A stretch of 64,000 nucleotides of DNA, from positions 1 through 64,000 of the forward strand of contig JAFMVE010000032.1 in the NCBI GenBank assembly GCA_025499705.1, read 5' to 3'. Position 1 is the stretch's first letter; every line of letters begins with the position of its first letter. Positions 1-64,000 of the stretch are shown here, piece by piece. A program made the position numbers and the translations under genes. Under the pieces are notes generated by a model. That model had not been told where the DNA came from and did not search any database. It saw only the letters and a list, made by a program, of their open reading frames with translations. Origin of the DNA: Carboxylicivirga caseinilyticus (lineage in GTDB: Bacteria > Bacteroidota > Bacteroidia > Bacteroidales > Marinilabiliaceae).

Positions 1-99
1 CTTATCAATCCCCATAGTCAGCTATTTCTACCCGGTTGTCGGCAACACGCGCGCTCAGCCTTTGGTTTGCAACCAGGCAGAACGCTTAGTTGTTATGCC
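1..99 (-). other. Partial integron attC site (cut by window edge)
   Basis: Immediately after the stop codon of the 427-residue gene the minus strand reads GGCATAAC, a good R'' half-site (RYYYAAC type). It is the exact complement of GTTATGCC, which lies just before the same gene at 1403-1410; that agreement is what a gene cassette requires. Further left are inverted segments (GGTTGC / GCAACC and GTTGCCGACAAC) that would form the inner part of the folded site. The far R' half lies beyond the window or is lost, so the site is partial. Confidence 0.55.
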
Positions 100-1382
100 T
101 AGTTGTTTATCATTTCATTCAGATTTATTATCTCATAATTTTTTATTTTCGATGGTGGAGTTTCTCCCATATAAACCGTTTGAAATCTAAAGGTTTTTCC
201 TTTGTAGTAAAGGTCATTTATTGAGTTATTGAATACAAAGTATTTCTTAGTAAATAATATGACATAAATTGTTTTTTGAAGGGATTCAAGTCCGTTTAAT
301 CTGTTGATATAGATTTCTGTTTGAATGAAAGAAGATACAATTTTATTTATTTCATCTTTAACGCTATCGATATCTTTATTCCAGCCAATTTGCTTGTATT
401 CAACCAGAAATGAATTACTACCATTTATGGCTAATGTATCTAATCTGCCATTTTTTAATTGCACTTCTGATAATGGGAAGTAACCTTTATGAAAAAGAAA
501 TGTTTCAAATTCTTTTTGGAGTTGTTTTTCTCCTTCTGGAAATTCATCTGCTTTTCTAAAATTTTCCATGAAAGTTATAAATTGGTCAATAGAAACATCG
601 ATGGAAAAGCCTTCAAGTATTTTTTGTTGAAGGTATTCCTTTATTTTCTTACAGTCTGTTAAATAGGTTTTATCATCTGTCAACTTATCCCCAGAAGCTA
701 CAATTTCATGAAAAAATCTTTCATTAAAACTGTTAGGAATTCCTATTGGATTTATGGCTTTATACAAATTAAATAATCGTAATGCACTATTAGCTTCAGT
801 TTGTTCCTTTAAAAAACCAGTTAAATATTCAAGTTTTGATATTTGCTGACTGTAATTCTCCATTAAAGCAAATGTATTTCCCCAGTTTGTTTTAGGTTTT
901 GTGTAGTCCCAACGGGTGAAAATCTCAACCAATATTGAATATATTGCCTTTAAAACAACGGTCTCCTGTGGTTTTGGTAGGGCATCATATTTTATCAATT
1001 TCAGAAATAAGTCTTTCGCTTGAATTGATAATTCAGTTTTAAAGGGATTTTTCCAGCCGTCATTAATTTCTTCCGGTAAGTTGTCAAGCCCAATTTCATT
1101 TATTATGACGTTTGATACTTCTCTAATTGAGGAGCAAATTTCAGAGATTATGTCCCGGTATGTTTTGTCGTTAAATAGATTTTTGTCATACGCTAATAAC
1201 TCTCTAAAAGGTAGTTTAATAATATCGTTTGTATATATAAAATGAGTAAAGAATGCAACTTCTTTATGGTAGTTTAAATAAGCACCTTTCGCATTATTAT
1301 TTGAACTATTTATTGCTTGTTGGAAAGCATCTTCAACGATTTCTATTCTAAAATCAAGCGCTTTTAGTATTTTTTCAATCAT
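99..1382 (-). CDS. Cassette-borne PD-(D/E)XK nuclease-like protein
   Basis: A 427-residue protein with no full-length family that I recognise. The N-terminal 290 residues look all-helical. The last third carries the pattern of the PD-(D/E)XK nuclease fold: D315, twelve residues, then E328-Y-K330, each at the edge of a predicted beta strand. This is typical of restriction or phage-defence endonucleases, but the precise role is inference. The gene is the whole content of an integron cassette: its start lies about 20 bases after the GTTATGCC half-site and its stop codon TAG abuts GGCATAAC. There is no neighbouring methylase or toxin partner. Cassette genes of this kind are often defence or stress genes. 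An origin by transfer is supported by the flanking attC halves. Confidence 0.6.
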   Translation of the reverse strand: MIEKILKALDFRIEIVEDAFQQAINSSNNNAKGAYLNYHKEVAFFTHFIYTNDIIKLPFRELLAYDKNLFNDKTYRDIISEICSSIREVSNVIINEIGLDNLPEEINDGWKNPFKTELSIQAKDLFLKLIKYDALPKPQETVVLKAIYSILVEIFTRWDYTKPKTNWGNTFALMENYSQQISKLEYLTGFLKEQTEANSALRLFNLYKAINPIGIPNSFNERFFHEIVASGDKLTDDKTYLTDCKKIKEYLQQKILEGFSIDVSIDQFITFMENFRKADEFPEGEKQLQKEFETFLFHKGYFPLSEVQLKNGRLDTLAINGSNSFLVEYKQIGWNKDIDSVKDEINKIVSSFIQTEIYINRLNGLESLQKTIYVILFTKKYFVFNNSINDLYYKGKTFRFQTVYMGETPPSKIKNYEIINLNEMINN

Positions 1383-1402
1383 CGGCTATTTTTTTACAAT
1401 TA

Positions 1403-1535
1403 GGCATAACGGATTGTGTATGAAACGTGGCAGTCTGCGGAGAGCGACATTGTCCACCGACAATGACGTTAGGAGCGGGCTGATACGTTTCATGCTTGTA
1501 CAACCTCTGCCATGTTTTATACACTTTGTTAGCGG
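1403..1535 (-). mobile_element. Integron attC recombination site (complete)
   Basis: Read on the minus strand this 133-base segment starts with CCGCTAAC (R'') and ends with GTTATGCC (R'). The outer arms pair over about 24 bases: GTGTATAAAACATGGCAG on one side and GTGTATGAAACGTGGCAG in the complement of the other, with a small bulge, as expected for attC. An inner hairpin CATTGTC-GGTG-GACAATG forms the tip. R'' overlaps the stop codon of the SMI1/KNR4 gene, and R' precedes the next gene by about 20 bases. Size and layout fit a long VCR-like attC. Confidence 0.75.
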
Positions 1536-2173
1536 TTGTTTTTTTCGGTCCAATAATTGCTTTCTCTATTTCTAAATGGAAACTCCTCAAGGTCACTTAT
1601 ATGGTTAGTCCGTTTCAAAACACTTTTAATTAGAAAGCTTTGTAAAGAGTCTGCATATAGTGAAGCATATACAGAAGGTTTATTCAGGTCGTGGTTTTCA
1701 AATCCAGTTGAAATATAATAAATGGGATTTGTCAGATTGTCTATTACCATGTAATAGAACCTCTCAATTGGAAATATAAATGGAATATTGTTTTTAATCA
1801 TTGTTGTAGGACTAAGTCCTGAAATTTCCAATTTTTCATTAATCAACTCTTTTATTATAGTTACGTGTACAGGATAGCTATAATAAATTGGTTCATAGTT
1901 ATATTGCATTCCGCTTTCTCCAAATGTATTTACGCCAGGTACATTTGTTCCATTTACAGTTTTATAGAACTGTTTTAGTTCATACGGGAATTCAAAGCCT
2001 AATTCCTTTTGAAATTCACCTATTTCTCTATCTGATAAACCGATATTCCACTTGGTTCCTTTCTGAAAATCAAGACCATAAGCTTCTTTATCTAATTCAA
2101 ATTCCTCAAAGTGTTTTTCACTAACATCTTTGAACCAAGTCATAAATTCGTCAAATCGCTCAGGATGTTTCAT
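1529..2173 (-). CDS. SMI1/KNR4 (SUKH) family protein in an integron cassette
   Basis: A 214-residue protein with a SUKH-type core around residues 45-75: the segment around GFEFPYELKQFYKTVNG matches the helix-turn 'LP..(Y/F)k.FY...NG' signature of the SMI1/KNR4 superfamily. Bacterial SUKH proteins commonly act as immunity proteins against polymorphic toxins, but stand-alone members also occur, and no toxin gene is visible here. The stop codon TAA is built from the attC half-site CCGCTAAC, and GTTAGCGG (2190-2197 on the other strand) precedes the start by about 16 bases, so this is a compact integron cassette. Cytoplasmic, with no signal peptide. Confidence 0.7.
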   Translation of the reverse strand: MKHPERFDEFMTWFKDVSEKHFEEFELDKEAYGLDFQKGTKWNIGLSDREIGEFQKELGFEFPYELKQFYKTVNGTNVPGVNTFGESGMQYNYEPIYYSYPVHVTIIKELINEKLEISGLSPTTMIKNNIPFIFPIERFYYMVIDNLTNPIYYISTGFENHDLNKPSVYASLYADSLQSFLIKSVLKRTNHISDLEEFPFRNRESNYWTEKNNR

Positions 2174-2189
2174 GTTGTTCTTTTAATAA

Positions 2190-2290
2190 CCGCTAACTAT
2201 TCTGTAACCGTCATTGTATGACGGTTATATTTCCTTTGTCCGTTGTTCCGCTTTCTAGTTTGCGGCCATTAGTATTGATAATATCCTTTA
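2190..2290 (-). other. attC or attI remnant upstream of the SMI1/KNR4 cassette
   Basis: The minus strand carries GTTAGCGG at 2190-2197, the half-site that matches the R'' end of the cassette below it. Next to it is a perfect 10-bp hairpin, TAACCGTCAT - tgt - ATGACGGTTA (2205-2227). No second R'' half with pairing outer arms is visible upstream, so this is either a decayed attC or an attI-like site. No integrase gene is present in the following kilobase. Confidence 0.45.
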
Positions 2291-3167
2291 AGTGGCTTTT
2301 AATCATTATAGTGTGTTGATTGCTCATATAGTAATGCATATCAATATATTGTTATAAAATTAAAATTTTAAATCGTCACTTCCTCTTTTATCATAATCCG
2401 ATACAAGTTGGTAAGTAATAATTCTATATTTCAGCCAAAGTAATCCTCCATGCATATGTATTCTTAATCTTTTATTGACTTGCGATGGAATTTTGCTAGC
2501 TCAGATCGTAGAATATTTTCATAAATTCTCCTTCTACCAAAAATCCAGTTAGTTTATACGCTTTTAATATTGTCTCAATTCCTTTAAAATAAGCACATTG
2601 TTAATAATTATATTGATTTTAAGATGAATACTACATGGTTGACCATCATAAGCATAATTTCTGTCTTAAAAGATTATTAATCGTCTAGTTACGATATTAA
2701 ACGTTTAATAATACGGTTAAATCACTAGAGAAATTTTTATTGGAACCTATGGTTATATGATTGTAAAATTCAAATGTGTCAGTATAATTCAAATTTAATC
2801 CTGAATAGTCTATATAAGTTTGATTAATTGGCAAATAATAAACTTTAAGTAATGCTTCGCCGCCTCACTCACAATTGCGTGTTAAGAGTAAGTCGATGTT
2901 TTTAAGTCAATGACTATACTCTTGAAAGCCAAACATCACTCATCACGCTCCCACACAAACAGCTATTGTATAATTCCGACTTAGGTTTGATTGCTATCAT
3001 AAAAAAACATATTTAATTTCAATAATCCAAATCAAGAAGATGATCAAACCTATACGAATAAAAGGAGATAATAATATCATATGGTATGAATATGCGCTGC
3101 AAAATGTATGTGCTAAATGTCTTTAAAAAGGTATGCTGAAGCATCAATAGGGGAGTGTAAAAACAAA
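2291..3167. other. Non-coding AT-rich stretch, no gene seen
   Basis: About 880 bases without an open reading frame of useful length on either strand and without a recognisable RNA gene. It lies between the cassette cluster and the tRNA-Leu gene. It could be eroded cassette DNA: an intI gene would be expected on this side of the array and is absent. No remnant of one was recognised by eye. Confidence 0.5.
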
Positions 3168-3197
3168 AAAACCTGATAGTTAAACTATCAGGTTTTT
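3168..3197 (-). terminator. Rho-independent terminator of tRNA-Leu
   Basis: A perfect 13-bp stem, AAAACCTGATAGT / ACTATCAGGTTTT, with a 3-base loop, begins 4 bases past the CCA end of the tRNA. It has U-runs in both orientations, so it can end transcription from either side. Confidence 0.8.
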
Positions 3198-3200
3198 GTT

Positions 3201-3287
3201 TGGTACCCAGAGCCGGGATCGAACCGGCACGATATTGCTATCACTGGTGTTTGAGACCAGCGCGTCTACCAATTCCGCCATCTGGGC
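3201..3287 (-). tRNA. tRNA-Leu (anticodon CAA)
   Basis: The minus strand folds into a class II tRNA: acceptor arms GCCCAGA / TCTGGGT, D arm GGCGGAATTGGTAGACGC, anticodon stem CTGGT / ACCAG around the loop CTCAAAC (anticodon CAA, reading UUG), a long variable arm and T loop TTCGATC. CCA is encoded (3201-3203). Genomic neighbours are unrelated. A perfect terminator hairpin follows. Confidence 0.95.
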
Positions 3288-3379
3288 AACATTCAAAAGA
3301 TCGTTTTGCTTTTGCGGTTGCAAAGATAATTCAAGTTTCCATTTCTGCAAACTAAATCTTTAAAATGTTCTTAATTTTA

Positions 3380-4777
3380 TTAGTTGATCTGAGGTGCTCC
3401 TTTTTTACTGTCGAGCCATGTTGTGACTTTGCCATAGATAATCAGTGAAATAGCTGAAATAGTTGCAATTCCCACAAACACAAACCATATATAATGGGCA
3501 TGATCATAAGCCGTTAGTTTTTCAGTCTCCGATAACAAATCCGGATCAGGGCAATACTTTTCCAATAAGAAACCAGATAACCCAAAACCTAAGATTGAAG
3601 ATAAGAAAGAGTGAAGATGACTAAATCCAAGGTAAAGACCTTCTTCTCCTTTGGGTGCCTGTAAGGAGAAATATTCCAAAAAGCGGGGTGAGATAAATGA
3701 TTCAGCAAGACCTTGAAAAGCAATCCCTACAATCATCATAAAAGCTACCGGATGCATGGTTGTGAAGCCCAGGTCAATACTTTCACCGTTAAGCATATTT
3801 CCAGCTGCCATCGCAAATGCCGAGACTGGCATGATAAACATACCAATAGTCATAGAAAATAGTGCTGTTCTTTTTTTGAATAACGAGGTTATTAATCCAA
3901 CAGTTGTAAATACAACCAATGGGTTAACGTTGGCATACCACGATGGAGATGCACTTTCACCTGCCATTCGAAGTACATATTTAGGCATAGTTGCATACAA
4001 CTGATGTTGAACCATCCAGAAACCCGTAATAATTAATATCAGAATAATTAAACGGGCATTGGTTACTACTCTGATCAATGCATTCCAAATTTCACCAATT
4101 GATTTTCCTTCTCCTTTGGTTACCGATGGTCGGAAGAAGAAAATGACAGCTATCAGGGCCAATAAAGTCATTCCGGCAGAGAAGAAACTGATATCGATTA
4201 AGCCAACATTACCCATTGCTTCGCGCAAAGGTTTAACGATGGTTTTACCGGAGAAAGCTCCAATATTAACAATGGTATAAAAAATTGAGAAGCCGGTTGC
4301 TCTGCTTTTTTCATCTGTTTCTTTAGCAACAGTACCTGTAATAACAGATTTAATAAAACTACCCCCAATAATAATCAAAGCCATTATGGGTATAATGATG
4401 TACTTATCGTTTGATTCGCGCAGTCCGGTAAACTCGGTAGTAAAACCATATTTAGCCAGTCCAGCTGATTCAAGAAGTGTTGGGAAGATACCTAACCCAA
4501 AATATCCGACAGAAAGAAATCCGAAAGCGACAATTAATGATTTTTTAAATCCAATTTTATCGGCATAGGCACCAGTGAAAGTGGGTAAGAAATAGAGTAG
4601 CGCACTAAAAACTCCCGAGATCGACGCTGCTTCAAAATCAGTGAAGGCTAATATTCTTGATAAATAAAGCGTAATTACAATAAATACACCATAATATGCT
4701 GCTCTTTCGAGTAATTCGGCAAAGTTGGCTACCCAAAAAGCTTTGCCAAAACGTTTAAAAAAATTAACGATGTTCAT
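3380..4777 (-). CDS. POT/PTR2-like MFS transporter
   Basis: A 465-residue polytopic inner-membrane protein with about twelve hydrophobic helices. Residues 21-30, ELLERAAYYG, match the ExxER(F)xYYG signature of helix 1 in proton-dependent oligopeptide transporters, in which the acidic and basic residues couple proton movement. The loop GAYADKIGFKKSL is the usual MFS 2-3 loop. Proton-driven uptake of di- or tripeptides is the family function; the actual substrate is inferred, and Bacteroidota carry several divergent members. The gene is monocistronic, with recO divergent at 4917. No signal peptide apart from helix 1. Confidence 0.75.
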   Translation of the reverse strand: MNIVNFFKRFGKAFWVANFAELLERAAYYGVFIVITLYLSRILAFTDFEAASISGVFSALLYFLPTFTGAYADKIGFKKSLIVAFGFLSVGYFGLGIFPTLLESAGLAKYGFTTEFTGLRESNDKYIIIPIMALIIIGGSFIKSVITGTVAKETDEKSRATGFSIFYTIVNIGAFSGKTIVKPLREAMGNVGLIDISFFSAGMTLLALIAVIFFFRPSVTKGEGKSIGEIWNALIRVVTNARLIILILIITGFWMVQHQLYATMPKYVLRMAGESASPSWYANVNPLVVFTTVGLITSLFKKRTALFSMTIGMFIMPVSAFAMAAGNMLNGESIDLGFTTMHPVAFMMIVGIAFQGLAESFISPRFLEYFSLQAPKGEEGLYLGFSHLHSFLSSILGFGLSGFLLEKYCPDPDLLSETEKLTAYDHAHYIWFVFVGIATISAISLIIYGKVTTWLDSKKGAPQIN

Positions 4778-4906
4778 ATGTTTATAATTTGTTTTTCAAA
4801 TTAATCTATTGATTATCAATAGTAAATATTGATGACTGATATTGTATTTTAAATGATTTGATATGTGTTTGAATCTATTGAACCTACAAACTAATGTTAT
4901 TTAATC

Positions 4907-4914
4907 TATTTTTG
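4907..4914 (+). promoter_or_regulatory. Bacteroidota -7 promoter box (TAnnTTTG) at recO
   Basis: TATTTTTG is a full match to the -7 consensus. It ends only two bases before the recO ATG at 4917, so transcription would start at or inside the start codon. The upstream TTG (4878-4880) is at a loose distance. See the finding on leaderless starts. Confidence 0.45.
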
Positions 4915-4916
4915 CA

Positions 4917-5651
4917 ATGATGATAGTCAGTACAAAAGGCATAGTATTAAATCATATTAAGTATAAAGAGAGTAGCATTATTGTAAATGTTTATACTCAA
5001 CATTTTGGCCGGCAATCGTATGTTGTAAACCGGGTTCGTTCCACCAAAAACAAGGGAAACACAGTTTTATTACAACCTCTGAGTTTAATTGAAATGCAGG
5101 TTTATCATCGTCCTAAAGCTGATCTGCAACGAATCAAAGAGTTCAAATTGCTTCATCCACTCACAAGTATACCATTTGATCAGACTAAAAGAGCCATCGC
5201 TTTTTTTCTTACTGAAGTAATGTCTAAAGTACTTCGGGAAGAAGAGGCCAACGATGATCTGTTTCGTTTTATTTATCATGGAATTGAGGTGTTCGATACA
5301 GGTGTTGACGGAGTCTATAATTTTCATTTGTTCTTTCTTTTTCATTTAAGCCGTTTCTTAGGTTTTGGCCCTGGAGCTAACGACGAAAATGATAAAGTGT
5401 TTGATTTATTAAACGGACGTTTTGTTTCGTATGAACCCACGCATGGATATTTCATAAAAGATCAATTGCTTGATAGATGGAAAGATTTGTTTCAACTAAA
5501 TATTAATGAGCTTAGCCGTTTAAAGATGAGTGCTGAAGTCAGAAGTCAGCTTTTGGAAATACTAATCAGGTATTACGAACTCCATTTGGATGGATTGGGA
5601 AGCATTAAATCATTTGAGGTTTTACAGGCTTTATTTCATGGCGAAGGCTAG
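4917..5651 (+). CDS. recO: DNA repair protein RecO
   Basis: A 244-residue protein with the RecO layout: an N-terminal OB fold (about residues 1-80, opening with the family pattern kGIVLNHIKYKESSII) and a helical C-terminal domain. RecO anneals SSB-coated single strands and, with RecR, loads RecA in the RecF pathway. I see no cysteine in the protein, so the zinc finger of some RecO proteins is absent, as in many Bacteroidota. Two consecutive ATG codons (4917 and 4920) are possible starts; a -7 promoter box lies directly in front. Monocistronic, divergent from the POT-like transporter. Confidence 0.9.
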   Translation: MMIVSTKGIVLNHIKYKESSIIVNVYTQHFGRQSYVVNRVRSTKNKGNTVLLQPLSLIEMQVYHRPKADLQRIKEFKLLHPLTSIPFDQTKRAIAFFLTEVMSKVLREEEANDDLFRFIYHGIEVFDTGVDGVYNFHLFFLFHLSRFLGFGPGANDENDKVFDLLNGRFVSYEPTHGYFIKDQLLDRWKDLFQLNINELSRLKMSAEVRSQLLEILIRYYELHLDGLGSIKSFEVLQALFHGEG

Positions 5652-5800
5652 TCTGCAGAGTAATGTTACATTTTTGGTCAAATATTTTCCTACGTTGGTA
5701 ATTAAATCTGGATAGAAAAGCACAATATCAATGCATTTTATTGCCAGTTTATTTACATTTAATCATCAAATAAACACTGATAATACTCGTCACCCAAATT

Positions 5801-6943
5801 ATGCACATTAGCACCAAATATCAAAACCTGAAATCTAATTTCTCGTCTACCATTGCACCGTTAATTAGCGAATACAATGCCATTAATCTGGCAGATGGTT
5901 ACACTGGTTTTCATTGCAATTCAAAATTGATTAATTTAGTTGAAAAGCATCTGCGTGAAGGGTTGAATCAGATTGCTCCTTTTCAGGGCGAGATGGCTTT
6001 ACGAAAAAAAGTAGCTCAAAAAACCGAAGAGTTATATAGCAGGGTGTACCAGCCACAAACCGAGGTAACAATAACTGCTGGTGTACAGCAGGCGATGTTT
6101 ACCGCCATTTCAGCATTGGTAAAAGAAGGTGATGAAGTAATTGTTTTTGAGCCGGCTAATGAATATTGTGTTCCGGCCATACAGATGAATGGTGCTCAAC
6201 CGGTTTTTGTTCCGATGAAAGAGCCCGATTTTCATATCGATTGGGAACAGGTACAGATGATGATCAATTCTAAAACCCGCATGATTATCATTAATACACC
6301 ACATAATCCAACTGGCTGGGTAATGAAGGAGATTGATATGCTGCGCCTTCAGCGAATGGTTAACGGGACTAAGATTGTGATTCTGAGCGAAGAAACATTT
6401 GAACACATCGTGTTTGATGAAGAGTCGCATCAGAGTGCTGCTTTGTATCCAATTTTGGCAGAGCGAAGTATTATTATTGCATCGTTTGGCGAGAGTTATC
6501 ATGTTACCGGCTGGCAAATAGGTTTCTGTCTGGCTCCTGAAGAAATTATGCGCGAATTCCGTAAAGTGCATCAGGTTATGGTACAGAGTGTTAATTCACC
6601 ATTTCAATTGGCTTTGGCCGATTTTATGGAAGAAAAAGAAGAATATAGGGGATTACGTAGTTTCTACCAGGAAAGACGTAATTTCTTTCTCGATCTGATG
6701 GAAGAAAGTAAATTCAAACCCATCGTTTCGCAGGGAACCTTTTACCAACTTTTTGATTTTTCAGAAGCATCTGATGAAGCGGATAAGGATTTTGCCATTC
6801 GTCTGATAAAAGAGTTAGGAGTTGCTGTGATGCCTATTAGCGCCTTCCTGCATGAGAAATCGAAGCGTCAGGTGGTGCGTATCAATTATGCCCAGCCTGA
6901 TGAAATATTAATCGAGGTGGCCAATCGACTTAAGCAATTGTAA
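5801..6943 (+). CDS. YbdL-like class I aminotransferase homologue lacking the PLP lysine
   Basis: A 380-residue fold-type I aminotransferase homologue that aligns along its whole length with methionine/kynurenine aminotransferases (YbdL/KAT type): ITAGVQQAMF, NTPHNPTG and VRINYAQPDE, including the C-terminal substrate-binding arginine. The Schiff-base motif, normally SFGKTYHxTGWKxG, reads SFGESYHVTGWQIG, so the lysine is E231. The PLP-nitrogen aspartate of the SDEVYEH motif is also changed (SEETFEH, E197), and its tyrosine is F200. By family knowledge such a protein cannot transaminate normally. It is full length with no frameshift, so it looks like a maintained pseudoenzyme rather than a broken gene. 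Convergent with the LuxR gene, 3 bases apart. Confidence 0.75.
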   Translation: MHISTKYQNLKSNFSSTIAPLISEYNAINLADGYTGFHCNSKLINLVEKHLREGLNQIAPFQGEMALRKKVAQKTEELYSRVYQPQTEVTITAGVQQAMFTAISALVKEGDEVIVFEPANEYCVPAIQMNGAQPVFVPMKEPDFHIDWEQVQMMINSKTRMIIINTPHNPTGWVMKEIDMLRLQRMVNGTKIVILSEETFEHIVFDEESHQSAALYPILAERSIIIASFGESYHVTGWQIGFCLAPEEIMREFRKVHQVMVQSVNSPFQLALADFMEEKEEYRGLRSFYQERRNFFLDLMEESKFKPIVSQGTFYQLFDFSEASDEADKDFAIRLIKELGVAVMPISAFLHEKSKRQVVRINYAQPDEILIEVANRLKQL

Positions 6944-6946
6944 AGG

Positions 6947-7735
6947 CTAAAACAGGTTGTTGTTTAAAGCAAAGGCCACCAGTTCAGCAGTATTGCACAA
7001 ATGTGATTTGGTCAACATATGTCGGCGATGAGTATCAACGGTATGTTTGCTGATAAATAGCAGATCTCCAATTTCGGCACTGTTTTTACCGGAAGCCAGT
7101 AAGGTAAGTACTTCTCTTTCGCGGGGTGTAAATAAAAGAGCGATATTATTTAATTCTTCATCGGGGAAGATGAAATCAATAGGAGTGCCATAATTGATTA
7201 AATCAAAGTCAATTTTGTTGCTTGTTTTATAGTGTGTTATATCAGAATAAAGCGAAATGGTCTGACAATTAGAGTTGTCTAAGCTTTTGTCAATCATGCT
7301 GTTTTGATTTAAAACCCTTATATAATTGCCATCCTTATTTTTTATTCTGTAATCGAAAGTCACAATCATTTGATAGGGTTCTAACCTGTGCATATTTACA
7401 ATCAGAAATTCTATCAGTTTTTTAGAAGCCAGTAAAATTAAGGGTAAGTCTTCAGGATGAATAAGGCTGTAAAGATGTTTCAAAGTTGTGTTTCGGGGAT
7501 TCAATCCCAGTATATTCGCTATATTTTCTGAGATGTAATTGATTTTGAATTGCGGAAAACTGACAATGTGGTAAAATTGGTTGCTTAAAAGAGTTAGCTC
7601 AAAATCAAGTTGTTCATTCTTATTCGTTACTTTCTTTTTATTCTTTGTACTGGTTTGAGTATTCAACAAATCAATAACGGTAACCAGGTCTGTAAAAGAA
7701 AGGGGTTCCATACTAATAGGTTTAACTGGCTGCAA
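6947..7735 (-). CDS. PAS-LuxR type transcriptional regulator
   Basis: A 262-residue protein. A PAS-like sensor occupies about residues 50-180 (HIVSFPQFKINYISENIANI, then the typical GNYIRVLNQNSM strand). A LuxR/GerE helix-turn-helix is at the C terminus, about residues 200-260, with FTPREREVLTLLASGKN and the recognition helix around ISKHTVDTHRRHM. Such Bacteroidota regulators sense a cytoplasmic cue and bind DNA as dimers; the ligand and targets are unknown. No receiver domain. The start has few alternatives upstream. It faces the aminotransferase homologue tail to tail and is followed upstream by the TonB-domain genes on the same strand. Confidence 0.8.
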   Translation of the reverse strand: MQPVKPISMEPLSFTDLVTVIDLLNTQTSTKNKKKVTNKNEQLDFELTLLSNQFYHIVSFPQFKINYISENIANILGLNPRNTTLKHLYSLIHPEDLPLILLASKKLIEFLIVNMHRLEPYQMIVTFDYRIKNKDGNYIRVLNQNSMIDKSLDNSNCQTISLYSDITHYKTSNKIDFDLINYGTPIDFIFPDEELNNIALLFTPREREVLTLLASGKNSAEIGDLLFISKHTVDTHRRHMLTKSHLCNTAELVAFALNNNLF

Positions 7736-7777
7736 AGTTATTCATGGTGATCGCGATATGTCAATTTATTTCACGGT

Positions 7778-8539
7778 TTATTTTTTGTCTAAAGGATAAC
7801 TTATGCAGACATAATCCTTGTTCTCAAATTCATCAGGAATTAAAACAGAGAGGTATTCATCCAGTTTATCTTTCATCATTGATAAATCGCCTAATCGCTC
7901 AAATGCTTTAGATTGCCAAAAGATAATAGCAGCTTCTTCGGCCTGGAGTTTTTTGGCTTCATTAAAATGATTTAATGCGTATCGATATTGGCGGTCTGCC
8001 TTTTTTAGTTTTTTGTCCTCAGCAAGGAAGTAATCAGTTCTGATTTCGTCTCCTTTAACAATGTATTGGATGCCATTTTTGTAATGTTCTGCAGATAGTT
8101 CACCAAGACTTTTGTTTCCTTCAATATCAAAGGTAACATACAGTTTATGAACCGATTCAATTGCCTGACCATGTTCAATGGCCGGAGCCCACAAACCACT
8201 TGTTTTTTTCAGACAGTAAACAACCTGATCATCAAGTAATTTAGAAACAGGATTGATTACTTTAAGGTCTCTTATTTCACCATCTGTTTCAATAATAAAT
8301 TGAACAACTACCTGGCCTTCTTCGCCTATTACGGCACATTGTTCAGGATACTCAATCTCTTTTTGCATAAAGCAGCATAACGGACTTTGAGGGAGAACAG
8401 TTACTTCTTCCAATCTTTGAATTTCATTTGTTTTTAATCTGGCAGGAAGGTCTCCTTCATCGATGCTCTTAGTATTATTTTGAGCAATTAATCCCAGAGC
8501 CATGATTCCGAACGCCACAAGACTCAACACTTTTTTCAT
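7778..8539 (-). CDS. Periplasmic TonB C-terminal domain protein (paralogue 1)
   Basis: A 253-residue secreted protein: signal peptide over residues 1-19 (ending IAQNN), a TonB C-terminal domain near residues 65-140 (IEYPEQCAVIGEEGQVVVQF, then the ETDGEIRDLKVINP strand) and a helical C-terminal tail (about 165-245). Classical TonB has an uncleaved N-terminal anchor, a proline-rich linker and the domain at its C terminus. Here the domain is central and there is no linker, so an energy-transducing role is doubtful; a periplasmic binding role is an inference. The next gene upstream (8749-9453) is a clear paralogue with the same order. Confidence 0.7.
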   Translation of the reverse strand: MKKVLSLVAFGIMALGLIAQNNTKSIDEGDLPARLKTNEIQRLEEVTVLPQSPLCCFMQKEIEYPEQCAVIGEEGQVVVQFIIETDGEIRDLKVINPVSKLLDDQVVYCLKKTSGLWAPAIEHGQAIESVHKLYVTFDIEGNKSLGELSAEHYKNGIQYIVKGDEIRTDYFLAEDKKLKKADRQYRYALNHFNEAKKLQAEEAAIIFWQSKAFERLGDLSMMKDKLDEYLSVLIPDEFENKDYVCISYPLDKK

Positions 8540-8748
8540 GACACATAGTTTAAAGTTTACAACAATTTTGAGCTAACACATAATCAAAACTACGATAATA
8601 GCACCTTGTTGTCGATACTCAATAATGAGTATAATGAGAAAGTGAAGTGTTGTAAGAGGAGTGAAGTGTTAGTTCAGCAATGGGTTATGTATTTTAATGG
8701 TTTATTCATCTTGATACAGTTTAATTGTAATGGATGAATTTGCTAATT

Positions 8749-9453
8749 TCATAATGTGGCCTGGTATTCTTTGAGCTTTTCTTCCATTCTCTGCATATCT
8801 CCCAATTTCTGATAAGCATACGATTGCCAGTAAAAGATGGATCCTTCCTCTGCCTGGTATTTTGCTGCTTCATCAAAATGAAATAATGCTTTTTTGTACT
8901 GTCTGTTTAGTTTTTTAACTTTTTTATTGTTGTTAATTGGGTTTTCTTTTTCATAAAGTTCGGCCTGGTATATCAGTTTCATCCCTTTGGTAAAATGATC
9001 GATAGATTGCTCATTTAGTGGAAGGTTATTCATAATATCAAAAGTGATATACAATTTATGTTCCGATTCAACTGGTTTGCCATTCTCATATGCAGGTAGC
9101 CATTTGCCACTTGTTTTTTCAACACCGTTTATCACTTGTTCATCAATTGCCTCCGAAACAGAGTTAATAACTTTTATATCTCTGATGGCACCATCGGGTT
9201 CAATAATAAATTTAACAACCACCTGTCCTTCTTCCATTTTGGCAACTGAATTTTCGGGATACTCAATGGTATTCATCAGAAAATAACTAATTGAACTTTG
9301 TGGTAAAATGGTTATCTCCGATATCTTCTGAATTTGATCGGTTTGTAACTTAGCAGGAACTCTTTCGTCTTGTTTTTTACTCCTTTCTGTGTTTTGGGCG
9401 TGAATTCCCATCGTCATGACTCCCAACCAAAATATAAAAAGTAAATATTTCAT
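8749..9453 (-). CDS. Periplasmic TonB C-terminal domain protein (paralogue 2)
   Basis: A 234-residue paralogue of the protein at 7778-8539, arising from tandem duplication: signal peptide 1-19 (ending GIHAQ), TonB-like domain about 60-140 (TIEYPENSVAKMEEGQVVVKF, then the IKVINSV strand), helical tail with the shared pattern yQAEEgSIFYWQSyAyqKLGDM. The tail resembles a TPR-like pair of helices. The two genes are 210 bases apart on the same strand. Function unknown beyond the fold. Confidence 0.7.
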   Translation of the reverse strand: MKYLLFIFWLGVMTMGIHAQNTERSKKQDERVPAKLQTDQIQKISEITILPQSSISYFLMNTIEYPENSVAKMEEGQVVVKFIIEPDGAIRDIKVINSVSEAIDEQVINGVEKTSGKWLPAYENGKPVESEHKLYITFDIMNNLPLNEQSIDHFTKGMKLIYQAELYEKENPINNNKKVKKLNRQYKKALFHFDEAAKYQAEEGSIFYWQSYAYQKLGDMQRMEEKLKEYQATL

Positions 9454-9610
9454 GACATTGGGTTTAAAATGATTAAGAAAGCTGAACTAACACTTAATTA
9501 AAGTTACAATGTTTTAATCCTTGTGTCGAGGGTTTTAATAAAGTAATATCACCCTTCTATATGTAATTCCAGTGCTTTGAAATTAAATTTTAAAATTCTG
9601 CTAATTTGCT

Positions 9611-9618
9611 TATTTTTG
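9611..9618 (+). promoter_or_regulatory. Likely -7 promoter box of tRNA-Arg
   Basis: TATTTTTG matches TAnnTTTG and lies 13 bases before the 5' end of the mature tRNA. The -33 region at 19-base spacing is only TTTT. Confidence 0.4.
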
Positions 9619-9631
9619 CAGCCGAAATAAT

Positions 9632-9703
9632 GGTCCCTTAGTTCAACGGATAGAATAGCAGTTTCCTAAACTGTAGATATGGGTTCGATTCCCGTAGGGA
9701 CTA
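9632..9703 (+). tRNA. tRNA-Arg (anticodon CCT)
   Basis: Acceptor arms GGTCCCT / AGGGACT, D arm with GGATAGAA, anticodon stem GCAGT / ACTGT around loop TTCCTAA (anticodon CCT, reading AGG), T loop TTCGATT. CCA is not encoded. A terminator follows and a decayed copy lies 80 bases downstream. Confidence 0.95.
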
Positions 9704-9706
9704 CTA

Positions 9707-9740
9707 AAAAGCCTGCAATCAATAGATTAGCAGGCTTTTG
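9707..9740 (+). terminator. Terminator of tRNA-Arg
   Basis: AAGCCTGC and GCAGGCTT (9709-9737) form an 8-bp stem with a 13-base loop, followed by TTG. Confidence 0.7.
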
Positions 9741-9780
9741 TATTTTGTGTTGGCAAATTAGGTGAAATATAGATTCTTAA

Positions 9781-9867
9781 TTCCCCATATAGCTATCAGG
9801 GGGATAGAAGTGCAGTTTCTTAAACTGAAGACTTGGATTAAATCGTTGTTCGTATAGAACGACTAAT
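9781..9867 (+). pseudogene. Decayed tRNA-Arg copy with palindromic loops
   Basis: The stretch GGATAGAA..GCAGTTTC.TAAACTG.AGA..TGG follows the order and spacing of the intact tRNA-Arg at 9632-9703. The D-loop position just before GGATAGAA is taken by an imperfect palindrome, CCCC..ATAGCTAT..GGGG (9783-9802). A second hairpin, GTTGTTC - gtata - GAACGAC, lies where the T arm should be. The anticodon triplet would be CTT. Acceptor and D stems cannot form, so this is not a working tRNA. Confidence 0.6.
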
Positions 9868-10065
9868 TAGACCTGAAAAGCCATAGGTAAGTATTTCTGT
9901 ATAATGTTAAAGATAGCTTTTTGGACTACAATATGCGTTTAAACAAAAGAGAGAATATAAAGTGCGAATTATAAATGAACTTCTGATTTGAGAATAACTG
10001 TTGTAAATTAAAATATTTGTGTCATAGAATATACCATAATGACACAAATTTTTGGTTACGAGCAT

Positions 10066-11088
10066 TTACATCTCAGGCATCCTATTTGAAGTTGTTACTT
10101 CTATAACCCTGTCCAGCCCTAGTAAACCTTTGGAAAAAGTATAGGTAATGCAACTGTTTCTAATTATGCGGTCTGAATCGAAAAACAATCGTATGCCAGT
10201 GTAGTTATCGTATCGGTGATCATCTAATTTGATGGTGAAAAATATTTTGCTATTAACATTAGGAGGATATGTATACCAGTAGGATTCAGTGTAAAATGTT
10301 TTTGTTTGCAGGCTGTTAACAAAGAAAATTAGCCCTACAAGTCCGGGGACCAGCACCAATCGGATCAGATATCTGTAATATCTGGATAATACTTTTCGGG
10401 ATGCCAGATAGGCGATAAAAAAGGTTACAGCATATGCAATCAATAGTGTTTGCCAGGTAATAACGGTATTAAGTACGGTGTTAAAAAATACAATGCCGTT
10501 AATGACTGTAAAAATCATTAATCTGAATATTTTTGACCGGATTGTTGAGGCATGCCAACCTATTAGTGATAAAACAAACTCTTTATTAAAGGTGCTGACC
10601 AGAAATTTTATCCATAATGGAAAGGAGGGAAGAATGATAATCAAGCCAATCCATAAGGCATCTTGCAGGTAAGCAAAAATAGGGATGCCAAAAATAAATA
10701 ACATCAGAAAAGCAGCACCAATAAAATCAACGATAGAATTGACGGCTTCGGTGGTTCGGTATACATCCGATTTTAAATAAGCTTCATATTTCATGCGGGC
10801 ATGTTCACGTGCCCTTTCGCGGGCTTTTTGTCGTTCTAAATCGTGCCATGCCTGCCAGAATTCTTCCATGGCGCTGGCTTGCGCTGCTTTATATTGTTTT
10901 GATTTTTTGTGATTATGCAGTTGGTCGAAATATTCAAAAGCCTCATTGATTAAAATAAATTTTTCATGAGCATCCGGGGCTTTATTGATATCGGGATGGT
11001 AACGCTTTGCTTTTGTTCGATAGGCCTTTTTGATTTGTTCCATCGAAGCATTGCGGGGTACTCCAAGTATTTGATAGTAGTCGTTCAT
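10066..11088 (-). CDS. Membrane-bound DnaJ-domain protein
   Basis: A 340-residue protein with an N-terminal J domain (residues 1-65) including the HPD motif in KRYHPDINK, which stimulates DnaK ATPase. A charged helix (70-110) leads into about five hydrophobic helices (115-265) and a C-terminal soluble tail. It lacks the Gly/Phe region and the zinc fingers of true DnaJ, so it is a specialised co-chaperone anchored in the inner membrane; its client is unknown. It lies downstream of the kinase and GH3 genes on the same strand, separated by a perfect hairpin (11098-11124). Confidence 0.75.
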
Positions 11089-11097
11089 TTAAATTTT

Positions 11098-11124
11098 CTG
11101 AGGTCTTAACATATAAGACCTCAG
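11098..11124 (-). terminator. Perfect 10-bp hairpin between kinase and DnaJ gene
   Basis: CTGAGGTCTT and AAGACCTCAG pair with a 7-base loop. It lies 10 bases before the DnaJ-like start codon and about 36 bases past the kinase stop. No U-run follows on the minus strand, so it may attenuate or stabilise the transcript rather than end it. Confidence 0.5.
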
Positions 11125-11160
11125 GTTTTGGTTTGGAAAAAATAGAAACGGATATAATTA

Positions 11161-11775
11161 TTAAAAAAGGCCATGTATCTGAGCATCCACCTTATCAATA
11201 ATCATACTCAAGTCTGATTTATTTTTTATAAAATCAATTTCGTTGGCATCAATAATTAAAAGCTTACCACTGTTGTAACCCTGAATCCATGCTTCATAAC
11301 GTTCGTTTAGTCTCTTCAGATATTCAAGGCGGATATTGTTTTCATAGCTTCTGCCACGCATCTGAATCTGATTAACAAGAGTTGGAATAGAGGCTCTAAG
11401 GTATATTAACAGGTCGGGAGCCTGAACAAAGCTACTCATCAGTTGAAACAGAGAAAAGTAATTGTCAAAATCTCTTCGGCTCATCAGTCCCATATCATAA
11501 AGGTTAGGTGCAAAAATATAAGCGTCCTCGTAAATGGTTCTGTCTTGTATTACCGTTTGACCGGCTGCGCGAAACTGCTGTACAGAAGAAAATCGGCTTT
11601 TTAAGAAATAGACCTGCAGATTAAACGACCAGCGGGGCATATCGTCATAAAAATCGGCCAGATACGGGTTTTCATCCACATCTTCGTAATGAGGTTCCCA
11701 GCCATAGTGATGAGCCAATAATTCGGTTAAAGATGTTTTACCCGATCCAATATTTCCTGCAATAGCAATATGCAT
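11161..11775 (-). CDS. Deoxynucleoside kinase (dNK family)
   Basis: A 204-residue cytoplasmic kinase with the P-loop GNIGSGKTS at residues 7-15, the substrate-side motif EDVDENPYL, QDRTIYEDAYIF (the DRS-like catalytic and base-binding region) and a lid with RGRSYE. These place it in the deoxyadenosine/deoxyguanosine kinase family, which phosphorylates salvaged deoxynucleosides with ATP; the exact nucleoside is not decided by sequence alone. The stop is 8 bases upstream of nothing coding on this strand; the gene starts 8 bases after the GH3 gene stop, so the two are likely co-transcribed. Confidence 0.85.
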   Translation of the reverse strand: MHIAIAGNIGSGKTSLTELLAHHYGWEPHYEDVDENPYLADFYDDMPRWSFNLQVYFLKSRFSSVQQFRAAGQTVIQDRTIYEDAYIFAPNLYDMGLMSRRDFDNYFSLFQLMSSFVQAPDLLIYLRASIPTLVNQIQMRGRSYENNIRLEYLKRLNERYEAWIQGYNSGKLLIIDANEIDFIKNKSDLSMIIDKVDAQIHGLF

Positions 11776-11782
11776 ATTTTTG

Positions 11783-13297
11783 TTATTTGGTATTTAACTT
11801 CAATAATTCTTCAATATACTCGCGATTATTCGCCAGCCGTGGCACTTTGTTTTGTCCACCCAGTTTGTTTTTGCTTTTGAGCCAATCCATAAACAGATGC
11901 TCACGTGCTATTTCAACATGAGGCATTTCCAGGGTCATGTTCTTATAGCGTTTGGCTTCGTAATCGCTGTTAACTTTTTTCAATGTTTCGTCCAGCAATT
12001 GTTTAAATGCTTCAAGGTTTTCAGGAGCCTTCTCAAACTCAATCAACCATTGATGAGCTCCTTTGGATTCCTTACCCATAAAAATAGGAGCAGCGGTGTA
12101 TTCTTTAATTACTGCACCTGTATTTTTACATGCTTCGTCCAGTGCTTTTTCGGCATTTTCAATCATTAACTCTTCCCCAAAAGCATTGATAAAATGCTTG
12201 GTTCTTCCTGTAATTGCAATACGATGAGGGAAAGTAGATTCAAATCGAATGGTATCACCAATTAAATAACGCCAGATTCCTCCGTTGGTTGAAATGACTA
12301 AGGCATAATCTTTTCCTATTTCCACTTGTTCGATGGTAAGTGCCTTAGGATGAGATTTTCCCAACTCCGATAAGGGTACAAATTCGTAAAAAATACCGTA
12401 GTCCAGCATCAAAAGCATGGATTGCGTTTTTAAATCATCCTGAATGGCAAAAAATCCTTCGGAAGCATTGTAGGTTTCGAGGTAATTCATCTTGTCTGAT
12501 GGAATTAACTCTTTGTATTGATTGCGATAGGGAGTAAAATTAATTCCACCATGAATAAACAGCTCCAGGTTGGGCCATATCTCCAACAGGTTGGTTTTAC
12601 CACTTTTATTTAATAAATGCTTTATCAGTACAAGAAACCAGCTGGGAACACCTGCCAGCGAAGTAACATTTTCTACCAGTGTGGTCTCTGTAATTTTTTC
12701 GAGTTTGGCTTCCCATTCATCCATCAGAGCAATGGATTGCTCGGGAGTACGCATAAAATGAGTCCAGAAAGGAAGGTTCTCAATCAAAATGGCTGATAAA
12801 TCACCATAATAGCTATCGTTGCTAAAATTATTTATCTGATGGCTACCTCCCAACGTCAGGCATTTACCACTGAACATATCCGATTCAGGTCTATTTTCAA
12901 TGTATAATGCCAACACATCTTTTCCGCCCCTGAAATGGCAGTCTTCCAGTGATTCTTTCGAAACAGGAATAAATTTACTTTTGGTTGAAGTAGTTCCTGA
13001 CGATTTGGCAAACCATTTTATTTCGCCAGGCCATAAAAGGTTTTTTTCACCTTTTTGCATTCTCTCAACATAGGGTTTCAATCCTTCATAATCTGAAACA
13101 GGAATTCTCTCGGCAAATGCTTCGTAATTTTTTATGCTTTCAAAGTCATGCAGTTTACCAAAGAAGGTATGTTTGGCAGATTTTATCAGACGCTGAAGCT
13201 GTTCGTCCTGTATTTGCCCCGGATTAGACTTGAAATCTTCTATTTGCGAAAGTCTCCGCGTATTAACCAGGGATATGATGGAATTGAGTATTGGCAT
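11783..13297 (-). CDS. GH3 auxin-responsive promoter family adenylating enzyme
   Basis: A 504-residue member of the GH3 family of acyl-adenylating enzymes, common and single copy in Bacteroidota. The nucleotide-binding loop SSGTTSTKSKFIPVS lies near residue 90, and the later strand motif YLETYNASEGFFAIQD matches the adenylate-binding region. In plants the family conjugates amino acids to hormones; the bacterial substrate is unknown. Cytoplasmic, no signal peptide. It leads a probable two-gene operon with the deoxynucleoside kinase. Confidence 0.8.
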   Translation of the reverse strand: MPILNSIISLVNTRRLSQIEDFKSNPGQIQDEQLQRLIKSAKHTFFGKLHDFESIKNYEAFAERIPVSDYEGLKPYVERMQKGEKNLLWPGEIKWFAKSSGTTSTKSKFIPVSKESLEDCHFRGGKDVLALYIENRPESDMFSGKCLTLGGSHQINNFSNDSYYGDLSAILIENLPFWTHFMRTPEQSIALMDEWEAKLEKITETTLVENVTSLAGVPSWFLVLIKHLLNKSGKTNLLEIWPNLELFIHGGINFTPYRNQYKELIPSDKMNYLETYNASEGFFAIQDDLKTQSMLLMLDYGIFYEFVPLSELGKSHPKALTIEQVEIGKDYALVISTNGGIWRYLIGDTIRFESTFPHRIAITGRTKHFINAFGEELMIENAEKALDEACKNTGAVIKEYTAAPIFMGKESKGAHQWLIEFEKAPENLEAFKQLLDETLKKVNSDYEAKRYKNMTLEMPHVEIAREHLFMDWLKSKNKLGGQNKVPRLANNREYIEELLKLNTK

Positions 13298-13439
13298 AAA
13301 TCTGTTTCAAAGTCATTAAAGATACGCAAAAATGCATTCTTGCAAAGCGATTTTTATATCAAACAGCAAGTACATATTTTGGTTTTCGGCTAGTTGTTGA
13401 AACACAGTTAAATGATTAGTAAATAACGGTTTTGTTAAA

Positions 13440-13469
13440 TTGAATGTGTCAATAGAATTTCTACCTTTA
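13440..13469 (+). promoter_or_regulatory. Promoter of cvpA-like gene
   Basis: TTG at 13440-13442 and TACCTTTA at 13462-13469 (7 of 8 bases of TAnnTTTG) are spaced by 19 bases, the usual distance for Bacteroidota promoters. It places the transcript start between the upstream in-frame TTG at 13440 and the ATG at 13488, and so supports the later start. Confidence 0.5.
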
Positions 13470-13487
13470 CGACAGAAGAATACAACT

Positions 13488-14009
13488 ATGAACTATTTTG
13501 ATATTGTTATTGGGCTTATTCTGGCTTTTGCCTTATTTAAAGGGTTTAAAAACGGATTGATTATTGAACTGGCATCGCTGGCAGCTTTAGTGTTGGGCTT
13601 ATTAGGAGCGATCAAGTTCAGTAGTTTTACAGCCGATTATTTATCACAACATATTCATTCCAATCATTTAGGTCTGATATCTTTTATTGTGACCTTTATA
13701 GTAATAGTAATTGGAGTTCATTTGATTGCTAAAGTGGTTGATAAACTTGTTTCGGCTATTGCTCTTGGTCCTGTAAACCGTATTTTAGGAGCCATCTTCA
13801 GTTTACTTAAATATGCTTTTATTCTTAGCGTGCTAATTGCAGTAATTAACGGATTTGATAAGGATTCAAAATTGCTATCCCAGGAGATGAAGACCGAATC
13901 ATATCTTTATAAACCAGTTGCCTCCTTAGCTCCTATGGTTTTTCCATACCTGAACTTCGACTCTGTAAAAGAAAAATTTGAAGATGTTAAAGAAGGCGTT
14001 GATGTTTAG
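13488..14009 (+). CDS. CvpA family membrane protein
   Basis: A protein of 173 residues from the ATG at 13488 with four hydrophobic helices (about residues 3-23, 27-46, 62-85 and 100-122) and a polar tail. The opening MNYFDIVIGLILAFALFKGF with GLIIELASL is typical of the CvpA/colicin V production family, membrane proteins linked to envelope homeostasis. An in-frame TTG at 13440 would add 16 residues, but it lies inside the promoter. The stop codon overlaps that of the kinase on the other strand by 4 bases. Confidence 0.75.
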   Translation: MNYFDIVIGLILAFALFKGFKNGLIIELASLAALVLGLLGAIKFSSFTADYLSQHIHSNHLGLISFIVTFIVIVIGVHLIAKVVDKLVSAIALGPVNRILGAIFSLLKYAFILSVLIAVINGFDKDSKLLSQEMKTESYLYKPVASLAPMVFPYLNFDSVKEKFEDVKEGVDV

Positions 14010-17000
14010 TTTAACTGCGATTTATGAATTCCTTTTAGGGCAATATTGATTTTCTGTAACAACTCATCTTTTTGTATAGGTTTACTTATCGAATCATCAA
14101 AGCCAGATGTTAAAAGAGCATTTGCTTTCTTTTCATCAATGTCGATGGATTGTGCAATAAACGGAATGCCAATACCCAGTTGCCTGATACTCTGAATAAA
14201 TTCGTCGGCATCCAGACCCGGCATATTAATATCCATCAACACAAGATCGATATCGTTACGTTTCAGCAATAATTCTCTTGCTGAATTAGGTGTACGTGCT
14301 GAAATCAATGTAATTTTTGTTTGTTCCAGATTTTTGCGCATTTGCAATTGAGCAGTACTGGTTGCATCAACCAATAAAATTATCTTGTCAGGCCAGCTTA
14401 CATTAACAGGTATTGTAAGATTAGGAGTTTCTTTAACCTGTTTTGGTATTTTTATAATGATTGGTTCAGATTTCTTTTCACTGATTGGTAAAAGAAATGA
14501 AAACTCAGATCCTTTGTTTTTTTCCGAAGAAAGTTCCAGTTTACTGCTCATGGCTTCCACCAGACGTTTCGAAATAGACAAGCCTAAACCTGTTCCACCA
14601 TAATGCTTGGCAGTGTTTTCTTCTTCTTGTCTGAAAGGATCGAAAATGATGGCTTGCTTTTCCGGACTGATACCAATGCCAGTATCTCGAACATAAAATC
14701 TCAAATCATCATCTTCTCTTACATAACCCATCTCAATAAAGCCTTTCGGTGTAAATTTAAAAGCATTACTAAGTAGATTAGTGAAAATCTGGTTAAACCT
14801 TTTCAGGTCACATGGTACCAGGTACTGAGCGCTGTCTTCGGGCAGATTCAGGTAAAACTTAAGATGTTTTTTCGAATCCAGATCCATTCGTTTTTCATAC
14901 AAATGAAATAATTTCTCCAGCACCTCATTAGGATTCGATTCCTGCAGGTGAATGCTCAGTTCTCCACTTTCTATTTTGGCCAGATCTACAATATCGTTAA
15001 TCAAAGCCATCAGGTGTTCTGAGCTTGTATTGATAATTTGAATATATTCTTCTTTTTCTTCGTCGCTGATGAAATCTTCATTCAGTAAGTTGGTAAAACC
15101 AACAATTGCATTTAATGGCGTTCTGATTTCATGACTCATATTTGCCAGGAAGGCTGATTTAAGATTGTCAGCACTTTCAGCCTTTTCTTTGGCAACAATC
15201 AATTCCTGTTCCGCTCTTTTGCGCAAAGTGAAGTTTCTGCCTACCAACAGAAGTGACGACAAGTTATTATTATCATCTGTTTCGGGTGTAATAGTCCAGT
15301 CAAAAGCGTAAGTCTGTCCGTTAAAGTCAAATTCTAACTCAACCGGAGTGATGGTTTTTGAAATCAATACATCCCCAATGGCATTGTTAAGGCCTGAAAT
15401 AAATTCTTCAGGTAGCATATTGAGCTCATTCATTTTTTTACCAATGCAATCAGTGGCATCGAGATTGAAATCTTTTAGAAATGCAGCATTGCAGAATGAT
15501 AAAGTACCTTTACGATCGATCCTGATAATATGATCAGGTGAGTTCTCGGTGAGAGCCCTGAATTTGTATTCGCTTTGCTTTAGTTCTTCTTCTTTTCTTT
15601 TTCTTTTTGAGATGTTGTGAAGCGAAAAGTAGGCATGAAGCGTACCCTCTAACTGGATACCTGTTGCATAAATTTCGGTATGAATGATCTCTTTGTTGTT
15701 ATGAAGTAATTGAACGTCTCCTATAAAATCTTTTCCTTTTAAAATTTGTTGCATGGCTTCTTCGAAGCGTTCAACAAAAATAGTATCAGGAAAGATCTCA
15801 TCCAGATCTTTATCTGCGAGTTCATCAAATTGATATCCCAGCATGTTAAGCCCTGCGGTGTTTGCAAAGATCAGATCTTTCTGAATACTGAAAATGAAAA
15901 TGCCATCAACAGTTGATTCTATGATTTTTTGGTTGCGAATCTCGCTTTCTTCCAGATTTTTTACAGCTTCTTTGATGGTTGAGATATCTTCTGAAATCAA
16001 CAAATAGCACATGTCTTTGTCGTTATCAGGCATTTGCTTGCCTAACACACGTAACTCAACCGGATCACCTATTTTATCTCTCAATGTTACTTCCATCGAA
16101 GCAATGCCTTCATCATCAATTTGTTGATAGAAAGCATTTATCTTTTCTTCGTCTTCTTTGTCTTGGTAATAATAATCGGCAAGTGGACTGCCAATAAGCT
16201 CCTCCTTCAAATAACCAGAGGTTTGCATGATGGCCGAATTAATATATTCGATCTTTCGGTTACGAACCAGAATAATTCCGATTGGTGCCGAACTTAGCAG
16301 ATTCTGCAAGAAAGCTTCCTTCTTCTCAATTTCTCGATTGATGTTAAGAATCTCGTCGCGGTTTTGTTTTAATTTCAGATTGGCATTTTCACGCTCATAG
16401 GCACCTGCCAGCATATCAGCCACCGTTGAAAAGGCTGTTTCATTGAATGAGTTGCAGGCTTTGTTTATGTTGCCAACCGTTACCAAAAAGCCCCAGAAAG
16501 CTTCTTTGGAACGTATGGGTACTGCAACAATCAGATTATTAGGCAGTATGTTAACAAAGGCATTGTTTGAACGATATTGTAAAGGTGCGGTTGCAGAGCA
16601 AAATACACCTGTTTGTTTAAATATATCAAGCCAGCCAGGAATATCTTTCTCGTAATTCAATAATTGAATTGAATCAAAAGATTTATGAATAGAATCATCC
16701 TGATAGAAATTGGTTAAACAACAATATCCGTTTTCATCACCATTTTCATAAACAAAGACTTGATCTAAAAGATGATGTTCGGCTAGCTTTTTAATGCTGC
16801 CATCAATCTTTTCTCCGAACGATAGTTTTGACACCAATAAACGACTGATATCAAGGAGTAATTTCTGATCGGAGCTTTGCTTAATTATTTGTTTCTGGTT
16901 TAATTCATTTTCATAGGCATTGGAAATCAATCGGGAAGCCAGCTTTAATAAATCAAATTCATGAGGTAGCCATTCGCGATTGAAGCTACACTCATCAAAG

Positions 17001-17521
17001 CCAATGAAACCAAAAAAAATGCCATTCACATGGAGAGGAATGACAAGAATGGATTCGATACTCTGAGAGGCCAGGATTCCATGCAGTTCCTCAGGCAATG
17101 ATTTTATGTCGGATGCTTTTATAAAGCCATCTTCAGTTAATAATTTTTTCCAATGAGGAAACTCATCATATTCTATATCCTGAAGGAATTCAATTTGCGG
17201 GATAACTCCATCATTGCACCATTCAAAGGTGTTTTTCATCCGTTTGTTATCGGCCCAGTTTTCAAAAATATAGATGCGGCTGACTTCTGTAAATGTACCG
17301 AGGGCTTCGAGTACTTTGTTAATTCGTTCTTCAAATGGGAGTTTAGCAACCAGGATAGAGGTGATGTATAGGGGAAGTTGTTCCTGTTCATCTTCATTTA
17401 GCGACAAATCTCCTCCTTGTTGAATGCCCCAGATGCCCCGGTGCATTCGTGTAATCAATCTCTTGAGTCTTTTATTCTCAGCCTCAAGACGATGTAATTC
17501 CTGCTCTTTTTTGTTTGTCAT
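14006..17521 (-). CDS. Hybrid sensor histidine kinase (2 GAF, 3 PAS, REC)
   Basis: A 1171-residue cytoplasmic sensor without membrane segments. Order: short coiled coil (1-25), two GAF-like domains (about 60-210 and 220-380), three PAS domains (about 400-510, 525-640, 650-770), HisKA with the phospho-acceptor in ANMSHEIRTPLNAI near residue 795, HATPase_c (NLLSNAFKF, DTGIGI, GGTGLGLSI), then a receiver domain at 1045-1160 with DLVLMDINMPGLD. The phosphorelay partner is not in the window. Signals are probably small molecules or redox state, by family analogy. Convergent with the CvpA-like gene, stop codons overlapping. Confidence 0.85.
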   Translation of the reverse strand: MTNKKEQELHRLEAENKRLKRLITRMHRGIWGIQQGGDLSLNEDEQEQLPLYITSILVAKLPFEERINKVLEALGTFTEVSRIYIFENWADNKRMKNTFEWCNDGVIPQIEFLQDIEYDEFPHWKKLLTEDGFIKASDIKSLPEELHGILASQSIESILVIPLHVNGIFFGFIGFDECSFNREWLPHEFDLLKLASRLISNAYENELNQKQIIKQSSDQKLLLDISRLLVSKLSFGEKIDGSIKKLAEHHLLDQVFVYENGDENGYCCLTNFYQDDSIHKSFDSIQLLNYEKDIPGWLDIFKQTGVFCSATAPLQYRSNNAFVNILPNNLIVAVPIRSKEAFWGFLVTVGNINKACNSFNETAFSTVADMLAGAYERENANLKLKQNRDEILNINREIEKKEAFLQNLLSSAPIGIILVRNRKIEYINSAIMQTSGYLKEELIGSPLADYYYQDKEDEEKINAFYQQIDDEGIASMEVTLRDKIGDPVELRVLGKQMPDNDKDMCYLLISEDISTIKEAVKNLEESEIRNQKIIESTVDGIFIFSIQKDLIFANTAGLNMLGYQFDELADKDLDEIFPDTIFVERFEEAMQQILKGKDFIGDVQLLHNNKEIIHTEIYATGIQLEGTLHAYFSLHNISKRKRKEEELKQSEYKFRALTENSPDHIIRIDRKGTLSFCNAAFLKDFNLDATDCIGKKMNELNMLPEEFISGLNNAIGDVLISKTITPVELEFDFNGQTYAFDWTITPETDDNNNLSSLLLVGRNFTLRKRAEQELIVAKEKAESADNLKSAFLANMSHEIRTPLNAIVGFTNLLNEDFISDEEKEEYIQIINTSSEHLMALINDIVDLAKIESGELSIHLQESNPNEVLEKLFHLYEKRMDLDSKKHLKFYLNLPEDSAQYLVPCDLKRFNQIFTNLLSNAFKFTPKGFIEMGYVREDDDLRFYVRDTGIGISPEKQAIIFDPFRQEEENTAKHYGGTGLGLSISKRLVEAMSSKLELSSEKNKGSEFSFLLPISEKKSEPIIIKIPKQVKETPNLTIPVNVSWPDKIILLVDATSTAQLQMRKNLEQTKITLISARTPNSARELLLKRNDIDLVLMDINMPGLDADEFIQSIRQLGIGIPFIAQSIDIDEKKANALLTSGFDDSISKPIQKDELLQKINIALKGIHKSQLN

Positions 17522-17722
17522 CTAAATTTCGCCCCCTGTTAAAAGCCTTATGCAATATACTAAATCCTTGATATCGTGCAAAAAGACCTTGCATAAATTA
17601 TTATGCAAATGTAACCATTCAAATATAGCTATTGTTTTTGTTACTAAAATAAAAACAACGGTTGGTGTAAAAAACTTAGAATAATAGTTAACAATTAGAA
17701 TGTAAATTTCGAATCAATCTCT

Positions 17723-17730
17723 TATTTTTG
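17723..17730 (+). promoter_or_regulatory. Likely -7 promoter box of rsgA
   Basis: TATTTTTG matches TAnnTTTG and lies 14 bases before the ATG at 17745. The -33 element is not clear. Confidence 0.4.
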
Positions 17731-17744
17731 AGAAAAATGCTTCT

Positions 17745-18671
17745 ATGGATAGAAAGGAAGGTCTAGTTATTAAGTCTACAGGTAGCCGTTACACGGTTTT
17801 GCTCAATGATTCAACCTCATTGATTTGCCGTATCAGAGGTAAAATCAGATTGGATGAAATCAGGAGCACAAATCCCGTGGCTGTTGGTGATGAAGTTTTT
17901 GTGGATGTTATGGGTGATGAGGGAGTGATTTCAGAAGTTAAGGCACGTCGTAACTACATTATTCGAAAATCAACAAACCTTTCAAAAGAATCGCAGATTC
18001 TGGCTGCAAATGTTGATCAGGCGGTGTTAATTGTAACCATTAACTATCCAATTACAACCCGTGTTTTTGTCGACAGGTTTATTGCTGCTGCCGAAGCTTA
18101 TGGAATTCCTGTTCGTTTAATATTTAATAAAACAGACCGTTATGATCCGCCTCATAGAAGGATGCTGGCTGAATGGCGGGAGTTATATGAAGGCATTGGA
18201 TATCCAACCCTTGCTGTATCAGCAAAAAAAGAGGAAGGCCTGGATGAAATTAAAGAATTGCTAAAGGATAAAATCAGTGTACTTAACGGCCATTCCGGTG
18301 TTGGTAAATCAACTCTCATCAATCGTGTTGAACCGGGCTTGAATTTGAAAACTGCAGAAATCTCAGAAATTCATCAATCAGGACGACATACCACAACATT
18401 TGCTGAGATGCATCCGCTCAGTTTTGGTGGTTATATTATTGATACTCCTGGGATCAGAGGTTTTGGTTTGATACATATAGAAAAAGAAGAACTTTATCAT
18501 TATTTCAGAGAAATATTTAATGCTGCAAAAGGCTGCCGATTTAATAATTGTACACATAACAATGAACCTGGTTGTGCTGTAAAAGAAGCAGTAATAAATG
18601 AGGAAATAGCGCAGTCGCGTTATGAGAGTTACCTGAGTATCCTTCTAAATAAGAACGAAAAGTATCGTTGA
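17745..18671 (+). CDS. rsgA: Ribosome small-subunit GTPase RsgA
   Basis: A 308-residue circularly permuted GTPase: OB fold (1-70), then G4 (FNKTD, about 127), G1 (GHSGVGKST, about 182), G3 (DTPG, about 236) in the permuted order that defines the family, and a C-terminal zinc site with the pattern C-x4-C-x-H-x5-C (CRFNNCTHNNEPGC). RsgA helps mature the 30S subunit and is released by GTP hydrolysis. Its promoter box lies just upstream. The gene precedes two histidine kinases on the same strand; the link looks incidental. Confidence 0.95.
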   Translation: MDRKEGLVIKSTGSRYTVLLNDSTSLICRIRGKIRLDEIRSTNPVAVGDEVFVDVMGDEGVISEVKARRNYIIRKSTNLSKESQILAANVDQAVLIVTINYPITTRVFVDRFIAAAEAYGIPVRLIFNKTDRYDPPHRRMLAEWRELYEGIGYPTLAVSAKKEEGLDEIKELLKDKISVLNGHSGVGKSTLINRVEPGLNLKTAEISEIHQSGRHTTTFAEMHPLSFGGYIIDTPGIRGFGLIHIEKEELYHYFREIFNAAKGCRFNNCTHNNEPGCAVKEAVINEEIAQSRYESYLSILLNKNEKYR

Positions 18672-18749
18672 GGTTGTTTTTAACGGAACTTTATTCTATG
18701 TTTAACGTATTGCGTTTAAACATAAAACACGTTACTGCTAAAATTAACA

Positions 18750-21539
18750 ATGAAGAAAGCCATCATTATAGCTATTGTTAGTATTGTCTTTCTTATACTT
18801 TCCAATGTATACTATTACGTTGATACTTATAAAAGTCAGATAAATACTCAGAAGGACATTCTGCTTAAACAATCATTAATTGTTGGCGAACAATTAAATC
18901 AATACTTCAATAAAACACATACAAATATCTCTATATTAGTATCTGAGGTTGAGCTTCGAAAATTATTTAAGGATAAGGCAGAGTCAACTGAAGTACAAAA
19001 ACGACTGGAACTACTTTTTCATAGTTATTCAGAGCATCTGAATTCGTTAAAGATTACGGATGTTGATGGTAATACGTTCGAGTTGACAAAAGGGCAGGGT
19101 AATACCTTTATTTCATCTTTTGGTGTAGGTGATGTCGAGGAGTTTATTACAAGTCAGATGTATATAAATCCTCAAGGTACAAAAATTACGTATGTTCAGC
19201 CCTTGTTCAATCAAACCAGGGTTGTTGGATATATGCAGTTTGAAATGATGTTGGACGCATTCTTTAATTCTGCCTTTTACAATTTTAATCTCGAAGATTT
19301 TCATTTTCAATGGGTGATGAAGCCCAATGGATGGGTTGTTTACAATACTTTGCATAAGAAAGCCTTTTATCCTGTACTGGAAGGTTCTTCGGACTATATT
19401 AAAGGAAAAAAATGGTTTTATAAGATTCATACGATTCATGCTGAATATGAAGAATTAAAGGTGCTTACTGTTTTTAACCGATTGGATTTTAGTGGTAATG
19501 ATTACTATCTGGCTTTTTCAATGCCTATGGATGTGATAACTTCTTCAATTGCCCGTAATTCAATTGTTTTAGTAGCCATATCCATATTTGTTGTTACACT
19601 CATTGTTGTCGTATTTACTGTGTTTTTCAGGCGACATGTGCAGGATGAGCGGAGTTTAAAAAAATCAGAAGAGGCCTTAAGGCAGATTATTCATTATCTG
19701 CCGGTAGGAGTGGTGTTACTGGATGGATCAAACAGAATACGACAGGTAAATAAAGCTGCCTTAAAATTATTTGCATTCGATGATGAAGATCAGTTGGTTG
19801 GCCGTAAAGCTAATGATGAGGTCTTATTTGAGAATAAAACCCGACTGGAAAAAACAACCTATTCAACACAGTCGAACAAATATGTATTTACCAATAAAAA
19901 CAATGAAGAATCGGTAATACTGCACGAGCAAATCGTATTCTATTTATTGCGTGAAGAATACAGTTTACAGGTTTTTGTTGAGGTGTCTTTTCTTGAAAAA
20001 GAAAGAAGGAATGAAGAATTGGCCAACAAAGCAAAATCCACTTTTATTGCCAATATTAGTCACGAGTTACGAACTCCTCTGAATAGTATGATAGGGATGA
20101 CAGATATAATGCTGACATCTGATTTGAAAGAGGATGACCGTGAAATGTTGAATGTTGTAAAACGTTCTGCCGATACTCTATTAGTATTGATCAATGATAT
20201 TCTTGATTTTTCTAAAATTGAAGCCGGTCGTTTTGAGATAGAATCCATTCCTTTTAACATGCAAAACGAGGTTGAAAATTGTGTTCATAATTTCCTACCT
20301 AAGGCGCAACAGAAAAATCTGGATTTAACCTGGACTAGTAACCTCTTGTTGCCAAGTAATTACATGGGCGATCTTATTCGTTTTCGACAGGTGTTAAATA
20401 ATTTATTTAGCAATGCAATTAAATTTACCGAGAAGGGTAAAATCCATCTCAGTATAAAAGAGGTCAGAGGTTTAAATGGGTCGCCGGCAATTTCATTTAC
20501 CATTAAGGATACAGGTATTGGAATAAGGAAAGAAAAGCTTAAAACAATCTTCAACTCATTTTCGCAGGCTGACGAAAGTATTACAAGAAAGTATGGGGGT
20601 ACAGGATTAGGTATTACCATTTCGAAGGAGCTGGTGAATATGATGGGGGGAGAAATCTGGGCAGAAAGTCCGTCTGAATTATCCAACGATCCGGATAATC
20701 CGGGTGCATCATTTACCTTCACGTTACCATATCGAACCAAAGGATACACTAAGGATTATAATAAAACTAACATTGTTTCCTTTAAACAGATTAAGACTTT
20801 TATCATCACAGATGAGCTGATGCATGTAAATATCTTGTTGAAGAATTTATCAACATTAGGTATCGATTATAAGGTGTTACCACCATCCAATGATAGTATT
20901 GATATAATTCGAACAGATGATAAGCATCAAATGATGGTGGTTGATCACCGGCCGGATTTTAATGGATTAGAATTTCTGCAGGAGATTTATAACCATAAAC
21001 TGCACAAGCGAATGCCGGTGATTATTCAAAGTTCAGATTTTGAGCCGAGTAATACTGCTGTCGCTAAGCGTCTTGGAGCAGATGCCTATTTTCGTAAGCC
21101 TGTAAATTATCAGGTTTTGAAAGATTTTATATTAAAATCGTTCCCGAATGTGGTGAATCAAATTGCAATTGAACCGAAGCAATTAAACGTGTTGGTTGCT
21201 GAAGATAATAGGTTAAATCAACGATTAGCTAAGAATCTTTTCAGGAAAATTGGACAGGAAATTGATGTGGCCAATAACGGAATGGAGGCTTTGAATAAGA
21301 TGCGAAGCAAGAAGTATGACATTGTTTTTATGGATGTGATGATGCCGGAGATGGATGGGCTAGAAGCAATGAAACAGATTAAAACAGAGATGTCTGAATG
21401 CCCTGTTATAGCAATGACAGCCAGTGTTGATGAAACCGATAAACAGGTGGTAATGGAAGCTGGAATGGATGATTTTATTATGAAACCAACGCGTTTGGAT
21501 GATTTATCACGTATGCTTGATAAGTGGTGTAATTTATAA
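18750..21539 (+). CDS. Membrane hybrid histidine kinase with two receivers
   Basis: A 929-residue hybrid kinase. Membrane helices at about 5-24 and 272-294 bracket a 245-residue periplasmic Cache-like sensor. Then a PAS domain (about 305-390), HisKA (ANISHELRTPLNSM, near residue 440), HATPase_c (NNLFSNAIKF, DTGIGI, GGTGLGITI), a divergent receiver (about 685-800, VVDHRPDFNG) and a canonical C-terminal receiver (about 810-925, FMDVMMPEMDG, with lysine in MKPT). The first receiver has lost part of its acidic pocket and may be structural. The output protein is not adjacent. The next gene is another kinase 70 bases on. Confidence 0.85.
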   Translation: MKKAIIIAIVSIVFLILSNVYYYVDTYKSQINTQKDILLKQSLIVGEQLNQYFNKTHTNISILVSEVELRKLFKDKAESTEVQKRLELLFHSYSEHLNSLKITDVDGNTFELTKGQGNTFISSFGVGDVEEFITSQMYINPQGTKITYVQPLFNQTRVVGYMQFEMMLDAFFNSAFYNFNLEDFHFQWVMKPNGWVVYNTLHKKAFYPVLEGSSDYIKGKKWFYKIHTIHAEYEELKVLTVFNRLDFSGNDYYLAFSMPMDVITSSIARNSIVLVAISIFVVTLIVVVFTVFFRRHVQDERSLKKSEEALRQIIHYLPVGVVLLDGSNRIRQVNKAALKLFAFDDEDQLVGRKANDEVLFENKTRLEKTTYSTQSNKYVFTNKNNEESVILHEQIVFYLLREEYSLQVFVEVSFLEKERRNEELANKAKSTFIANISHELRTPLNSMIGMTDIMLTSDLKEDDREMLNVVKRSADTLLVLINDILDFSKIEAGRFEIESIPFNMQNEVENCVHNFLPKAQQKNLDLTWTSNLLLPSNYMGDLIRFRQVLNNLFSNAIKFTEKGKIHLSIKEVRGLNGSPAISFTIKDTGIGIRKEKLKTIFNSFSQADESITRKYGGTGLGITISKELVNMMGGEIWAESPSELSNDPDNPGASFTFTLPYRTKGYTKDYNKTNIVSFKQIKTFIITDELMHVNILLKNLSTLGIDYKVLPPSNDSIDIIRTDDKHQMMVVDHRPDFNGLEFLQEIYNHKLHKRMPVIIQSSDFEPSNTAVAKRLGADAYFRKPVNYQVLKDFILKSFPNVVNQIAIEPKQLNVLVAEDNRLNQRLAKNLFRKIGQEIDVANNGMEALNKMRSKKYDIVFMDVMMPEMDGLEAMKQIKTEMSECPVIAMTASVDETDKQVVMEAGMDDFIMKPTRLDDLSRMLDKWCNL

Positions 21540-21609
21540 TGATGGTAATAATTTGCCTTTAAATACGTTTAAATACTCAGCCCTGTCATTTTAGGATAAA
21601 AAGAGTATC

Positions 21610-22770
21610 ATGAGTTATCATACCCGCAAGAAAGTCTGGAAATTACTTTTGCTACTGGGAGCTGTTGTTATCGGCTCTTTCACATTGCTATATACCTATC
21701 GACTAACAAATCAACTAAAGGAAGAAGAGCGTAAAAAATTAGAACTCTGGCAGGAAGCATACCGGCAATTAACAGATGTTGATGCGCCGGAATCTGTTAT
21801 ACCTCTTATCTTACAGATTATTAGTCAGAATACAACCATTCCCTTAATTATAGCTGACGGCGATGATAATATATTGGTTCATCGAAATGTTGCCATCAAT
21901 CAGCGCGACAGTGTTAATTACCTGAATAAGGTATTTACTAAGATGAAAAGTTCGACTGAACCCATTATTATTGATTTGGGAAGCCAGGAGTTTCAATATT
22001 TATATTATCAGGATTCATTATTAATTAGAGCTTTAAGCTGGTTTCCGATTGTTCAGTTACTGGTGGTTGCCTTGTTTATAGTTGTTGCATACTTGGCATT
22101 TAGCTCTGCTCGTAAGGCTGAACAGGATCAGGTGTGGGTAGGCATGTCAAAAGAAACAGCACATCAGTTGGGAACGCCAACCTCCTCATTACTGGGATGG
22201 GTCGATGTTTTACAGATGCGGGATGAAGATTCTGAAATCGCCAATGAACTGGCTAAAGATGTGAAACGGCTCCAGGTTATTACCGATCGTTTTTCAAAGA
22301 TAGGATCAAAACCGGAACTTAAAAATGAAGAGCTGCTACCAGTAGTGAATGATATTGTAAACTATCTGCAACGAAGGATAGCCAGTCAAGTTGATTTACA
22401 GGTGATCTGTGATGAAGGTTCAAAACCCGTTGCACGTATCAATAATGTATTATTTCAATGGGTACTCGAAAACCTTTGTAAGAATGCCATAGATGCCATA
22501 AAAGGGAGCGGTAGTATTGTTATTTCTTTGATTAGTAAAAATGATAGTGTAATTATTGATGTTAAAGATTCGGGTAAGGGACTGCAACGAAATCAGTTTA
22601 AATCTGTTTTTCAGCCTGGGTATACCACCAAGTTGCGCGGGTGGGGATTTGGACTGTCATTGGCTAAAAGAATTGTGGAGGGTTATCATAACGGTAAAAT
22701 ATTTGTAAAAGAATCTGAAGTTGGCAAGGGTACTACTTTCCGAATCATTCTTCCCTTAAATAACAAGTGA
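21610..22770 (+). CDS. Sensor histidine kinase with QLGTP-type H box
   Basis: A 386-residue membrane kinase: helices at about 9-27 and 146-164 with a small periplasmic loop between them, then a kinase core. The H box reads KETAHQLGTPTSSLLGW, a variant of the usual SHELRTPL motif found in a Bacteroidota-specific group; the histidine of AHQLGTP is the phospho-acceptor. HATPase_c follows (ENLCKNAIDAI, VKDSGKG, GWGFGLSLAKRI). No receiver domain, and no response regulator next to it, so the partner is encoded elsewhere. It trails the 929-residue kinase by 70 bases and may be co-transcribed. Confidence 0.8.
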   Translation: MSYHTRKKVWKLLLLLGAVVIGSFTLLYTYRLTNQLKEEERKKLELWQEAYRQLTDVDAPESVIPLILQIISQNTTIPLIIADGDDNILVHRNVAINQRDSVNYLNKVFTKMKSSTEPIIIDLGSQEFQYLYYQDSLLIRALSWFPIVQLLVVALFIVVAYLAFSSARKAEQDQVWVGMSKETAHQLGTPTSSLLGWVDVLQMRDEDSEIANELAKDVKRLQVITDRFSKIGSKPELKNEELLPVVNDIVNYLQRRIASQVDLQVICDEGSKPVARINNVLFQWVLENLCKNAIDAIKGSGSIVISLISKNDSVIIDVKDSGKGLQRNQFKSVFQPGYTTKLRGWGFGLSLAKRIVEGYHNGKIFVKESEVGKGTTFRIILPLNNK

Positions 22771-22852
22771 TTGCATTAGGTTATCAGCAGTAAATTTGCA
22801 AACTTTAACATGTCGGACTATAATTTGCTGTTAAAAAAGATCTGTTTTCTTT

Positions 22853-22880
22853 TTTGGCGTGTTTTTATTTTATACTTTTG
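22853..22880 (+). promoter_or_regulatory. Promoter of the yceD-rpmF operon
   Basis: TTTG (22853-22856) and TACTTTTG (22873-22880) match the Bacteroidota -33 and -7 elements, with a slightly short 16-base spacer. The coding start follows 24 bases later. Confidence 0.5.
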
Positions 22881-22904
22881 CAAAGTTTTTTTAGATAGGG
22901 TAAA

Positions 22905-23453
22905 GTGGACAGACGAAGAGACTACGATATCCCGTTCAAGGGTTTGAAAGAGGGGTTGCATGAATTCAATTTTGAAATCAGCGAGTCGTTTTTTAAGTTA
23001 TTTGAGCAACCGTTGGTTGAAAACGGAAATGTGAAAGCAAAGGTTGAGTTGAAAAAAAGCTCAGCATTAATGAGTTTAACATTTGATATCAGCGGAGAAG
23101 TGGAATCGGTTTGCGATCATTGTCTGGATGCACTTAATCTGGACGTCAATTATCATACTCTGGTTTATTTGAAATTTGGGGAAGAATATGATGAACCAAC
23201 AGATGAGATTATCGTATTGCCGCACGAGGCACACGAAATTAATGTTGCCCAATTGTTGTATGAGTTTATCTGTGTGGGTTTGCCAATAAGGCATGTTCAC
23301 CCGGAAGACGAAGATGGGAATCTTACTTGTGATCCTGAGATGTTGAATCGCTTAGATGAATATCTGGTTGAAGAAGCATCAGACGAAGAGCAAGACGATT
23401 ATATAGATCCTCGATGGGAGGCTCTCAAAAATTTAGTGAATAAAAACAAGTAA
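22905..23453 (+). CDS. yceD: YceD/DUF177 family protein
   Basis: A 182-residue DUF177 protein starting at GTG (22905); no better ATG lies near. The zinc-knuckle-like CDHCLDAL at about residue 66 and the acidic C terminus are typical. In most bacteria this gene sits just before rpmF and the pair is co-transcribed, as here with a 14-base gap. Its role is linked to 23S rRNA/50S biogenesis and conserved operon context rather than a proven reaction. Cytoplasmic. Confidence 0.85.
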   Translation: MDRRRDYDIPFKGLKEGLHEFNFEISESFFKLFEQPLVENGNVKAKVELKKSSALMSLTFDISGEVESVCDHCLDALNLDVNYHTLVYLKFGEEYDEPTDEIIVLPHEAHEINVAQLLYEFICVGLPIRHVHPEDEDGNLTCDPEMLNRLDEYLVEEASDEEQDDYIDPRWEALKNLVNKNK

Positions 23454-23467
23454 AATTAGGTTGAAAA

Positions 23468-23653
23468 ATGGCACATCCTAAACGAAAGACCTCGAAAACG
23501 AGGAGAGACAAGAGAAGAACTCACTACAAAGCGGTAACTCCGGCTTTAGGTGTTTGTTCAAACTGTGGTGCGACTGTGAAAATGCACACAGTATGTGGAG
23601 AATGTGGATACTACCGTGGAAAATTAGCTGTTGAAAAAGAAGTAACAGCTTAA
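23468..23653 (+). CDS. rpmF: 50S ribosomal protein L32
   Basis: A 61-residue L32: basic N terminus (MAHPKRKTSKTRRDKRR) and a C-terminal zinc ribbon with two CxxC pairs, CSNCGA and CGECGYY. It is of the zinc-binding (C+) type, with all four cysteines present. Co-transcribed with the DUF177 gene and followed by a terminator, so fabH has its own promoter. Confidence 0.97.
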   Translation: MAHPKRKTSKTRRDKRRTHYKAVTPALGVCSNCGATVKMHTVCGECGYYRGKLAVEKEVTA

Positions 23654-23674
23654 TTTATTGAATGAGTATTCAAT

Positions 23675-23714
23675 AAAATTTGCCTGCAATCTTTTTGTGG
23701 GCAAATTTTGTTTT
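23675..23714 (+). terminator. Terminator of yceD-rpmF
   Basis: AAAATTTGCC (23675-23684) pairs with GGCAAATTTT (23699-23709, one-base offset) and is followed by GTTTT. Confidence 0.7.
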
Positions 23715-23729
23715 GGGGCCATAGGTTAA

Positions 23730-23760
23730 TTTGTATACTATTATTGAATTTGTACTTTTG
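23730..23760 (+). promoter_or_regulatory. fabH promoter (canonical Bacteroidota)
   Basis: TTTG (23730-23733), a 19-base spacer, then TACTTTTG (23753-23760): both elements and the spacing fit the TTTG-N19-TAnnTTTG consensus. It gives fabH a leader of about 140 bases. Confidence 0.65.
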
Positions 23761-23846
23761 TATCCGCCCCTTATAATATATATAGAGTAACATATTGCTT
23801 TTTGTTTGATTTAACTTAATAGGGTGCTTTGTAACAGGAAGCATTA

Positions 23847-23887
23847 GAGCAATGATCTGTTTTTTGATGGAAAGTATTTCATTGCTC
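23847..23887 (+). promoter_or_regulatory. Inverted repeat in the fabH leader
   Basis: GAGCAATGA (23847-23855) and TCATTGCTC (23879-23887) are perfect 9-base complements around a 23-base loop, inside the transcribed leader and ending 19 bases before the fabH ATG. It could be an operator or an RNA hairpin that controls translation. No riboswitch class is recognised. Confidence 0.4.
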
Positions 23888-23906
23888 ATGGATAATATTT
23901 GTTCGC

Positions 23907-24905
23907 ATGAAAAAAATCAATGCAGTCATCACAGCCGTTGGAGGATTTGTACCTGAATATATCCTTAACAACGAAGAGTTGAGTCAGATGGTTGATACCT
24001 CTGATGAGTGGATTATGACCCGTGTGGGTATTAAAGAGCGTCATATCTTAAAAGGCGAAGGACTTGGTACTTCCGATATGGGTGCAGAGGCCGTAAAAGA
24101 AGTTTTAAAGAAAACAGGAACAAAACCCGAAGAAATTGATTTGGTTATTTGTGCAACGGTTACTCCTGATCATCCGTTTCCGGCAACTGCTAATATTATT
24201 GCCGACAAATGTGATATCAGAAATGCACACGGCTTTGACTTAAATGGTGCGTGTTCCGGATTTTTATATGCATTGGATACTGCAACCCGATTTATTGAAT
24301 CAGGAAATAAAAAGAAAGTAATCGTAGTTGGCGCTGATAAAATGTCATCTATCGTTGATTATACCGATCGTACTACTTGTGTGTTGTTTGGTGATGCAGG
24401 AGCTGCTGTATTACTTGAGCCAAGTGAAGAAGATTATGGTATTAAAGATTCTATTCTTCATAGTGATGGTTTTGGACGTAAATATCTTAATATGAAGGCT
24501 GGTGGTTCAGTAAACCCTGCTTCACATGAAACCATTGATAATAAAATGCATTACATCTTCCAGGATGGACGTCATGTGTTTAAACATGCTGTTTCTAATA
24601 TGGCTGATGTTTCTGTGGAGATTATGAAGCGTAACAATATGACTGCAGATGATTTGGCGTGGTTAGTTCCACATCAGGCTAACTTGCGTATTATTGATGC
24701 TACCGCTCAACGTATGGAGTTGGATCCTAAAAAAGTGATGATCAACATTGAGCGTTACGGTAATACTACTGCAGCAACTATTCCATTGTGTTTGTGGGAG
24801 TGGGAAAAGCAATTGAAAAAAGGAGATAACATTATTTTAGCTGCTTTTGGTGCCGGATTTACCTGGGGTTCTATTTATTTAAAATGGGCTTACGACGGAC
24901 AATAA
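23907..24905 (+). CDS. fabH: 3-oxoacyl-ACP synthase III (KAS III)
   Basis: A 332-residue thiolase-fold condensing enzyme that starts fatty-acid synthesis by joining acetyl-CoA (or a branched acyl-CoA) to malonyl-ACP. The catalytic triad is visible: cysteine in [10 protein letters not shown] (about 113), histidine in PHQANLRI (about 252) and asparagine in [12 protein letters not shown] (about 282). Branched-chain primers are likely, given iso-fatty acids in the phylum, but this is inference. It follows yceD-rpmF, as usual, but the plsX gene often found between them is absent. It has its own promoter and a strong terminator. Confidence 0.95.
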
Positions 24906-24928
24906 CTTTCTTTATTGGAATATACAGA

Positions 24929-24952
24929 GGGCTGCCAATTGGCAGCCTTTTT
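24929..24952 (+). terminator. fabH terminator
   Basis: GGCTGCC - aatt - GGCAGCC followed by TTTTT. Confidence 0.85.
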
Positions 24953-24994
24953 GCAATATATAGGGTTATTAATCGTTTTGTATAAAATGAAATT

Positions 24995-25420
24995 ATGAAA
25001 CGATTATTCTATTTACTGGTGATTATTTTGCTGACCGGATGTTCACAAAAAAGTGTACCATTTAAGTTTATTGGAATTTGGCAATCGTTGAATGAATACA
25101 ATGCCTATAAGTTTACTGCAGATAGTGTTGATTTTTACCTGGAAGGAGAACCTTTTTGGAGTAAAGCCGCGAAATCAGGATCTCTTAGCTATACAATTAA
25201 TCAGAAAGATAACTTATGGTATGACTTACGAATCATGGATGGTGAAGAGCTGTTTGTTAATGGCAAAATAGAAGTTGTAAATTCAGATCGAATTCGTATC
25301 TATCTCTATAAACATCACAATATTCTCGATCTGGCAGATGAATACATTCGTGCCGAGGATTTTGATAGTTTTCGGAAGATAATGAATAAGATTTTAAAGG
25401 AGCCAGAGGAAGAAATTTAA
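24995..25420 (+). CDS. Small lipoprotein, unknown function
   Basis: A 141-residue predicted lipoprotein: hydrophobic signal and the lipobox LTGC at about residues 13-16, with S-Q-K after the cysteine. The mature part has a beta-rich first half (FIGIWQSLNEY, YKFTADSVDFYL) that resembles lipocalin-like 'how much stress' domains of Bacteroidota, but I cannot assign a family. Its stop codon overlaps that of the DUF4268 gene on the other strand by 4 bases. Confidence 0.6.
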   Translation: MKRLFYLLVIILLTGCSQKSVPFKFIGIWQSLNEYNAYKFTADSVDFYLEGEPFWSKAAKSGSLSYTINQKDNLWYDLRIMDGEELFVNGKIEVVNSDRIRIYLYKHHNILDLADEYIRAEDFDSFRKIMNKILKEPEEEI

Positions 25421-25884
25421 CTTCCCAGCTCATCGTGCAATAAAAAGTCTTTTACTTCTAAAAAGGCTTTTTCCAAACGTAACATACGGTTGATCATAAA
25501 CTTCATGGTTTCGGGCCACAATTCTTCACGATAAATATCTGAAGGTATTTCTTCATATACCCTGCAAACCTCCTTTTCTTCATCTTTATTGTACAAATAA
25601 TCCCATGTAAGTTGTCCTTCATAGGCTGTTTCGAAAATTGCTTTACAAGCCTCTAATTTTTCGTAAAGTTGCAATCTTCGTTCTTCATTTCTATGGTTAA
25701 TCTCAAGGGCTACAATGGCTCTCTCCCGATTTATATCAAACCGAAGATCCAATCCCTTGATACCCGTATTATCAAAAATCCAGCGTATTTTTTTACCTTT
25801 TTGTCCCGGTATACGTCGGGTACGGTTTTCCAATTTATGCCAGAATTGTTGACGAAGTTCTTTTGCTTGCTCTTTTGAGAACAT
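25417..25884 (-). CDS. DUF4268 family protein
   Basis: A 155-residue cytoplasmic protein with the DUF4268 pattern: QFWHKLENR, then the strand LDLRFDINRERAIVALEI, and the C-terminal helix with EKAFLEVKDFL. The domain is also found at the end of some nuclease-like proteins; stand-alone copies are common in Bacteroidota and have no known function. It is the third gene of a compact minus-strand run: porin, small membrane protein (6-base gap), then this gene (6-base gap). Confidence 0.7.
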   Translation of the reverse strand: MFSKEQAKELRQQFWHKLENRTRRIPGQKGKKIRWIFDNTGIKGLDLRFDINRERAIVALEINHRNEERRLQLYEKLEACKAIFETAYEGQLTWDYLYNKDEEKEVCRVYEEIPSDIYREELWPETMKFMINRMLRLEKAFLEVKDFLLHDELGS

Positions 25885-25890
25885 GACGAT

Positions 25891-26052
25891 TTATTTGTTA
25901 CTTTTTTTGCTAAGCAGCAAAAATAAGAGAAATGCAGCACCTATGCCAATCATTAACAAACTTACCACCTCCATTGTGGAGGTGGTACTGTGTATCATGC
26001 CGAAACCGGCTATTATCATTAGTACTGCAAGTACTGCTAATTTTTCTTTCAC
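25891..26052 (-). CDS. 53-residue two-helix membrane protein
   Basis: A small gene with a GTG start 5 bases past the porin stop codon, and a stop 6 bases before the DUF4268 start, so it fits exactly between its neighbours. The product has two hydrophobic stretches, LAVLAVLMIIAGFGMI (about 5-20) and VVSLLMIGIGAAFLLFLLLS (about 29-48), and a lysine-rich C terminus (KKSNK), as in small inner-membrane hairpin proteins. An internal ATG (residue 12) would remove most of the first helix and is less likely. No family is recognised. Confidence 0.55.
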   Translation of the reverse strand: MKEKLAVLAVLMIIAGFGMIHSTTSTMEVVSLLMIGIGAAFLLFLLLSKKSNK

Positions 26053-26057
26053 AATAT

Positions 26058-27278
26058 CTAAAAAATGTACTTCAACATAGTGGTTATTCTATGATTGGTA
26101 ACATTTTCCAGATTAATTGGTTTAGCATTTTCATCAAAATCACTACCATAACCGGCAACTGCATACATCCATTCGATTCCTAAACAAACTTTTTGAGTGG
26201 CATAGAATTTGATTCGAGGAGAGATGGTATACATCTCACCAATTGTACCTCCTAATGTATATTCCGACAGATAATTAGCCTCTTCTGAAGCGCCCAGATT
26301 CTTAGTGTATCCTGCAAATATACCCGGTTGAATTTTCTTGTGGTTAGTTTGTATATCAGTCCATAAGGCCATTGTATTAATAGGTGTATATTGGCGTTGT
26401 GCGCTGCCATTATTTTTTTCAGCAAATCCGCCCAGCATAACCAGGTTCGACATTGCCCCACCATAAATTCCTTCAGCTTTTATTGTAAATCCTTGGAATT
26501 TTTGTCGGATAGAACCTGCAAAATAACCAGCCTGTGCTAATTCATCGGTTTTAAGACCATTCAATGGATCCAATAAAGATGGTTTCAGTGTTTTGTATCC
26601 GGCTGTGAATGCAGCAAAGAAATCTCCGTTATTGTATTTCAACTGTACATCAATCTCAGGTCGTAATGAATTCTCAACCGCATTCGTCATTCCCCTGTCA
26701 CTAAAATCATTCTGACTCATCAAAAACGCAAGAACCTCCAACTTATCGCTCATTTTGTATTCATAGCGCAACATTGGCTGACGGTTTAGAGGATGATAGG
26801 GTGAGCCCGCACTAAGCGTAACAGCAGAAGGATAATTCTCAGGAATAAATAAAGGATGCCAGTATTGTCCGAAAAGGATACTGCTTTTTTCCCAGTTTAA
26901 ACGGATAAAAGCATGACGCAATCGAAAATATAAATCATTTCCCTGTGCTTTATCTCCCAGGAAATCGCCTTCAACAAAAGCTATTGTTTTAGCACCCCAG
27001 ATATCGGGTCCGCTTACTCCAAGATTAACACGGCTGAATGCAGCATCAATATCAAAGCTAGATGCAGAATTCAGATCCTGTCCTGATCCATCCAAACTTG
27101 GAGGTAAGGGCCAAAGATAAATATTGCCGTTTCTGGCTGTGGCACTCTGACGTGAGTCAAAGAAAGCATTGATTCCAACATAACCATGTAACTCAATCTT
27201 TATTTTTTTCTCTTCTTCCTGTGCATTTATTTTTAGGGCAAATGCTACAACTGTGATAAAAAGTAATAATTTCTTCAT
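26058..27278 (-). CDS. Outer-membrane porin (DcaP-like)
   Basis: A 406-residue outer-membrane beta-barrel: signal peptide 1-19 (ending INAQ), about sixteen alternating strands, and a C-terminal phenylalanine (LKYIF) for BAM recognition. The N-terminal LHGYVGINAFFDSRQSATARNG and the later FGQYWHPLF resemble DcaP-type trimeric porins, which pass dicarboxylates or other small anions; substrate here is unknown. First gene of the run with the small membrane protein and DUF4268. Confidence 0.65.
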   Translation of the reverse strand: MKKLLLFITVVAFALKINAQEEEKKIKIELHGYVGINAFFDSRQSATARNGNIYLWPLPPSLDGSGQDLNSASSFDIDAAFSRVNLGVSGPDIWGAKTIAFVEGDFLGDKAQGNDLYFRLRHAFIRLNWEKSSILFGQYWHPLFIPENYPSAVTLSAGSPYHPLNRQPMLRYEYKMSDKLEVLAFLMSQNDFSDRGMTNAVENSLRPEIDVQLKYNNGDFFAAFTAGYKTLKPSLLDPLNGLKTDELAQAGYFAGSIRQKFQGFTIKAEGIYGGAMSNLVMLGGFAEKNNGSAQRQYTPINTMALWTDIQTNHKKIQPGIFAGYTKNLGASEEANYLSEYTLGGTIGEMYTISPRIKFYATQKVCLGIEWMYAVAGYGSDFDENAKPINLENVTNHRITTMLKYIF

Positions 27279-27381
27279 TTTAATCGGTTTACCAACCTTT
27301 TTGATTTTGGTTTATTTTTAAAAAATGCAAAACAAATAAATAATTCAATCCTATACAATCTGAAAAATCAATTCCTCTACT

Positions 27382-28935
27382 TTAGTTAATTTTGAAATAA
27401 CCTATTGTTTTCTTTAGTATTTCAGCTTGTCGTGATAATTCTTCTGAACTGGAAGCCATTTCTTCAGAGGAAGCTGAATTTTGAGAAGTAATACTTACTA
27501 ATGATTGAATAGCACTGTTAATATGAGTAGCTCCTGTTTCCTGCTCCTGACTTGATACCAATATTTCTTTTATTGCTTCCAAAATTGATTGAATATCAGG
27601 TAAAATTCTCTCCATTTCACTCCATGATTGCTGAGCAATAGAAAGACTAGCCGAAGATACCTCATCAATTTCCCCAGCGGCTTTCTGTGTGAACTCAGAT
27701 AATTTTCGCACTTCTGATGCAACAACTGCGAATCCTTTACCTGCATCACCTGCTCTGGCTGCTTCAACTGATGCATTTAATGCCAATAGGTTTGTCTGGA
27801 AGGCAATATCCTTAATTATGGCAACTTTTGAGCTGATTTGCTCCATAGCAACCAGGTTTTTGTTAACGGTTTCCTTCAGTTGTTCAATACCATGTCCAGT
27901 TTTATTTGCGGTAGATTCTGTTCTTCTTGCGTTTTCTGAGTTAGAATGTATATTTGCAACCATCTGTTCTATAGAAGTTGAAATTTCTTCGGTTGAAGCT
28001 GCCTGCGAATTAGCCCCATTTGAAATATGCTCAGCTGATTGCGCCATTTGCTCACTTGCAGTAAAAACATTCTCTGAACCTTGTATTACTTCTTCTATAA
28101 TGGTTCTCAATTTCGCAAGAGTTGCTTTTAATGATTCTTGTAAAGTCCCAATTTCATCGTTTTCAGATGTTTCAATTTCAATTGATAAATCACCTTTTGC
28201 AATTGATTGAGTATGTTTTGAAAGTTTAATTATAGAGCGAGTGATTCTTTTACCAAAGAAAACAGAAAGAAGTCCAAAAATTATCAAAGTAATTAACGAT
28301 ATGCCTGATGATAGCATTATTCCAGACTTTAAATTATCATTCATTTTTTGTCTGGATGATGCAATAGCCGTATCAATTTCATCGATATAATTTCCTGTGC
28401 CTACAACCCAGTTAAAAGGTTCAAAATATGCAGAATAACTTCTTTTGGGTAAAGGAATATCACTGCCGGCTTTCGGGAACCAATATTCAGTATAACCGTC
28501 TCCATTGATTGCAGAGTTAATAATCTCTCGGATTAGGTATTTGCCGTTAGCATCCTTTGCATCCCAACGGCTCTTCCCTTCAACATCTTCACGACCAAGT
28601 AGAACAACATTAACACCCTCTTTGGTATCAATCCAAAAATATCCATCCTTTCCGTATTTTAAATTTCGTACTGAATAGGCTGCCAGAAATTTGGCTTCAG
28701 CTAACGAGAGTGAATCCTTCTTAACTAATTCGTAATAGCTTTCCAATAATGTCATTACACTTTGCACCTGATGCTTAACTTCTTCATCAAAATTGTTGCG
28801 AAGAATTTTTTCCAGCTCTTCAAGGTCATCTTTCTGAGATTGATAATTTATTATTGTTGATGGGATTGTAATAGATAAGGCAAGTATGGCCAGCATCCCA
28901 ACAGAAAAAGCAATAACCTTAGCAGTTAATTTCAT
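27382..28935 (-). CDS. Methyl-accepting chemotaxis protein with Cache sensor
   Basis: A 517-residue chemoreceptor: membrane helix at 7-27, periplasmic single Cache domain (about 40-195; [14 protein letters not shown] and [18 protein letters not shown]), second helix about 203-226, HAMP (230-280) and a signalling domain with the hairpin tip [23 protein letters not shown].. ([11 protein letters not shown] core). The sensor resembles sCache_2 domains that bind small organic acids. No che genes are near. The organism is likely to have a chemosensory pathway feeding gliding or flagellar control, which is inference. Confidence 0.85.
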
Positions 28936-29180
28936 GGATTTAGATATTAAAGTAATTTTTGCCAGTCTTACGGCTGAATTATGTAGAACGTTTCGTGAAT
29001 TTAGTCGAATTGGGAATTGAACTTAACTTTTTCCTTATTTAGAATGAATAATAGAAGTAATCTTGTTCTTATTTACTATTTTAATCTCCGTATAGTAAAG
29101 ATAAAATGGCTAAATACAGACGAACTAATTATATGATAAATTGTTAATAGTTTGAGAATCCAAATCCAAAGAAGAATAAT

Positions 29181-32100
29181 ATGAAAAGACTTTTTGATGC
29201 TCTTACATCCCATTGGTTAATGGGAACTCTACTCTTATTTCTGGCTGCTGTGATGGGTGTTGCTACATTTATCGAAAACGACTTTGGCACCAATGCCTCC
29301 AAAGCCCTTGTTTATAATAGCTGGTGGTTCGAATTGGTTTTTTTAATACTAACCATTAATATGGTGGGCAACCTAATGAAATTCAAAACTTTTTCGTTAA
29401 AGAAGCTACCGGTATTGGTTTTTCATCTGGCTTTTATTTGTATCATGGTGGGTGCTGCCATTACCCGATACATTGGTTATGAGGGAATGATGCACATACG
29501 TGAAGGCGAACAGTCGGATCAGATTTTATCGAGTGATCAATATGTAAAAGTAAAAGTTACTTCAGATAGTTTTGAACAAGCCGATGAAGAGCATGTGCTT
29601 TATTCAATAGTTAGCCCTAATGAATATTCATCGAGTTTTTCAACTCCTAAAGGAAAGTTAAAACTAAAAAGCGAATTATATATTCCTCAGGCTACAACAA
29701 AAGCTGTTGAGAAAGAAGGAGGAGAACCTGCCATTCAGATAGTTTTATCAGCTGCCCGCGGACGTCAGGAATTTTCGTTATTCAAAGGTGATGTTATAAA
29801 TGTTGGTAATTATTCTCTGGGGTTTGAGCCATCCGATGCAAATCAGGATATTGTATTAAAACTTATTGATGGTATGGCTTACTTTATTGGTAAGGATACC
29901 GTTAGTATGATGCAAATGCAAACAGGTGATGTGCAGAAATTTGAGCCCGATTCGGCACATAAATTATATAACGGTGTTTTATATAGTTTCGGCGACTTAC
30001 GAATGGTATATACTAACCTAATGGAAAGTGCGGTAGTTGAACCGGTTTCTGTTGAAGGTCAAAACGGAAGTGGTTTGCCTGATGCCATAAAGTTTGTGGC
30101 AGAATTGAATAATCAAAAGAAAGAATTTTTTGTGTTTGGTCAGAAAGATGTATTGGGCCGAGATTATACAGTGGACATAGACGGGGTTGAGGTGAAGGTT
30201 AGTTATGGTGCCAAACAAATTCATATTCCGTTTGCATTACATCTTAATCGGTTTGAGCTCGATCGTTACCCGGGAAGCGAGAGTCCAAGCTCTTATGCGA
30301 GCGAAGTAACCCTATTGGATGAACGTACCGGTATCAAAGAAGACCGGAGAATATTTATGAATAATATTCTTAATTATAAAGGCTATCGATTCTTTCAGTC
30401 ATCATATGATACCGATGAAAAAGGAACAATATTATCAGTAAACAGAGATTTTTGGGGTACACTATTTACCTATATCGGTTATTTAATATTGGCCATTGGA
30501 ATGACACTGGCATTGATAATGCCAAATACGCGTTTTCGTAGCCTGGGCAGAAGGATTGATGAAATCTATAAGGAAAAGAAAAAGTTTCTTGCCATTGGTT
30601 TATTCCTGTTGGCAGTTCCGGCTATGAGTCAGGACTTAAATCCAAATATTAAGATCAGTCCTGAATCAGCGGAGGCTTTCGGAAGACTATGGGTGCAGGA
30701 TCAGGGCGGAAGAATGAAGCCCGTTAATAGTTTGAACAGTGAGATTGTTCGAAAGCTGGTAAAACACCATACATTTCATGGATTATCGGCTGATCAGGTT
30801 GCATTAGGTATTATCATTGATCCCGGATTTTGGCAGGAAACACCTCTGATTACCATTAAGCATGATGAACTTAGAGCCATACTGCAGGTGACCGATAAAA
30901 AATCTTCTATCAACAATTTCTTTACACCCGATGGGCAATATAAAATCAGGCAGTTGGTTGAGACATCTTACCGTAAAAGGCCTGCATACCGCAATAAGCT
31001 GGAACAGGAAGCTGTGAAGGTGGATGAACAGGTTAACGTTTTCTTTATGCACAAAATGGGAAGCTTTTACAAGCTTTTCCCTCTGCCTGAAAGTGAAGAT
31101 AATAAATGGGTGCTGTCAAAAGATAAAATAACCGGGGTAAGCGACCAGGATAGCCTGTTTATTAAGAATGTGCTTAACATGTATTTGCAGGCATTAACGT
31201 CTGGTGATAAAGCTTCAGAAGCTACTTATTTAGATGCAATAGATAAGTATCAGCATAAATATGGTGGATCAATATTGCCGTCAGATTATAAAAAGGACAT
31301 TGAGATTATTTATAATGAGAGTAGCATTTTTATGTCGTTGATGCCTTACTTTCTGGTACTAGGTTTGATTCTCTTGTTTTTTCAGTTAATGAGACTGGTT
31401 CAACCTCGTTTTCAATTTAAATGGATTTTGCGAACCGGACTAATATTGGTTATTCTTGCCTTTGCTTTATATACAATTGGTTTGGCAATTCGTTGGTATA
31501 TATCAGGCCATGCTCCATGGAGTAACGGATATGAATCGATGTTGTACATTGGTTGGACAACTCTTGTTGCGGGTTTAAGCTGGACCAGAAAGAATCCGAT
31601 TGCTTTGTCTGTTTCAGCTATTTTTGCAGGTATTATTTTAATGGTTGCTCATCTTAGCTGGATGAATCCTGAGATTACCAATCTGGTACCGGTATTGAAA
31701 TCATACTGGTTAACCATTCACGTTGCAATTATTGTAGCCAGTTATGGATTTTTGGGTAATGGCTTCCTGTTAGGTTTTCTGAATCTGTTATTGGCCGGAG
31801 CTAAGAATAAGAATAATAAAAAGGCCTTTACAATTACAATAGAAGAACTTTCAGCTATTAGTGAAAGGGCTATGACTGTTGGTTTGTATCTGTTGACAGT
31901 TGGAGCTTTTCTTGGAGGTGTCTGGGCCAACGAATCGTGGGGTCGTTACTGGGGATGGGATCCTAAAGAAACATGGTCGGCCGTTACCATTCTGGTTTAT
32001 GCCTTTATTTTGCACATGCGTTTTATCCCCGGAATGAAGAGCATAACAACCTTCAATATATGGTCAGTTATTGGCTTTGCATCGGTAATAATGACCTATC

Positions 32101-32264
32101 TGGGAGTTAACTACTATCTGGCCGGAATGCATTCTTATGCAAAAGGTGATCCGGTTCCGGTTCCTGCATGGGTTTATTATTCTGTTGCCGTAGTTGCTGT
32201 GGTTATTTTTTATGCTATGTATAACGAAAAGAAACTGGCAAAAGAAGAAGAGGAAGAGTCTTAA
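29181..32264 (+). CDS. ccsBA: Fused cytochrome c biogenesis protein CcsB-CcsA (ResB-ResC)
   Basis: A 1027-residue fusion for system II cytochrome c maturation. The N-terminal half is ResB/CcsB (helices at about 13-33 and 50-70, a long periplasmic domain to about 430, and another helix). The C-terminal half is CcsA, with about eight helices and the haem-handling tryptophan-rich motif WGRYWGWDPKETW (about 916-928) and conserved histidines. The complex exports haem to the periplasm and attaches it to CxxCH apocytochromes. Such fusions are the rule in Bacteroidota and Epsilonproteobacteria. Followed by a terminator; tpx has a separate start. Confidence 0.92.
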   Translation: MKRLFDALTSHWLMGTLLLFLAAVMGVATFIENDFGTNASKALVYNSWWFELVFLILTINMVGNLMKFKTFSLKKLPVLVFHLAFICIMVGAAITRYIGYEGMMHIREGEQSDQILSSDQYVKVKVTSDSFEQADEEHVLYSIVSPNEYSSSFSTPKGKLKLKSELYIPQATTKAVEKEGGEPAIQIVLSAARGRQEFSLFKGDVINVGNYSLGFEPSDANQDIVLKLIDGMAYFIGKDTVSMMQMQTGDVQKFEPDSAHKLYNGVLYSFGDLRMVYTNLMESAVVEPVSVEGQNGSGLPDAIKFVAELNNQKKEFFVFGQKDVLGRDYTVDIDGVEVKVSYGAKQIHIPFALHLNRFELDRYPGSESPSSYASEVTLLDERTGIKEDRRIFMNNILNYKGYRFFQSSYDTDEKGTILSVNRDFWGTLFTYIGYLILAIGMTLALIMPNTRFRSLGRRIDEIYKEKKKFLAIGLFLLAVPAMSQDLNPNIKISPESAEAFGRLWVQDQGGRMKPVNSLNSEIVRKLVKHHTFHGLSADQVALGIIIDPGFWQETPLITIKHDELRAILQVTDKKSSINNFFTPDGQYKIRQLVETSYRKRPAYRNKLEQEAVKVDEQVNVFFMHKMGSFYKLFPLPESEDNKWVLSKDKITGVSDQDSLFIKNVLNMYLQALTSGDKASEATYLDAIDKYQHKYGGSILPSDYKKDIEIIYNESSIFMSLMPYFLVLGLILLFFQLMRLVQPRFQFKWILRTGLILVILAFALYTIGLAIRWYISGHAPWSNGYESMLYIGWTTLVAGLSWTRKNPIALSVSAIFAGIILMVAHLSWMNPEITNLVPVLKSYWLTIHVAIIVASYGFLGNGFLLGFLNLLLAGAKNKNNKKAFTITIEELSAISERAMTVGLYLLTVGAFLGGVWANESWGRYWGWDPKETWSAVTILVYAFILHMRFIPGMKSITTFNIWSVIGFASVIMTYLGVNYYLAGMHSYAKGDPVPVPAWVYYSVAVVAVVIFYAMYNEKKLAKEEEEES

Positions 32265-32285
32265 ATTATTTGTTCTATATGCATG

Positions 32286-32325
32286 AATGACCGAAGAATA
32301 CAAAAGCTTCGGTCATTTTTTTTTA
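32286..32325 (+). terminator. Terminator of ccsBA
   Basis: AATGACCGAAG and CTTCGGTCATT pair perfectly over 11 bases with a 10-base loop, followed by a run of eight T. Confidence 0.9.
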
Positions 32326-32387
32326 TTTTTTTGTAAACAAAAGTAACAAAGGCATTGTTTAGGTTTTAAATAAATTGATCGAACAAA

Positions 32388-32885
32388 ATGGCAAAAATAA
32401 CTTTTAAAGGTTCACCTGTTGAAACAGCAGGCGACTTACCAAGAGTGGGAGCTGAGGCCCCGGAATTTACTTTAGTAAATACAGAATTAGGCGACGTTTC
32501 GTTAAACGATTATAAAGGACAAAAGGTAGTATTAAATATTTTTCCAAGTGTTGATACTTCTGTTTGTGCTGCGTCGGTAAGACGATTTAATGCTGAAGCA
32601 TCGAAACGCGATAATACAACCGTTTTATGTATTTCTCGTGATTTACCTTTTGCTCATGCACGTTTTTGCGGTGCTGAGGGTTTGGATAAGGTAATTTCAT
32701 TATCAGAATACAAAGACGAAGTGTTCAGTCAGAATTATGGAGTTAAAATGGTAGACGGACCGTTGGCAGGTCTTTTATCTCGTGCTGTGGTTGTAGTTGA
32801 CGAGAATGGGAAGGTAGTACACAGCGAACAGGTAGATGATATTGTTCACGAGCCGGATTACGAAGCTGCATTAAAAGTTTTGTAA
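32388..32885 (+). CDS. tpx: Thiol peroxidase Tpx
   Basis: A 165-residue atypical 2-Cys peroxiredoxin. The peroxidatic cysteine is C60 in PSVDTSVC and the resolving cysteine C94 in ARFCGAEG, with the expected 34-residue separation. It reduces hydrogen peroxide and alkyl hydroperoxides using thioredoxin. Full length compared with the 165-168 residue family norm. Monocistronic, ended by a bidirectional terminator shared with the TPR gene. Confidence 0.97.
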   Translation: MAKITFKGSPVETAGDLPRVGAEAPEFTLVNTELGDVSLNDYKGQKVVLNIFPSVDTSVCAASVRRFNAEASKRDNTTVLCISRDLPFAHARFCGAEGLDKVISLSEYKDEVFSQNYGVKMVDGPLAGLLSRAVVVVDENGKVVHSEQVDDIVHEPDYEAALKVL

Positions 32886-32928
32886 TGCCTTAGTGCAGAT
32901 AATTGTTTAGTTTTATTTAATGTTCTTA

Positions 32929-32965
32929 AGAAAGCCGGATGGATAGACCACCCGGCTTCTTTATT
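32929..32965. terminator. Bidirectional terminator between tpx and the TPR gene
   Basis: AAGCCGG (32932-32938) and CCGGCTT (32952-32958) with flanking A- and T-rich runs suit both convergent genes. Confidence 0.75.
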
Positions 32966-32972
32966 ATATAAT

Positions 32973-34253
32973 TTATTGAATTCCCTGTTTAAAAAATTCC
33001 TCCTCAGCCATAGTGTTTAAACGGCTGTTCACAAACTCCTTTAATCGAATTCTTGTTACGTCTTTCCCTTTTTTTGTATCCAGTGAATCGGGTAACTTGT
33101 CAAGAAAAGCCTGGTATAATTCCTGAGCTTTTTCTTTATCCTTTAAGTCAAAATCGTAAATAGTTGCCTGATTATACAAATACATTGCCGTGGTTGGAGA
33201 ATAGCTGTAGGCTGTATCATAATAAGCAATGGCTTTTTCGTATTCGCCCGAATTGGCGTGCATCATAGCCAGTTTAAGATGTATTTTTTCCATTAAATCA
33301 GGAGAGGGGTTTAGAAGGCCCGCAGCCATTTCAAGATAGGGTTTACCTCTCAGAGGAATATTTGATTCACCCAGGCTGGAGCCCAGAAAGAAACAAATCT
33401 CAGGATCATCGCTTTTCAATTCAAAAGCATCGGACAAATAAGTTATGCTCTCGTTAAAGTTATCCATTCGGTAATATGCAATGCCAATGTGTTTTTTGGT
33501 GATTAGTGAACTATCACCCTGGGATTCCATTCTTTTAAATATGTTAACCGTATTTCCGTTTGCACCAGACTTAAAACTTGCCAGACCTGCCATGGTTAGA
33601 AAGCGTTTTGAGTAACCAAGCGTATCAACAAACTGCATACTCAGGTCGAAGCACTCAACATACATCTTTTTACCGTAATATACCTGCGCCAGTTTTATTC
33701 CAACCTTTTGATTAACAGGATAGGCTTCCAAAATGCGTTTGTAGGTGTTAATAGCCGACAGAGGTTGATTCACCTTCTGAAAAGCTTCTGCTAACAGCAT
33801 ATTGGCATTGTAGTTCAGAGAATCAAGCTTAAGGTAGTTTTCAAGAATTACAATGGCACTGTCGTACTGACCTTCTGTGCTTTGAATTTGTGCATAACGC
33901 ATCAGATTACCGTAATGTGTGGAGTCTTGGGTATATCTTTGTTGACATATATCCAATGCCTGTGGATACTGACCAACTTCGAAATAACTTTTACATAGTA
34001 AATCCTGATGTTTAATTGGTAAGGGTTTATTTATACTAGCCAATGTTTCGATTGCCTTGTTGATCGTTCCTGATTGATAATATGCGGAAGCCAACAGGTA
34101 GAATCCATCTTCATCCAATGTATTTCTTTGCGACTCCAGCTGATCAATTATTTCGGGATAACGTTCTTCGGAAAACAGCAGATTAAGATTTTCCTGGGCA
34201 ATTGCATTAATGCAGAAAATTACCAGAATACCTGAGAGCAGATATTTTTTCAT
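32973..34253 (-). CDS. Secreted TPR-repeat protein
   Basis: A 426-residue protein with a signal peptide (1-19, ending INAIAQ) and about ten tetratricopeptide helices pairs, e.g. the units around YPQALDICQQRY, YNANMLLAEAFQKVNQP and YEKAIAYYDTAYSYSPT. It is probably a periplasmic or outer-membrane scaffolding protein; the partner is unknown. It has no enzymatic domain. Convergent with tpx. Confidence 0.75.
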   Translation of the reverse strand: MKKYLLSGILVIFCINAIAQENLNLLFSEERYPEIIDQLESQRNTLDEDGFYLLASAYYQSGTINKAIETLASINKPLPIKHQDLLCKSYFEVGQYPQALDICQQRYTQDSTHYGNLMRYAQIQSTEGQYDSAIVILENYLKLDSLNYNANMLLAEAFQKVNQPLSAINTYKRILEAYPVNQKVGIKLAQVYYGKKMYVECFDLSMQFVDTLGYSKRFLTMAGLASFKSGANGNTVNIFKRMESQGDSSLITKKHIGIAYYRMDNFNESITYLSDAFELKSDDPEICFFLGSSLGESNIPLRGKPYLEMAAGLLNPSPDLMEKIHLKLAMMHANSGEYEKAIAYYDTAYSYSPTTAMYLYNQATIYDFDLKDKEKAQELYQAFLDKLPDSLDTKKGKDVTRIRLKEFVNSRLNTMAEEEFFKQGIQ

Positions 34254-34376
34254 AATACAGAAAGTTAAGATAGGCCTTAAATGATAGCATCTTAAAATTA
34301 AGGTATTACCCGAAAGTCGACAAATTAAATTAACATATTTAGCATTTTTTAAGATATGTCACTTGATCAACAGGAT

Positions 34377-34403
34377 ATAAAAAAAGCCCCTTTGGGGGGC
34401 TTT
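34377..34403 (-). terminator. Terminator of the charged envelope proteins
   Basis: On the minus strand AAAGCCCC - ccaaa - GGGGCTTT is followed by a U-run. It lies just past the stop of the coiled-coil gene. Confidence 0.85.
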
Positions 34404-34409
34404 ATCTGC

Positions 34410-34955
34410 TTACATTTCCTTTTCTTCTAGTTCTTTCTTCTTTTCTTTCATTTCAAGCTCTTTCTCCTTCATCTTTTCCTCCATTACTTTTACTTTTTCC
34501 TCCTGCTGCTTGACTTCTTCAATTTTTTTCTCCAGTTCTTCAGTTTGTCTTTCAGCCCTGTCTATCTTTTCTTTCCTTTTTTGGTATTCTTCATCCGAAA
34601 TTTTACCTTCTTTTCTTTCTTTATCAGCTCTTTCTTTGGCATTTTTTATTCTCTCGCGAGCCTCTTTGGTCTTCATTTCGCCTTCAGTAACTGATTCGTC
34701 CAGTTTTTTCTTATGCTCTTCGTGCTTCATTTTAGCTTCTTCTGCACGTTTCTGTCCAAATTCTTTACCTTTAAGATCTCCTTTATCTTTTCCGTAAGCA
34801 TTACCGGTTTCTTTCTCTGCTTTTTCCTTAACCTCTTCTTTAAGTTTTTCCTTCTTCTCCTGCTTGCCTTTTTCTTTCTTATCCTTATTATTTTGCGCCT
34901 GGCTTGCCAAACTTAAAGTAAATAGTAATGCCAGTAGTAGGGTGATTTTTTTCAT
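34410..34955 (-). CDS. Secreted Lys/Glu-rich coiled-coil protein
   Basis: A 181-residue protein with a signal peptide (1-20, ending SQAQ) followed by an almost continuous charged helix of lysine and glutamate, with heptad-like spacing (KIDRAERQTEELEKKIEEVK). It is likely to form a long periplasmic coiled coil. A short glycine-rich break (GNAYGKDKGDLKGKEFG) near residue 55 separates two helical parts. No family assigned. Base composition is biased to A and G by the lysine and glutamate codons. Probably co-transcribed with the lipoprotein upstream (19-base gap). Confidence 0.6.
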   Translation of the reverse strand: MKKITLLLALLFTLSLASQAQNNKDKKEKGKQEKKEKLKEEVKEKAEKETGNAYGKDKGDLKGKEFGQKRAEEAKMKHEEHKKKLDESVTEGEMKTKEARERIKNAKERADKERKEGKISDEEYQKRKEKIDRAERQTEELEKKIEEVKQQEEKVKVMEEKMKEKELEMKEKKKELEEKEM

Positions 34956-34974
34956 TTCGATAGATTTTGAATGT

Positions 34975-35199
34975 TTATTCCAGTTCTTTTAGAGCTTCGT
35001 CCAACTTTTCAGTTGTTTCTTTAATGTCTTGTGCTGCTTCTTCAAGGGTAACCTGAAGTGTATCAGCAGCAGCTTCTACCTTTTCAACCACTTCTTGTTG
35101 TGGGGTTGCTTCAGTACTTTCAGTATCTTTCTTTTTCTTTTCGCCACATGATGCCATTACGAAGGCTAACACTGCGGTAATTAATAATAATTTTTTCAT
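34975..35199 (-). CDS. Small acidic lipoprotein
   Basis: A 74-residue predicted lipoprotein: signal 1-17 with the lipobox MASC, then an acidic helix with repeated TLEEAAQDIKETTEKLDEAL. It resembles the small 'entericidin-like' or Lpp-like helical lipoproteins, but no family is clear. First gene of the two-gene set with the coiled-coil protein, suggesting both act in the envelope. Confidence 0.6.
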   Translation of the reverse strand: MKKLLLITAVLAFVMASCGEKKKKDTESTEATPQQEVVEKVEAAADTLQVTLEEAAQDIKETTEKLDEALKELE

Positions 35200-35384
35200 A
35201 CAGATTGTGTTTTATAGGTTTAAAATACAGAAATCTAGTGTTTTATTAGATCTAAGATAACAGGAAATTTTGAATAAAATGGTTGAAATGTGCTATATTT
35301 TACCAAAGCACAAACACTTTAGTACCTTTTTTAAAGTATGGAATTTCCTATTTGTTTCTTTGCTGTTAAGAGCCAGTAAATGAA

Positions 35385-36707
35385 TTATTTTAACCCAAGT
35401 CCGCTTATTTTACGATAAAGATCCAGTGCATAAACGTCAGTCATACCTGAAACAAAGTCCAGAACCGATTGAATTTTATTAACCAAAAGATCGTTTTCGG
35501 TTACTTTAAATTGCTCCGGAATAAAAGGAAGTAGCATTTTAGAGTAGAAATCATTGGGATTAATCACTGCTTTAATAAATTCATCAAGGAGAGTGCCCAA
35601 AATTTTAAAACCGGCTATTTCAATTTCAACCACTGACTGATGTTTATAAATACGCTTAAAGGCCAGTTTTTTGCATGTTTCCATGGCTTCCAACTCCACA
35701 CCAGTCAGGTGATCGACCAATCCCTTTTTGAAGGTACCATTGAGGATCTCATCCTGATTCTTCCAAAAGATATCAGTACAAAGTCCTACCAGTTTACCAA
35801 TCACTTTGGCTCGTAAATAAACAATTCGCTCGTTTAAGTCGCTCACCTCGTTAAATACATCTGCTATCTTGTCAAATTCTTTGGCTTCCGTTTTCTTATC
35901 AAAAAAGGCTGTTAGCAGATTGTAGGTTTCCTCGTATGAAAGAATCTTCAGCTTATGCGCATCTTCAATATCCATTACCTGGTAACAGATATCGTCGGCT
36001 GCTTCAACCAGGTAAACCAATGGGTGACGGGCATAAATCTCTTTTTCTTTATCCAGCACTTTTAGCTGGAGCTCTTCGGCAATATGCTTAAATATTTCTT
36101 TTTCCGATTGAAAGTATCCATATTTTTTTAATCCCAAATCAGAGGCATAAGGGTATTTAAGTATGGATGCTACAGTCGTATAGGTCATTGCAAAACCACC
36201 CTGACGGCGCCCCCGAAAGGCATGTGTAAGTATGCGCAAGGCATTTGCATTTCCTTCGAAACGGGTAAAATCAGTCCATTGCGATGGGGTGAGCTGATCT
36301 TTGAATGCTGCTCCGGCACCATTGGTAAAATAATGACCTATAGCTGCTTCACCGGAATGACCAAAAGGTGGATTACCCATATCATGTGCCAGACAAGCCG
36401 CAGCTACAACAGAACCTATCTCGGCAACTAATTCGGGATTACCCAAACCTGCTTCCGTTAACTTTCGCGACAGATTGTTACCCAGAGAACGCCCCACACT
36501 GGCAACTTCCAGACTATGAGTTAGACGGTTATGAACAAACACGCTTCCGGGTAAAGGGAAAACCTGAGTTTTATCCTGTAAACGACGGAAAGGAGAGGAG
36601 AAGATAAGGCGATCATAATCACGTTGAAATTGTGTGCGATCGTGTTTTATTTCTTTCAGGTTTTCCTGTCCGGTTCGTTTGGTTGATAGTAGGTGATCCC
36701 AGTTCAT
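35385..36707 (-). CDS. dgt: Deoxyguanosinetriphosphate triphosphohydrolase
   Basis: A 440-residue HD-domain dNTPase, which cleaves dNTPs to nucleosides and triphosphate and helps control the pool or resist phage. Metal ligands are visible: H in RLTHSLEV (about 62), HD in CLAHDMGNPPFGH (about 113) and a later D in AADDICYQVMD (about 228). Full length compared with the 430-500 residue family. It lies 9 bases past the YgjP-like gene and is probably in one transcript with it. Confidence 0.92.
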   Translation of the reverse strand: MNWDHLLSTKRTGQENLKEIKHDRTQFQRDYDRLIFSSPFRRLQDKTQVFPLPGSVFVHNRLTHSLEVASVGRSLGNNLSRKLTEAGLGNPELVAEIGSVVAAACLAHDMGNPPFGHSGEAAIGHYFTNGAGAAFKDQLTPSQWTDFTRFEGNANALRILTHAFRGRRQGGFAMTYTTVASILKYPYASDLGLKKYGYFQSEKEIFKHIAEELQLKVLDKEKEIYARHPLVYLVEAADDICYQVMDIEDAHKLKILSYEETYNLLTAFFDKKTEAKEFDKIADVFNEVSDLNERIVYLRAKVIGKLVGLCTDIFWKNQDEILNGTFKKGLVDHLTGVELEAMETCKKLAFKRIYKHQSVVEIEIAGFKILGTLLDEFIKAVINPNDFYSKMLLPFIPEQFKVTENDLLVNKIQSVLDFVSGMTDVYALDLYRKISGLGLK

Positions 36708-36716
36708 ATATGTTTC

Positions 36717-37439
36717 TTAGTATATTTTTGTTTGATAATCTTTCATCCTGCCATCAAGCTGGCGGGCTTGTCCGTTCGTCATGGTATCGAGACGAGCCCA
36801 GAAATGCGGGCCATGATTTTTTTCGTGTACATGGCATAACTCATGCAAAAGTACATAATCTATCAGTTCATCAGGCAATCGCATCAGGTGCAGGTTTAAA
36901 TTAATATTGTTACGTCCGGAGCAGGAGCCCCAACGCGACTTCAGATTTTTTATAACAACATTCTGATAACGAATGGAATGTTTCTGCGCTAATTCGGCCA
37001 GCCTGTGAGGTAAATATCGTTTGGCCTCCAAACGTAAGGCCTCTTCAATACCGTAGCGTATATTTTCCTGTATACCCGGATGGCTTACCGGTACATTACC
37101 GGGATAATAAATATGCAATATGCCCTGATGAAGGTGTAATCTCACATTCGACTTATTGTGTTTCGAAATTTTAAGAGCAAAGGAGCGGGAAGTAAATTGG
37201 GTGGTCTCATCAAAAATAGTCAGTAGGTCTTCTTTCTCTTCCAGTTTTTTGAGGTTTGATAGTATCCACTGCTTTTTCTCCTTCAGAAAATTAATGCCTT
37301 CATGTACATCACCCCCGACCGGAATCACGAGAGTAACTCCTTTAAAAGGCCTAAGTTTAATACTAATACGACGAGCTTTTGTACTCTGGCGTATCGTTAC
37401 CTGGCCCAGCTCCGGTATTTCTACAACAGCTTCCTTCAT
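36717..37439 (-). CDS. YgjP-type zinc metallohydrolase (DUF45)
   Basis: A 240-residue protein from the ATG at 37439 with a zinc-binding HELCH motif followed by a distal histidine (NHGPHFW), as in the M48-like YgjP/WLM family. KSRWGSCS before it is the family's second signature. In E. coli the YgjP group is linked to nucleotide metabolism, which fits its place next to dgt. A longer reading from 37517 would add 26 poorly conserved residues; a TACTTTTAC promoter box just upstream of 37439 supports the shorter form. Confidence 0.75.
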   Translation of the reverse strand: MKEAVVEIPELGQVTIRQSTKARRISIKLRPFKGVTLVIPVGGDVHEGINFLKEKKQWILSNLKKLEEKEDLLTIFDETTQFTSRSFALKISKHNKSNVRLHLHQGILHIYYPGNVPVSHPGIQENIRYGIEEALRLEAKRYLPHRLAELAQKHSIRYQNVVIKNLKSRWGSCSGRNNINLNLHLMRLPDELIDYVLLHELCHVHEKNHGPHFWARLDTMTNGQARQLDGRMKDYQTKIY

Positions 37440-37575
37440 TGATGGTAAAAGTAAGAAATGTTGGCTTATTTTCTGTTTGTATGATAAAGTATCTCCAACA
37501 AAACTCAATGACTGCAAAACAATTTTTATCCAATCTTTTAACTAATTTCATCCCGTAAAATATTACACATCAGCC

Positions 37576-39117
37576 ATGAAAATTAAATTATTACCTTTTC
37601 TATTTATTCTGAGTCTGCTGTTTGCATGTGTTGCAGAGGATAAAACATATCAGCCTGAATTTCATTACACCGTATCGCTTGATGATGCATCAAACCAAAA
37701 TTTTGGTATGACTCTTACGGTAAAAGGAATGGATCAGGACACAATAGTTTTAAAATTACCTCAATGGACTCCCGGATACTATCAGCTGATGGATTTCACT
37801 TCCGATCTTTCTCAATTAAAAGTGATGGATGAAATAGGTAATGAACTGAAAGCTACCTTTAATGAACCTAATGCCTGGACCGTAACCGAAACAAAAAATA
37901 AAGAACTGACCATTACCTATTCCATCAAAGCCGATCGTAAATTTGTGGTGCAAAGTTACATTGACACTACACATGCTTATATCGTTCCAACCAATAATTT
38001 TCTTTATATCGATGGATATCTGAATCAACCCGTGACGATTGATGTGGCCGGAATGGAAACTTGTGGATTTTCTGATCTTATTACCGGGTTAACCAAAACG
38101 GGTGACTTCGCCTGGTCAGCACCGGATTTTGATATTTTATATGACAGTCCTTTATTGGCAGGTAAATTAGATCGCTTGCCTGTTTTTGAAATAGGTGGAA
38201 TCAGGCATCAGTTTGGTGGTTTTATGCTGGGTGATTTTAACCGCGAAGAGCTTAATTCTAATCTTGAGAAGGTGGTAGAAGCAGCTACGACGCTTATGGG
38301 AGATATCCCATATGGTGATTACCATTTTATTGCTATCGGCCCTGGATTTGGAGGCATAGAACATTTGAATAACACCACCATCAGTTTTGATGGAAATAAA
38401 ATACAAACCGAAGCGGAGATGAAAGATGTAATGAGTTTTATTGCTCACGAATATTTTCATCATTACAATGTTAAGCGCATACGTCCTTATGAACTGGGAC
38501 CGTTCGATTACGATGGCATCAACCGTACTGCACAATTATGGATCAGTGAAGGATTAACCGTGTATTACGAGTACATGCTTACCCGCATTGCAGGTATTAC
38601 GAATGAAGATGATCTGATATCCTCTTTTGAGCATCATATCAATCATGTTGAAAACAATGAGGGAAGATTAAAACAATCGCTGGTACAATCGAGTTACAAC
38701 ACCTGGGAAGATGGACCTTTTGGAGTTCAGGGTAAAACAATTTCTTATTATCAGAAAGGTCCTTTGGTTGGTTTGCTGCTCGATCTGAGTCTTCGCCAGG
38801 CTACACAAAACCAAAAATCACTCGATGATGTAATGCGCTATCTTTATCAACAGTATTATCAGCAGGAGCAACGTGGATTTACCGATGCTGAGTTTCAGCA
38901 GGTGTGCGAAAACATTGCCGGAACCTTATTGACCGATGTGTTTGAATATGTACATACTACCCGCGAACTGGATTATAACCAATATCTGCAGTATGCCGGT
39001 TTGGATCTTGTTAAAACAATGGATCGAAACACTGGTAGGATTCAGTACAGCATTCAAAAACTTAATAATGTTAATGCCTTACAGCAAGAGATTTTAAAAT
39101 CGTGGTTGAGGGAGTGA
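37576..39117 (+). CDS. M61-family aminopeptidase-like lipoprotein
   Basis: A 513-residue predicted lipoprotein (signal 1-18, lipobox FAC) with an M61 glycyl aminopeptidase-like catalytic core. The zinc site is HEYFHHYNVKR, with the third ligand glutamate in WISEGLTVYYEY. A beta-sandwich N-terminal domain (residues 30-180) precedes it. The usual M61 protein is about 600 residues and ends in a PDZ domain; here the sequence stops soon after the catalytic domain, so the PDZ domain appears lost. The 3' end overlaps the next gene on the other strand by 24 bases. It would act on periplasmic or external peptides. Confidence 0.75.
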   Translation: MKIKLLPFLFILSLLFACVAEDKTYQPEFHYTVSLDDASNQNFGMTLTVKGMDQDTIVLKLPQWTPGYYQLMDFTSDLSQLKVMDEIGNELKATFNEPNAWTVTETKNKELTITYSIKADRKFVVQSYIDTTHAYIVPTNNFLYIDGYLNQPVTIDVAGMETCGFSDLITGLTKTGDFAWSAPDFDILYDSPLLAGKLDRLPVFEIGGIRHQFGGFMLGDFNREELNSNLEKVVEAATTLMGDIPYGDYHFIAIGPGFGGIEHLNNTTISFDGNKIQTEAEMKDVMSFIAHEYFHHYNVKRIRPYELGPFDYDGINRTAQLWISEGLTVYYEYMLTRIAGITNEDDLISSFEHHINHVENNEGRLKQSLVQSSYNTWEDGPFGVQGKTISYYQKGPLVGLLLDLSLRQATQNQKSLDDVMRYLYQQYYQQEQRGFTDAEFQQVCENIAGTLLTDVFEYVHTTRELDYNQYLQYAGLDLVKTMDRNTGRIQYSIQKLNNVNALQQEILKSWLRE

Positions 39118-39417
39118 AGAAATAATACTGAGCCATTCAGCGACATCCTTCGTTTGGTTGGGTTTAACTTTAGTAGTCAGAATTGCATCAAATTCGTACC
39201 ATAAAAAACCATCCAAACCAAAGGCATTTACCTTATGAAATCCAAAACGAGGTATTTGCCAGCGATCTGGATCAAACCATCTACCTTCAATCAAACCTTT
39301 TTCAATGGTGGTAATAACAAATGCAATGGCTAGATTATGTTGGTTAGTGAAAACCACCTCTCCAAATGTCTTGTAGTTTCCTGCATCGCGAAACAAGTAT
39401 TCAAATTGAATATTCAT
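39094..39417 (-). CDS. Conserved-looking small protein, unknown function
   Basis: A 107-residue protein without signal or membrane segments, rich in aromatic residues (WYEFDAIL, GRWFDPDRWQIPRFGFHK). It resembles the short Bacteroidota proteins of the DUF6922/6-strand type, but I cannot place it. Its last 24 bases overlap the end of the M61 gene on the opposite strand. No partner is evident. Confidence 0.45.
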   Translation of the reverse strand: MNIQFEYLFRDAGNYKTFGEVVFTNQHNLAIAFVITTIEKGLIEGRWFDPDRWQIPRFGFHKVNAFGLDGFLWYEFDAILTTKVKPNQTKDVAEWLSIISSLPQPRF

Positions 39418-39469
39418 TTTTTGAAGACAAAACTAATTTATGTCGTATTAGCTGTCAACGGACTATGAG

Positions 39470-40246
39470 TCACATATGCCTCTCAAATACATTCTGGCGA
39501 TGCCAAGTTAAAAAAGTTGTACTGGGTAAGTATTTATTTGGTAATAGAATTGTCTGATTTTCAATTTTTCCGAAATGAATATCATAAAATTCCTTTGTAG
39601 AATAATCTTTTATGGTTTGTGATAAAACAATTTTGTATTCACTATCAATGGTCAGTAATCCTCGATCAAATGCTTTATCATATAATGCAGATAAACAAAG
39701 ACCATTTTCGGGGTTAAGCCTTTCTGCTTTATTCGATGCCCATGGAATTATGTGGCTAGCAATTAAAAAGGTTGGGATATTTATTCCAGTAATGGCGCAG
39801 GTACTTTGGTAATTTGAAAGTACCATATCGCGAAAGAATTTTTGATTAACTCTTGTTTTTACATAGCTTTCACGATCTTCTCCAACTAAGAGATCTAAAT
39901 CAGGTAAGTAATTTCTGTATTTCTGTTCTATGGATTGTTTCTCAAGCAGAGCTAAGACTTTTTCACTTTCGAAAGCAAGTTCTTCCTGGTTTGTATAGAA
40001 TTCATTAAATATTTCCTTGTCTGCTTTTGCAGCATTTTTCATTCCTTTGATACCTCTTCTTTGTAAAGCGGGATCAAAACTTGCAAAATTCGATAGTTTA
40101 AGACCTACGGCACTTGGAGTTCGTCCAATCTGTTTAGCTAAAGACTTTATTTGAGGATTTGTGTTGCTTATTTTGCCAAACGGTATCCTACAATATAAAT
40201 TAAAAGCAGCTACTAATTCTTGTCGTGTCCAAGCCGTTCGGGTCAT
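39470..40246 (-). CDS. HNH endonuclease family protein
   Basis: A 258-residue protein: an N-terminal helical DNA-binding-like part (WTRQELVAAFNLYCRIPFGK, with a resolvase-like GRTPSAVGLKL) and a C-terminal HNH nuclease core at about 145-205, CAITGINIPTFLIASHI followed by RLNPENGLCL and LYDKAFDRGL. Related proteins are described as putative restriction endonucleases. No methylase is next to it, so a stand-alone defence or DNA-processing role is inferred. It lies at the edge of the repeat-rich stretch 40.3-44.3 kb. Confidence 0.75.
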   Translation of the reverse strand: MTRTAWTRQELVAAFNLYCRIPFGKISNTNPQIKSLAKQIGRTPSAVGLKLSNFASFDPALQRRGIKGMKNAAKADKEIFNEFYTNQEELAFESEKVLALLEKQSIEQKYRNYLPDLDLLVGEDRESYVKTRVNQKFFRDMVLSNYQSTCAITGINIPTFLIASHIIPWASNKAERLNPENGLCLSALYDKAFDRGLLTIDSEYKIVLSQTIKDYSTKEFYDIHFGKIENQTILLPNKYLPSTTFLTWHRQNVFERHM

Positions 40247-40352
40247 TTAGTTCTTTATTTACTAGCTTAAATATAGTGGAAATACTGTAATAATATGAAT
40301 TATGAGTTCATGAATCTAATCAACATTTTGATTGATCATACCTTCAACCAAG
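40247..40352. other. Short non-coding spacer before the 21-bp repeat
   Basis: About 100 bases of AT-rich DNA with no gene. Confidence 0.4.
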
Positions 40353-40542
40353 GTAGTAATCTTTTATAACCGTGTAGTAATAGCTGCTGATTGGGTAGCA
40401 AAGGCTTAAAGGTGGCGTAGCAGGGTACAAAAGCAAGGTAGCAATAGAAGAAAGTGCAGAAGTTATGACAGAAAGTCAGGTAGCGACCCATAAAAGTGAG
40501 GGAGCAGGGGTTTAAAGCAAGGTAGTAATGAACAGTAATAGT
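40353..40542. repeat. Degenerate 21-bp tandem repeat, nine units
   Basis: The word GTAG(T/C)A recurs at 40353, 40374, 40395, 40417, 40438, 40480 and 40522, and the expected intermediate positions 40459 and 40501 hold decayed forms (GAAG, GGAG). Unit length is 21 bases (one unit is 22) and many end in AAAGCAAG or AAAGTGAG. No leader, no conserved spacers and no cas genes, so it is not a CRISPR array. No protein is supported on either strand. Confidence 0.65.
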
Positions 40543-40800
40543 AAAGATGTCATCCATTTAATGATACAGGAGACTTTTTATGAAGTCTTAGTGTTGTAAT
40601 CATAAACTTGCATATATTATTTTATTTATATAATTTACTTGTGCTTTTTAATATGTTTTTTTATGTAATTATAAAATGTATCTCGTATCGCCATAAATTA
40701 CTTTGTTTATTGTTATTTCTTATTAAAGCTAAATATATCCAAATAGTAACCCAGGCTAATGTTGAATATTATGTCAACATGGCTATTAAACTTAAATAAG
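40543..40800. other. AT-rich non-coding region
   Basis: No gene seen between the repeat and the start at 40801. An upstream in-frame ATG at 40759 exists but its extension is AT-rich and unlike the following protein. Confidence 0.4.
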
Positions 40801-41445
40801 ATGAAAACAAGTTATGAAAAAACCTATGAAAAATCCCGCATCCTTATAATGGGGGTTAACCAAGTTGAAGAAATCAAACAACGGATTGCTCCGGTTTATA
40901 ATGAAGAGCGTCTGGCTAAAGGCAACGAGTTACTTCAGTTGGCCAAACAAAGTATGATAGCACAGGATAAGGAAATGATAGAGGCCAGCATGGCTACCAA
41001 GGCATATCACGAAGTTGATGAGCAATTACATTCAGTATTGGTAAAGATTCGCAAAGCGATTCGTTACTTTTTTAAAAATGACGAAATAGTGCTGGCTAAC
41101 ATGCATATTAACGACCCCATACCAACTGATTATAATGGTTGGAAGGCATTATGTGAGCAGGTAATGAATGGTATTATTCTTTTTCCTATTGTTCAGCAAA
41201 AGCTGGAATTGATTGGAATCAATCAGGAAATGGTGAGGCAATGTAAGGCCGATTTGGATAAACTGGATCAATTAAAAAGTGATGCGGCCAGAGAAAGCGG
41301 AGAGGCACAGGTTGCTTCAGAAGCAAAACATGAAGCGTTTGATAATTTAAACGCCTACTGCATCGATCTTCGCGAATGTCTGGATCTGTTTTTTGAAGAT
41401 AGTGAGCGGCAACAACTCGAAAAAGTTGGTATCATAGTTCAATAA
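40801..41445 (+). CDS. Helical protein of unknown function
   Basis: A protein of 214 residues from the ATG at 40801, rich in glutamate, lysine and alanine, with long amphipathic helices (KQRIAPVYNEERLAKGNELL, LIGINQEMVRQCKADLDKL). It resembles small all-helical cytoplasmic proteins of Bacteroidota without assigned function. An upstream ATG at 40759 would add 14 residues (MLNIMSTWLLNLNK), which is less likely. It ends with a good terminator and lies next to the transposase and repeats. Confidence 0.5.
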   Translation: MKTSYEKTYEKSRILIMGVNQVEEIKQRIAPVYNEERLAKGNELLQLAKQSMIAQDKEMIEASMATKAYHEVDEQLHSVLVKIRKAIRYFFKNDEIVLANMHINDPIPTDYNGWKALCEQVMNGIILFPIVQQKLELIGINQEMVRQCKADLDKLDQLKSDAARESGEAQVASEAKHEAFDNLNAYCIDLRECLDLFFEDSERQQLEKVGIIVQ

Positions 41446-41465
41446 TAATCTGAATAAATTATAGG

Positions 41466-41500
41466 AAGCCCTGACGATTTATGAATTGCAGGGCTTTTAG
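41466..41500 (+). terminator. Terminator of the helical protein gene
   Basis: AAGCCCTG and CAGGGCTT pair over 8 bases with a 15-base loop, followed by TTAGTTTT. Confidence 0.75.
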
Positions 41501-41668
41501 TTTTATAAGTGGATTACTGTCTTTAGCTTGTTTAATTTCTGAACTACGAAATAAATGAATGTTAGTTTATAGCTTACAGTATCTGATCATGTAACTAATA
41601 GTCTAGCTAACATTAGGATCTTTTGCAAAGAAAGAAACAAATATGGATGATTATGTCTGTTTGAAAAG

Positions 41669-41862
41669 AAAGTGCAGACTTTGCTTAGTTTAATAGTGAA
41701 GTTATGGTTTGGCGAAGTTTGTAACTTAGTCTTAATTGACGGTTAGTTTGCAACTAACAACGTCAAATCATTTGATTAGTAATTATCTTATTTAATTCTT
41801 GTTCATAATAATAGTATCAGATACAGTGGTTCAAATTTAATACAAACAAAGTCGCAGATTTC
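41669..41862. repeat. Left REP block upstream of the RAYT gene
   Basis: It contains GTTAGTTTGCAACTAAC (41742-41758, a 7-3-7 palindrome), a decayed GAAGTTTGTAACTT (41714-41727), a decayed AGTGCAGACTTT (41671-41682) and AAAGTCGCAGATTT (about 41848-41861). The 74 bases from 41698 match the block at 42606-42680 closely, so the transposase gene lies between direct repeats. Confidence 0.65.
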
Positions 41863-41948
41863 TCATAGTCCATGGTTTTGTTTTTCTAAAGTGTGAACTG
41901 CTCTGATTTTTAAATTCAGTAAAAGGAAGTATCCATAAAAATTTAGAT

Positions 41949-42512
41949 ATGACAACAGGCTATCAAATAAAAGAGCAGGATGCTCTTTACTTCGTTACAT
42001 TGCAAATAGTAGATTGGGTAGATGTTTTTACAAGGCCGATATACAGAGATATTGTTATTGACAGTCTGAAGTATTGCATGCGTTATAAAGAATTACAGGT
42101 GTTTGCCTATGTTATCATGAGCAATCATGTTCATTTAGTTGTACACAGTATAAAAGCCGATTTAAGTGGTACCATCAGAGACTTTAAAAAATATACCTCG
42201 AAAAAGATAGTCGAAACAATTCAGGTGATTCCTGAAAGCAGACGAGAATGGATGCTTAATCGGTTTTGCTATAATGCAGGTAAACATAGCCGTAACGAGA
42301 GATATCAGGTTTGGACACATGAAAATCATGCGATTCATCTATATTCAAATAAGTTTATTGCTGATAAAATTGAGTACATTCATAACAATCCTGTAAAAGC
42401 TCTGCTGGTCCAACATCCTGAAGATTATTTATATTCCAGTGCTAGAAACTATGCATCACTATCGTCTGTATTAGACATTGAACCATTGATTTTGCCAGTG
42501 ATAACTGTTTAG
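41949..42512 (+). CDS. REP-associated tyrosine transposase (RAYT, Y1_Tnp)
   Basis: A 187-residue HUH-family transposase. The metal-binding histidines are in SNHVHLVVH (about 58-66), and the nucleophilic tyrosine lies in FKKYTSKKI (about 80). These are the hallmarks of the Y1_Tnp domain of IS200/IS605 and RAYT proteins, which cut single-stranded DNA at small hairpins. The gene is single, with no tnpB and no long terminal repeats, but is flanked on both sides by arrays of 17-base palindromes, which is the RAYT arrangement. It is likely domesticated or lightly mobile. Confidence 0.8.
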   Translation: MTTGYQIKEQDALYFVTLQIVDWVDVFTRPIYRDIVIDSLKYCMRYKELQVFAYVIMSNHVHLVVHSIKADLSGTIRDFKKYTSKKIVETIQVIPESRREWMLNRFCYNAGKHSRNERYQVWTHENHAIHLYSNKFIADKIEYIHNNPVKALLVQHPEDYLYSSARNYASLSSVLDIEPLILPVITV

Positions 42513-42537
42513 TGCATTTGTGAATAAATTGTGTATC

Positions 42538-42666
42538 GGTAGTCGCAGACTACCAAATCTATCAAACGAAGTCTCAGACTTCGCTTAGCCAATGTAGAAA
42601 AACGTGAAGTTATGGTTCGGCGAAGTTTGTAACTTCGTCGTATTTAACGGTTAGTTTGCAACTAAC
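42538..42666. repeat. Right REP block downstream of the RAYT gene
   Basis: Four 17-base palindromes with a 7-3-7 layout: GGTAGTCGCAGACTACC (42538-42554), CGAAGTCTCAGACTTCG (42567-42583), CGAAGTTTGTAACTTCG (42621-42637) and GTTAGTTTGCAACTAAC (42650-42666). The last two and the sequence around them repeat the left block at 41698-41770. Confidence 0.75.
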
Positions 42667-42683
42667 AGTATCAAATCATATAA

Positions 42684-42713
42684 AACAAAAAAGCCACCCA
42701 AAATGGATGGCTT
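42684..42713 (-). terminator. Terminator after decayed tRNA-Asn copy
   Basis: On the minus strand AAGCCATCC - attttt-type loop - GGGTGGCTT then TTTTTT. The same hairpin follows the intact tRNA-Asn at 43954 and, decayed, another copy (43253-43276). Confidence 0.7.
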
Positions 42714-42718
42714 TTCAG

Positions 42719-42792
42719 CTCCCCAGGTTCCCGATACTTCGGGAGAACCTACGACCTACGGATTAATCCCGATGTTTCGGGACCGCTCTAAC
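42719..42792 (-). pseudogene. Decayed tRNA-Asn copy 1, palindromes in anticodon and T loops
   Basis: The minus strand reads GTTAGAGCGG, then a palindrome (TCCCGAAACATCGGGA), then TTAATCCGTAGGTCGTAGG TTC, a second palindrome (TCCCGAAGTATCGGGA), then ACCTGGGGAG. Against intact tRNA-Asn, two 7-base pieces (CGGACTG and AAGTCCT) are each replaced by 16 bases. The acceptor 5' strand and D stem are missing. It begins with the stop codon of the GIY-YIG gene. Confidence 0.75.
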
Positions 42793-43087
42793 GGGTAGCA
42801 TTGATAATAATAGATTGTATAAATTCCTGATCATTGAATTGAGTTATAATCTTGTTAAGAAATACTTTACTCTTTTGATTCTTAATAAAACGTTCAACTC
42901 TGATTGCATCAGAAATATTATTTGAAACTTCGAAGAAACATTTTAATTCCCATGGTTGGTGTTTGGCAGTGTATTTTGATTTATTTGTATAAGAATTGTG
43001 CTCAAGTAGTCTCTTGTGTGGATCCGGAGAGTAGCCGATATAAAATCTATCAGATTTAAGAGAATATAGTATGTATATGAAGTACAT
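42788..43087 (-). CDS. GIY-YIG endonuclease (copy 1)
   Basis: A 99-residue single-domain nuclease of the UPF0213/URI type. The signature YIYILYS..., then YIGYSPD at about 16-22, the arginine in KRLLEHN and the catalytic glutamate in RVERFIKN are all present. It differs from the copy at 43351-43650 at 7 of 99 residues. The stop codon TAG is made by a tRNA-Asn remnant on the same strand (GTTAGAGCGG). Family members are abundant in Bacteroidota, often near tRNA genes, and their true targets are not known. Confidence 0.8.
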   Translation of the reverse strand: MYFIYILYSLKSDRFYIGYSPDPHKRLLEHNSYTNKSKYTAKHQPWELKCFFEVSNNISDAIRVERFIKNQKSKVFLNKIITQFNDQEFIQSIIINATR

Positions 43088-43153
43088 AAAATTAAAGATA
43101 CTTCAATTCTAGTAATTTATATAGTGGAAATGCTGTGTTTGGATTGTTTTATA

Positions 43154-43232
43154 GCTCCTCAGGTTCCCTATTCTTTGGAAGAACCTACGACCTACGGATT
43201 AATCCCGAAACTTCGGGACCGCTCTAACCAAC
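43154..43232 (-). pseudogene. Decayed tRNA-Asn copy 2
   Basis: Minus strand: GTTGGTTAGAGCGG, palindrome TCCCGAAGTTTCGGGA (43203-43218) at the anticodon, TTAATCCGTAGG..., then a worn palindrome (TTCCAAAGAATAGGGA) at the T loop and ACCTGAGGAG. The 5' acceptor is replaced by unrelated sequence. The next item downstream on this strand is GIY-YIG copy 1. Confidence 0.7.
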
Positions 43233-43281
43233 ATTATTGATATAAAACAAAAAAGCCACCCAATAATGGATGACTTCATAG

Positions 43282-43355
43282 CAACTCAGGTTCCCAATAC
43301 TTCGGGAGAAGCTACGACCTACGGATTAATCCCGAAGCTTCGGGACCGCTCTAAC
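43282..43355 (-). pseudogene. Decayed tRNA-Asn copy 3
   Basis: Same plan as the other copies: palindrome TCCCGAAGCTTCGGGA (43330-43345) in the anticodon region and TCCCAATACTTCGGGA (43292-43307) in the T loop. It supplies the stop codon of GIY-YIG copy 2 and is followed by a decayed terminator (43253-43276). Confidence 0.75.
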
Positions 43356-43650
43356 GGGTAGCATTGATAATAATGGATTGTATAAATTCCGGATCATTGA
43401 ATTGAGCTATTAGTTTCTTAAGAAAAACCTTGCTCTTCTGATTCTTAATAAAACGTTCAACTCTGATTGCATCAGAAATATTGTTCGAGACTTCGAAGAA
43501 ACATTTTAACTCCCACGGTTGGTGTTTAGCTGTGTATTTTGATTTATCTCTATAAGAATTGTGCTCTAGAAGTCTCTTGTGTGGATCCGGAGAGTAGCCG
43601 ATATAATATCTATCAGATTTAAGAGAATATAGTATGTATATGAAGTACAT
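43351..43650 (-). CDS. GIY-YIG endonuclease (copy 2)
   Basis: A 99-residue paralogue of the gene at 42788-43087 (92 of 99 residues identical) with the same motifs: YIYILYS, YYIGYSPD, KRLLEHN and RVERFIKN. The seven changes are F15Y, T34R, N35D, N78K, I80L, T82A and Q87P, all conservative or in the tail, so both copies look functional. About 60 upstream bases and the downstream tRNA remnant are also shared, which shows that the duplicated unit is gene plus remnant (563-base period). Confidence 0.8.
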   Translation of the reverse strand: MYFIYILYSLKSDRYYIGYSPDPHKRLLEHNSYRDKSKYTAKHQPWELKCFFEVSNNISDAIRVERFIKNQKSKVFLKKLIAQFNDPEFIQSIIINATR

Positions 43651-43713
43651 AAAATTAAAGATACTTCAATTCTAGTATATTATATAGTATAAATGGTTTA
43701 GATATTATTAGAT

Positions 43714-43785
43714 TCTCAACTATCAGAATCTTCAGAAGAACTTATGACCTAAGAATTAATTTTGTTACTTCAGGACTAAACATGC
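43714..43785 (-). pseudogene. Decayed tRNA-Asn copy 4 (very worn)
   Basis: The order AGAAC-TTATGACCTAAG-AATTAA-TTTTGTTACTTCAGGAC-TAAAC (plus strand, 43735-43785) follows the other copies with many substitutions. It is the oldest copy by eye. Confidence 0.5.
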
Positions 43786-43827
43786 GATAAGACAAAAAAT
43801 GGTGTTTAAATTAGAAAGCTTCATAGC

Positions 43828-43904
43828 ACCTCAGGTTTCCGATTCATTGGGAGAAGCTACGACCTACGGATTAATCCCGAAACTTTGGGACCGCTCTAAC
43901 CAAC
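43828..43904 (-). pseudogene. Decayed tRNA-Asn copy 5
   Basis: Minus strand: GTTGGTTAGAGCGG, palindrome TCCCAAAGTTTCGGGA (43875-43890), TTAATCCGTAGG..., worn palindrome TCCCAATGAATCGGAA (43837-43852), ACCTGAGGTG. No 5' acceptor. Confidence 0.7.
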
Positions 43905-43919
43905 ATTATTGATATAAAA

Positions 43920-43949
43920 CAAAAAAGCCACCCAAAAATGGATGGCTTC
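43920..43949 (-). terminator. Terminator of tRNA-Asn
   Basis: AAGCCATCC and GGGTGGCTT on the minus strand with a following U-run (43925-43948). Confidence 0.8.
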
Positions 43950-43953
43950 TCAG

Positions 43954-44027
43954 CTCCCCAGGTAGGACTTGAACCTACGACCTACGGATTAACAGTCCGC
44001 CGCTCTAACCAACTGAGCTACTAGGGA
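43954..44027 (-). tRNA. tRNA-Asn (anticodon GTT), copy A
   Basis: Acceptor arms TCCCTAG / CTGGGGA, D arm GCTC-AGTTGGTTA-GAGC, anticodon stem GCGGA / TCCGT with loop CTGTTAA (anticodon GTT), T arm GTAGG-TTCAAGT-CCTAC, discriminator G. CCA not encoded. The sequence is the same as the copy at 44174-44247. Confidence 0.95.
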
Positions 44028-44049
44028 ATTTTTACCTTTTACTCTGGAT

Positions 44050-44131
44050 AGATGTCTAAGACTTGCGGATTAATCCCGATCGTTCGGGACCGCTCTAACC
44101 TCCCGATAGTTATCGGGATGAGTACCAGGGA
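44050..44131 (-). pseudogene. Decayed tRNA-Asn copy 6, with D-loop and anticodon-loop palindromes
   Basis: Minus strand: TCCCTGGTACTCA, an 18-base palindrome TCCCGATAACTATCGGGA (44101-44118), GGTTAGAGCGG, a 16-base palindrome TCCCGAACGATCGGGA (44074-44089), TTAATCCG. The first lies inside the D loop just before the GG, the second in the anticodon loop. The 3' half is eroded. It is the only copy that keeps the 5' acceptor strand, and it lies between the two intact genes. Confidence 0.75.
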
Positions 44132-44173
44132 ATCAAATATTTTTTATAAGAGCTTCGTCTAACTTTTATGAAG

Positions 44174-44247
44174 CTCCCCAGGTAGGACTTGAACCTACGA
44201 CCTACGGATTAACAGTCCGCCGCTCTAACCAACTGAGCTACTAGGGA
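44174..44247 (-). tRNA. tRNA-Asn (anticodon GTT), copy B
   Basis: Same cloverleaf as the gene at 43954-44027, with the same anticodon loop CTGTTAA and acceptor TCCCTAG / CTGGGGA. It has no recognisable terminator of the kind found after copy A. Both copies look functional. Confidence 0.95.
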
Positions 44248-44395
44248 ATTTTTTCATTTCAGTTTGTATCGCACAACCCGTGTGGCTGTGCTTTTCTCAA
44301 ATGCTGTGCAAAACTATAAGGAATCTTCAAAATATGCAATATCTTTGTGAAAATTTTTGAATTAAAAATATCGAAAAAATAATAATGATTTAATT

Positions 44396-45376
44396 ATGAG
44401 TAGTGTACTGGGATTAGGAAATGCATTAGTAGACGTGTTGGCAAGGCTGGAAAGCGATTCTTTGTTGGAAAAACTGAGCTTACCGAAAGGAAGTATGCAG
44501 TTGGTAGATAGCGAAGCTGCCAATAAAGTGATGGAAGCAACCGCTCATTTAAAGAAGAATCTGGCCAGTGGAGGTTCTGCTGCCAATACCATCCATGGCC
44601 TAGCTAATTTAGGGGTAAAAACCGGTTTTATTGGCAAGATTGGAAAGGATGAGTTAGGACAGGTTTTCAGAAACGACATGTCAAGTAATAACATTACACC
44701 TCATTTAAGCGAAAGTGAAGCAGAGTCGGGTAGAGCCATTGCTTTGATCAGTCCTGATTCGGAGCGTACTTTTGCAACCTGTTTAGGTGCAGCCATTGAG
44801 TTATCTGCCGATGATTTATTGGAGCATTTGTTTGAAGGCTACACTTATTTTCATGTTGAAGGGTACCTGGTTCAGAATAAATCTTTGATTGAGAAAGCCT
44901 ACCAGATTGCAAAAACCAAAGGCCTTAAAACCAGTATCGACTTAGCCAGCTTTAATGTAGTGGAAGATAACCTAGAGTTTTTGAAGAATCTGGTTGAGAA
45001 TTATGTTGATATCATTTTTGCCAACGAAGAAGAAGCTAAAGCCTATACCGGTAAAGAAGGTGAAGAAGCCTTAAATGAATTAGCAAAGGGAACAGAAGTA
45101 GCTGTTTTAAAACTGGGTAAAGAAGGATCGCTGATAAAGCGTTTTGATGAAGTAGTTAAAGTAGGTATCATTCCGGTAAAAAGCATTGATACTACCGGAG
45201 CTGGTGATTTGTATGCTGCAGGCTTCTTGTACGGATTAATTCAAAATCTTGATTTGGCCAAATGTGGAAATATTGGTTCTATTCTTTCGGGTCATGTAAT
45301 TGAAGTGATTGGTCCTAAAATGACAGAAGATACCTGGAAGGAGATTCACGGGAAGATTAAGGAAATCCTTAATTAA
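44396..45376 (+). CDS. PfkB-family sugar/nucleoside kinase (adenosine kinase-like)
   Basis: A 326-residue ribokinase-fold enzyme: substrate-binding GGSAANTIHGLANLG (about 60-74) and the second signature DTTGAGDLYAAGFL (about 264-277), with the catalytic aspartate in GAGD. The sequence is closest to adenosine kinase or fructokinase-like members of Bacteroidota; the substrate is not proven. Cytoplasmic. Followed by kbl after 102 bases. Confidence 0.85.
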   Translation: MSSVLGLGNALVDVLARLESDSLLEKLSLPKGSMQLVDSEAANKVMEATAHLKKNLASGGSAANTIHGLANLGVKTGFIGKIGKDELGQVFRNDMSSNNITPHLSESEAESGRAIALISPDSERTFATCLGAAIELSADDLLEHLFEGYTYFHVEGYLVQNKSLIEKAYQIAKTKGLKTSIDLASFNVVEDNLEFLKNLVENYVDIIFANEEEAKAYTGKEGEEALNELAKGTEVAVLKLGKEGSLIKRFDEVVKVGIIPVKSIDTTGAGDLYAAGFLYGLIQNLDLAKCGNIGSILSGHVIEVIGPKMTEDTWKEIHGKIKEILN

Positions 45377-45478
45377 TAAGGGTTGAATAGTATGCTTAAT
45401 ATCATATTTCTTTAGTTTCAGTACTGTTACATTTGAAAAAGATTATAAACTAACTCAACCAGCAAAAAACATTAAGCT

Positions 45479-46666
45479 ATGTACGGTAAGTTTCAGGATT
45501 TTTTGAAGAATGAAATAGAAGGCATTAAAGAATCAGGCCTTTATAAAAACGAACGAATTATTACCTCACCTCAGGGTGCCGAAATTCAGGTAGGTGGTAA
45601 GACTGTTTTGAACTTTTGTGCCAACAACTATTTAGGATTGTCATCTCACCCAAGAGTTGTAGAAGCAGGTCAAAAAGCTATGGATACCCATGGATATGGT
45701 TTGTCATCAGTTCGTTTTATTTGTGGCACACAGGATATTCATAAAGAACTGGAAGCTAAGATTGCTGAATTTCTGGGTACTGAGGACACAATTTTATATG
45801 CCGCTTGTTTTGACGCGAATGGTGGCGTTTTTGAACCCTTATTCACAGATGAGGATGCCATTATTTCTGATGCATTGAATCATGCATCCATCATCGATGG
45901 AGTTCGTTTGTGTAAGGCAGCCCGTTATCGATATGCACACGCTGACATGGCAGATCTGGAAGAACAACTGAAAAAAGCTCAGGCACAACGATTCCGTATT
46001 ATTGTTACTGATGGTGTTTTCTCAATGGATGGCGATATTGCCAAATTGGATCAGATCTGTGATCTTGCAGATAAATATGATGCTTTGGTAATGGTGGATG
46101 ATTGTCATGCAGCCGGATTTATTGGAAAAACAGGTCGTGGCACGCATGAATATAACAATGTTATGGGAAGAGTGGATATCATTACAGGTACCTTAGGAAA
46201 AGCTTTAGGTGGAGCCCTGGGAGGATACACAACCGGTCGCAAGGAAATTATTGACATGTTGCGTCAGCGCTCACGTCCTTATTTGTTTTCTAACTCTTTG
46301 GCACCATCAATTATTGGAGCTTCATTAGAAGTATTTAAAATGTTGACTGAGTCAACAGCTCTTCGCGATAAGGTGATGGATAATGCTGAATATTTCAGAG
46401 CTAAATTAACTGAGGCAGGTTTTGATTTAAAACCGAGTAAATCTGCTATTGCAGCATTGATGTTATACGATGCCAAATTATCGCAGGAATTTGCTGCCCG
46501 TTTACTGGAAGAAGGAATTTACGTTATCGGGTTCTATTATCCGGTGGTTCCTAAAGGTCAGGCACGTATTCGTATTCAGCTGTCGGCTGCTCACGAACGT
46601 CATCATCTGGATCATGCCATTGAGGCCTTTGTAAAGATCGGAAAAGAGCTAAAAGTGATTGAATAG
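45479..46666 (+). CDS. kbl: Glycine C-acetyltransferase (2-amino-3-ketobutyrate CoA ligase)
   Basis: A 395-residue PLP enzyme of the alpha-oxoamine synthase family. The N terminus ([19 protein letters not shown]) and [13 protein letters not shown] are typical of Kbl. The PLP lysine lies in [13 protein letters not shown] (about 243), with histidine in NHASIIDG. With threonine dehydrogenase, Kbl splits threonine into glycine and acetyl-CoA; no tdh gene is in the window. A related serine palmitoyltransferase is possible but the N terminus favours Kbl. Confidence 0.88.
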
Positions 46667-46687
46667 ATATTTTTCAATTGATATAGT

Positions 46688-46715
46688 ACCCCGTTGAAAA
46701 GCAGCGGGGTTTTTT
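46688..46715 (+). terminator. Terminator of kbl
   Basis: ACCCCG (46688-46693) and CGGGGT (46705-46710) with a following run of T. Confidence 0.75.
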
Positions 46716-46754
46716 ATTGCTTTATTCATTGATGGCTGAATGAGAATAATCTTA

Positions 46755-46762
46755 TATTTTTG
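46755..46762 (+). promoter_or_regulatory. -7 box abutting the beta-barrel gene start
   Basis: TATTTTTG fits TAnnTTTG; a TTG lies 23 bases upstream. The ATG follows 4 bases later. Confidence 0.4.
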
Positions 46763-46766
46763 AAAT

Positions 46767-47435
46767 ATGAAAAAGCTATCTGTCGTTTATTTTCTGATAT
46801 GTCTTTGCACCATAGTAGATCAGTCGGTTTTGGCCCAGCAAAAAGATGTTTTTATGGGTGGAAGAATTGGACTTACATTACCCACAAACATTTCTAAACC
46901 CAAGGATTTAAATTATGGATTTAAGGATATGTCAAGAGCCGGTATACAGGTTGCATATTTTGGCAGGTGGTTTTATATGGAAAACCTAAGCCTGGGATGG
47001 GATCTGGGATATCAGTATCAATCAACAGCTGATGATTACTGGAATGTTTCCAATTGGGGAGAGGTGAATGGCAGTTATCAAACCATTCAATTGCTGGCCG
47101 AAGGAAATATCTACTTTGATTCCGATGAAGTAAGACCATACGCAGGAGTTGCTTTTGGAGCTTTTGCTTTATTAAACAGACGTACATATAGCTCCAACAA
47201 TGAAGTGGCTGCTTCATCAGAAACATATAAGTACCAAAAAGTAATGCCCGGGTTAGCTCCCCAGGCAGGTATACTTTTTGATTTAGGCGGTAATGTTCTT
47301 TTAGATATTCATACACGGTTGGTTTTTATGCCCAATCTGAAAGATGAGTATGTAACCATTGACGGTTCTGAAATATCAACCAATCCTCACGGAGCTCAAA
47401 ACCATTTGAGCCTGAGTATCGGGTTATTATTTTAA
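46767..47435 (+). CDS. Outer-membrane beta-barrel protein
   Basis: A 222-residue protein with a signal peptide (1-23, ending VLAQ) and eight or so amphipathic strands ([46 protein letters not shown]), ending in LSLSIGLLF with the C-terminal phenylalanine. It fits the OmpA-like or 'porin family' small barrels of Bacteroidota. No channel function is implied. Its stop overlaps the chemoreceptor's stop by 4 bases. Confidence 0.7.
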
Positions 47436-48562
47436 TGTTTTATTTTAAAGAAACCCAGTTTTCTAATCAATTCAGCTGCCTGATCTGCCAGTTGATTAGA
47501 GGTTGAGCTCATCTCCTCCGAAATAGCAGCATTACTCTGCGTTGTAACATTGATATTCTGTATGGCGGAGTTAATCTGACTGGCTCCAATATTCTGCTCG
47601 CTACTGGATGTGGTTATTTCATTAATAAGATTGGCATTTTTCTCAATCAATGGCAAGGTACTTTGTAATTTCTGCATGGCTTCTTCTGCCACTACATTAC
47701 CATTGCCTGCCAGCTCCAAGATGTCCTTGGCAGCTGTTTTACTTCGTTCAGCTAATTTGCGTACCTCACCGGCAACCACCGCAAAACCCTTGCCTTCCTC
47801 ACCTGCGCGTGCAGCTTCCACCGCTGCATTTAAGGCCAGTAAATTGGTTTGTACCGCAATCTCATCAATAATATTAATCTTCTCGCTGATTAGCTGCATT
47901 GCATTCAAAGCTTTTTGTGTTTTATCAAAGCTTTCCAAAACAGCTTCATTGGTTTGATTGGAATTAACCATGGTGTCAGCAGCATTTTTAGCATTGGCTT
48001 CAATATTGGCAGCCATTTCTTCCATGGAAGAAGAAACCTCTTCAACTCCTGAAGCTTGTTGGCTTGCTCCTGAAGAAAGATCGGTTGCTGTACTATTAAT
48101 GGTTTCGCTCATTTTACTAACCTCATTGGCTGAAATCTCTACAGCGATAATGGCATCACTTAATTGCTTCTGTAATACATCAAGCGAATTATGAATATCC
48201 AGTATTTCACCCTTTAGAGTACCTTTAAACTCGCTGGTTTGACTTGAAATATAGCCATCAGATAAATGATTGAGTTTGGCAACGATTTCAAGCAATGGCT
48301 TACGAACCTGCTTGTAAACAATAGATTGTAGTACGATGGTTGTTCCAATTCCTACTACCATGGCAACCCAATACGTGTAATGATCCGGATAGTCGTGCAG
48401 TAAACGACTGTTAATTACCGTTATAAATACGTTTAATATCCATAACGCACCAATACGGAAAAAAATACTATTCTTAAAAAGTAGTTTTAATAAAAAATAG
48501 CCCATTACAAAGGCTACAAAGCCTAAAAAGGCTATTCTCCCCCAAACAGATAAAAAAATCAT
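47432..48562 (-). CDS. Methyl-accepting chemotaxis protein without a periplasmic sensor
   Basis: A receptor of 376 residues from the ATG at 48562. The N terminus has four hydrophobic helices with almost no loops ([20 protein letters not shown] and following) and no Cache or 4HB domain. A HAMP-like linker and the signalling domain follow with the tip region [20 protein letters not shown] longer reading from 48631 adds 23 residues ([20 protein letters not shown]...) that look non-coding. It may sense membrane or energy state; this is inference. Convergent with the beta-barrel gene. Confidence 0.75.
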
Positions 48563-48679
48563 ACAATTATATCTCAGTTCAACATTGACAGTAATTATAC
48601 ATTTCCCCCGATGATAATGTATAATAGACACATAGAATACGAATTAATTCGTAACATGTTACAACTAAGTTATAAAGAA

Positions 48680-48708
48680 AGACGTCTGACCAATTGGAAC
48701 AGACGTCT
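48680..48708. terminator. Bidirectional terminator beside the Cys-rich peptide gene
   Basis: AGACGTCTG (48680-48688) and CAGACGTCT (48700-48708) pair over 9 bases with an 11-base loop, with T-runs on both sides. Confidence 0.8.
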
Positions 48709-48732
48709 TTTAAGTTATTTTAGGGAAAATTA

Positions 48733-48945
48733 CTATCCTTTTTTCTCCTCTTTCTTTTTATCGCAAGATTTTTTCTCACTGCATTCTTTTTTGCAGCATT
48801 CTTTCTTGGTTTCTTTAGTACATGCTTTCTTTTCTTCCTTCTTCTCTGTTTTTACAGGTTCTTGTGGAGAAACTTCTGCCATAACAGGTGAAGCAATTGC
48901 TAAAGTAAAAAGTACTAAAAACGAAAATGCCAATGTCTTTTTCAT
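48733..48945 (-). CDS. Secreted Cys- and Lys-rich small protein
   Basis: A 70-residue protein with a signal peptide (1-23, ending VMAE) and a mature part of about 47 residues dominated by lysine and glutamate with five cysteines (C42, C50, C51, C55, C61; KECCKKECSEKKSCDKKK). Two cysteines are adjacent. This looks like a periplasmic metal-binding or redox-buffering peptide; the role is inferred only from composition. It lies back to back with the sensor kinase at 49115, whose periplasmic part is also Cys-rich. Confidence 0.6.
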   Translation of the reverse strand: MKKTLAFSFLVLFTLAIASPVMAEVSPQEPVKTEKKEEKKACTKETKKECCKKECSEKKSCDKKKEEKKG

Positions 48946-49085
48946 AATGATATTAATTAAATGATTAATAAAGTTTCTTAATTTGATGAATCAAAACTAG
49001 GATCCTTTGAACCAAAAATAGGTTATCCCGATGTTAATCGTTGTTAACGCGTTGTTAAAATCGGACAAGGATATCTTTTAATAGG

Positions 49086-49093
49086 TAATTTTG
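49086..49093 (+). promoter_or_regulatory. -7 box of the two-component system
   Basis: TAATTTTG fits TAnnTTTG; the ATG at 49115 follows after a 21-base leader. The divergent Cys-rich peptide gene starts 140 bases upstream. Confidence 0.4.
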
Positions 49094-49114
49094 AAGAGTA
49101 GTTTGTAAAAGTAA

Positions 49115-50347
49115 ATGAAAAAAGAAAAGAGTAATACCTGGCTTTCCATTATAACCTTTGTGGCCTTGGCTGTTTTACTTGCCATTCAGGTTGTTTATTT
49201 GTTAAAGGCAGCTCGCATGGCTGAGCAGAATTTTAACCACAGGGTAGTAATGGCTTTAAAAGATTCGAAAGATGAACTGGCCCGACGGATCTGTCCTGAG
49301 ATGGATAATTTTTTGTGCGGTAAAGATTGTCCGAGAGCAACGGAGAAGAAGCGAAAGACAGAGGTTGACAGCATTATAAGAGCCAACTTATGTATGTATC
49401 ATCTGCCATTGGAGTTTACTTTTGTATTGAGTGATAGTATTGGTGTTGAAAATTCAAACAAGATGTTTGGCGCTAAATTCTATCAACAATCATTGAATGG
49501 ATTGCTGCAGGAGCAGGGAATAGGTATTCAGATTCAATTCCCGAACCGTACCCGGTTTATTCTTAATCAAATGAAGGGGCTATTTATTGTTTCTGTTATC
49601 GCAATCGGGTTTCTGGTATGGTCGTACATCATTCTTTTACGAATGATCAGACGAGAGAAGATGCAGATGGCTCAGACGCGTGAGTTTGTAAATAACATGT
49701 TGCATGAGTTTCAAACTCCTTTGGCTAATATCAGATTAGCTACCAACCTTATCAGAAAGAAAAAAGGTGATCAGGAAAAGACCGATGAATATACCGGTGT
49801 TATTCTGAACGAATATGACCGAATGCAGTCACATGTGAACGAAATACTCAATATCTCATGCGATTCACCTGAGAAATGTAAAAAGAACAGGGTTGATATG
49901 AATGCCGTGCTGAAAGAAGTAGCCGATAGTTATCAGTATCGTATTCAGGAATTGAATGGCCAACTGGAACTTGACCTGAAGGCTGAATTTGCAGAGATTG
50001 ATACCAATAATGGCAGACTTTCTCAGGTTATTTCCAATTTGCTTGATAATGCTTTGAAATATGTTGATAAAGAACCTTTGATTAAAGTGTCGAGTTGGTC
50101 GAAAGACAAGGAGCTGATTTTCTCGATTGAGGACAATGGTATTGGAATTGCCAAGAAAGATCAACCTTTTATATTTGATCAGTATTTTCGTGTTGGAACA
50201 GGTGATGTGCATAATGTTAAGGGTTTTGGGCTGGGACTTAACTTCGTTAAAAAGGTGATTGAGGAACACAATGGAAAGATAAAACTGGAAAGTATAGTAG
50301 GTAAAGGCACAAAATTTATAATTATACTACCTTTAGCAAATGGCTAG
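49115..50347 (+). CDS. Sensor histidine kinase with Cys-rich periplasmic domain
   Basis: A 410-residue kinase: helix 1 (8-30), periplasmic domain (31-148) with cysteines C60, C68, C72 and C93 in a CPEMDNFLCGKDCP cluster, helix 2 (150-171), then HisKA with the variant H box LHEFQTPLANI (about 197-207) and HATPase_c (LDNALKYV, EDNGIGI, GFGLGLNFV). The clustered cysteines could bind metal or report disulfide state. The stop overlaps the response regulator start by 8 bases, so they are one operon. Confidence 0.85.
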   Translation: MKKEKSNTWLSIITFVALAVLLAIQVVYLLKAARMAEQNFNHRVVMALKDSKDELARRICPEMDNFLCGKDCPRATEKKRKTEVDSIIRANLCMYHLPLEFTFVLSDSIGVENSNKMFGAKFYQQSLNGLLQEQGIGIQIQFPNRTRFILNQMKGLFIVSVIAIGFLVWSYIILLRMIRREKMQMAQTREFVNNMLHEFQTPLANIRLATNLIRKKKGDQEKTDEYTGVILNEYDRMQSHVNEILNISCDSPEKCKKNRVDMNAVLKEVADSYQYRIQELNGQLELDLKAEFAEIDTNNGRLSQVISNLLDNALKYVDKEPLIKVSSWSKDKELIFSIEDNGIGIAKKDQPFIFDQYFRVGTGDVHNVKGFGLGLNFVKKVIEEHNGKIKLESIVGKGTKFIIILPLANG

Positions 50348-51017
50348 AATACTACTTGTTGAGGATGATACAAGCATGGGTTTTTTGCTTGTTGATTTTT
50401 TAGAGACTAACGGCTTTGATGTAAAGTTATACAAAGATGGCATCAAAGGACTGGAGGCTTTTAAGAACCATTCTTTTGATTTCTGCATTTTAGATGTTAT
50501 GCTTCCGGGTATGGATGGTTTTTCCATTGCCGAAAATATTCGACAGGTTGATAAACGAATACCCATTATCTTCTTAACGGCCCGTTCGATGAAAGAAGAT
50601 AAGATTAAAGGTTTTAATCTGGGAGTAGATGATTACGTTACCAAACCTTTTGATGAAGATGAACTTTTGTTGCGTATTAAGGCCATTTTAAACCGTCTTC
50701 AACTGCAGGAGGAAGATCAGGAAACTGAATTCACTATCGGACAGTATACTTTTGATTCATCAAACCAGATGCTGACATTAGGGGATGACTCTAAACGTCT
50801 CACCCAAAAAGAAAGCGATGTTTTGAAGATGCTTTGTAAATCGATGAATAACATTGTTCGTCGCGAAGATATTTTGGTTGCTATCTGGGGCGAAAATGAT
50901 TATTTCCACGGACGTAGTCTGGATGTGTTTATTGCTAAACTGCGTAAATACCTTAAGGATGATACCTCAGTAAACATCGAAAATGTGCCCAAAGTGGGAT
51001 TTGTGCTTAATACCTGA
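50340..51017 (+). CDS. OmpR/PhoB-family response regulator
   Basis: A 225-residue regulator: receiver domain (1-118; DD in VEDDTSMG, phospho-acceptor in ILDVMLPGMDG, lysine in VTKPFDEDE) and a winged-helix DNA-binding domain (125-225; LTQKESDVLKMLC and the recognition helix RSLDVFIAKLRKYL). The partner is the Cys-rich sensor, since the reading frames overlap by 8 bases. Its likely target is the Cys-rich peptide gene beside it, which is inference. Confidence 0.92.
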   Translation: MARILLVEDDTSMGFLLVDFLETNGFDVKLYKDGIKGLEAFKNHSFDFCILDVMLPGMDGFSIAENIRQVDKRIPIIFLTARSMKEDKIKGFNLGVDDYVTKPFDEDELLLRIKAILNRLQLQEEDQETEFTIGQYTFDSSNQMLTLGDDSKRLTQKESDVLKMLCKSMNNIVRREDILVAIWGENDYFHGRSLDVFIAKLRKYLKDDTSVNIENVPKVGFVLNT

Positions 51018-51019
51018 TA

Positions 51020-52327
51020 TTATTCTTGTTTAATTGGAGGGTTGGCTTTGACTGAACCAATCATCAGCATTACCAGGAAGGCAAGTGCCAGATATGAGAC
51101 AAATCCATACTGACCAGTAAGATTAAATGAAAGGCTGAAAAGATAGGGGCCAACTGCACTTCCCATAACCAACATTGACATGGCTTTACCCGAGATGGCT
51201 CCCAAATGCAGGCGACCAAAAAATCGTGGCCATACAATCGACATCAATACAGCAAATAAACCCGAACTCATACCAAAGCCAATTGAAATCAGGTAGTATC
51301 CTACAGGCGAATTAAGTATCATTAATCCAATAGTGGATAATATGGCACCGAAAATCATGATGTAAAGAAGGATTTTTAGTTTAATCCAGTCACTGATAAT
51401 GTTTCCGGCAAAAGATATGAGTGTCGACACAATTGTAATTGGAAAAAATATCGAGATAGCTTCACTACGTTCATAACCGGCCTCGCCAAAAATGCTAACA
51501 ACATGAAATGTAAAACCGGTTACAAAAAAGGAATGAAACGAAAGTATTAGTGCATACATCCAGAAACTTCTTGTATTGAGCGCTTCTGCAAGGGTGAAAT
51601 TTTGCTCCGAAGTAAGAGAAGTTTTACTTCTTTTTTTATCCGAACTTTTCCCATCAACCTGCAATCCATATTTTTCGGGATTGTCTTTATAAAACAAAAA
51701 TACGATTACCAAAACAACCATCAAGGAGGCAGCCATGATACGCCAGGCATTTTGCCAACCATTGTTTTGAATTAATCCATCAATGATTAATGGTGAAATT
51801 GAAAATCCAAAAGCCACACTGATACTGCTGATGGAATTAATTCTTCCGCGCAGGCGATCAAACCATTTCATTACCATGTTACGCGACACCATGGTTAATA
51901 CTCCCTGACCACTAAACCGGATGATGGCAAAAAGTATTGTCATTAAAGTAAACGGTATAGTCCAATGTTTGAAATGAAAAACGTTGAAAATGCCTTCGCT
52001 TACCACCTGGCTGTATGAGCTTATTACCAATGATGCTGAAAGTATCAGAATGGAGAAGGTGGCAGACCAGATAACGCCATATCTATCATAGAGTTTTCCG
52101 GCATATGTAAGTAACAATGAGCTTATAAATGTTCCAATGCCATAGGCAAAACTAAACTGATCGCGGCTCAATCCCAAAGCGTCTTTAACAGGATCGGTAA
52201 AGGTTGAAATACCAATAGTTTGTCCCGGAATACTGGCCAATATTCCAACGCTTCCAAAAAATAGTACTATATAACCGTAATAAAACGGGAAAGATTGTGG
52301 TTTTATTAAAGCCCCTGTTCTCTTCAT
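51020..52327 (-). CDS. MFS transporter, OFA-like family
   Basis: A 435-residue membrane protein with about twelve helices, in the oxalate/formate antiporter-like (OFA) group of the MFS: the loop KLYDRYGVIWSA after helix 2 and the second-half loop ISDWIKLKILLYIM. The family includes carboxylate antiporters and monocarboxylate transporters; the substrate here is unknown. A central cytoplasmic loop is basic (SSDKKRSKTS). Convergent with the response regulator, the two stops 3 bases apart, with no terminator visible. Confidence 0.75.
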   Translation of the reverse strand: MKRTGALIKPQSFPFYYGYIVLFFGSVGILASIPGQTIGISTFTDPVKDALGLSRDQFSFAYGIGTFISSLLLTYAGKLYDRYGVIWSATFSILILSASLVISSYSQVVSEGIFNVFHFKHWTIPFTLMTILFAIIRFSGQGVLTMVSRNMVMKWFDRLRGRINSISSISVAFGFSISPLIIDGLIQNNGWQNAWRIMAASLMVVLVIVFLFYKDNPEKYGLQVDGKSSDKKRSKTSLTSEQNFTLAEALNTRSFWMYALILSFHSFFVTGFTFHVVSIFGEAGYERSEAISIFFPITIVSTLISFAGNIISDWIKLKILLYIMIFGAILSTIGLMILNSPVGYYLISIGFGMSSGLFAVLMSIVWPRFFGRLHLGAISGKAMSMLVMGSAVGPYLFSLSFNLTGQYGFVSYLALAFLVMLMIGSVKANPPIKQE

Positions 52328-52417
52328 TCCTCAAAAGTATGATAAATCAGAATGGTAGACAGATTTGGTACAAAGCTTGTTCTAATTTTAAGGATTATTA
52401 ATATTTAAGGGATATCT

Positions 52418-52425
52418 TATCTTTG
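52418..52425 (+). promoter_or_regulatory. -7 box abutting the transglutaminase-like gene start
   Basis: TATCTTTG fits TAnnTTTG and ends 4 bases before the ATG at 52430. No clear -33 element. Confidence 0.35.
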
Positions 52426-52429
52426 AATT

Positions 52430-53401
52430 ATGAAAAAAGTAGGTGTTTTTATGGCGTTGGTAATGTGCAGTATGAGTGTTTTTTCGCAGATAGATTCTGA
52501 GTTGATTCAAAAAGTATCGAACTTTCCCACATCATTCAAAAAAACAGAAGATTTGGCGGATATCATCAACAGGGATTTTAAAACTGACTTGGATAAAGCT
52601 GCTGCCATTTATACATGGATCGCATTGAATATTGAATACGATGTTAAAACATTTTTTTCAGGCAAGAATATGTCGGTGAAATTTTCTTACCGTACTTTGG
52701 AAGAGAAGGAAATCAAAGAGAAGGAAATCCGCGATAAAATGATTCAGACCACTTTGCGAAAGAAAGAAGCTGTATGTGAAGGCTATGCTTCGTTATACAA
52801 AGCTTTGTGCGATTTGTGTGGTTTGGAGAGTGTTGTCATTAGCGGAGCATCAAAAAATACGTATCAGCTCATTGGAAAAGAACCAAAGGGTTCGGATCAT
52901 GCATGGAATGCTGTTAAGATAAATAATCAATGGCACCTGTTGGATGTTACCTGGGGGGCAGGTTCGGTTGATCCTTCAACACGTAAGTTTGTAAAGGAAT
53001 TTACAGATGGATACTTTATGATGCCATCTGATCGATTCTTTACACAACATTTACCGGAAGATAAAAATTGGAGACTGGTAGAAATGAATGAAAAGGATTT
53101 TGCAGAGGCTCCGTTTTATCATCATGCATATCTTTTTTCAGATGATGAATTGATAACACCGGACAAAGGAATTATTACCAGGGTGAAAAAAGGAGAAGTA
53201 TCTTTTTTATTAAAGACAAACAAAGGGATTAATAATCTTTATTTTGCTTTTGACAGAGCAAAGAAGTCAACTTCAATTGAATTTTCAAAGAATGGAGATC
53301 AACTTACATTTAGCGTTCCAGTAGGTAATCGAAATTCAGGATATTTTACGGTTTATGCGGATGGGAGTCCATTATTTTCGTTCAAACTTAACATCAAATA
53401 A
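52430..53401 (+). CDS. Secreted transglutaminase-like protein
   Basis: A 323-residue protein with a signal peptide (1-19, ending VFSQ) and a transglutaminase/protease-like core. The catalytic triad is visible: cysteine in AVCEGYASLYKALC (about 115), histidine in SDHAWNAVKI (about 157) and aspartate in WHLLDVTWG (about 172). The C-terminal 100 residues form a beta-rich domain. Members act on proteins or peptides in the periplasm; the reaction may be hydrolysis rather than cross-linking. Shares a terminator with the YbaK gene. Confidence 0.82.
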   Translation: MKKVGVFMALVMCSMSVFSQIDSELIQKVSNFPTSFKKTEDLADIINRDFKTDLDKAAAIYTWIALNIEYDVKTFFSGKNMSVKFSYRTLEEKEIKEKEIRDKMIQTTLRKKEAVCEGYASLYKALCDLCGLESVVISGASKNTYQLIGKEPKGSDHAWNAVKINNQWHLLDVTWGAGSVDPSTRKFVKEFTDGYFMMPSDRFFTQHLPEDKNWRLVEMNEKDFAEAPFYHHAYLFSDDELITPDKGIITRVKKGEVSFLLKTNKGINNLYFAFDRAKKSTSIEFSKNGDQLTFSVPVGNRNSGYFTVYADGSPLFSFKLNIK

Positions 53402-53433
53402 AAACACCCTGCTTGATGGCAACAGGGTGTTCA
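53400..53433. terminator. Bidirectional terminator
   Basis: AACACCCTG and CAGGGTGTT pair over 9 bases around an 11-base loop, preceded by AAAA and serving both convergent genes. Confidence 0.75.
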
Positions 53434-53455
53434 CTCATTCATCCCTCAGCGTAAC

Positions 53456-53935
53456 TTAAGCTTCGGCTACTGCTGTGCGGGCAATTTTAATGACAGTAGG
53501 GTGCACAAGCCGCTGATAATCTTTGTATGTCATCTGTATCAACTCTGCATGGTTGCAGGCATTAAAGGCAATATTGGTGTCTTCAGTAAGTTTTTCGGCA
53601 ACAAAAACTTCCAGATTGTACAGATTGCCGAAAGGAGGCTGGGCACCTACTTCACAATCTTTAAATAAATCCTTGAATTCAGTTTCGGTTGCTAATCTAA
53701 CATCTTTAGCACCAGTGGCACGTTTCAATTCATTCAGGTCAAGCTGGTACGAAGCCGGAACAACTGCCATAGATATTTTGCCATTAATTTTTACAATGAC
53801 TGATTTAGCGATTTCATTTCCTGAAATATGCGCATAGGCGGCAGTCTTTTGAGCTGTATAAGCCCTTGAATGAACAATTCGTTTGTAATTAATTTTTTCT
53901 CTGTTGAGGAATTCCTCTAGGCGTGTAAATGGCAT
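53456..53935 (-). CDS. YbaK/EbsC aminoacyl-tRNA deacylase family protein
   Basis: A 159-residue YbaK/ProX-domain protein, the fold that hydrolyses mischarged tRNAs (for example Cys- or Ala-tRNAPro). The N-terminal Y-T-A-Q-K-T segment, the strand AKSVIVKINGKISMAVVPAS with its substrate-pocket lysine, and GAQPPFGNLYNLEVFVAEKL match the family. It may have become a general deacylase or a lipid-linked variant. Single gene, no operon partner. Confidence 0.85.
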   Translation of the reverse strand: MPFTRLEEFLNREKINYKRIVHSRAYTAQKTAAYAHISGNEIAKSVIVKINGKISMAVVPASYQLDLNELKRATGAKDVRLATETEFKDLFKDCEVGAQPPFGNLYNLEVFVAEKLTEDTNIAFNACNHAELIQMTYKDYQRLVHPTVIKIARTAVAEA

Positions 53936-54072
53936 AACGTTTCCTCCAATTAAAGGGGTAAAAGAATAATTGTGTCTGAAATGAACTAAGAATTTACAAC
54001 ATTTTAAGAATCTTGTAAAGAGGTATTTTTTTCTATTTGCATTAAAAATCCCATTTTTGGGCGCAAATAGAA

Positions 54073-54465
54073 TTGATGATGGCTAAGGGAAAGATAATGA
54101 CTCAGGAAGAACTTCATTTTCTGGGAATAAAGGTGGTTTACAAAGATATGATTGACAACGGCTACGAAGTATTGAATGTTCGTAAAGAAACCGATGTTAA
54201 TCCTCAGATATTAGCTACCAAAGATGGCAAGAGGTATTTTGTAGTGGTTCGCACCACTGCTTACCCTGAGATGGGAATTTTGGTTCCTCATATAGCTGCT
54301 GATGTATTGAAACATGGAACCAAACACAACGCAATTTGTTTGTTTGCCAGTGTTGGAATTGCGAATGCAAACGGTGAAACAGAGGAAGAAATGGCGCATC
54401 CGGTTGTAGATGGAGAATATTACATTAACTACAAAGGGCTGCAGGCCTTTCCAAAATATTCGTGA
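54073..54465 (+). CDS. Degenerate PD-(D/E)XK-like protein
   Basis: A 130-residue protein without signal or membrane segments. The middle, QILATKDGKRYFVVVRTTAY, has the strand-turn-strand shape of UPF0102 or Mrr-like nucleases (pattern D-I-(I/L)-A...D-G-...(F/V)-(V/I)-E-V-K-T), but the aspartate is Q57 and the E-x-K is V-V-R, so catalysis would be lost. I give this only as a structural guess. It is co-transcribed with the following membrane protein; their stop and start overlap as TGATG. Confidence 0.45.
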   Translation: MMMAKGKIMTQEELHFLGIKVVYKDMIDNGYEVLNVRKETDVNPQILATKDGKRYFVVVRTTAYPEMGILVPHIAADVLKHGTKHNAICLFASVGIANANGETEEEMAHPVVDGEYYINYKGLQAFPKYS

Positions 54466-55127
54466 TGAAAAAATACCTGGAGGAACTAAAAGCATTTTAT
54501 TTTAAATACCGGCTTTGGATCATAGGTGGTTTGTTTTTTCTAATCATGATGCAGGTTTGCAGTCAGGGTGGCCGTATCAACAGAACTACAGATATTGATT
54601 CCAATCCAACTGAACAAGTTGAGCATTCGCTGGAGGAATTGGAGCCCCTCACAAATTCAAATACGGATGATCTTATTCAGGAACATAGAAAATCGTTTAA
54701 CAGCGAATATCTTTTACTTTTAATGGGATTAGGGTTACTGTATTATGTAGCCTTCAAAAGAAAATGGTTTCACAAGATTGCTCCTTCTATTTTGTGGGTT
54801 TCGTTAGTAATTAAACGTCAGAAAGAATCCAAAACAAGGCTGGCACGAATGACCGTGATTAATAAAACCAAAGATAGTATCACACTGGATGCTCCGGTTT
54901 TGGTTTTTGGCGGAGTTTTTAAAAAATCGAGAAAATTTCGTTTGAAAAGTGGTGTCAATAGTGTTTTCCCATTAGTGCTAACTCCTGATGCCTCTCATAA
55001 AATAACCATCGATATTGATCAATTCAGACTTAAAGCAGGAGTAGACAAAAGTTACAACATGGTAAAGACAGAATTAACAGATTCTGCTCAAAAAACACAT
55101 TCATCCTTCTGGAAATTGTTGCTTTAA
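54465..55127 (+). CDS. Membrane protein of unknown function
   Basis: A 220-residue protein starting at the ATG that overlaps the previous stop (TGATG; an in-frame GTG precedes it). Two hydrophobic helices, at about 15-33 and 73-90, flank a short acidic loop; the C-terminal half is basic and beta-rich (LARMTVINKTKDSITL, FGGVFKKSRKFRL) and faces the cytoplasm by the positive-inside rule. No family is recognised. Probably co-translated with the degenerate nuclease-like protein. Confidence 0.5.
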   Translation: MKKYLEELKAFYFKYRLWIIGGLFFLIMMQVCSQGGRINRTTDIDSNPTEQVEHSLEELEPLTNSNTDDLIQEHRKSFNSEYLLLLMGLGLLYYVAFKRKWFHKIAPSILWVSLVIKRQKESKTRLARMTVINKTKDSITLDAPVLVFGGVFKKSRKFRLKSGVNSVFPLVLTPDASHKITIDIDQFRLKAGVDKSYNMVKTELTDSAQKTHSSFWKLLL

Positions 55128-55175
55128 CCAAATAAGACTACGTTTGTTATATTCTAGCTAAGCAAAGGTATTTTT

Positions 55176-55784
55176 ATGGAAAAGAAGAAAGGATTTTGGT
55201 CAGACCAATGGAATAAATACAGGCGTAAAAAAACAATTTGGGGAATTGCCTTTGATTTTATTTTTACTGCGTTGTTAATTTCAATGTTGTTTCCAACATC
55301 GCGAAAGATTGTATCGGCAACAATTATCCGTTACAGCATGTTTCAACCTCGCCAAACAGAAGATGTAATTTACTTGAAGGATAATGATTTCAATTGGTAT
55401 CTGACCGGTATGAATGGAGAGCGACACACATTCTCCGAATTTAAAGGACAACCGGTATTTTTGAATCTGTGGGCTACGTGGTGTCCTCCTTGTCTGGCAG
55501 AAATGCCATCGATACAGCGACTTTACGAGGAGTATGGCGATAAAATGGTTTTTGTATTGGCCAGCAACGAAGAGGCAGATATTTTGAAGAAATTTGTTGA
55601 ATCAAAAGGTTATACTTTTCCTATTTATAATCTTTCGGGACGATTACCCGATGTTTTATCATCGCGCAGTATTCCGGCCTCATTTCTGATATCACCTGAA
55701 GGAAAACTATTGATGAAGAAGCAAGGTGCTGCTAAATGGGACGGAAATAAAGTGAAGCAGCTACTGGATGAAATCATAAATTAA
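55176..55784 (+). CDS. TlpA-like membrane-anchored thioredoxin
   Basis: A 202-residue protein with an N-terminal anchor (helix about 22-42) and a periplasmic thioredoxin domain. The active site CPPC lies in LWATWCPPCLAEMPS (about 103-117), and the cis-proline region is SIPASFLI (about 168). TlpA/ResA proteins reduce disulfides in the periplasm, for example on apocytochrome c or DsbD-linked targets. The fusion cytochrome biogenesis gene ccsBA is 23 kb away and could be its pathway. Confidence 0.85.
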   Translation: MEKKKGFWSDQWNKYRRKKTIWGIAFDFIFTALLISMLFPTSRKIVSATIIRYSMFQPRQTEDVIYLKDNDFNWYLTGMNGERHTFSEFKGQPVFLNLWATWCPPCLAEMPSIQRLYEEYGDKMVFVLASNEEADILKKFVESKGYTFPIYNLSGRLPDVLSSRSIPASFLISPEGKLLMKKQGAAKWDGNKVKQLLDEIIN

Positions 55785-55851
55785 AAGTTTCATCGAAAAA
55801 AGAGAATGGATTGGAATCCGTTTTATTTGATGAATTACCATTTGAATCAAT

Positions 55852-55884
55852 AAAAAAGCCCCTGAAGAAAGTATCAACAGGGGC
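55852..55884 (-). terminator. PUL terminator
   Basis: On the minus strand GCCCCTG - 13-base loop - CAGGGGC then TTTTTTATT. It follows the last GH30 gene and ends the PUL transcript. Confidence 0.85.
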
Positions 55885-55908
55885 AGTCGTTAGGGGGTTT
55901 ATAGGTTG

Positions 55909-57372
55909 CTAGTATACTAAAGTTTGGATAGCCTTAGCTGGTATGGTTGTTTCAGTTTCCCACTCGCCCACAATTAATTTATAGGTTACAGCTTGTTCTT
56001 TATCGTTCATCACAACAGTTACCATTTTACCATCTTCGTTTAAGAAGGATGTGCTGATAATGGTGCTTCTACTTACTGTTGTGCTTATACGTTTAGCTTC
56101 AGGACGAATAAACTTAGAGAAATGTCCGATGTAATAATACGAAGGTGTATAAATCAGTTCTCCGGTATTAATATCGGCATGGATAGGAGCAAAGCAGAAG
56201 TTACCAACATGGTTAGGGCCACCGTTTTGGTCCAAAAGAATATTCCAGTCGGTCCAGCCAACTGTTCCACAGTTGAAGTCATTTATCATTGAGCGACCAT
56301 AACGTTCGGCGTTGCTCCAGCGCTGGTATCCTTCCTGCGAAAATTTTTCCACACAGCCTTCGGTAAAAAGTAATTCCTTATCAGGGAAAGATTCTTTTAC
56401 GTTGCGCAGATTTTCCCACATAGGTTCTCCACCAGCCCATGTTTCGTACCAGTGAAAACCAACTCCCCAGGCATATTTGGCCGCTTCCGGATCGCCCAGA
56501 ATGGTGTTGGCCCGTTGCGAAATCAAATCGCGGTTATGATCCCATACAACAATATTTTTATCACCCAGTCCTTCTTTTTCCAATGTAGGCCCCAGGTAAT
56601 TCTTCAGAAAATCACGTTCTTCTTCGGCAGTATAAATACAAGATTCCCAGGTTTGAACAGCCATTGGTTCGTTTTGTATTGTTAATCCCCAAACTGGCAT
56701 TCCTTCCGCCTCATACGCCTTGATAAACTTAGCATAGTAATTGGCCCAGGCTTGATAGAATTCAGGTAATAATTTACCACCCTGCAGCATGTTTTCACGG
56801 CCTTTCATAAATGCAGGAGGGCTCCAGGGACTGGCATAAAACACCAGTGAGTCGCTTGCATTTGCCATGGCTCTTTTAATCATTGGGATACGATATTGCT
56901 GATCATGCTCAATTGAAAAACTGCTAAGTTCTTTATCACCTTCTTCAATATAGGTATAGCTTCCGCTGGCAAAATCACTACTGTGAATGGTGGTACGAAG
57001 CAAAGTATAATCTATTCCATCTGGTCCATAATAGGCATTGATCAGTTCCTCTTGCTTGCTCTCAGGGAGCTGTGCAAAAACTTCGGCCGATGCATCGGTT
57101 ATGGCACCGCCAATTCCCAGAAAAGTCTGAAACTGTTTATCAGGATTAACAAATACTGCAATTTCAGTTTCCAAAGGTTGTGCAGCCTGACCAAAAGCCA
57201 ATCGATCGCCAATAGACATTTTACTCTCACTATCCTTTGAAGTGGTATAAACCGTTATAGTTTTTCCTTCAGCTGAAAATTGCGTTTCAGTGCTCAAATC
57301 AGCATTTTGCTTCTGTGGTGAGGAGCAGGCAACAAAAAATAGGCTAAGCCCAAGCAAGTAATTTATTTTCAT
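55909..57372 (-). CDS. GH30 beta-glycosidase lipoprotein (PUL, second enzyme)
   Basis: A 487-residue lipoprotein (signal 1-15, lipobox VAC) of glycoside hydrolase family 30. The acid/base is E235 in TIQNEPMAVQ and the nucleophile E338 in ELLFTEGCVE; the Gly-rich opening GIGGAITDASAEVF is typical of the family. GH30 enzymes in Bacteroidota include beta-1,6-glucanases and glucocerebrosidase-like enzymes. It is likely anchored at the cell surface or in the periplasm. It is a divergent paralogue of the GH30 at 57504, and the last gene of the locus. Confidence 0.85.
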   Translation of the reverse strand: MKINYLLGLSLFFVACSSPQKQNADLSTETQFSAEGKTITVYTTSKDSESKMSIGDRLAFGQAAQPLETEIAVFVNPDKQFQTFLGIGGAITDASAEVFAQLPESKQEELINAYYGPDGIDYTLLRTTIHSSDFASGSYTYIEEGDKELSSFSIEHDQQYRIPMIKRAMANASDSLVFYASPWSPPAFMKGRENMLQGGKLLPEFYQAWANYYAKFIKAYEAEGMPVWGLTIQNEPMAVQTWESCIYTAEEERDFLKNYLGPTLEKEGLGDKNIVVWDHNRDLISQRANTILGDPEAAKYAWGVGFHWYETWAGGEPMWENLRNVKESFPDKELLFTEGCVEKFSQEGYQRWSNAERYGRSMINDFNCGTVGWTDWNILLDQNGGPNHVGNFCFAPIHADINTGELIYTPSYYYIGHFSKFIRPEAKRISTTVSRSTIISTSFLNEDGKMVTVVMNDKEQAVTYKLIVGEWETETTIPAKAIQTLVY

Positions 57373-57503
57373 TTTATTGTTGGTTTTTCAATCGTAATCC
57401 ACTTTTAGTGCTCTAAAACTATAGCACTAAAGTGAATTAACGAAAAGGTCTCTCTCAGTTGTGAGTTATTTGTGAGTTTTTTGAACTAAAAATGTGTTTA
57501 CAT

Positions 57504-58961
57504 CTAATCCTGATTCCAGACATAGGTGGCAACAGCCTTGCCAGCTAAGCTTGCACTAATCAGTTGGTCGCCCCACTCAAGGTTAAATGTTTGATTAGAA
57601 TCGTTGTTGTTAACCACAACAATGACCAGCGAACCATTTGGAGCAACAAATGCAACATTAGCCAGATTACCGGGTTGATTTGACTGAACACGCATTGATC
57701 CCGGTCTTGCAAATTTAGAGGCATGAGCTATGATATAATATGCCGGATTGCGAACTACGTTGTCGCCATCAATGGTTAAAGCGCCTAAACACTCAGTACA
57801 TCCCCCATTAGTGTGAGGTTCCAGTGCTGAGTTGGCTGCCAGGTTCCACTCCAGTACGTTTTTACACCAATTGCGACTGGCACCGATAATCAGGTTGTTG
57901 ATGTGCCAAACCATATCGTTTCCAAAGCTACCCGGTGCTCCAATCCATTGTTCGGTGAAGTACAGGTTTTTGTCAGGGTGAGCGTTATGTACCTGGCTCA
58001 GATTATCAATGCTACCGCCATACAGGTGAAAGGCAGATCCATCAATGTATTTTTTTGCTTCCGGGTCATTCAATATGGTGATGGGATAATCGGGACGATC
58101 AGCATTATGATCGTATACAATGATTTTTGTTCCAATACCGGCAGCTTCAAATGCTGGTCCAAGATGATTTTTTACAAACTCAGCCTGATCTTCAGCTGGC
58201 ATATACAAGCTTGGATTATTGCCCGGATGCAAAGGTTCGTTCTGAACAGTAATCGCATCAATGGTAATCCCTTCTTTAGCCATCCCTTCTACATACTTTA
58301 CAAAGTAAAGAGCGTAAGCTGAATAATATTCTTTTAGTAGCTCACCACCTTTGGTTGCATTATTGGTTTTCATCCAGGTAGGAGGTGACCAGGGCGACCC
58401 CAATATTTTAATCTCAGGATTGATTGCCAATATCTCCTTCAACACTGGTATTAAGGCTGTTTTATCAGGAGCCAGTGAGAATTTTTCCATGTTAACATCA
58501 GTCTCTCCACTTGCCAGATCATTGTATGAGAAAGGCTCGGGATCAAGATCGGATGCTCCGACGCTGATTCTCAGATAGCTTACTCCAATGTTATTGTCAT
58601 CATGGTTAAACAATTCGTAAAGAAGAGCGCTTCGTTTGCTATCACTCATATTTTTTAGGTGGATAGCACTTCCTCCGGTTAAGGTATATCCGAAACCGTC
58701 CATCTCCTGAAATTGAGTTTGAGTATCAATGGTGATGGTGGGATTATTATTCAGTTCAACTTTACTGAAGCTTACATCCTGCTTTGAAAATTTAGAACTA
58801 CCGTCGAAAGACGACAGATAACAAGTTACATTCAGTGCTTCCTCTACAACAGGTGGCGGAGGCGTTGTTCCTTCTGATTCCTTATTGCAACGTGTTCCCA
58901 TCAGGCCAAACATTACCAGAAGTACTATTGGAGCAGAATATCGGTTGATTTTAAAATTCAT
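57504..58961 (-). CDS. GH30 beta-glycosidase lipoprotein (PUL, first enzyme)
   Basis: A 485-residue GH30 enzyme with a lipoprotein signal (TRC at residue 25) and a proline linker (GTTPPPPVVEE) before the catalytic domain, as in surface-exposed PUL lipoproteins. Catalytic residues: acid/base E242 in TVQNEPLHPG and nucleophile E337 in NLYFTEQWIG. The sequence around GFGYTLTGGSAIHL is the family's beta-strand 1. It follows the SusE-like gene, so it is likely the surface endo-enzyme that makes oligosaccharides for the SusCD pair. Confidence 0.85.
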   Translation of the reverse strand: MNFKINRYSAPIVLLVMFGLMGTRCNKESEGTTPPPPVVEEALNVTCYLSSFDGSSKFSKQDVSFSKVELNNNPTITIDTQTQFQEMDGFGYTLTGGSAIHLKNMSDSKRSALLYELFNHDDNNIGVSYLRISVGASDLDPEPFSYNDLASGETDVNMEKFSLAPDKTALIPVLKEILAINPEIKILGSPWSPPTWMKTNNATKGGELLKEYYSAYALYFVKYVEGMAKEGITIDAITVQNEPLHPGNNPSLYMPAEDQAEFVKNHLGPAFEAAGIGTKIIVYDHNADRPDYPITILNDPEAKKYIDGSAFHLYGGSIDNLSQVHNAHPDKNLYFTEQWIGAPGSFGNDMVWHINNLIIGASRNWCKNVLEWNLAANSALEPHTNGGCTECLGALTIDGDNVVRNPAYYIIAHASKFARPGSMRVQSNQPGNLANVAFVAPNGSLVIVVVNNNDSNQTFNLEWGDQLISASLAGKAVATYVWNQD

Positions 58962-59025
58962 TATATAAGTCTTTAAACAAGACTACCCTGACTGTTATCC
59001 ATCATATCAGGGTAGCCTTAATTTT

Positions 59026-60720
59026 TTATTGCATCACAAATTCATAGGTTCCTGTTGAATAATCATCAGCCACTGTAATGGTGATATCATAGGTTCCGTC
59101 GGTTGTAATATTTCTGAAGTTTGCACCACCCTGATTGGTCATTGTTCCACTCAAGGCCGTTTCATTGTCGGCTCCAAAGGAAATATCCCATGGCGAATTG
59201 AATTTAGATTCGTGAGTTGAATAACAATCGGCAGTAACCGTAAAAGTATATGGATGTACATATGTCATCTCAGACTCGATACGGGCATCCCAGCCACCAT
59301 CAGCATCATCATCCCAGTGGAAGAGTTTCATCGTGTAGTAATGCCAGCTCAACTCGCTGTTATTGATATCAACTGTTATGCTGTACATTTGATCAAGTAT
59401 AACAGAAAATGCTGATGAACTCTCAGAAAGAGCAGTAGATCCGGATACCTTATCGCCCGATCCTTCACCAATGGTTTCTGCTATGCTGTAACTTGTACCA
59501 CTTCCATCCGATGCTGTGTTAACAGTCAGTTGGTCGGTTGTTTGTAACGCCAGGTATTTCTTTGTTTTAAATGTTCCTTCTCCAATCAGTGACATTTCAT
59601 ATGAATCTGTACCGTTTACAATCAGGTACATACGCTGATCCGGAGCTTTTTCGAGGTTGATGCTGTATTCGTCACCTGTAAGAGTAAGTGTTACGGTGTA
59701 ATATCCGGCTTCAGATTGTTGGAAATCTTCAAATCCAATACTGTAGGCATTACCAAAGTCTTCACGAACCACTTCATTTACTGTTCCGCTTACCTTCTTA
59801 ATGATACCTTCCCAGTTGTTATTTGCGCGAATAATGTAACCACCTGTACCAACAAAACTGATATCTGATTGCCAAACTCCCATTCCCTGGTAAGTCAGGG
59901 CTTCGTCAGAACCCCAGCCTCCTGCCAGAGGAGAACCTATTAATGCCAGTCGATCAATCTTATAAAATGATATGCTCATAGCATCAAAATCAATGCTTAT
60001 CTGGTAAATACCATCTTCGTCAACAGTAATAGCTTCACCATCGCGAACCAGCTTTCCTTCGCTATCCAGTCCATATGCGATTGCATTTTGGCTTCGTCCG
60101 TTGTACACCATAAAACCATCACCAGATGTTAATTCGGTATACGACTCATACAACTTTAGTTTTTCACCAGCTCCGTTGAATAAACGTTTCATTAAAATTG
60201 CAGACGAAACATTGTCTCCCGCTTCAGTAGCAGTACCGGCGATAAATAATTTATCGTCATCGTAACGGGTTATGGTCATCTCATCTTCAGCAGAAGTTGA
60301 TTTTGACAGGCAGTTGGCAACAACCGTCCATTTCAATTCCAGGGCTTCTCCGGCTTTAAATCCAGCCATATACAATGCATCATTCAACTCCAGATTCGTT
60401 ACTGTTGCAGATGTACTTTTTCCAGACTCCAATGATTTAAATGACAGGATAGGAGAAGACGCATCTGTAGCATTCAATGAGTCAATTAAAACTGTGTAAT
60501 AAACACCATAATTTTCTGTTGAGGTAGCTTCGTTCCAACTGAAGACAATCTTTCCAAAAGGATCCTCTTCATCCAACACCAAAGAATTGTTATCATTCAA
60601 GGGTAAGGTAGTGGGAGAGCTTAGCTCCCAGTTCCCTTCAGGTTGTAAGTTGCTTTTTTCTTCGCAGCTCCAAACCAATATCATGGCTAATAAAGCCGTT
60701 AGTATATTTAATTTTTTCAT
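59026..60720 (-). CDS. susE-like: SusE-like surface glycan-binding lipoprotein
   Basis: A 564-residue lipoprotein (signal ending WSC at residue 19) with an N-terminal SusE-type Ig-like domain (about 25-150; LDEEDPFGKIVFSWNEATST) and several beta-sandwich repeats behind it (YLALQTTDQLTV, YSITVDINNSEL). Such proteins bind long glycans at the cell surface and help the SusCD pair. It lies directly after susD (8-base gap), and is the usual third gene of a PUL. Confidence 0.8.
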   Translation of the reverse strand: MKKLNILTALLAMILVWSCEEKSNLQPEGNWELSSPTTLPLNDNNSLVLDEEDPFGKIVFSWNEATSTENYGVYYTVLIDSLNATDASSPILSFKSLESGKSTSATVTNLELNDALYMAGFKAGEALELKWTVVANCLSKSTSAEDEMTITRYDDDKLFIAGTATEAGDNVSSAILMKRLFNGAGEKLKLYESYTELTSGDGFMVYNGRSQNAIAYGLDSEGKLVRDGEAITVDEDGIYQISIDFDAMSISFYKIDRLALIGSPLAGGWGSDEALTYQGMGVWQSDISFVGTGGYIIRANNNWEGIIKKVSGTVNEVVREDFGNAYSIGFEDFQQSEAGYYTVTLTLTGDEYSINLEKAPDQRMYLIVNGTDSYEMSLIGEGTFKTKKYLALQTTDQLTVNTASDGSGTSYSIAETIGEGSGDKVSGSTALSESSSAFSVILDQMYSITVDINNSELSWHYYTMKLFHWDDDADGGWDARIESEMTYVHPYTFTVTADCYSTHESKFNSPWDISFGADNETALSGTMTNQGGANFRNITTDGTYDITITVADDYSTGTYEFVMQ

Positions 60721-60728
60721 AACTCAGT

Positions 60729-62225
60729 CTATAAAGGATTTTGTACCAATGCAGGGTTTCTGTCCAATTCCTGTTGAGGTATAGGCAACAGAATTTTTGC
60801 TTCTGTCATATTGTAATCAACAGCCTGGCCAGTTCGCAAATCAATTTCATTCAGATTATTCATGGTTTCAACCACCACGCCATAGCGTACTAGGTCGTCC
60901 CAGCGTTGTGCTTCCTGAGCCAATTCAAGGCGACGTTCTTTCAGAATAGTTGATTTTAGTACCTCTTTTGAACTTTTCTGATCAGCTGTCAGTTCGGGTA
61001 AATCAACACGGTTACGAATGCGATTTACTTCAATTACAGCTTTATCCAACTGATTGGTCTCGTTTAGAGCTTCAGCTTTTAATAATACTATATCTCCAAA
61101 TCGAAGCAGGTATTGACGATCACCACTTGACCATCCGGCTGCATTTTTCCATTTGTATCCAAAGGCTACATTATTGGGTTTTGGATTATCACTGGTTGGT
61201 TCGGCAATGCCATAATATTCATCAATCCATGATACATTCTCGAACAGGATAGTGGTGTTTTTTCTAATTTCATCACCTTCCGATTCAAATGCCGCCAATA
61301 AGTCTTTTGATGGAGTAATAAATTTACGCCAAGTATCACCTGAAATTGAAGGAGGTAATAACAATTGTGGGCCCCAGTTACCATCGGCTCCAGCTATCCA
61401 TTGCACTTCAAGTATTGATTCTTCGTTGTTGTAATGAGCACCATCAAAAAGATAAGTGTAATCAATCAATTTATAATTGGCATCACTGGCTTCAACTTCA
61501 GCAATACAGTCCAACACTTTATTATAGTCGGGAGTTGGTTTTTGAGCATACGCTTTTGCCATTAATGCCCAGGCAGCTCCTGCTGTTGCACGTGCTTTGT
61601 TGATACTTGCATCATTCCCGTATGTATCAGGCAATAATGTGGTTGCCTCCTCCAGATCAGTAATGATCTGAGCAAAAACTTCTTCAGTTGTAGAGCGTGG
61701 TTTGTTTACAACACCTGGGTCGGTTGAAGTTGTTGCATCCAACACCAAAGGAACACCACCAAATAAGTTTACAAGGTTGTAATAATTGTAGGCTCTTAAA
61801 AATAATGCTTCGCCTCTGATCTGATCGCGTCGTGTCTCGGTAAGCTGTGGATCGGTAACCTCTTCCACGCGTTCCATCACAATGTTGGCTTTTAAAATTG
61901 CATTGTAAATGTTCGACCAGCTTTGATAGACCTTATCATTTGTAGTTGATATTTTCAAATAATCCATCTCATAGATAGAAGCATTATCGCCTCCCGCATA
62001 GTGGTTGTCTGATCTTACATCCTGAAACTGTACATTGTTCCAAACATAGGCATCGGCCTGAAAGGAAGCATAAGTTCCGGTCAGTGCTGCCTCAATCTGA
62101 CTTAGTTTAGTGTAAGCGCTGGCAGTAGTTTCTGAAGAAATTGGTTTTAAATCCAAAAAGTCTTCGCATGACCAAGCTGTTGCAGCAATTAATCCGCTTA
62201 ATATATAGGTTTTAAATTTCATCAT
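60729..62225 (-). CDS. susD-like: SusD-family glycan-binding lipoprotein
   Basis: A 498-residue SusD/RagB protein: lipoprotein signal with the lipobox WSC at about 20, EDFLDLKPISSETTASAYT as the typical N terminus, TPR-like helices in the N-terminal half (GEALFLRAYNYYNLVNLFGGVPL) and the closing segment LNRNPALVQNPL. The lid binds glycan and caps the SusC barrel. It starts 15 bases past the SusC stop. Start codons at 62225 and 62222 are adjacent (MMKF), either could be used. Confidence 0.93.
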   Translation of the reverse strand: MMKFKTYILSGLIAATAWSCEDFLDLKPISSETTASAYTKLSQIEAALTGTYASFQADAYVWNNVQFQDVRSDNHYAGGDNASIYEMDYLKISTTNDKVYQSWSNIYNAILKANIVMERVEEVTDPQLTETRRDQIRGEALFLRAYNYYNLVNLFGGVPLVLDATTSTDPGVVNKPRSTTEEVFAQIITDLEEATTLLPDTYGNDASINKARATAGAAWALMAKAYAQKPTPDYNKVLDCIAEVEASDANYKLIDYTYLFDGAHYNNEESILEVQWIAGADGNWGPQLLLPPSISGDTWRKFITPSKDLLAAFESEGDEIRKNTTILFENVSWIDEYYGIAEPTSDNPKPNNVAFGYKWKNAAGWSSGDRQYLLRFGDIVLLKAEALNETNQLDKAVIEVNRIRNRVDLPELTADQKSSKEVLKSTILKERRLELAQEAQRWDDLVRYGVVVETMNNLNEIDLRTGQAVDYNMTEAKILLPIPQQELDRNPALVQNPL

Positions 62226-62240
62226 TTCAAAGTTTTTGAA

Positions 62241-64000
62241 TTAGAAAGTAACGTTCAATCCGAAGATCAGATTACGGGTCTGTGGATATGTCCCATAGTC
62301 GATTCCCTGCATGGTATTTGATCCTCCAAATGCATTCACTTCAGGGTCGAAACCTGAGTAGTCTGTGAATGTTAATAGATTTTCACCTGTTGCATAAACT
62401 CTTACATTACTAATATTGATTTTAGAAAGTAGGGTTTTAGGCAGATCGTAACTTAGTGTAACTGTTTTCAATCTGATATAAGAAGCGTCTTCTATAAATC
62501 GGGTTGATATTCTTGAATTGGCTGTATTAGCCCAGCTGGCTTTTGGAATATCAGTCACATCACCTTCTTTTCTCCATCTGCTGTTTACTGATAAAAGTTG
62601 ATTTTTTGGATCAGTCATTCCTTCAGAGTCGATACGTGTTGCATTCAACATATCATTGCCGTACGATCCTTCCAGAAATATATTTAATCCGATACCTTTG
62701 TAACTTAAGGTATTGTTTAATCCATAGAAGAAATCAGGATTTGCATTACCAATAATTGTGCGGTCATCAGCTTCAGGAGTAAAAGTACTTTCACCGTTTT
62801 TGTCAACATAGTAAGCGTTACCAGTTGCAGGATCAACTCCACCCCAGATATAACCATAAAGTGTTCCTAATGATTCTCCTTCAGCCAATAAAACAGCTTC
62901 GCCCCGGTTTGATATGTTACCCATAGGCAAACTTTCAACTACCAGATTAGTTACTTTATTACGGTTAAATGAGATATTAAAAGTAGTGTTCCATTTTACT
63001 TCTTTATCAATATTTGTGGTATTCAGGCTGAATTCCAGACCTTTGTTTTCCAAATTACCAATGTTTTGCAGAGCTGAAGTAAAACCGGTACTTGTTGGCA
63101 GAGGTGCATCCAGTAATAAGTCGCGGGTGATACGTAAATATGCATCTGCAGTGAATTGAACACGACCGTTTAATACGCTAAAATCCAGTCCGATGTTTGT
63201 TTGTTCCGATTCTTCCCATTTAAGGGCATTGTTATCCATCGCATTAGGATATGTTCCAGGCATTAGCGTTCCGATAGGATAATTATTAGAACCTACTGTT
63301 CCATAATAGGCATAATTGCTGATTTGATCGTTACCTACAATACCCCATCCAGCACGAACCTTTAAATCATTCAGGAAACCAAATTGCTGCATAAATGATT
63401 CCTGAGAGATCCTCCATCCTGCAGAGAATGAAGGAAAGTAACCCCAACGATTATCTTTACCAAATACACTAGAAGCATCAGCTCTGAAGTTAGCTGTTAA
63501 AAGATATTTATCAGCAAAAGCATAATTTAATCGGCTGATATAAGATACATTCGATTTTTCCGATTTTGTATTACCAGCAGAAGCAATGATAGATCCACCA
63601 TTTGAAGTTGTTACACCATCACTGGCAAAATTTTCTGTTGTGATATAAGCATTTTCCCATAGAAACTTTTGCATTACACTACCAGCCAATGCTTCAATAG
63701 AATGCCTACCGGCTTTTTTATTGTACGAAAGAGTATTTTCAGCCATCCAGTAAGTCTTACGATCAGTATTGTTGGTTGCAATACCTTGTTTGGCTATACC
63801 ATAGCTTGTGCGATACGGATCAAGGAAGTAATCGTAGATACCATTACTGAAATCTACTCCGAAGTTGCTTTTAAAACTGAAATCCTTTAAGAAGTTTACT
63901 TTCAGGTACATATTTCCAAGGAAACGCTCGCTTTTGTATTCACGATCAGAACCATCGGTACTAGCAACGGGGTTTTCCCAGTTCTGGAATGGATTGCTTG
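62241..64000 (-). CDS. susC-like: SusC-like TonB-dependent receptor (5' part outside the window)
   Basis: The C-terminal part of a SusC/RagA receptor; the reading frame stays open to base 64000, so the coding region continues beyond the window (the internal ATG at 63911 is not the start). Beta strands of the 22-strand barrel are visible (NFGVDFSNGIYDYF, FRADASSVFGKDNRWGYFPS, AGWGIVGNDQISNYA) and the C terminus reads TRNLIFGLNVTF with the barrel-closing phenylalanine. It imports oligosaccharides using TonB energy. First gene of the PUL; its promoter and any regulator are outside. Confidence 0.92.
   Translation of the reverse strand, partial: SNPFQNWENPVASTDGSDREYKSERFLGNMYLKVNFLKDFSFKSNFGVDFSNGIYDYFLDPYRTSYGIAKQGIATNNTDRKTYWMAENTLSYNKKAGRHSIEALAGSVMQKFLWENAYITTENFASDGVTTSNGGSIIASAGNTKSEKSNVSYISRLNYAFADKYLLTANFRADASSVFGKDNRWGYFPSFSAGWRISQESFMQQFGFLNDLKVRAGWGIVGNDQISNYAYYGTVGSNNYPIGTLMPGTYPNAMDNNALKWEESEQTNIGLDFSVLNGRVQFTADAYLRITRDLLLDAPLPTSTGFTSALQNIGNLENKGLEFSLNTTNIDKEVKWNTTFNISFNRNKVTNLVVESLPMGNISNRGEAVLLAEGESLGTLYGYIWGGVDPATGNAYYVDKNGESTFTPEADDRTIIGNANPDFFYGLNNTLSYKGIGLNIFLEGSYGNDMLNATRIDSEGMTDPKNQLLSVNSRWRKEGDVTDIPKASWANTANSRISTRFIEDASYIRLKTVTLSYDLPKTLLSKINISNVRVYATGENLLTFTDYSGFDPEVNAFGGSNTMQGIDYGTYPQTRNLIFGLNVTF

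Follow-up and report, generated by a model that had tools for sequence, protein, structure and literature searches.

The known system closest to the locus reported here is SegB, a GIY-YIG homing endonuclease that T-even phages encode as a free-standing gene (PMC13096335, PMC2988022). As set out in the sections of the SegB account considered here, the gene adjoins tRNA genes, the enzyme cuts within tRNA genes, and its activity is required for tandem repeats of tRNA and nuclease genes that arise via homologous recombination (PMC13096335). We read the reported SegB motif, RAWTSGAAC, as complementary to the T loop of tRNAs. The element described here resembles SegB in having a GIY-YIG catalytic domain with its active-site residues and in lying next to tRNA genes. 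Unlike SegB, which is a phage gene, it lies in a chromosomal array, and neither chromosomal arrays nor palindromes figure in those sections of the SegB account (PMC13096335). It differs further in that its lineages group by tRNA species and that the linked tRNA copies contain palindromes; at 99 aa and without an evident DNA-binding domain, the protein is also unlike the phage homing endonucleases that have been studied.

Integrative elements use tRNA genes as attachment sites, with one copy left whole and a partial copy at the other end. The array is similar in having one whole tRNA copy and a partial copy that marks the other end. It is dissimilar in that no integrase was seen in it, its unit is a few hundred bp long with one small gene, and the arms of its partial copies are replaced by palindromes. 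REP elements, short palindromes scattered through genomes, are believed to rely on an enzyme linked to them, the RAYT transposase; in contrast, the enzyme linked to the palindromes here is a GIY-YIG nuclease. The Rickettsia palindromic elements and the mitochondrial double-hairpin elements are short palindromes in or near tRNA genes, and we know of no tie of either to a nuclease lineage and no fixed replacement of an anticodon arm by them. Group I introns occupy the anticodon loops of tRNA genes, and some contain GIY-YIG endonucleases. The present elements are like them in their enzyme and in the 5' break at the anticodon arm of some Arg arrays (loci L341 and L301); no group I intron was matched by Rfam in the window. 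Among the open-licence papers searched, none deals, by its title or abstract opening, with GIY-YIG genes flanked by tRNA repeats on a chromosome or with tRNAs that contain these palindromes.

The window is the whole 64,000-nt stretch of Carboxylicivirga caseinilyticus DNA that was analysed. Its tRNA-Asn locus is probably (roughly 55%) a selfish element of a single gene, repeated in tandem, that lives on tRNA genes and works in a SegB-like way; related bacteria show the same layout at tRNA genes of many kinds, which suggests that the element belongs to a little-known class. ARAGORN, the sequence and alignment bear out the original prediction that tRNA-Asn is present as two intact genes with six broken copies on the same strand, the minus strand. 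The first intact gene of the array (GTT) lies at 44173-44247 (ARAGORN; Rfam RF00005, 73 bits) and the second (GTT) at 43953-44027 (ARAGORN and Rfam). The broken copies lie at 44050-44131 (without a T arm; recognised by sequence, pattern and repeat family D3), 43828-43904 (sequence, pattern and repeats), 43714-43785 (the most decayed; sequence and alignment), 43282-43355 (sequence, pattern, alignment and repeats), 43154-43232 (sequence, pattern and repeats) and 42719-42792 (sequence, pattern, alignment and repeats). None of the six is called by ARAGORN or matched by the Rfam tRNA model. They are not valid tRNAs: at E ≤5, Rfam scores nothing in the window as tRNA other than the two intact genes. 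Two minus-strand ORFs of 99 aa, absent from the original prediction, lie at 43351-43650 and 42788-43087 and match the GIY-YIG domain (Pfam PF01541, E 5.1e-14 and 8.6e-14, respectively). Both stop codons fall inside broken tRNA copies, those at 43282-43355 and 42719-42792, which are joined to the 3' ends of the ORFs.

The palindrome TCCCGA-N4-TCGGGA at the anticodon and T arms of the broken copies is real by pattern scan and by sequence, and it replaces the 7-mers CGGACTG (anticodon arm) and AAGTCCT (T arm), as had been stated. At the anticodon site it is perfect in four copies (42767-42782, 43203-43218, 43330-43345 and 44074-44089) and has one mismatch in a fifth (43875-43890). At the T arm it is perfect at 42729-42744, with one mismatch at 43292-43307 and two at 43837-43852; by eye, the copies at 43154 (∼43165-43180) and 43714 have a degenerate version and the copy at 44050 has none. 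The copy at 43714 has, also by eye, lost pairing at both sites. The predicted D-loop palindrome in the 44050 copy is present and is 18 nt long (44101-44118), with six central bases. With up to two mismatches allowed, the window holds nine matches, eight of them within the array, against 0.87 (sd 0.90, largest 3) in window shuffles. The 5.65-Mb genome has seven exact N4 sites, five of which are inside the 1.5-kb array; under the N4-6 pattern there are 16 sites genome-wide and, by our own count, six in the array. Differences in the central four bases had been taken to mean that the palindromes are not simple copies of one another. That argument did not hold up: the array is tandemly duplicated (a 300-nt repeat at 563 bp spacing and a 153-nt repeat present four times), and the recognisable anticodon palindromes occupy the same position in each copy, for which one or two events would be enough. 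A separate insertion for each anticodon palindrome is rejected by the shared coordinates and the nested duplications; most copies in the array are explained by duplication, and the central bases are simply more variable than the stems.

The nuclease protein is under purifying selection, with a dN/dS of 0.087 between the two ORFs of the window. The GIY-YIG match covers residues 1-74 of the 99 aa, with an overlapping T5orf172 match, and Pfam found no separate DNA-binding domain in the protein. Both ORFs fall below the cut-off of every NCBIfam model, and a tblastn search with one of the two proteins returned no phage record at E 1e-5. A protein search with a tRNA-associated protein from another locus (L047) as query placed the family in 119 of the 295 genomes of the order. 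Loci drawn from among the matches listed (30 returned and 92 other listed places, with near neighbours within one cluster skipped) gave a set of 122 that was not selected by palindrome, with 136 distinct 3' flanks in 112 loci. The catalytic Y, YxG, R, H and E are conserved in 98-100% of these 122 sequences.

The GIY genes lie between tRNA repeats in one order: an intact tRNA copy is usually upstream, and a broken downstream copy starts at or inside the 3' end of the ORF. Against a tRNA library cleared of 24 palindrome-bearing entries, same-strand tRNA-derived sequence was found in 93 of 136 downstream flanks (within 170 nt) and 99 of 115 upstream flanks (within 180 nt), with no opposite-strand match on either side. 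At least one side was flanked in 107 of 115 genes, both sides in 73 and neither side in eight. The uncleaned library gave 97 downstream, 99 upstream, 107 on either side and 74 on both, with six and eight opposite-strand matches, and no match in the reversed or shuffled control. A bare stem criterion was passed in 73/97 cases versus 9/97 when shuffled, which is indicative only, since 89 of the 256 library entries also pass. A direct repeat joins the two flanks of the GIY gene in 98/115, and ARAGORN places a tRNA within 1200 nt on the same strand for 107/136 and on the opposite strand for 1/136. In a control family, 23S_rRNA_IVP (30 loci), tRNA sequence was present at none of 29 downstream and none of 30 upstream flanks; the arrangement expected of a 23S rRNA IVS-type passenger, an IVP gene between tRNA repeats, was not found.

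The GIY lineages largely track the tRNA species beside them. On the tree of 122 tips, the tRNA labels need 50 changes compared with 83.1 when shuffled (none of 200 shuffles as low). The tree has an Asn clade of 19 rows, 14 of them labelled Asn (support 100/96), a Val clade of 23 rows and an Arg clade of 12. The Asn clade leaves out four of the 18 GIYs labelled Asn, and a few labels (Leu, SeC and Cys) are wrong because six ARAGORN calls in the sampled loci are palindrome-bearing copies. This agreement between clade and tRNA could come mostly from vertical inheritance. Empty sites occur: in two genomes of the same family (G029 and G238), the site consists of pfkB and only two intact tRNA-Asn genes, with neither a GIY gene detected by HMM nor a palindrome of the TCCCG or TCCG type within the 2.5-3.1 kb examined, and the same pfkB/tRNA-Asn site is filled in G000 and G143. 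The GIY gene thus lies beside a tRNA and is missing from some homologous sites, as would a SegB-like gene, with the tRNA as its putative target.

From these layouts we infer how cleavage, homing and the palindrome may work together. The single-domain GIY-YIG gene sits, in the tRNA direction, between direct repeats of a tRNA gene, and its protein would cut in or near its own tRNA gene. Repair by recombination would then copy the GIY gene into empty alleles and, by analogy with phage SegB, might amplify the unit of nuclease and tRNA copy in tandem, while the intact tRNA gene would keep the host alive. A palindrome in the linked copies may remove the nuclease target, which would let the array escape recutting, and may abolish tRNA function in those copies, such that broken tRNAs are not made. 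Under this scheme the array's own intact tRNA genes would be expected to be cut too, unless the target extends into the DNA beside them. A target can be abolished by any mutation, and immunity therefore leaves the choice of a palindrome as the replacement unexplained; we know of no explanation for the replacement of an anticodon arm by a palindrome at fixed coordinates.

The palindromes were expected to target tRNA loops by repeated entry. Their placement in arms and loops is indeed seen in many genomes and several tRNA species, but most mapped cases replace DNA rather than merely interrupt it. Among 97 palindromes with both flanks mapped, the commonest class (28, from 18 loci) replaces exactly the 17-nt anticodon arm; 24 (nine loci) replace the tRNA-Asn site, nine a Met site and seven a Val/Gly site, and five are Arg D-loop insertions without loss. 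The coordinates recur within tRNA species and lineage, and 7, 10 or 17 nt are usually replaced. Repeated entry is favoured by the dispersed copies and by L341, where one tRNA-Arg copy has CCTGCCTGCCGGCAGGCAGG inserted in its D loop with nothing lost and an uninterrupted copy lies alongside; entry copy by copy does not describe the duplicated array of the window. A broader proposal is a new class of minimal mobile element in which each small GIY-YIG lineage colonises one tRNA species and has its own palindrome, which replaces the anticodon, D or T arm in linked copies. Nuclease and palindrome would be functionally paired, the palindrome serving as a site for binding, a mark of immunity or the unit that is mobilised, and this pairing would also explain much of the dispersed palindrome load of Bacteroidota. 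The proposal is advanced here as a tentative possibility.

The palindrome may instead be a mobile repeat unconnected with the GIY gene, one that enters or replaces hairpin tips and finds good targets in duplicated, unselected tRNA copies, a reading that we consider rather doubtful. Same-family palindromes are dispersed elsewhere in the genomes, dozens of them outside tRNAs in some, which makes such mobility possible. The TCCCGA-N4-6-TCGGGA pattern has 2205 sites in the 295 genomes, tRNA sites included; the reversed-pattern control gave none in any genome, though reversed palindromes are themselves rare. Exclusivity to tRNAs is rejected, since 219 of the 295 genomes have at least one site and only three of 30 returned loci (L040-L069) are in tRNA arrays. 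The flanks of 41 dispersed sites pair with each other at 3.22/8 positions versus 2.21/8 (sd 0.20) when shuffled, and the lossless insertion in L341 points the same way. Genomes with a GIY have a median of seven TCCCGA sites versus one without (p 3e-21; partial rank r 0.50 given genome size), but within families the contrast is upward in 18 and downward in 14 (p 0.30), and the order-wide association may therefore reflect shared ancestry; the idea that GIY genes drive the palindromes genome-wide is thereby weakened. One genome (G191) is rich in palindromes and has no GIY match. Against an unconnected repeat stand the recurrence of coordinates by tRNA species and lineage, with DNA usually replaced, and the fit of palindrome type to the GIY tree: four changes versus a shuffled mean of 13.3 (minimum 10), for the 64 tips with one of three types, the 41 palindrome-free tips and the 17 of other types being excluded. 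Within single genomes (G119, G130 and G217), arrays of different GIY clades have different palindrome types; a clade-B1 GIY with a TCCCGA palindrome (L337) is an exception to the rule. TCCGCC-type sites rise with GIY within families (19 against 8, p 0.026) and have a median of 23 in clade-B1 genomes (n 13) versus 0 in clade-A-only genomes (n 56; p 5e-7). B1 and A were set by hand from the tree, B1 being a 15-row subclade (12 genomes) plus G168, whose GIY adjoins the Arg clade, and genomes with unsampled GIYs were left unlabelled. B1 genomes without a sampled clade-A GIY have a median of 12 TCCCGA sites (n 6), and TCCCGA is thus not specific to clade A.

It is improbable that the palindrome preserves an anticodon-arm-like hairpin in a functional tRNA-like RNA, whether that RNA signals processing, stabilises the nuclease mRNA or acts as a decoy for toxins that cut tRNAs. 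The commonest replacement does exchange an exact 17-nt arm for a hairpin of similar length, and in 12 tRNA-Asn copies the stems are 94.4% paired (shuffled 86.8%), with one pair altered on both sides in 3 of 12. These 12 come from GIY-search loci only, a larger set of 22 having included palindrome-found loci. The other five of the six stem pairs show no covariation, which means that the sequence is conserved and not structure alone; structure-only conservation is rejected. The 5' part of the tRNA is missing from many copies, Rfam tRNA score in the window is limited to the two intact genes, and one window copy has, by eye, lost both hairpins. Decay alone, with unequal crossing-over duplicating tRNAs, template switching at replication hairpins making palindromes and the GIY gene as an incidental passenger, is likewise unlikely. 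It accords with the nested duplications of the window array and with L194, a decayed palindrome-bearing tRNA array without a GIY match in the stretch examined. It accounts poorly for tRNA flanks at 107 of 115 GIY genes against none in the control family, for the same palindrome sequences recurring across many genomes and for purifying selection on the nuclease.

If the selfish-element reading is correct, the tRNA genes of a large bacterial group host many tiny nuclease elements, easily overlooked: both ORFs of the window fall below NCBIfam cut-offs and its broken copies are invisible to ARAGORN and the Rfam tRNA model; ARAGORN does call six palindrome-bearing copies in other sampled loci. The elements would be a chromosomal counterpart of tRNA-gene amplification by phage SegB and would explain some tandem tRNA arrays, and nuclease lineages sorted by tRNA target would form a natural series for the study of recognition by single-domain GIY-YIG enzymes. 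In tRNA-Asn cases from Verrucomicrobiota and Chloroflexota, the palindrome lies at the same place as in Bacteroidota, and in a quick tree the nearest relatives of their GIYs are not members of the Bacteroidota Asn clade; its position may hence depend on the tRNA rather than on the nuclease. A RAYT gene (NF047646) lies at 41949-42512, ∼0.2 kb from the window array. The repeats adjacent to it, GTCNCAGAC at 42542 and 42571, a pattern that alone is not above chance, differ from the palindromes of the array.

The tRNA-Asn array of the window lies on the minus strand and begins with an intact gene (44247-44173), followed by a broken copy (44131-44050), a second intact gene (44027-43953) and two further broken copies (43904-43828 and 43785-43714). 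Each of two GIY-YIG ORFs then runs into the next broken copy. The first ORF (43650-43351) overlaps with its end the copy at 43355-43282, which is followed by another at 43232-43154, and the second (43087-42788) overlaps the copy at 42792-42719. The original prediction held that TCCCGA-N4-TCGGGA palindromes replace CGGACTG at the anticodon site and AAGTCCT in the T arm. This is borne out by eight array matches against 0.87 expected in the window, far above chance. In standard tRNA numbering the replaced positions are 28-34 and 57-63, and both 7-mers contain GGACT or its complement. A whole-genome scan places five of the seven exact N4 palindromes inside the array. The five anticodon palindromes that can still be recognised need not represent five events, since tandem duplications are nested here: a 300-nt repeat recurs at 563-bp spacing, and another of 153 nt is present four times.

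Arrays of the same kind, with palindromes and a GIY-YIG gene, occur in three genomes of the same order; judged by eye, the neighbouring gene is pfkB-like in G143 and G130, as in the window, and recR-like in G096. G029 and G238, which belong to the window's family, carry a pfkB-like gene with two intact tandem tRNA-Asn genes, and the fetched stretches contain neither GIY by HMM nor palindromes of the two main types. This arrangement is likely the earlier state of the window locus.

Sampling without palindrome bias relied on a protein search, which detected the GIY family in 119 of 295 Bacteroidales genomes, from which 122 loci were fetched. With a cleaned tRNA library, tRNA-derived sequence on the same strand was present in 93 of 136 downstream and 99 of 115 upstream flanks, and on at least one side in 107 of 115; opposite-strand matches numbered 0 downstream and 0 upstream. 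At 400-1000 nt from GIY, matches to the first library ranged from 0/94 to 25/105. A direct repeat joins both flanks in 98 of 115 cases. The control family 23S_rRNA_IVP is present in 85 of the 119 genomes, and flanks of 30 control loci among the matches listed had no tRNA sequence (0/29 and 0/30). Because the flank counts are high and the control flanks zero, the sampled GIY-YIG family is a neighbour of tRNA genes, codirectional with the tRNA.

The GIY proteins also cluster strongly by tRNA species, and those at Asn, Val and Arg genes form clades. On a tree of 122 domains, tRNA species require 50 changes versus 83.1 when shuffled, a few labels deriving from palindrome-bearing copies called tRNA by ARAGORN; the few alignment columns leave many forks open. 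Active-site residues are almost invariant. Between the two window ORFs there are 16 synonymous and 7 nonsynonymous differences (dN/dS 0.087), and pooled pN/pS is 0.17 over nineteen tandem pairs, not all independent. The protein is kept after duplication.

Palindrome coordinates repeat by tRNA and lineage among 97 palindromes from 55 loci, both flanks of which were mapped onto the locus's own called tRNA. The exact 17-nt anticodon arm is replaced by 28 of them. In tRNA-Asn, 16 replace positions 25-34 and eight positions 28-34; nine replace 38-47 in tRNA-Met and seven 23-32 in tRNA-Val(GAC) or Gly. In tRNA-Arg, five are inserted into the D loop with no tRNA bases lost; one of these, at locus L341, adjoins an uninterrupted copy. 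The other 24 are scattered over rarer sites, a few being probable mapping errors. Between tRNA-Asn flanks in the GIY-search loci, 46 sequences comprise 19 intact tRNAs and 27 hairpins (at least 5/6 outer pairs), with no third class. At locus L365 of G238 (about 802-1900), a TCCCGT/ACGGGA hairpin replaces the anticodon arm in a decayed tRNA-Thr(TGT) array, and no GIY gene was noticed by eye. Locus L050 of genome G279 holds a tRNA-Pro(TGG) array (1490-2330 and 2472-2816), four copies of which have TCCCGATGCTAATCGGGA in their anticodon arm, with a 23S_rRNA_IVP (PF05635) gene nearby; no GIY was found within the 3-kb locus.

Palindrome types extend beyond TCCCGA to TCCCGC, TCCGCC, TCCGTC, CCTGCC and others, and 46 of 76 distinct palindromes start with TCC and end with GGA. 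Type tracks the GIY tree, needing 4 changes on 64 tips versus 13.3 shuffled; when each locus is reduced to a single tip, 4 changes on 52 tips compare with 11.5. In 12 tRNA-Asn copies stem pairing is 94.4% versus 86.8% shuffled, and since five of six stem pairs fail to covary, the palindrome sequence itself is conserved.

Palindromes are also dispersed: TCCCGA-N4-6-TCGGGA has 2205 sites in the 295 genomes, and TCCGCC-N2-5-GGCGGA occurs in 134. TCCGCC sites have a median of 23 in genomes with GIY of clade B1, a hand-set tree group (n=13), versus 0 in genomes with clade A only (n=56). TCCCGA load rises with GIY presence overall, though not significantly within families. Such figures are compatible with a pairing of nuclease and palindrome, or else with a shared ancestry of the two loads. 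Genome G191 (loci L029, L036, L038) carries 71 TCCCGA and 184 TCCGCC sites, some away from tRNAs and extended by TTAATCC-type arms; the protein search of the 295 genomes gave no GIY match there, which does not fit a simple model of GIY driving palindromes. G143 has 119 TCCCGA palindromes (e.g. L079, L083, L084), and several of those read cap longer, varied inverted repeats.

Beside the observed anatomy, tRNA association, clustering, selection and empty sites, the most likely mechanism is one in which the GIY-YIG protein would cut inside the tRNA gene and home into empty alleles, and recombination would amplify the array in tandem. The palindrome would most likely remove the target, and tRNA function, in linked copies. 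SegB of T6 phage acts in this way: it cuts within tRNA genes, its catalytic activity is required for tandem tRNA-Tyr and segB repeats, and the amplification needs recombination proteins (PMC13096335). The SegB motif is RAWTSGAAC; on the other strand this reads GTTCSAWTY, which would correspond to the tRNA T loop. The window GIY would work like a free-standing GIY-YIG homing endonuclease, but is not classed there because no separate DNA-binding domain was found in the protein and cleavage is only predicted. A tRNA intron identity was rejected, the window having no Rfam intron match.

Beyond the order, a pattern scan of named genomes for a palindrome directly followed by a variable loop and a T arm matched at least 118 stretches. 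By record titles, Bacteroidota make up most of the matches listed, the remainder coming from Verrucomicrobiota, Acidobacteriota, Ignavibacteriota, Chloroflexota and others. Of the 146 remnants among the matches listed, 63 have a GIY match that ends no more than 200 bp upstream, and the same holds for 59 of the 123 listed whose upstream sequence is 350 bp or longer. About half of those listed have no such match, and one locus (L194) has eight copies at 86-bp spacing and no GIY match in the fetched stretch. The tRNA-Asn palindrome position in L132, L140, L165 and L179 (Verrucomicrobiota) and L124 (Chloroflexota) is the same as in Bacteroidota. For L132, L140, L179 and L124, a quick tree puts the nearest relatives of the GIY proteins outside the Bacteroidota Asn clade.

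A REP-associated tyrosine transposase (RAYT; NF047646, E 1.3e-27) lies at 41949-42512 on the plus strand, ∼0.2 kb from the window array; a RAYT/REP link to the array is conjectural. The GTCNCAGAC repeats next to the transposase gene, at 42542 and 42571, and the 76-nt direct repeat on either side of it (41696/42604) do not resemble the array's TCCCGA palindromes.
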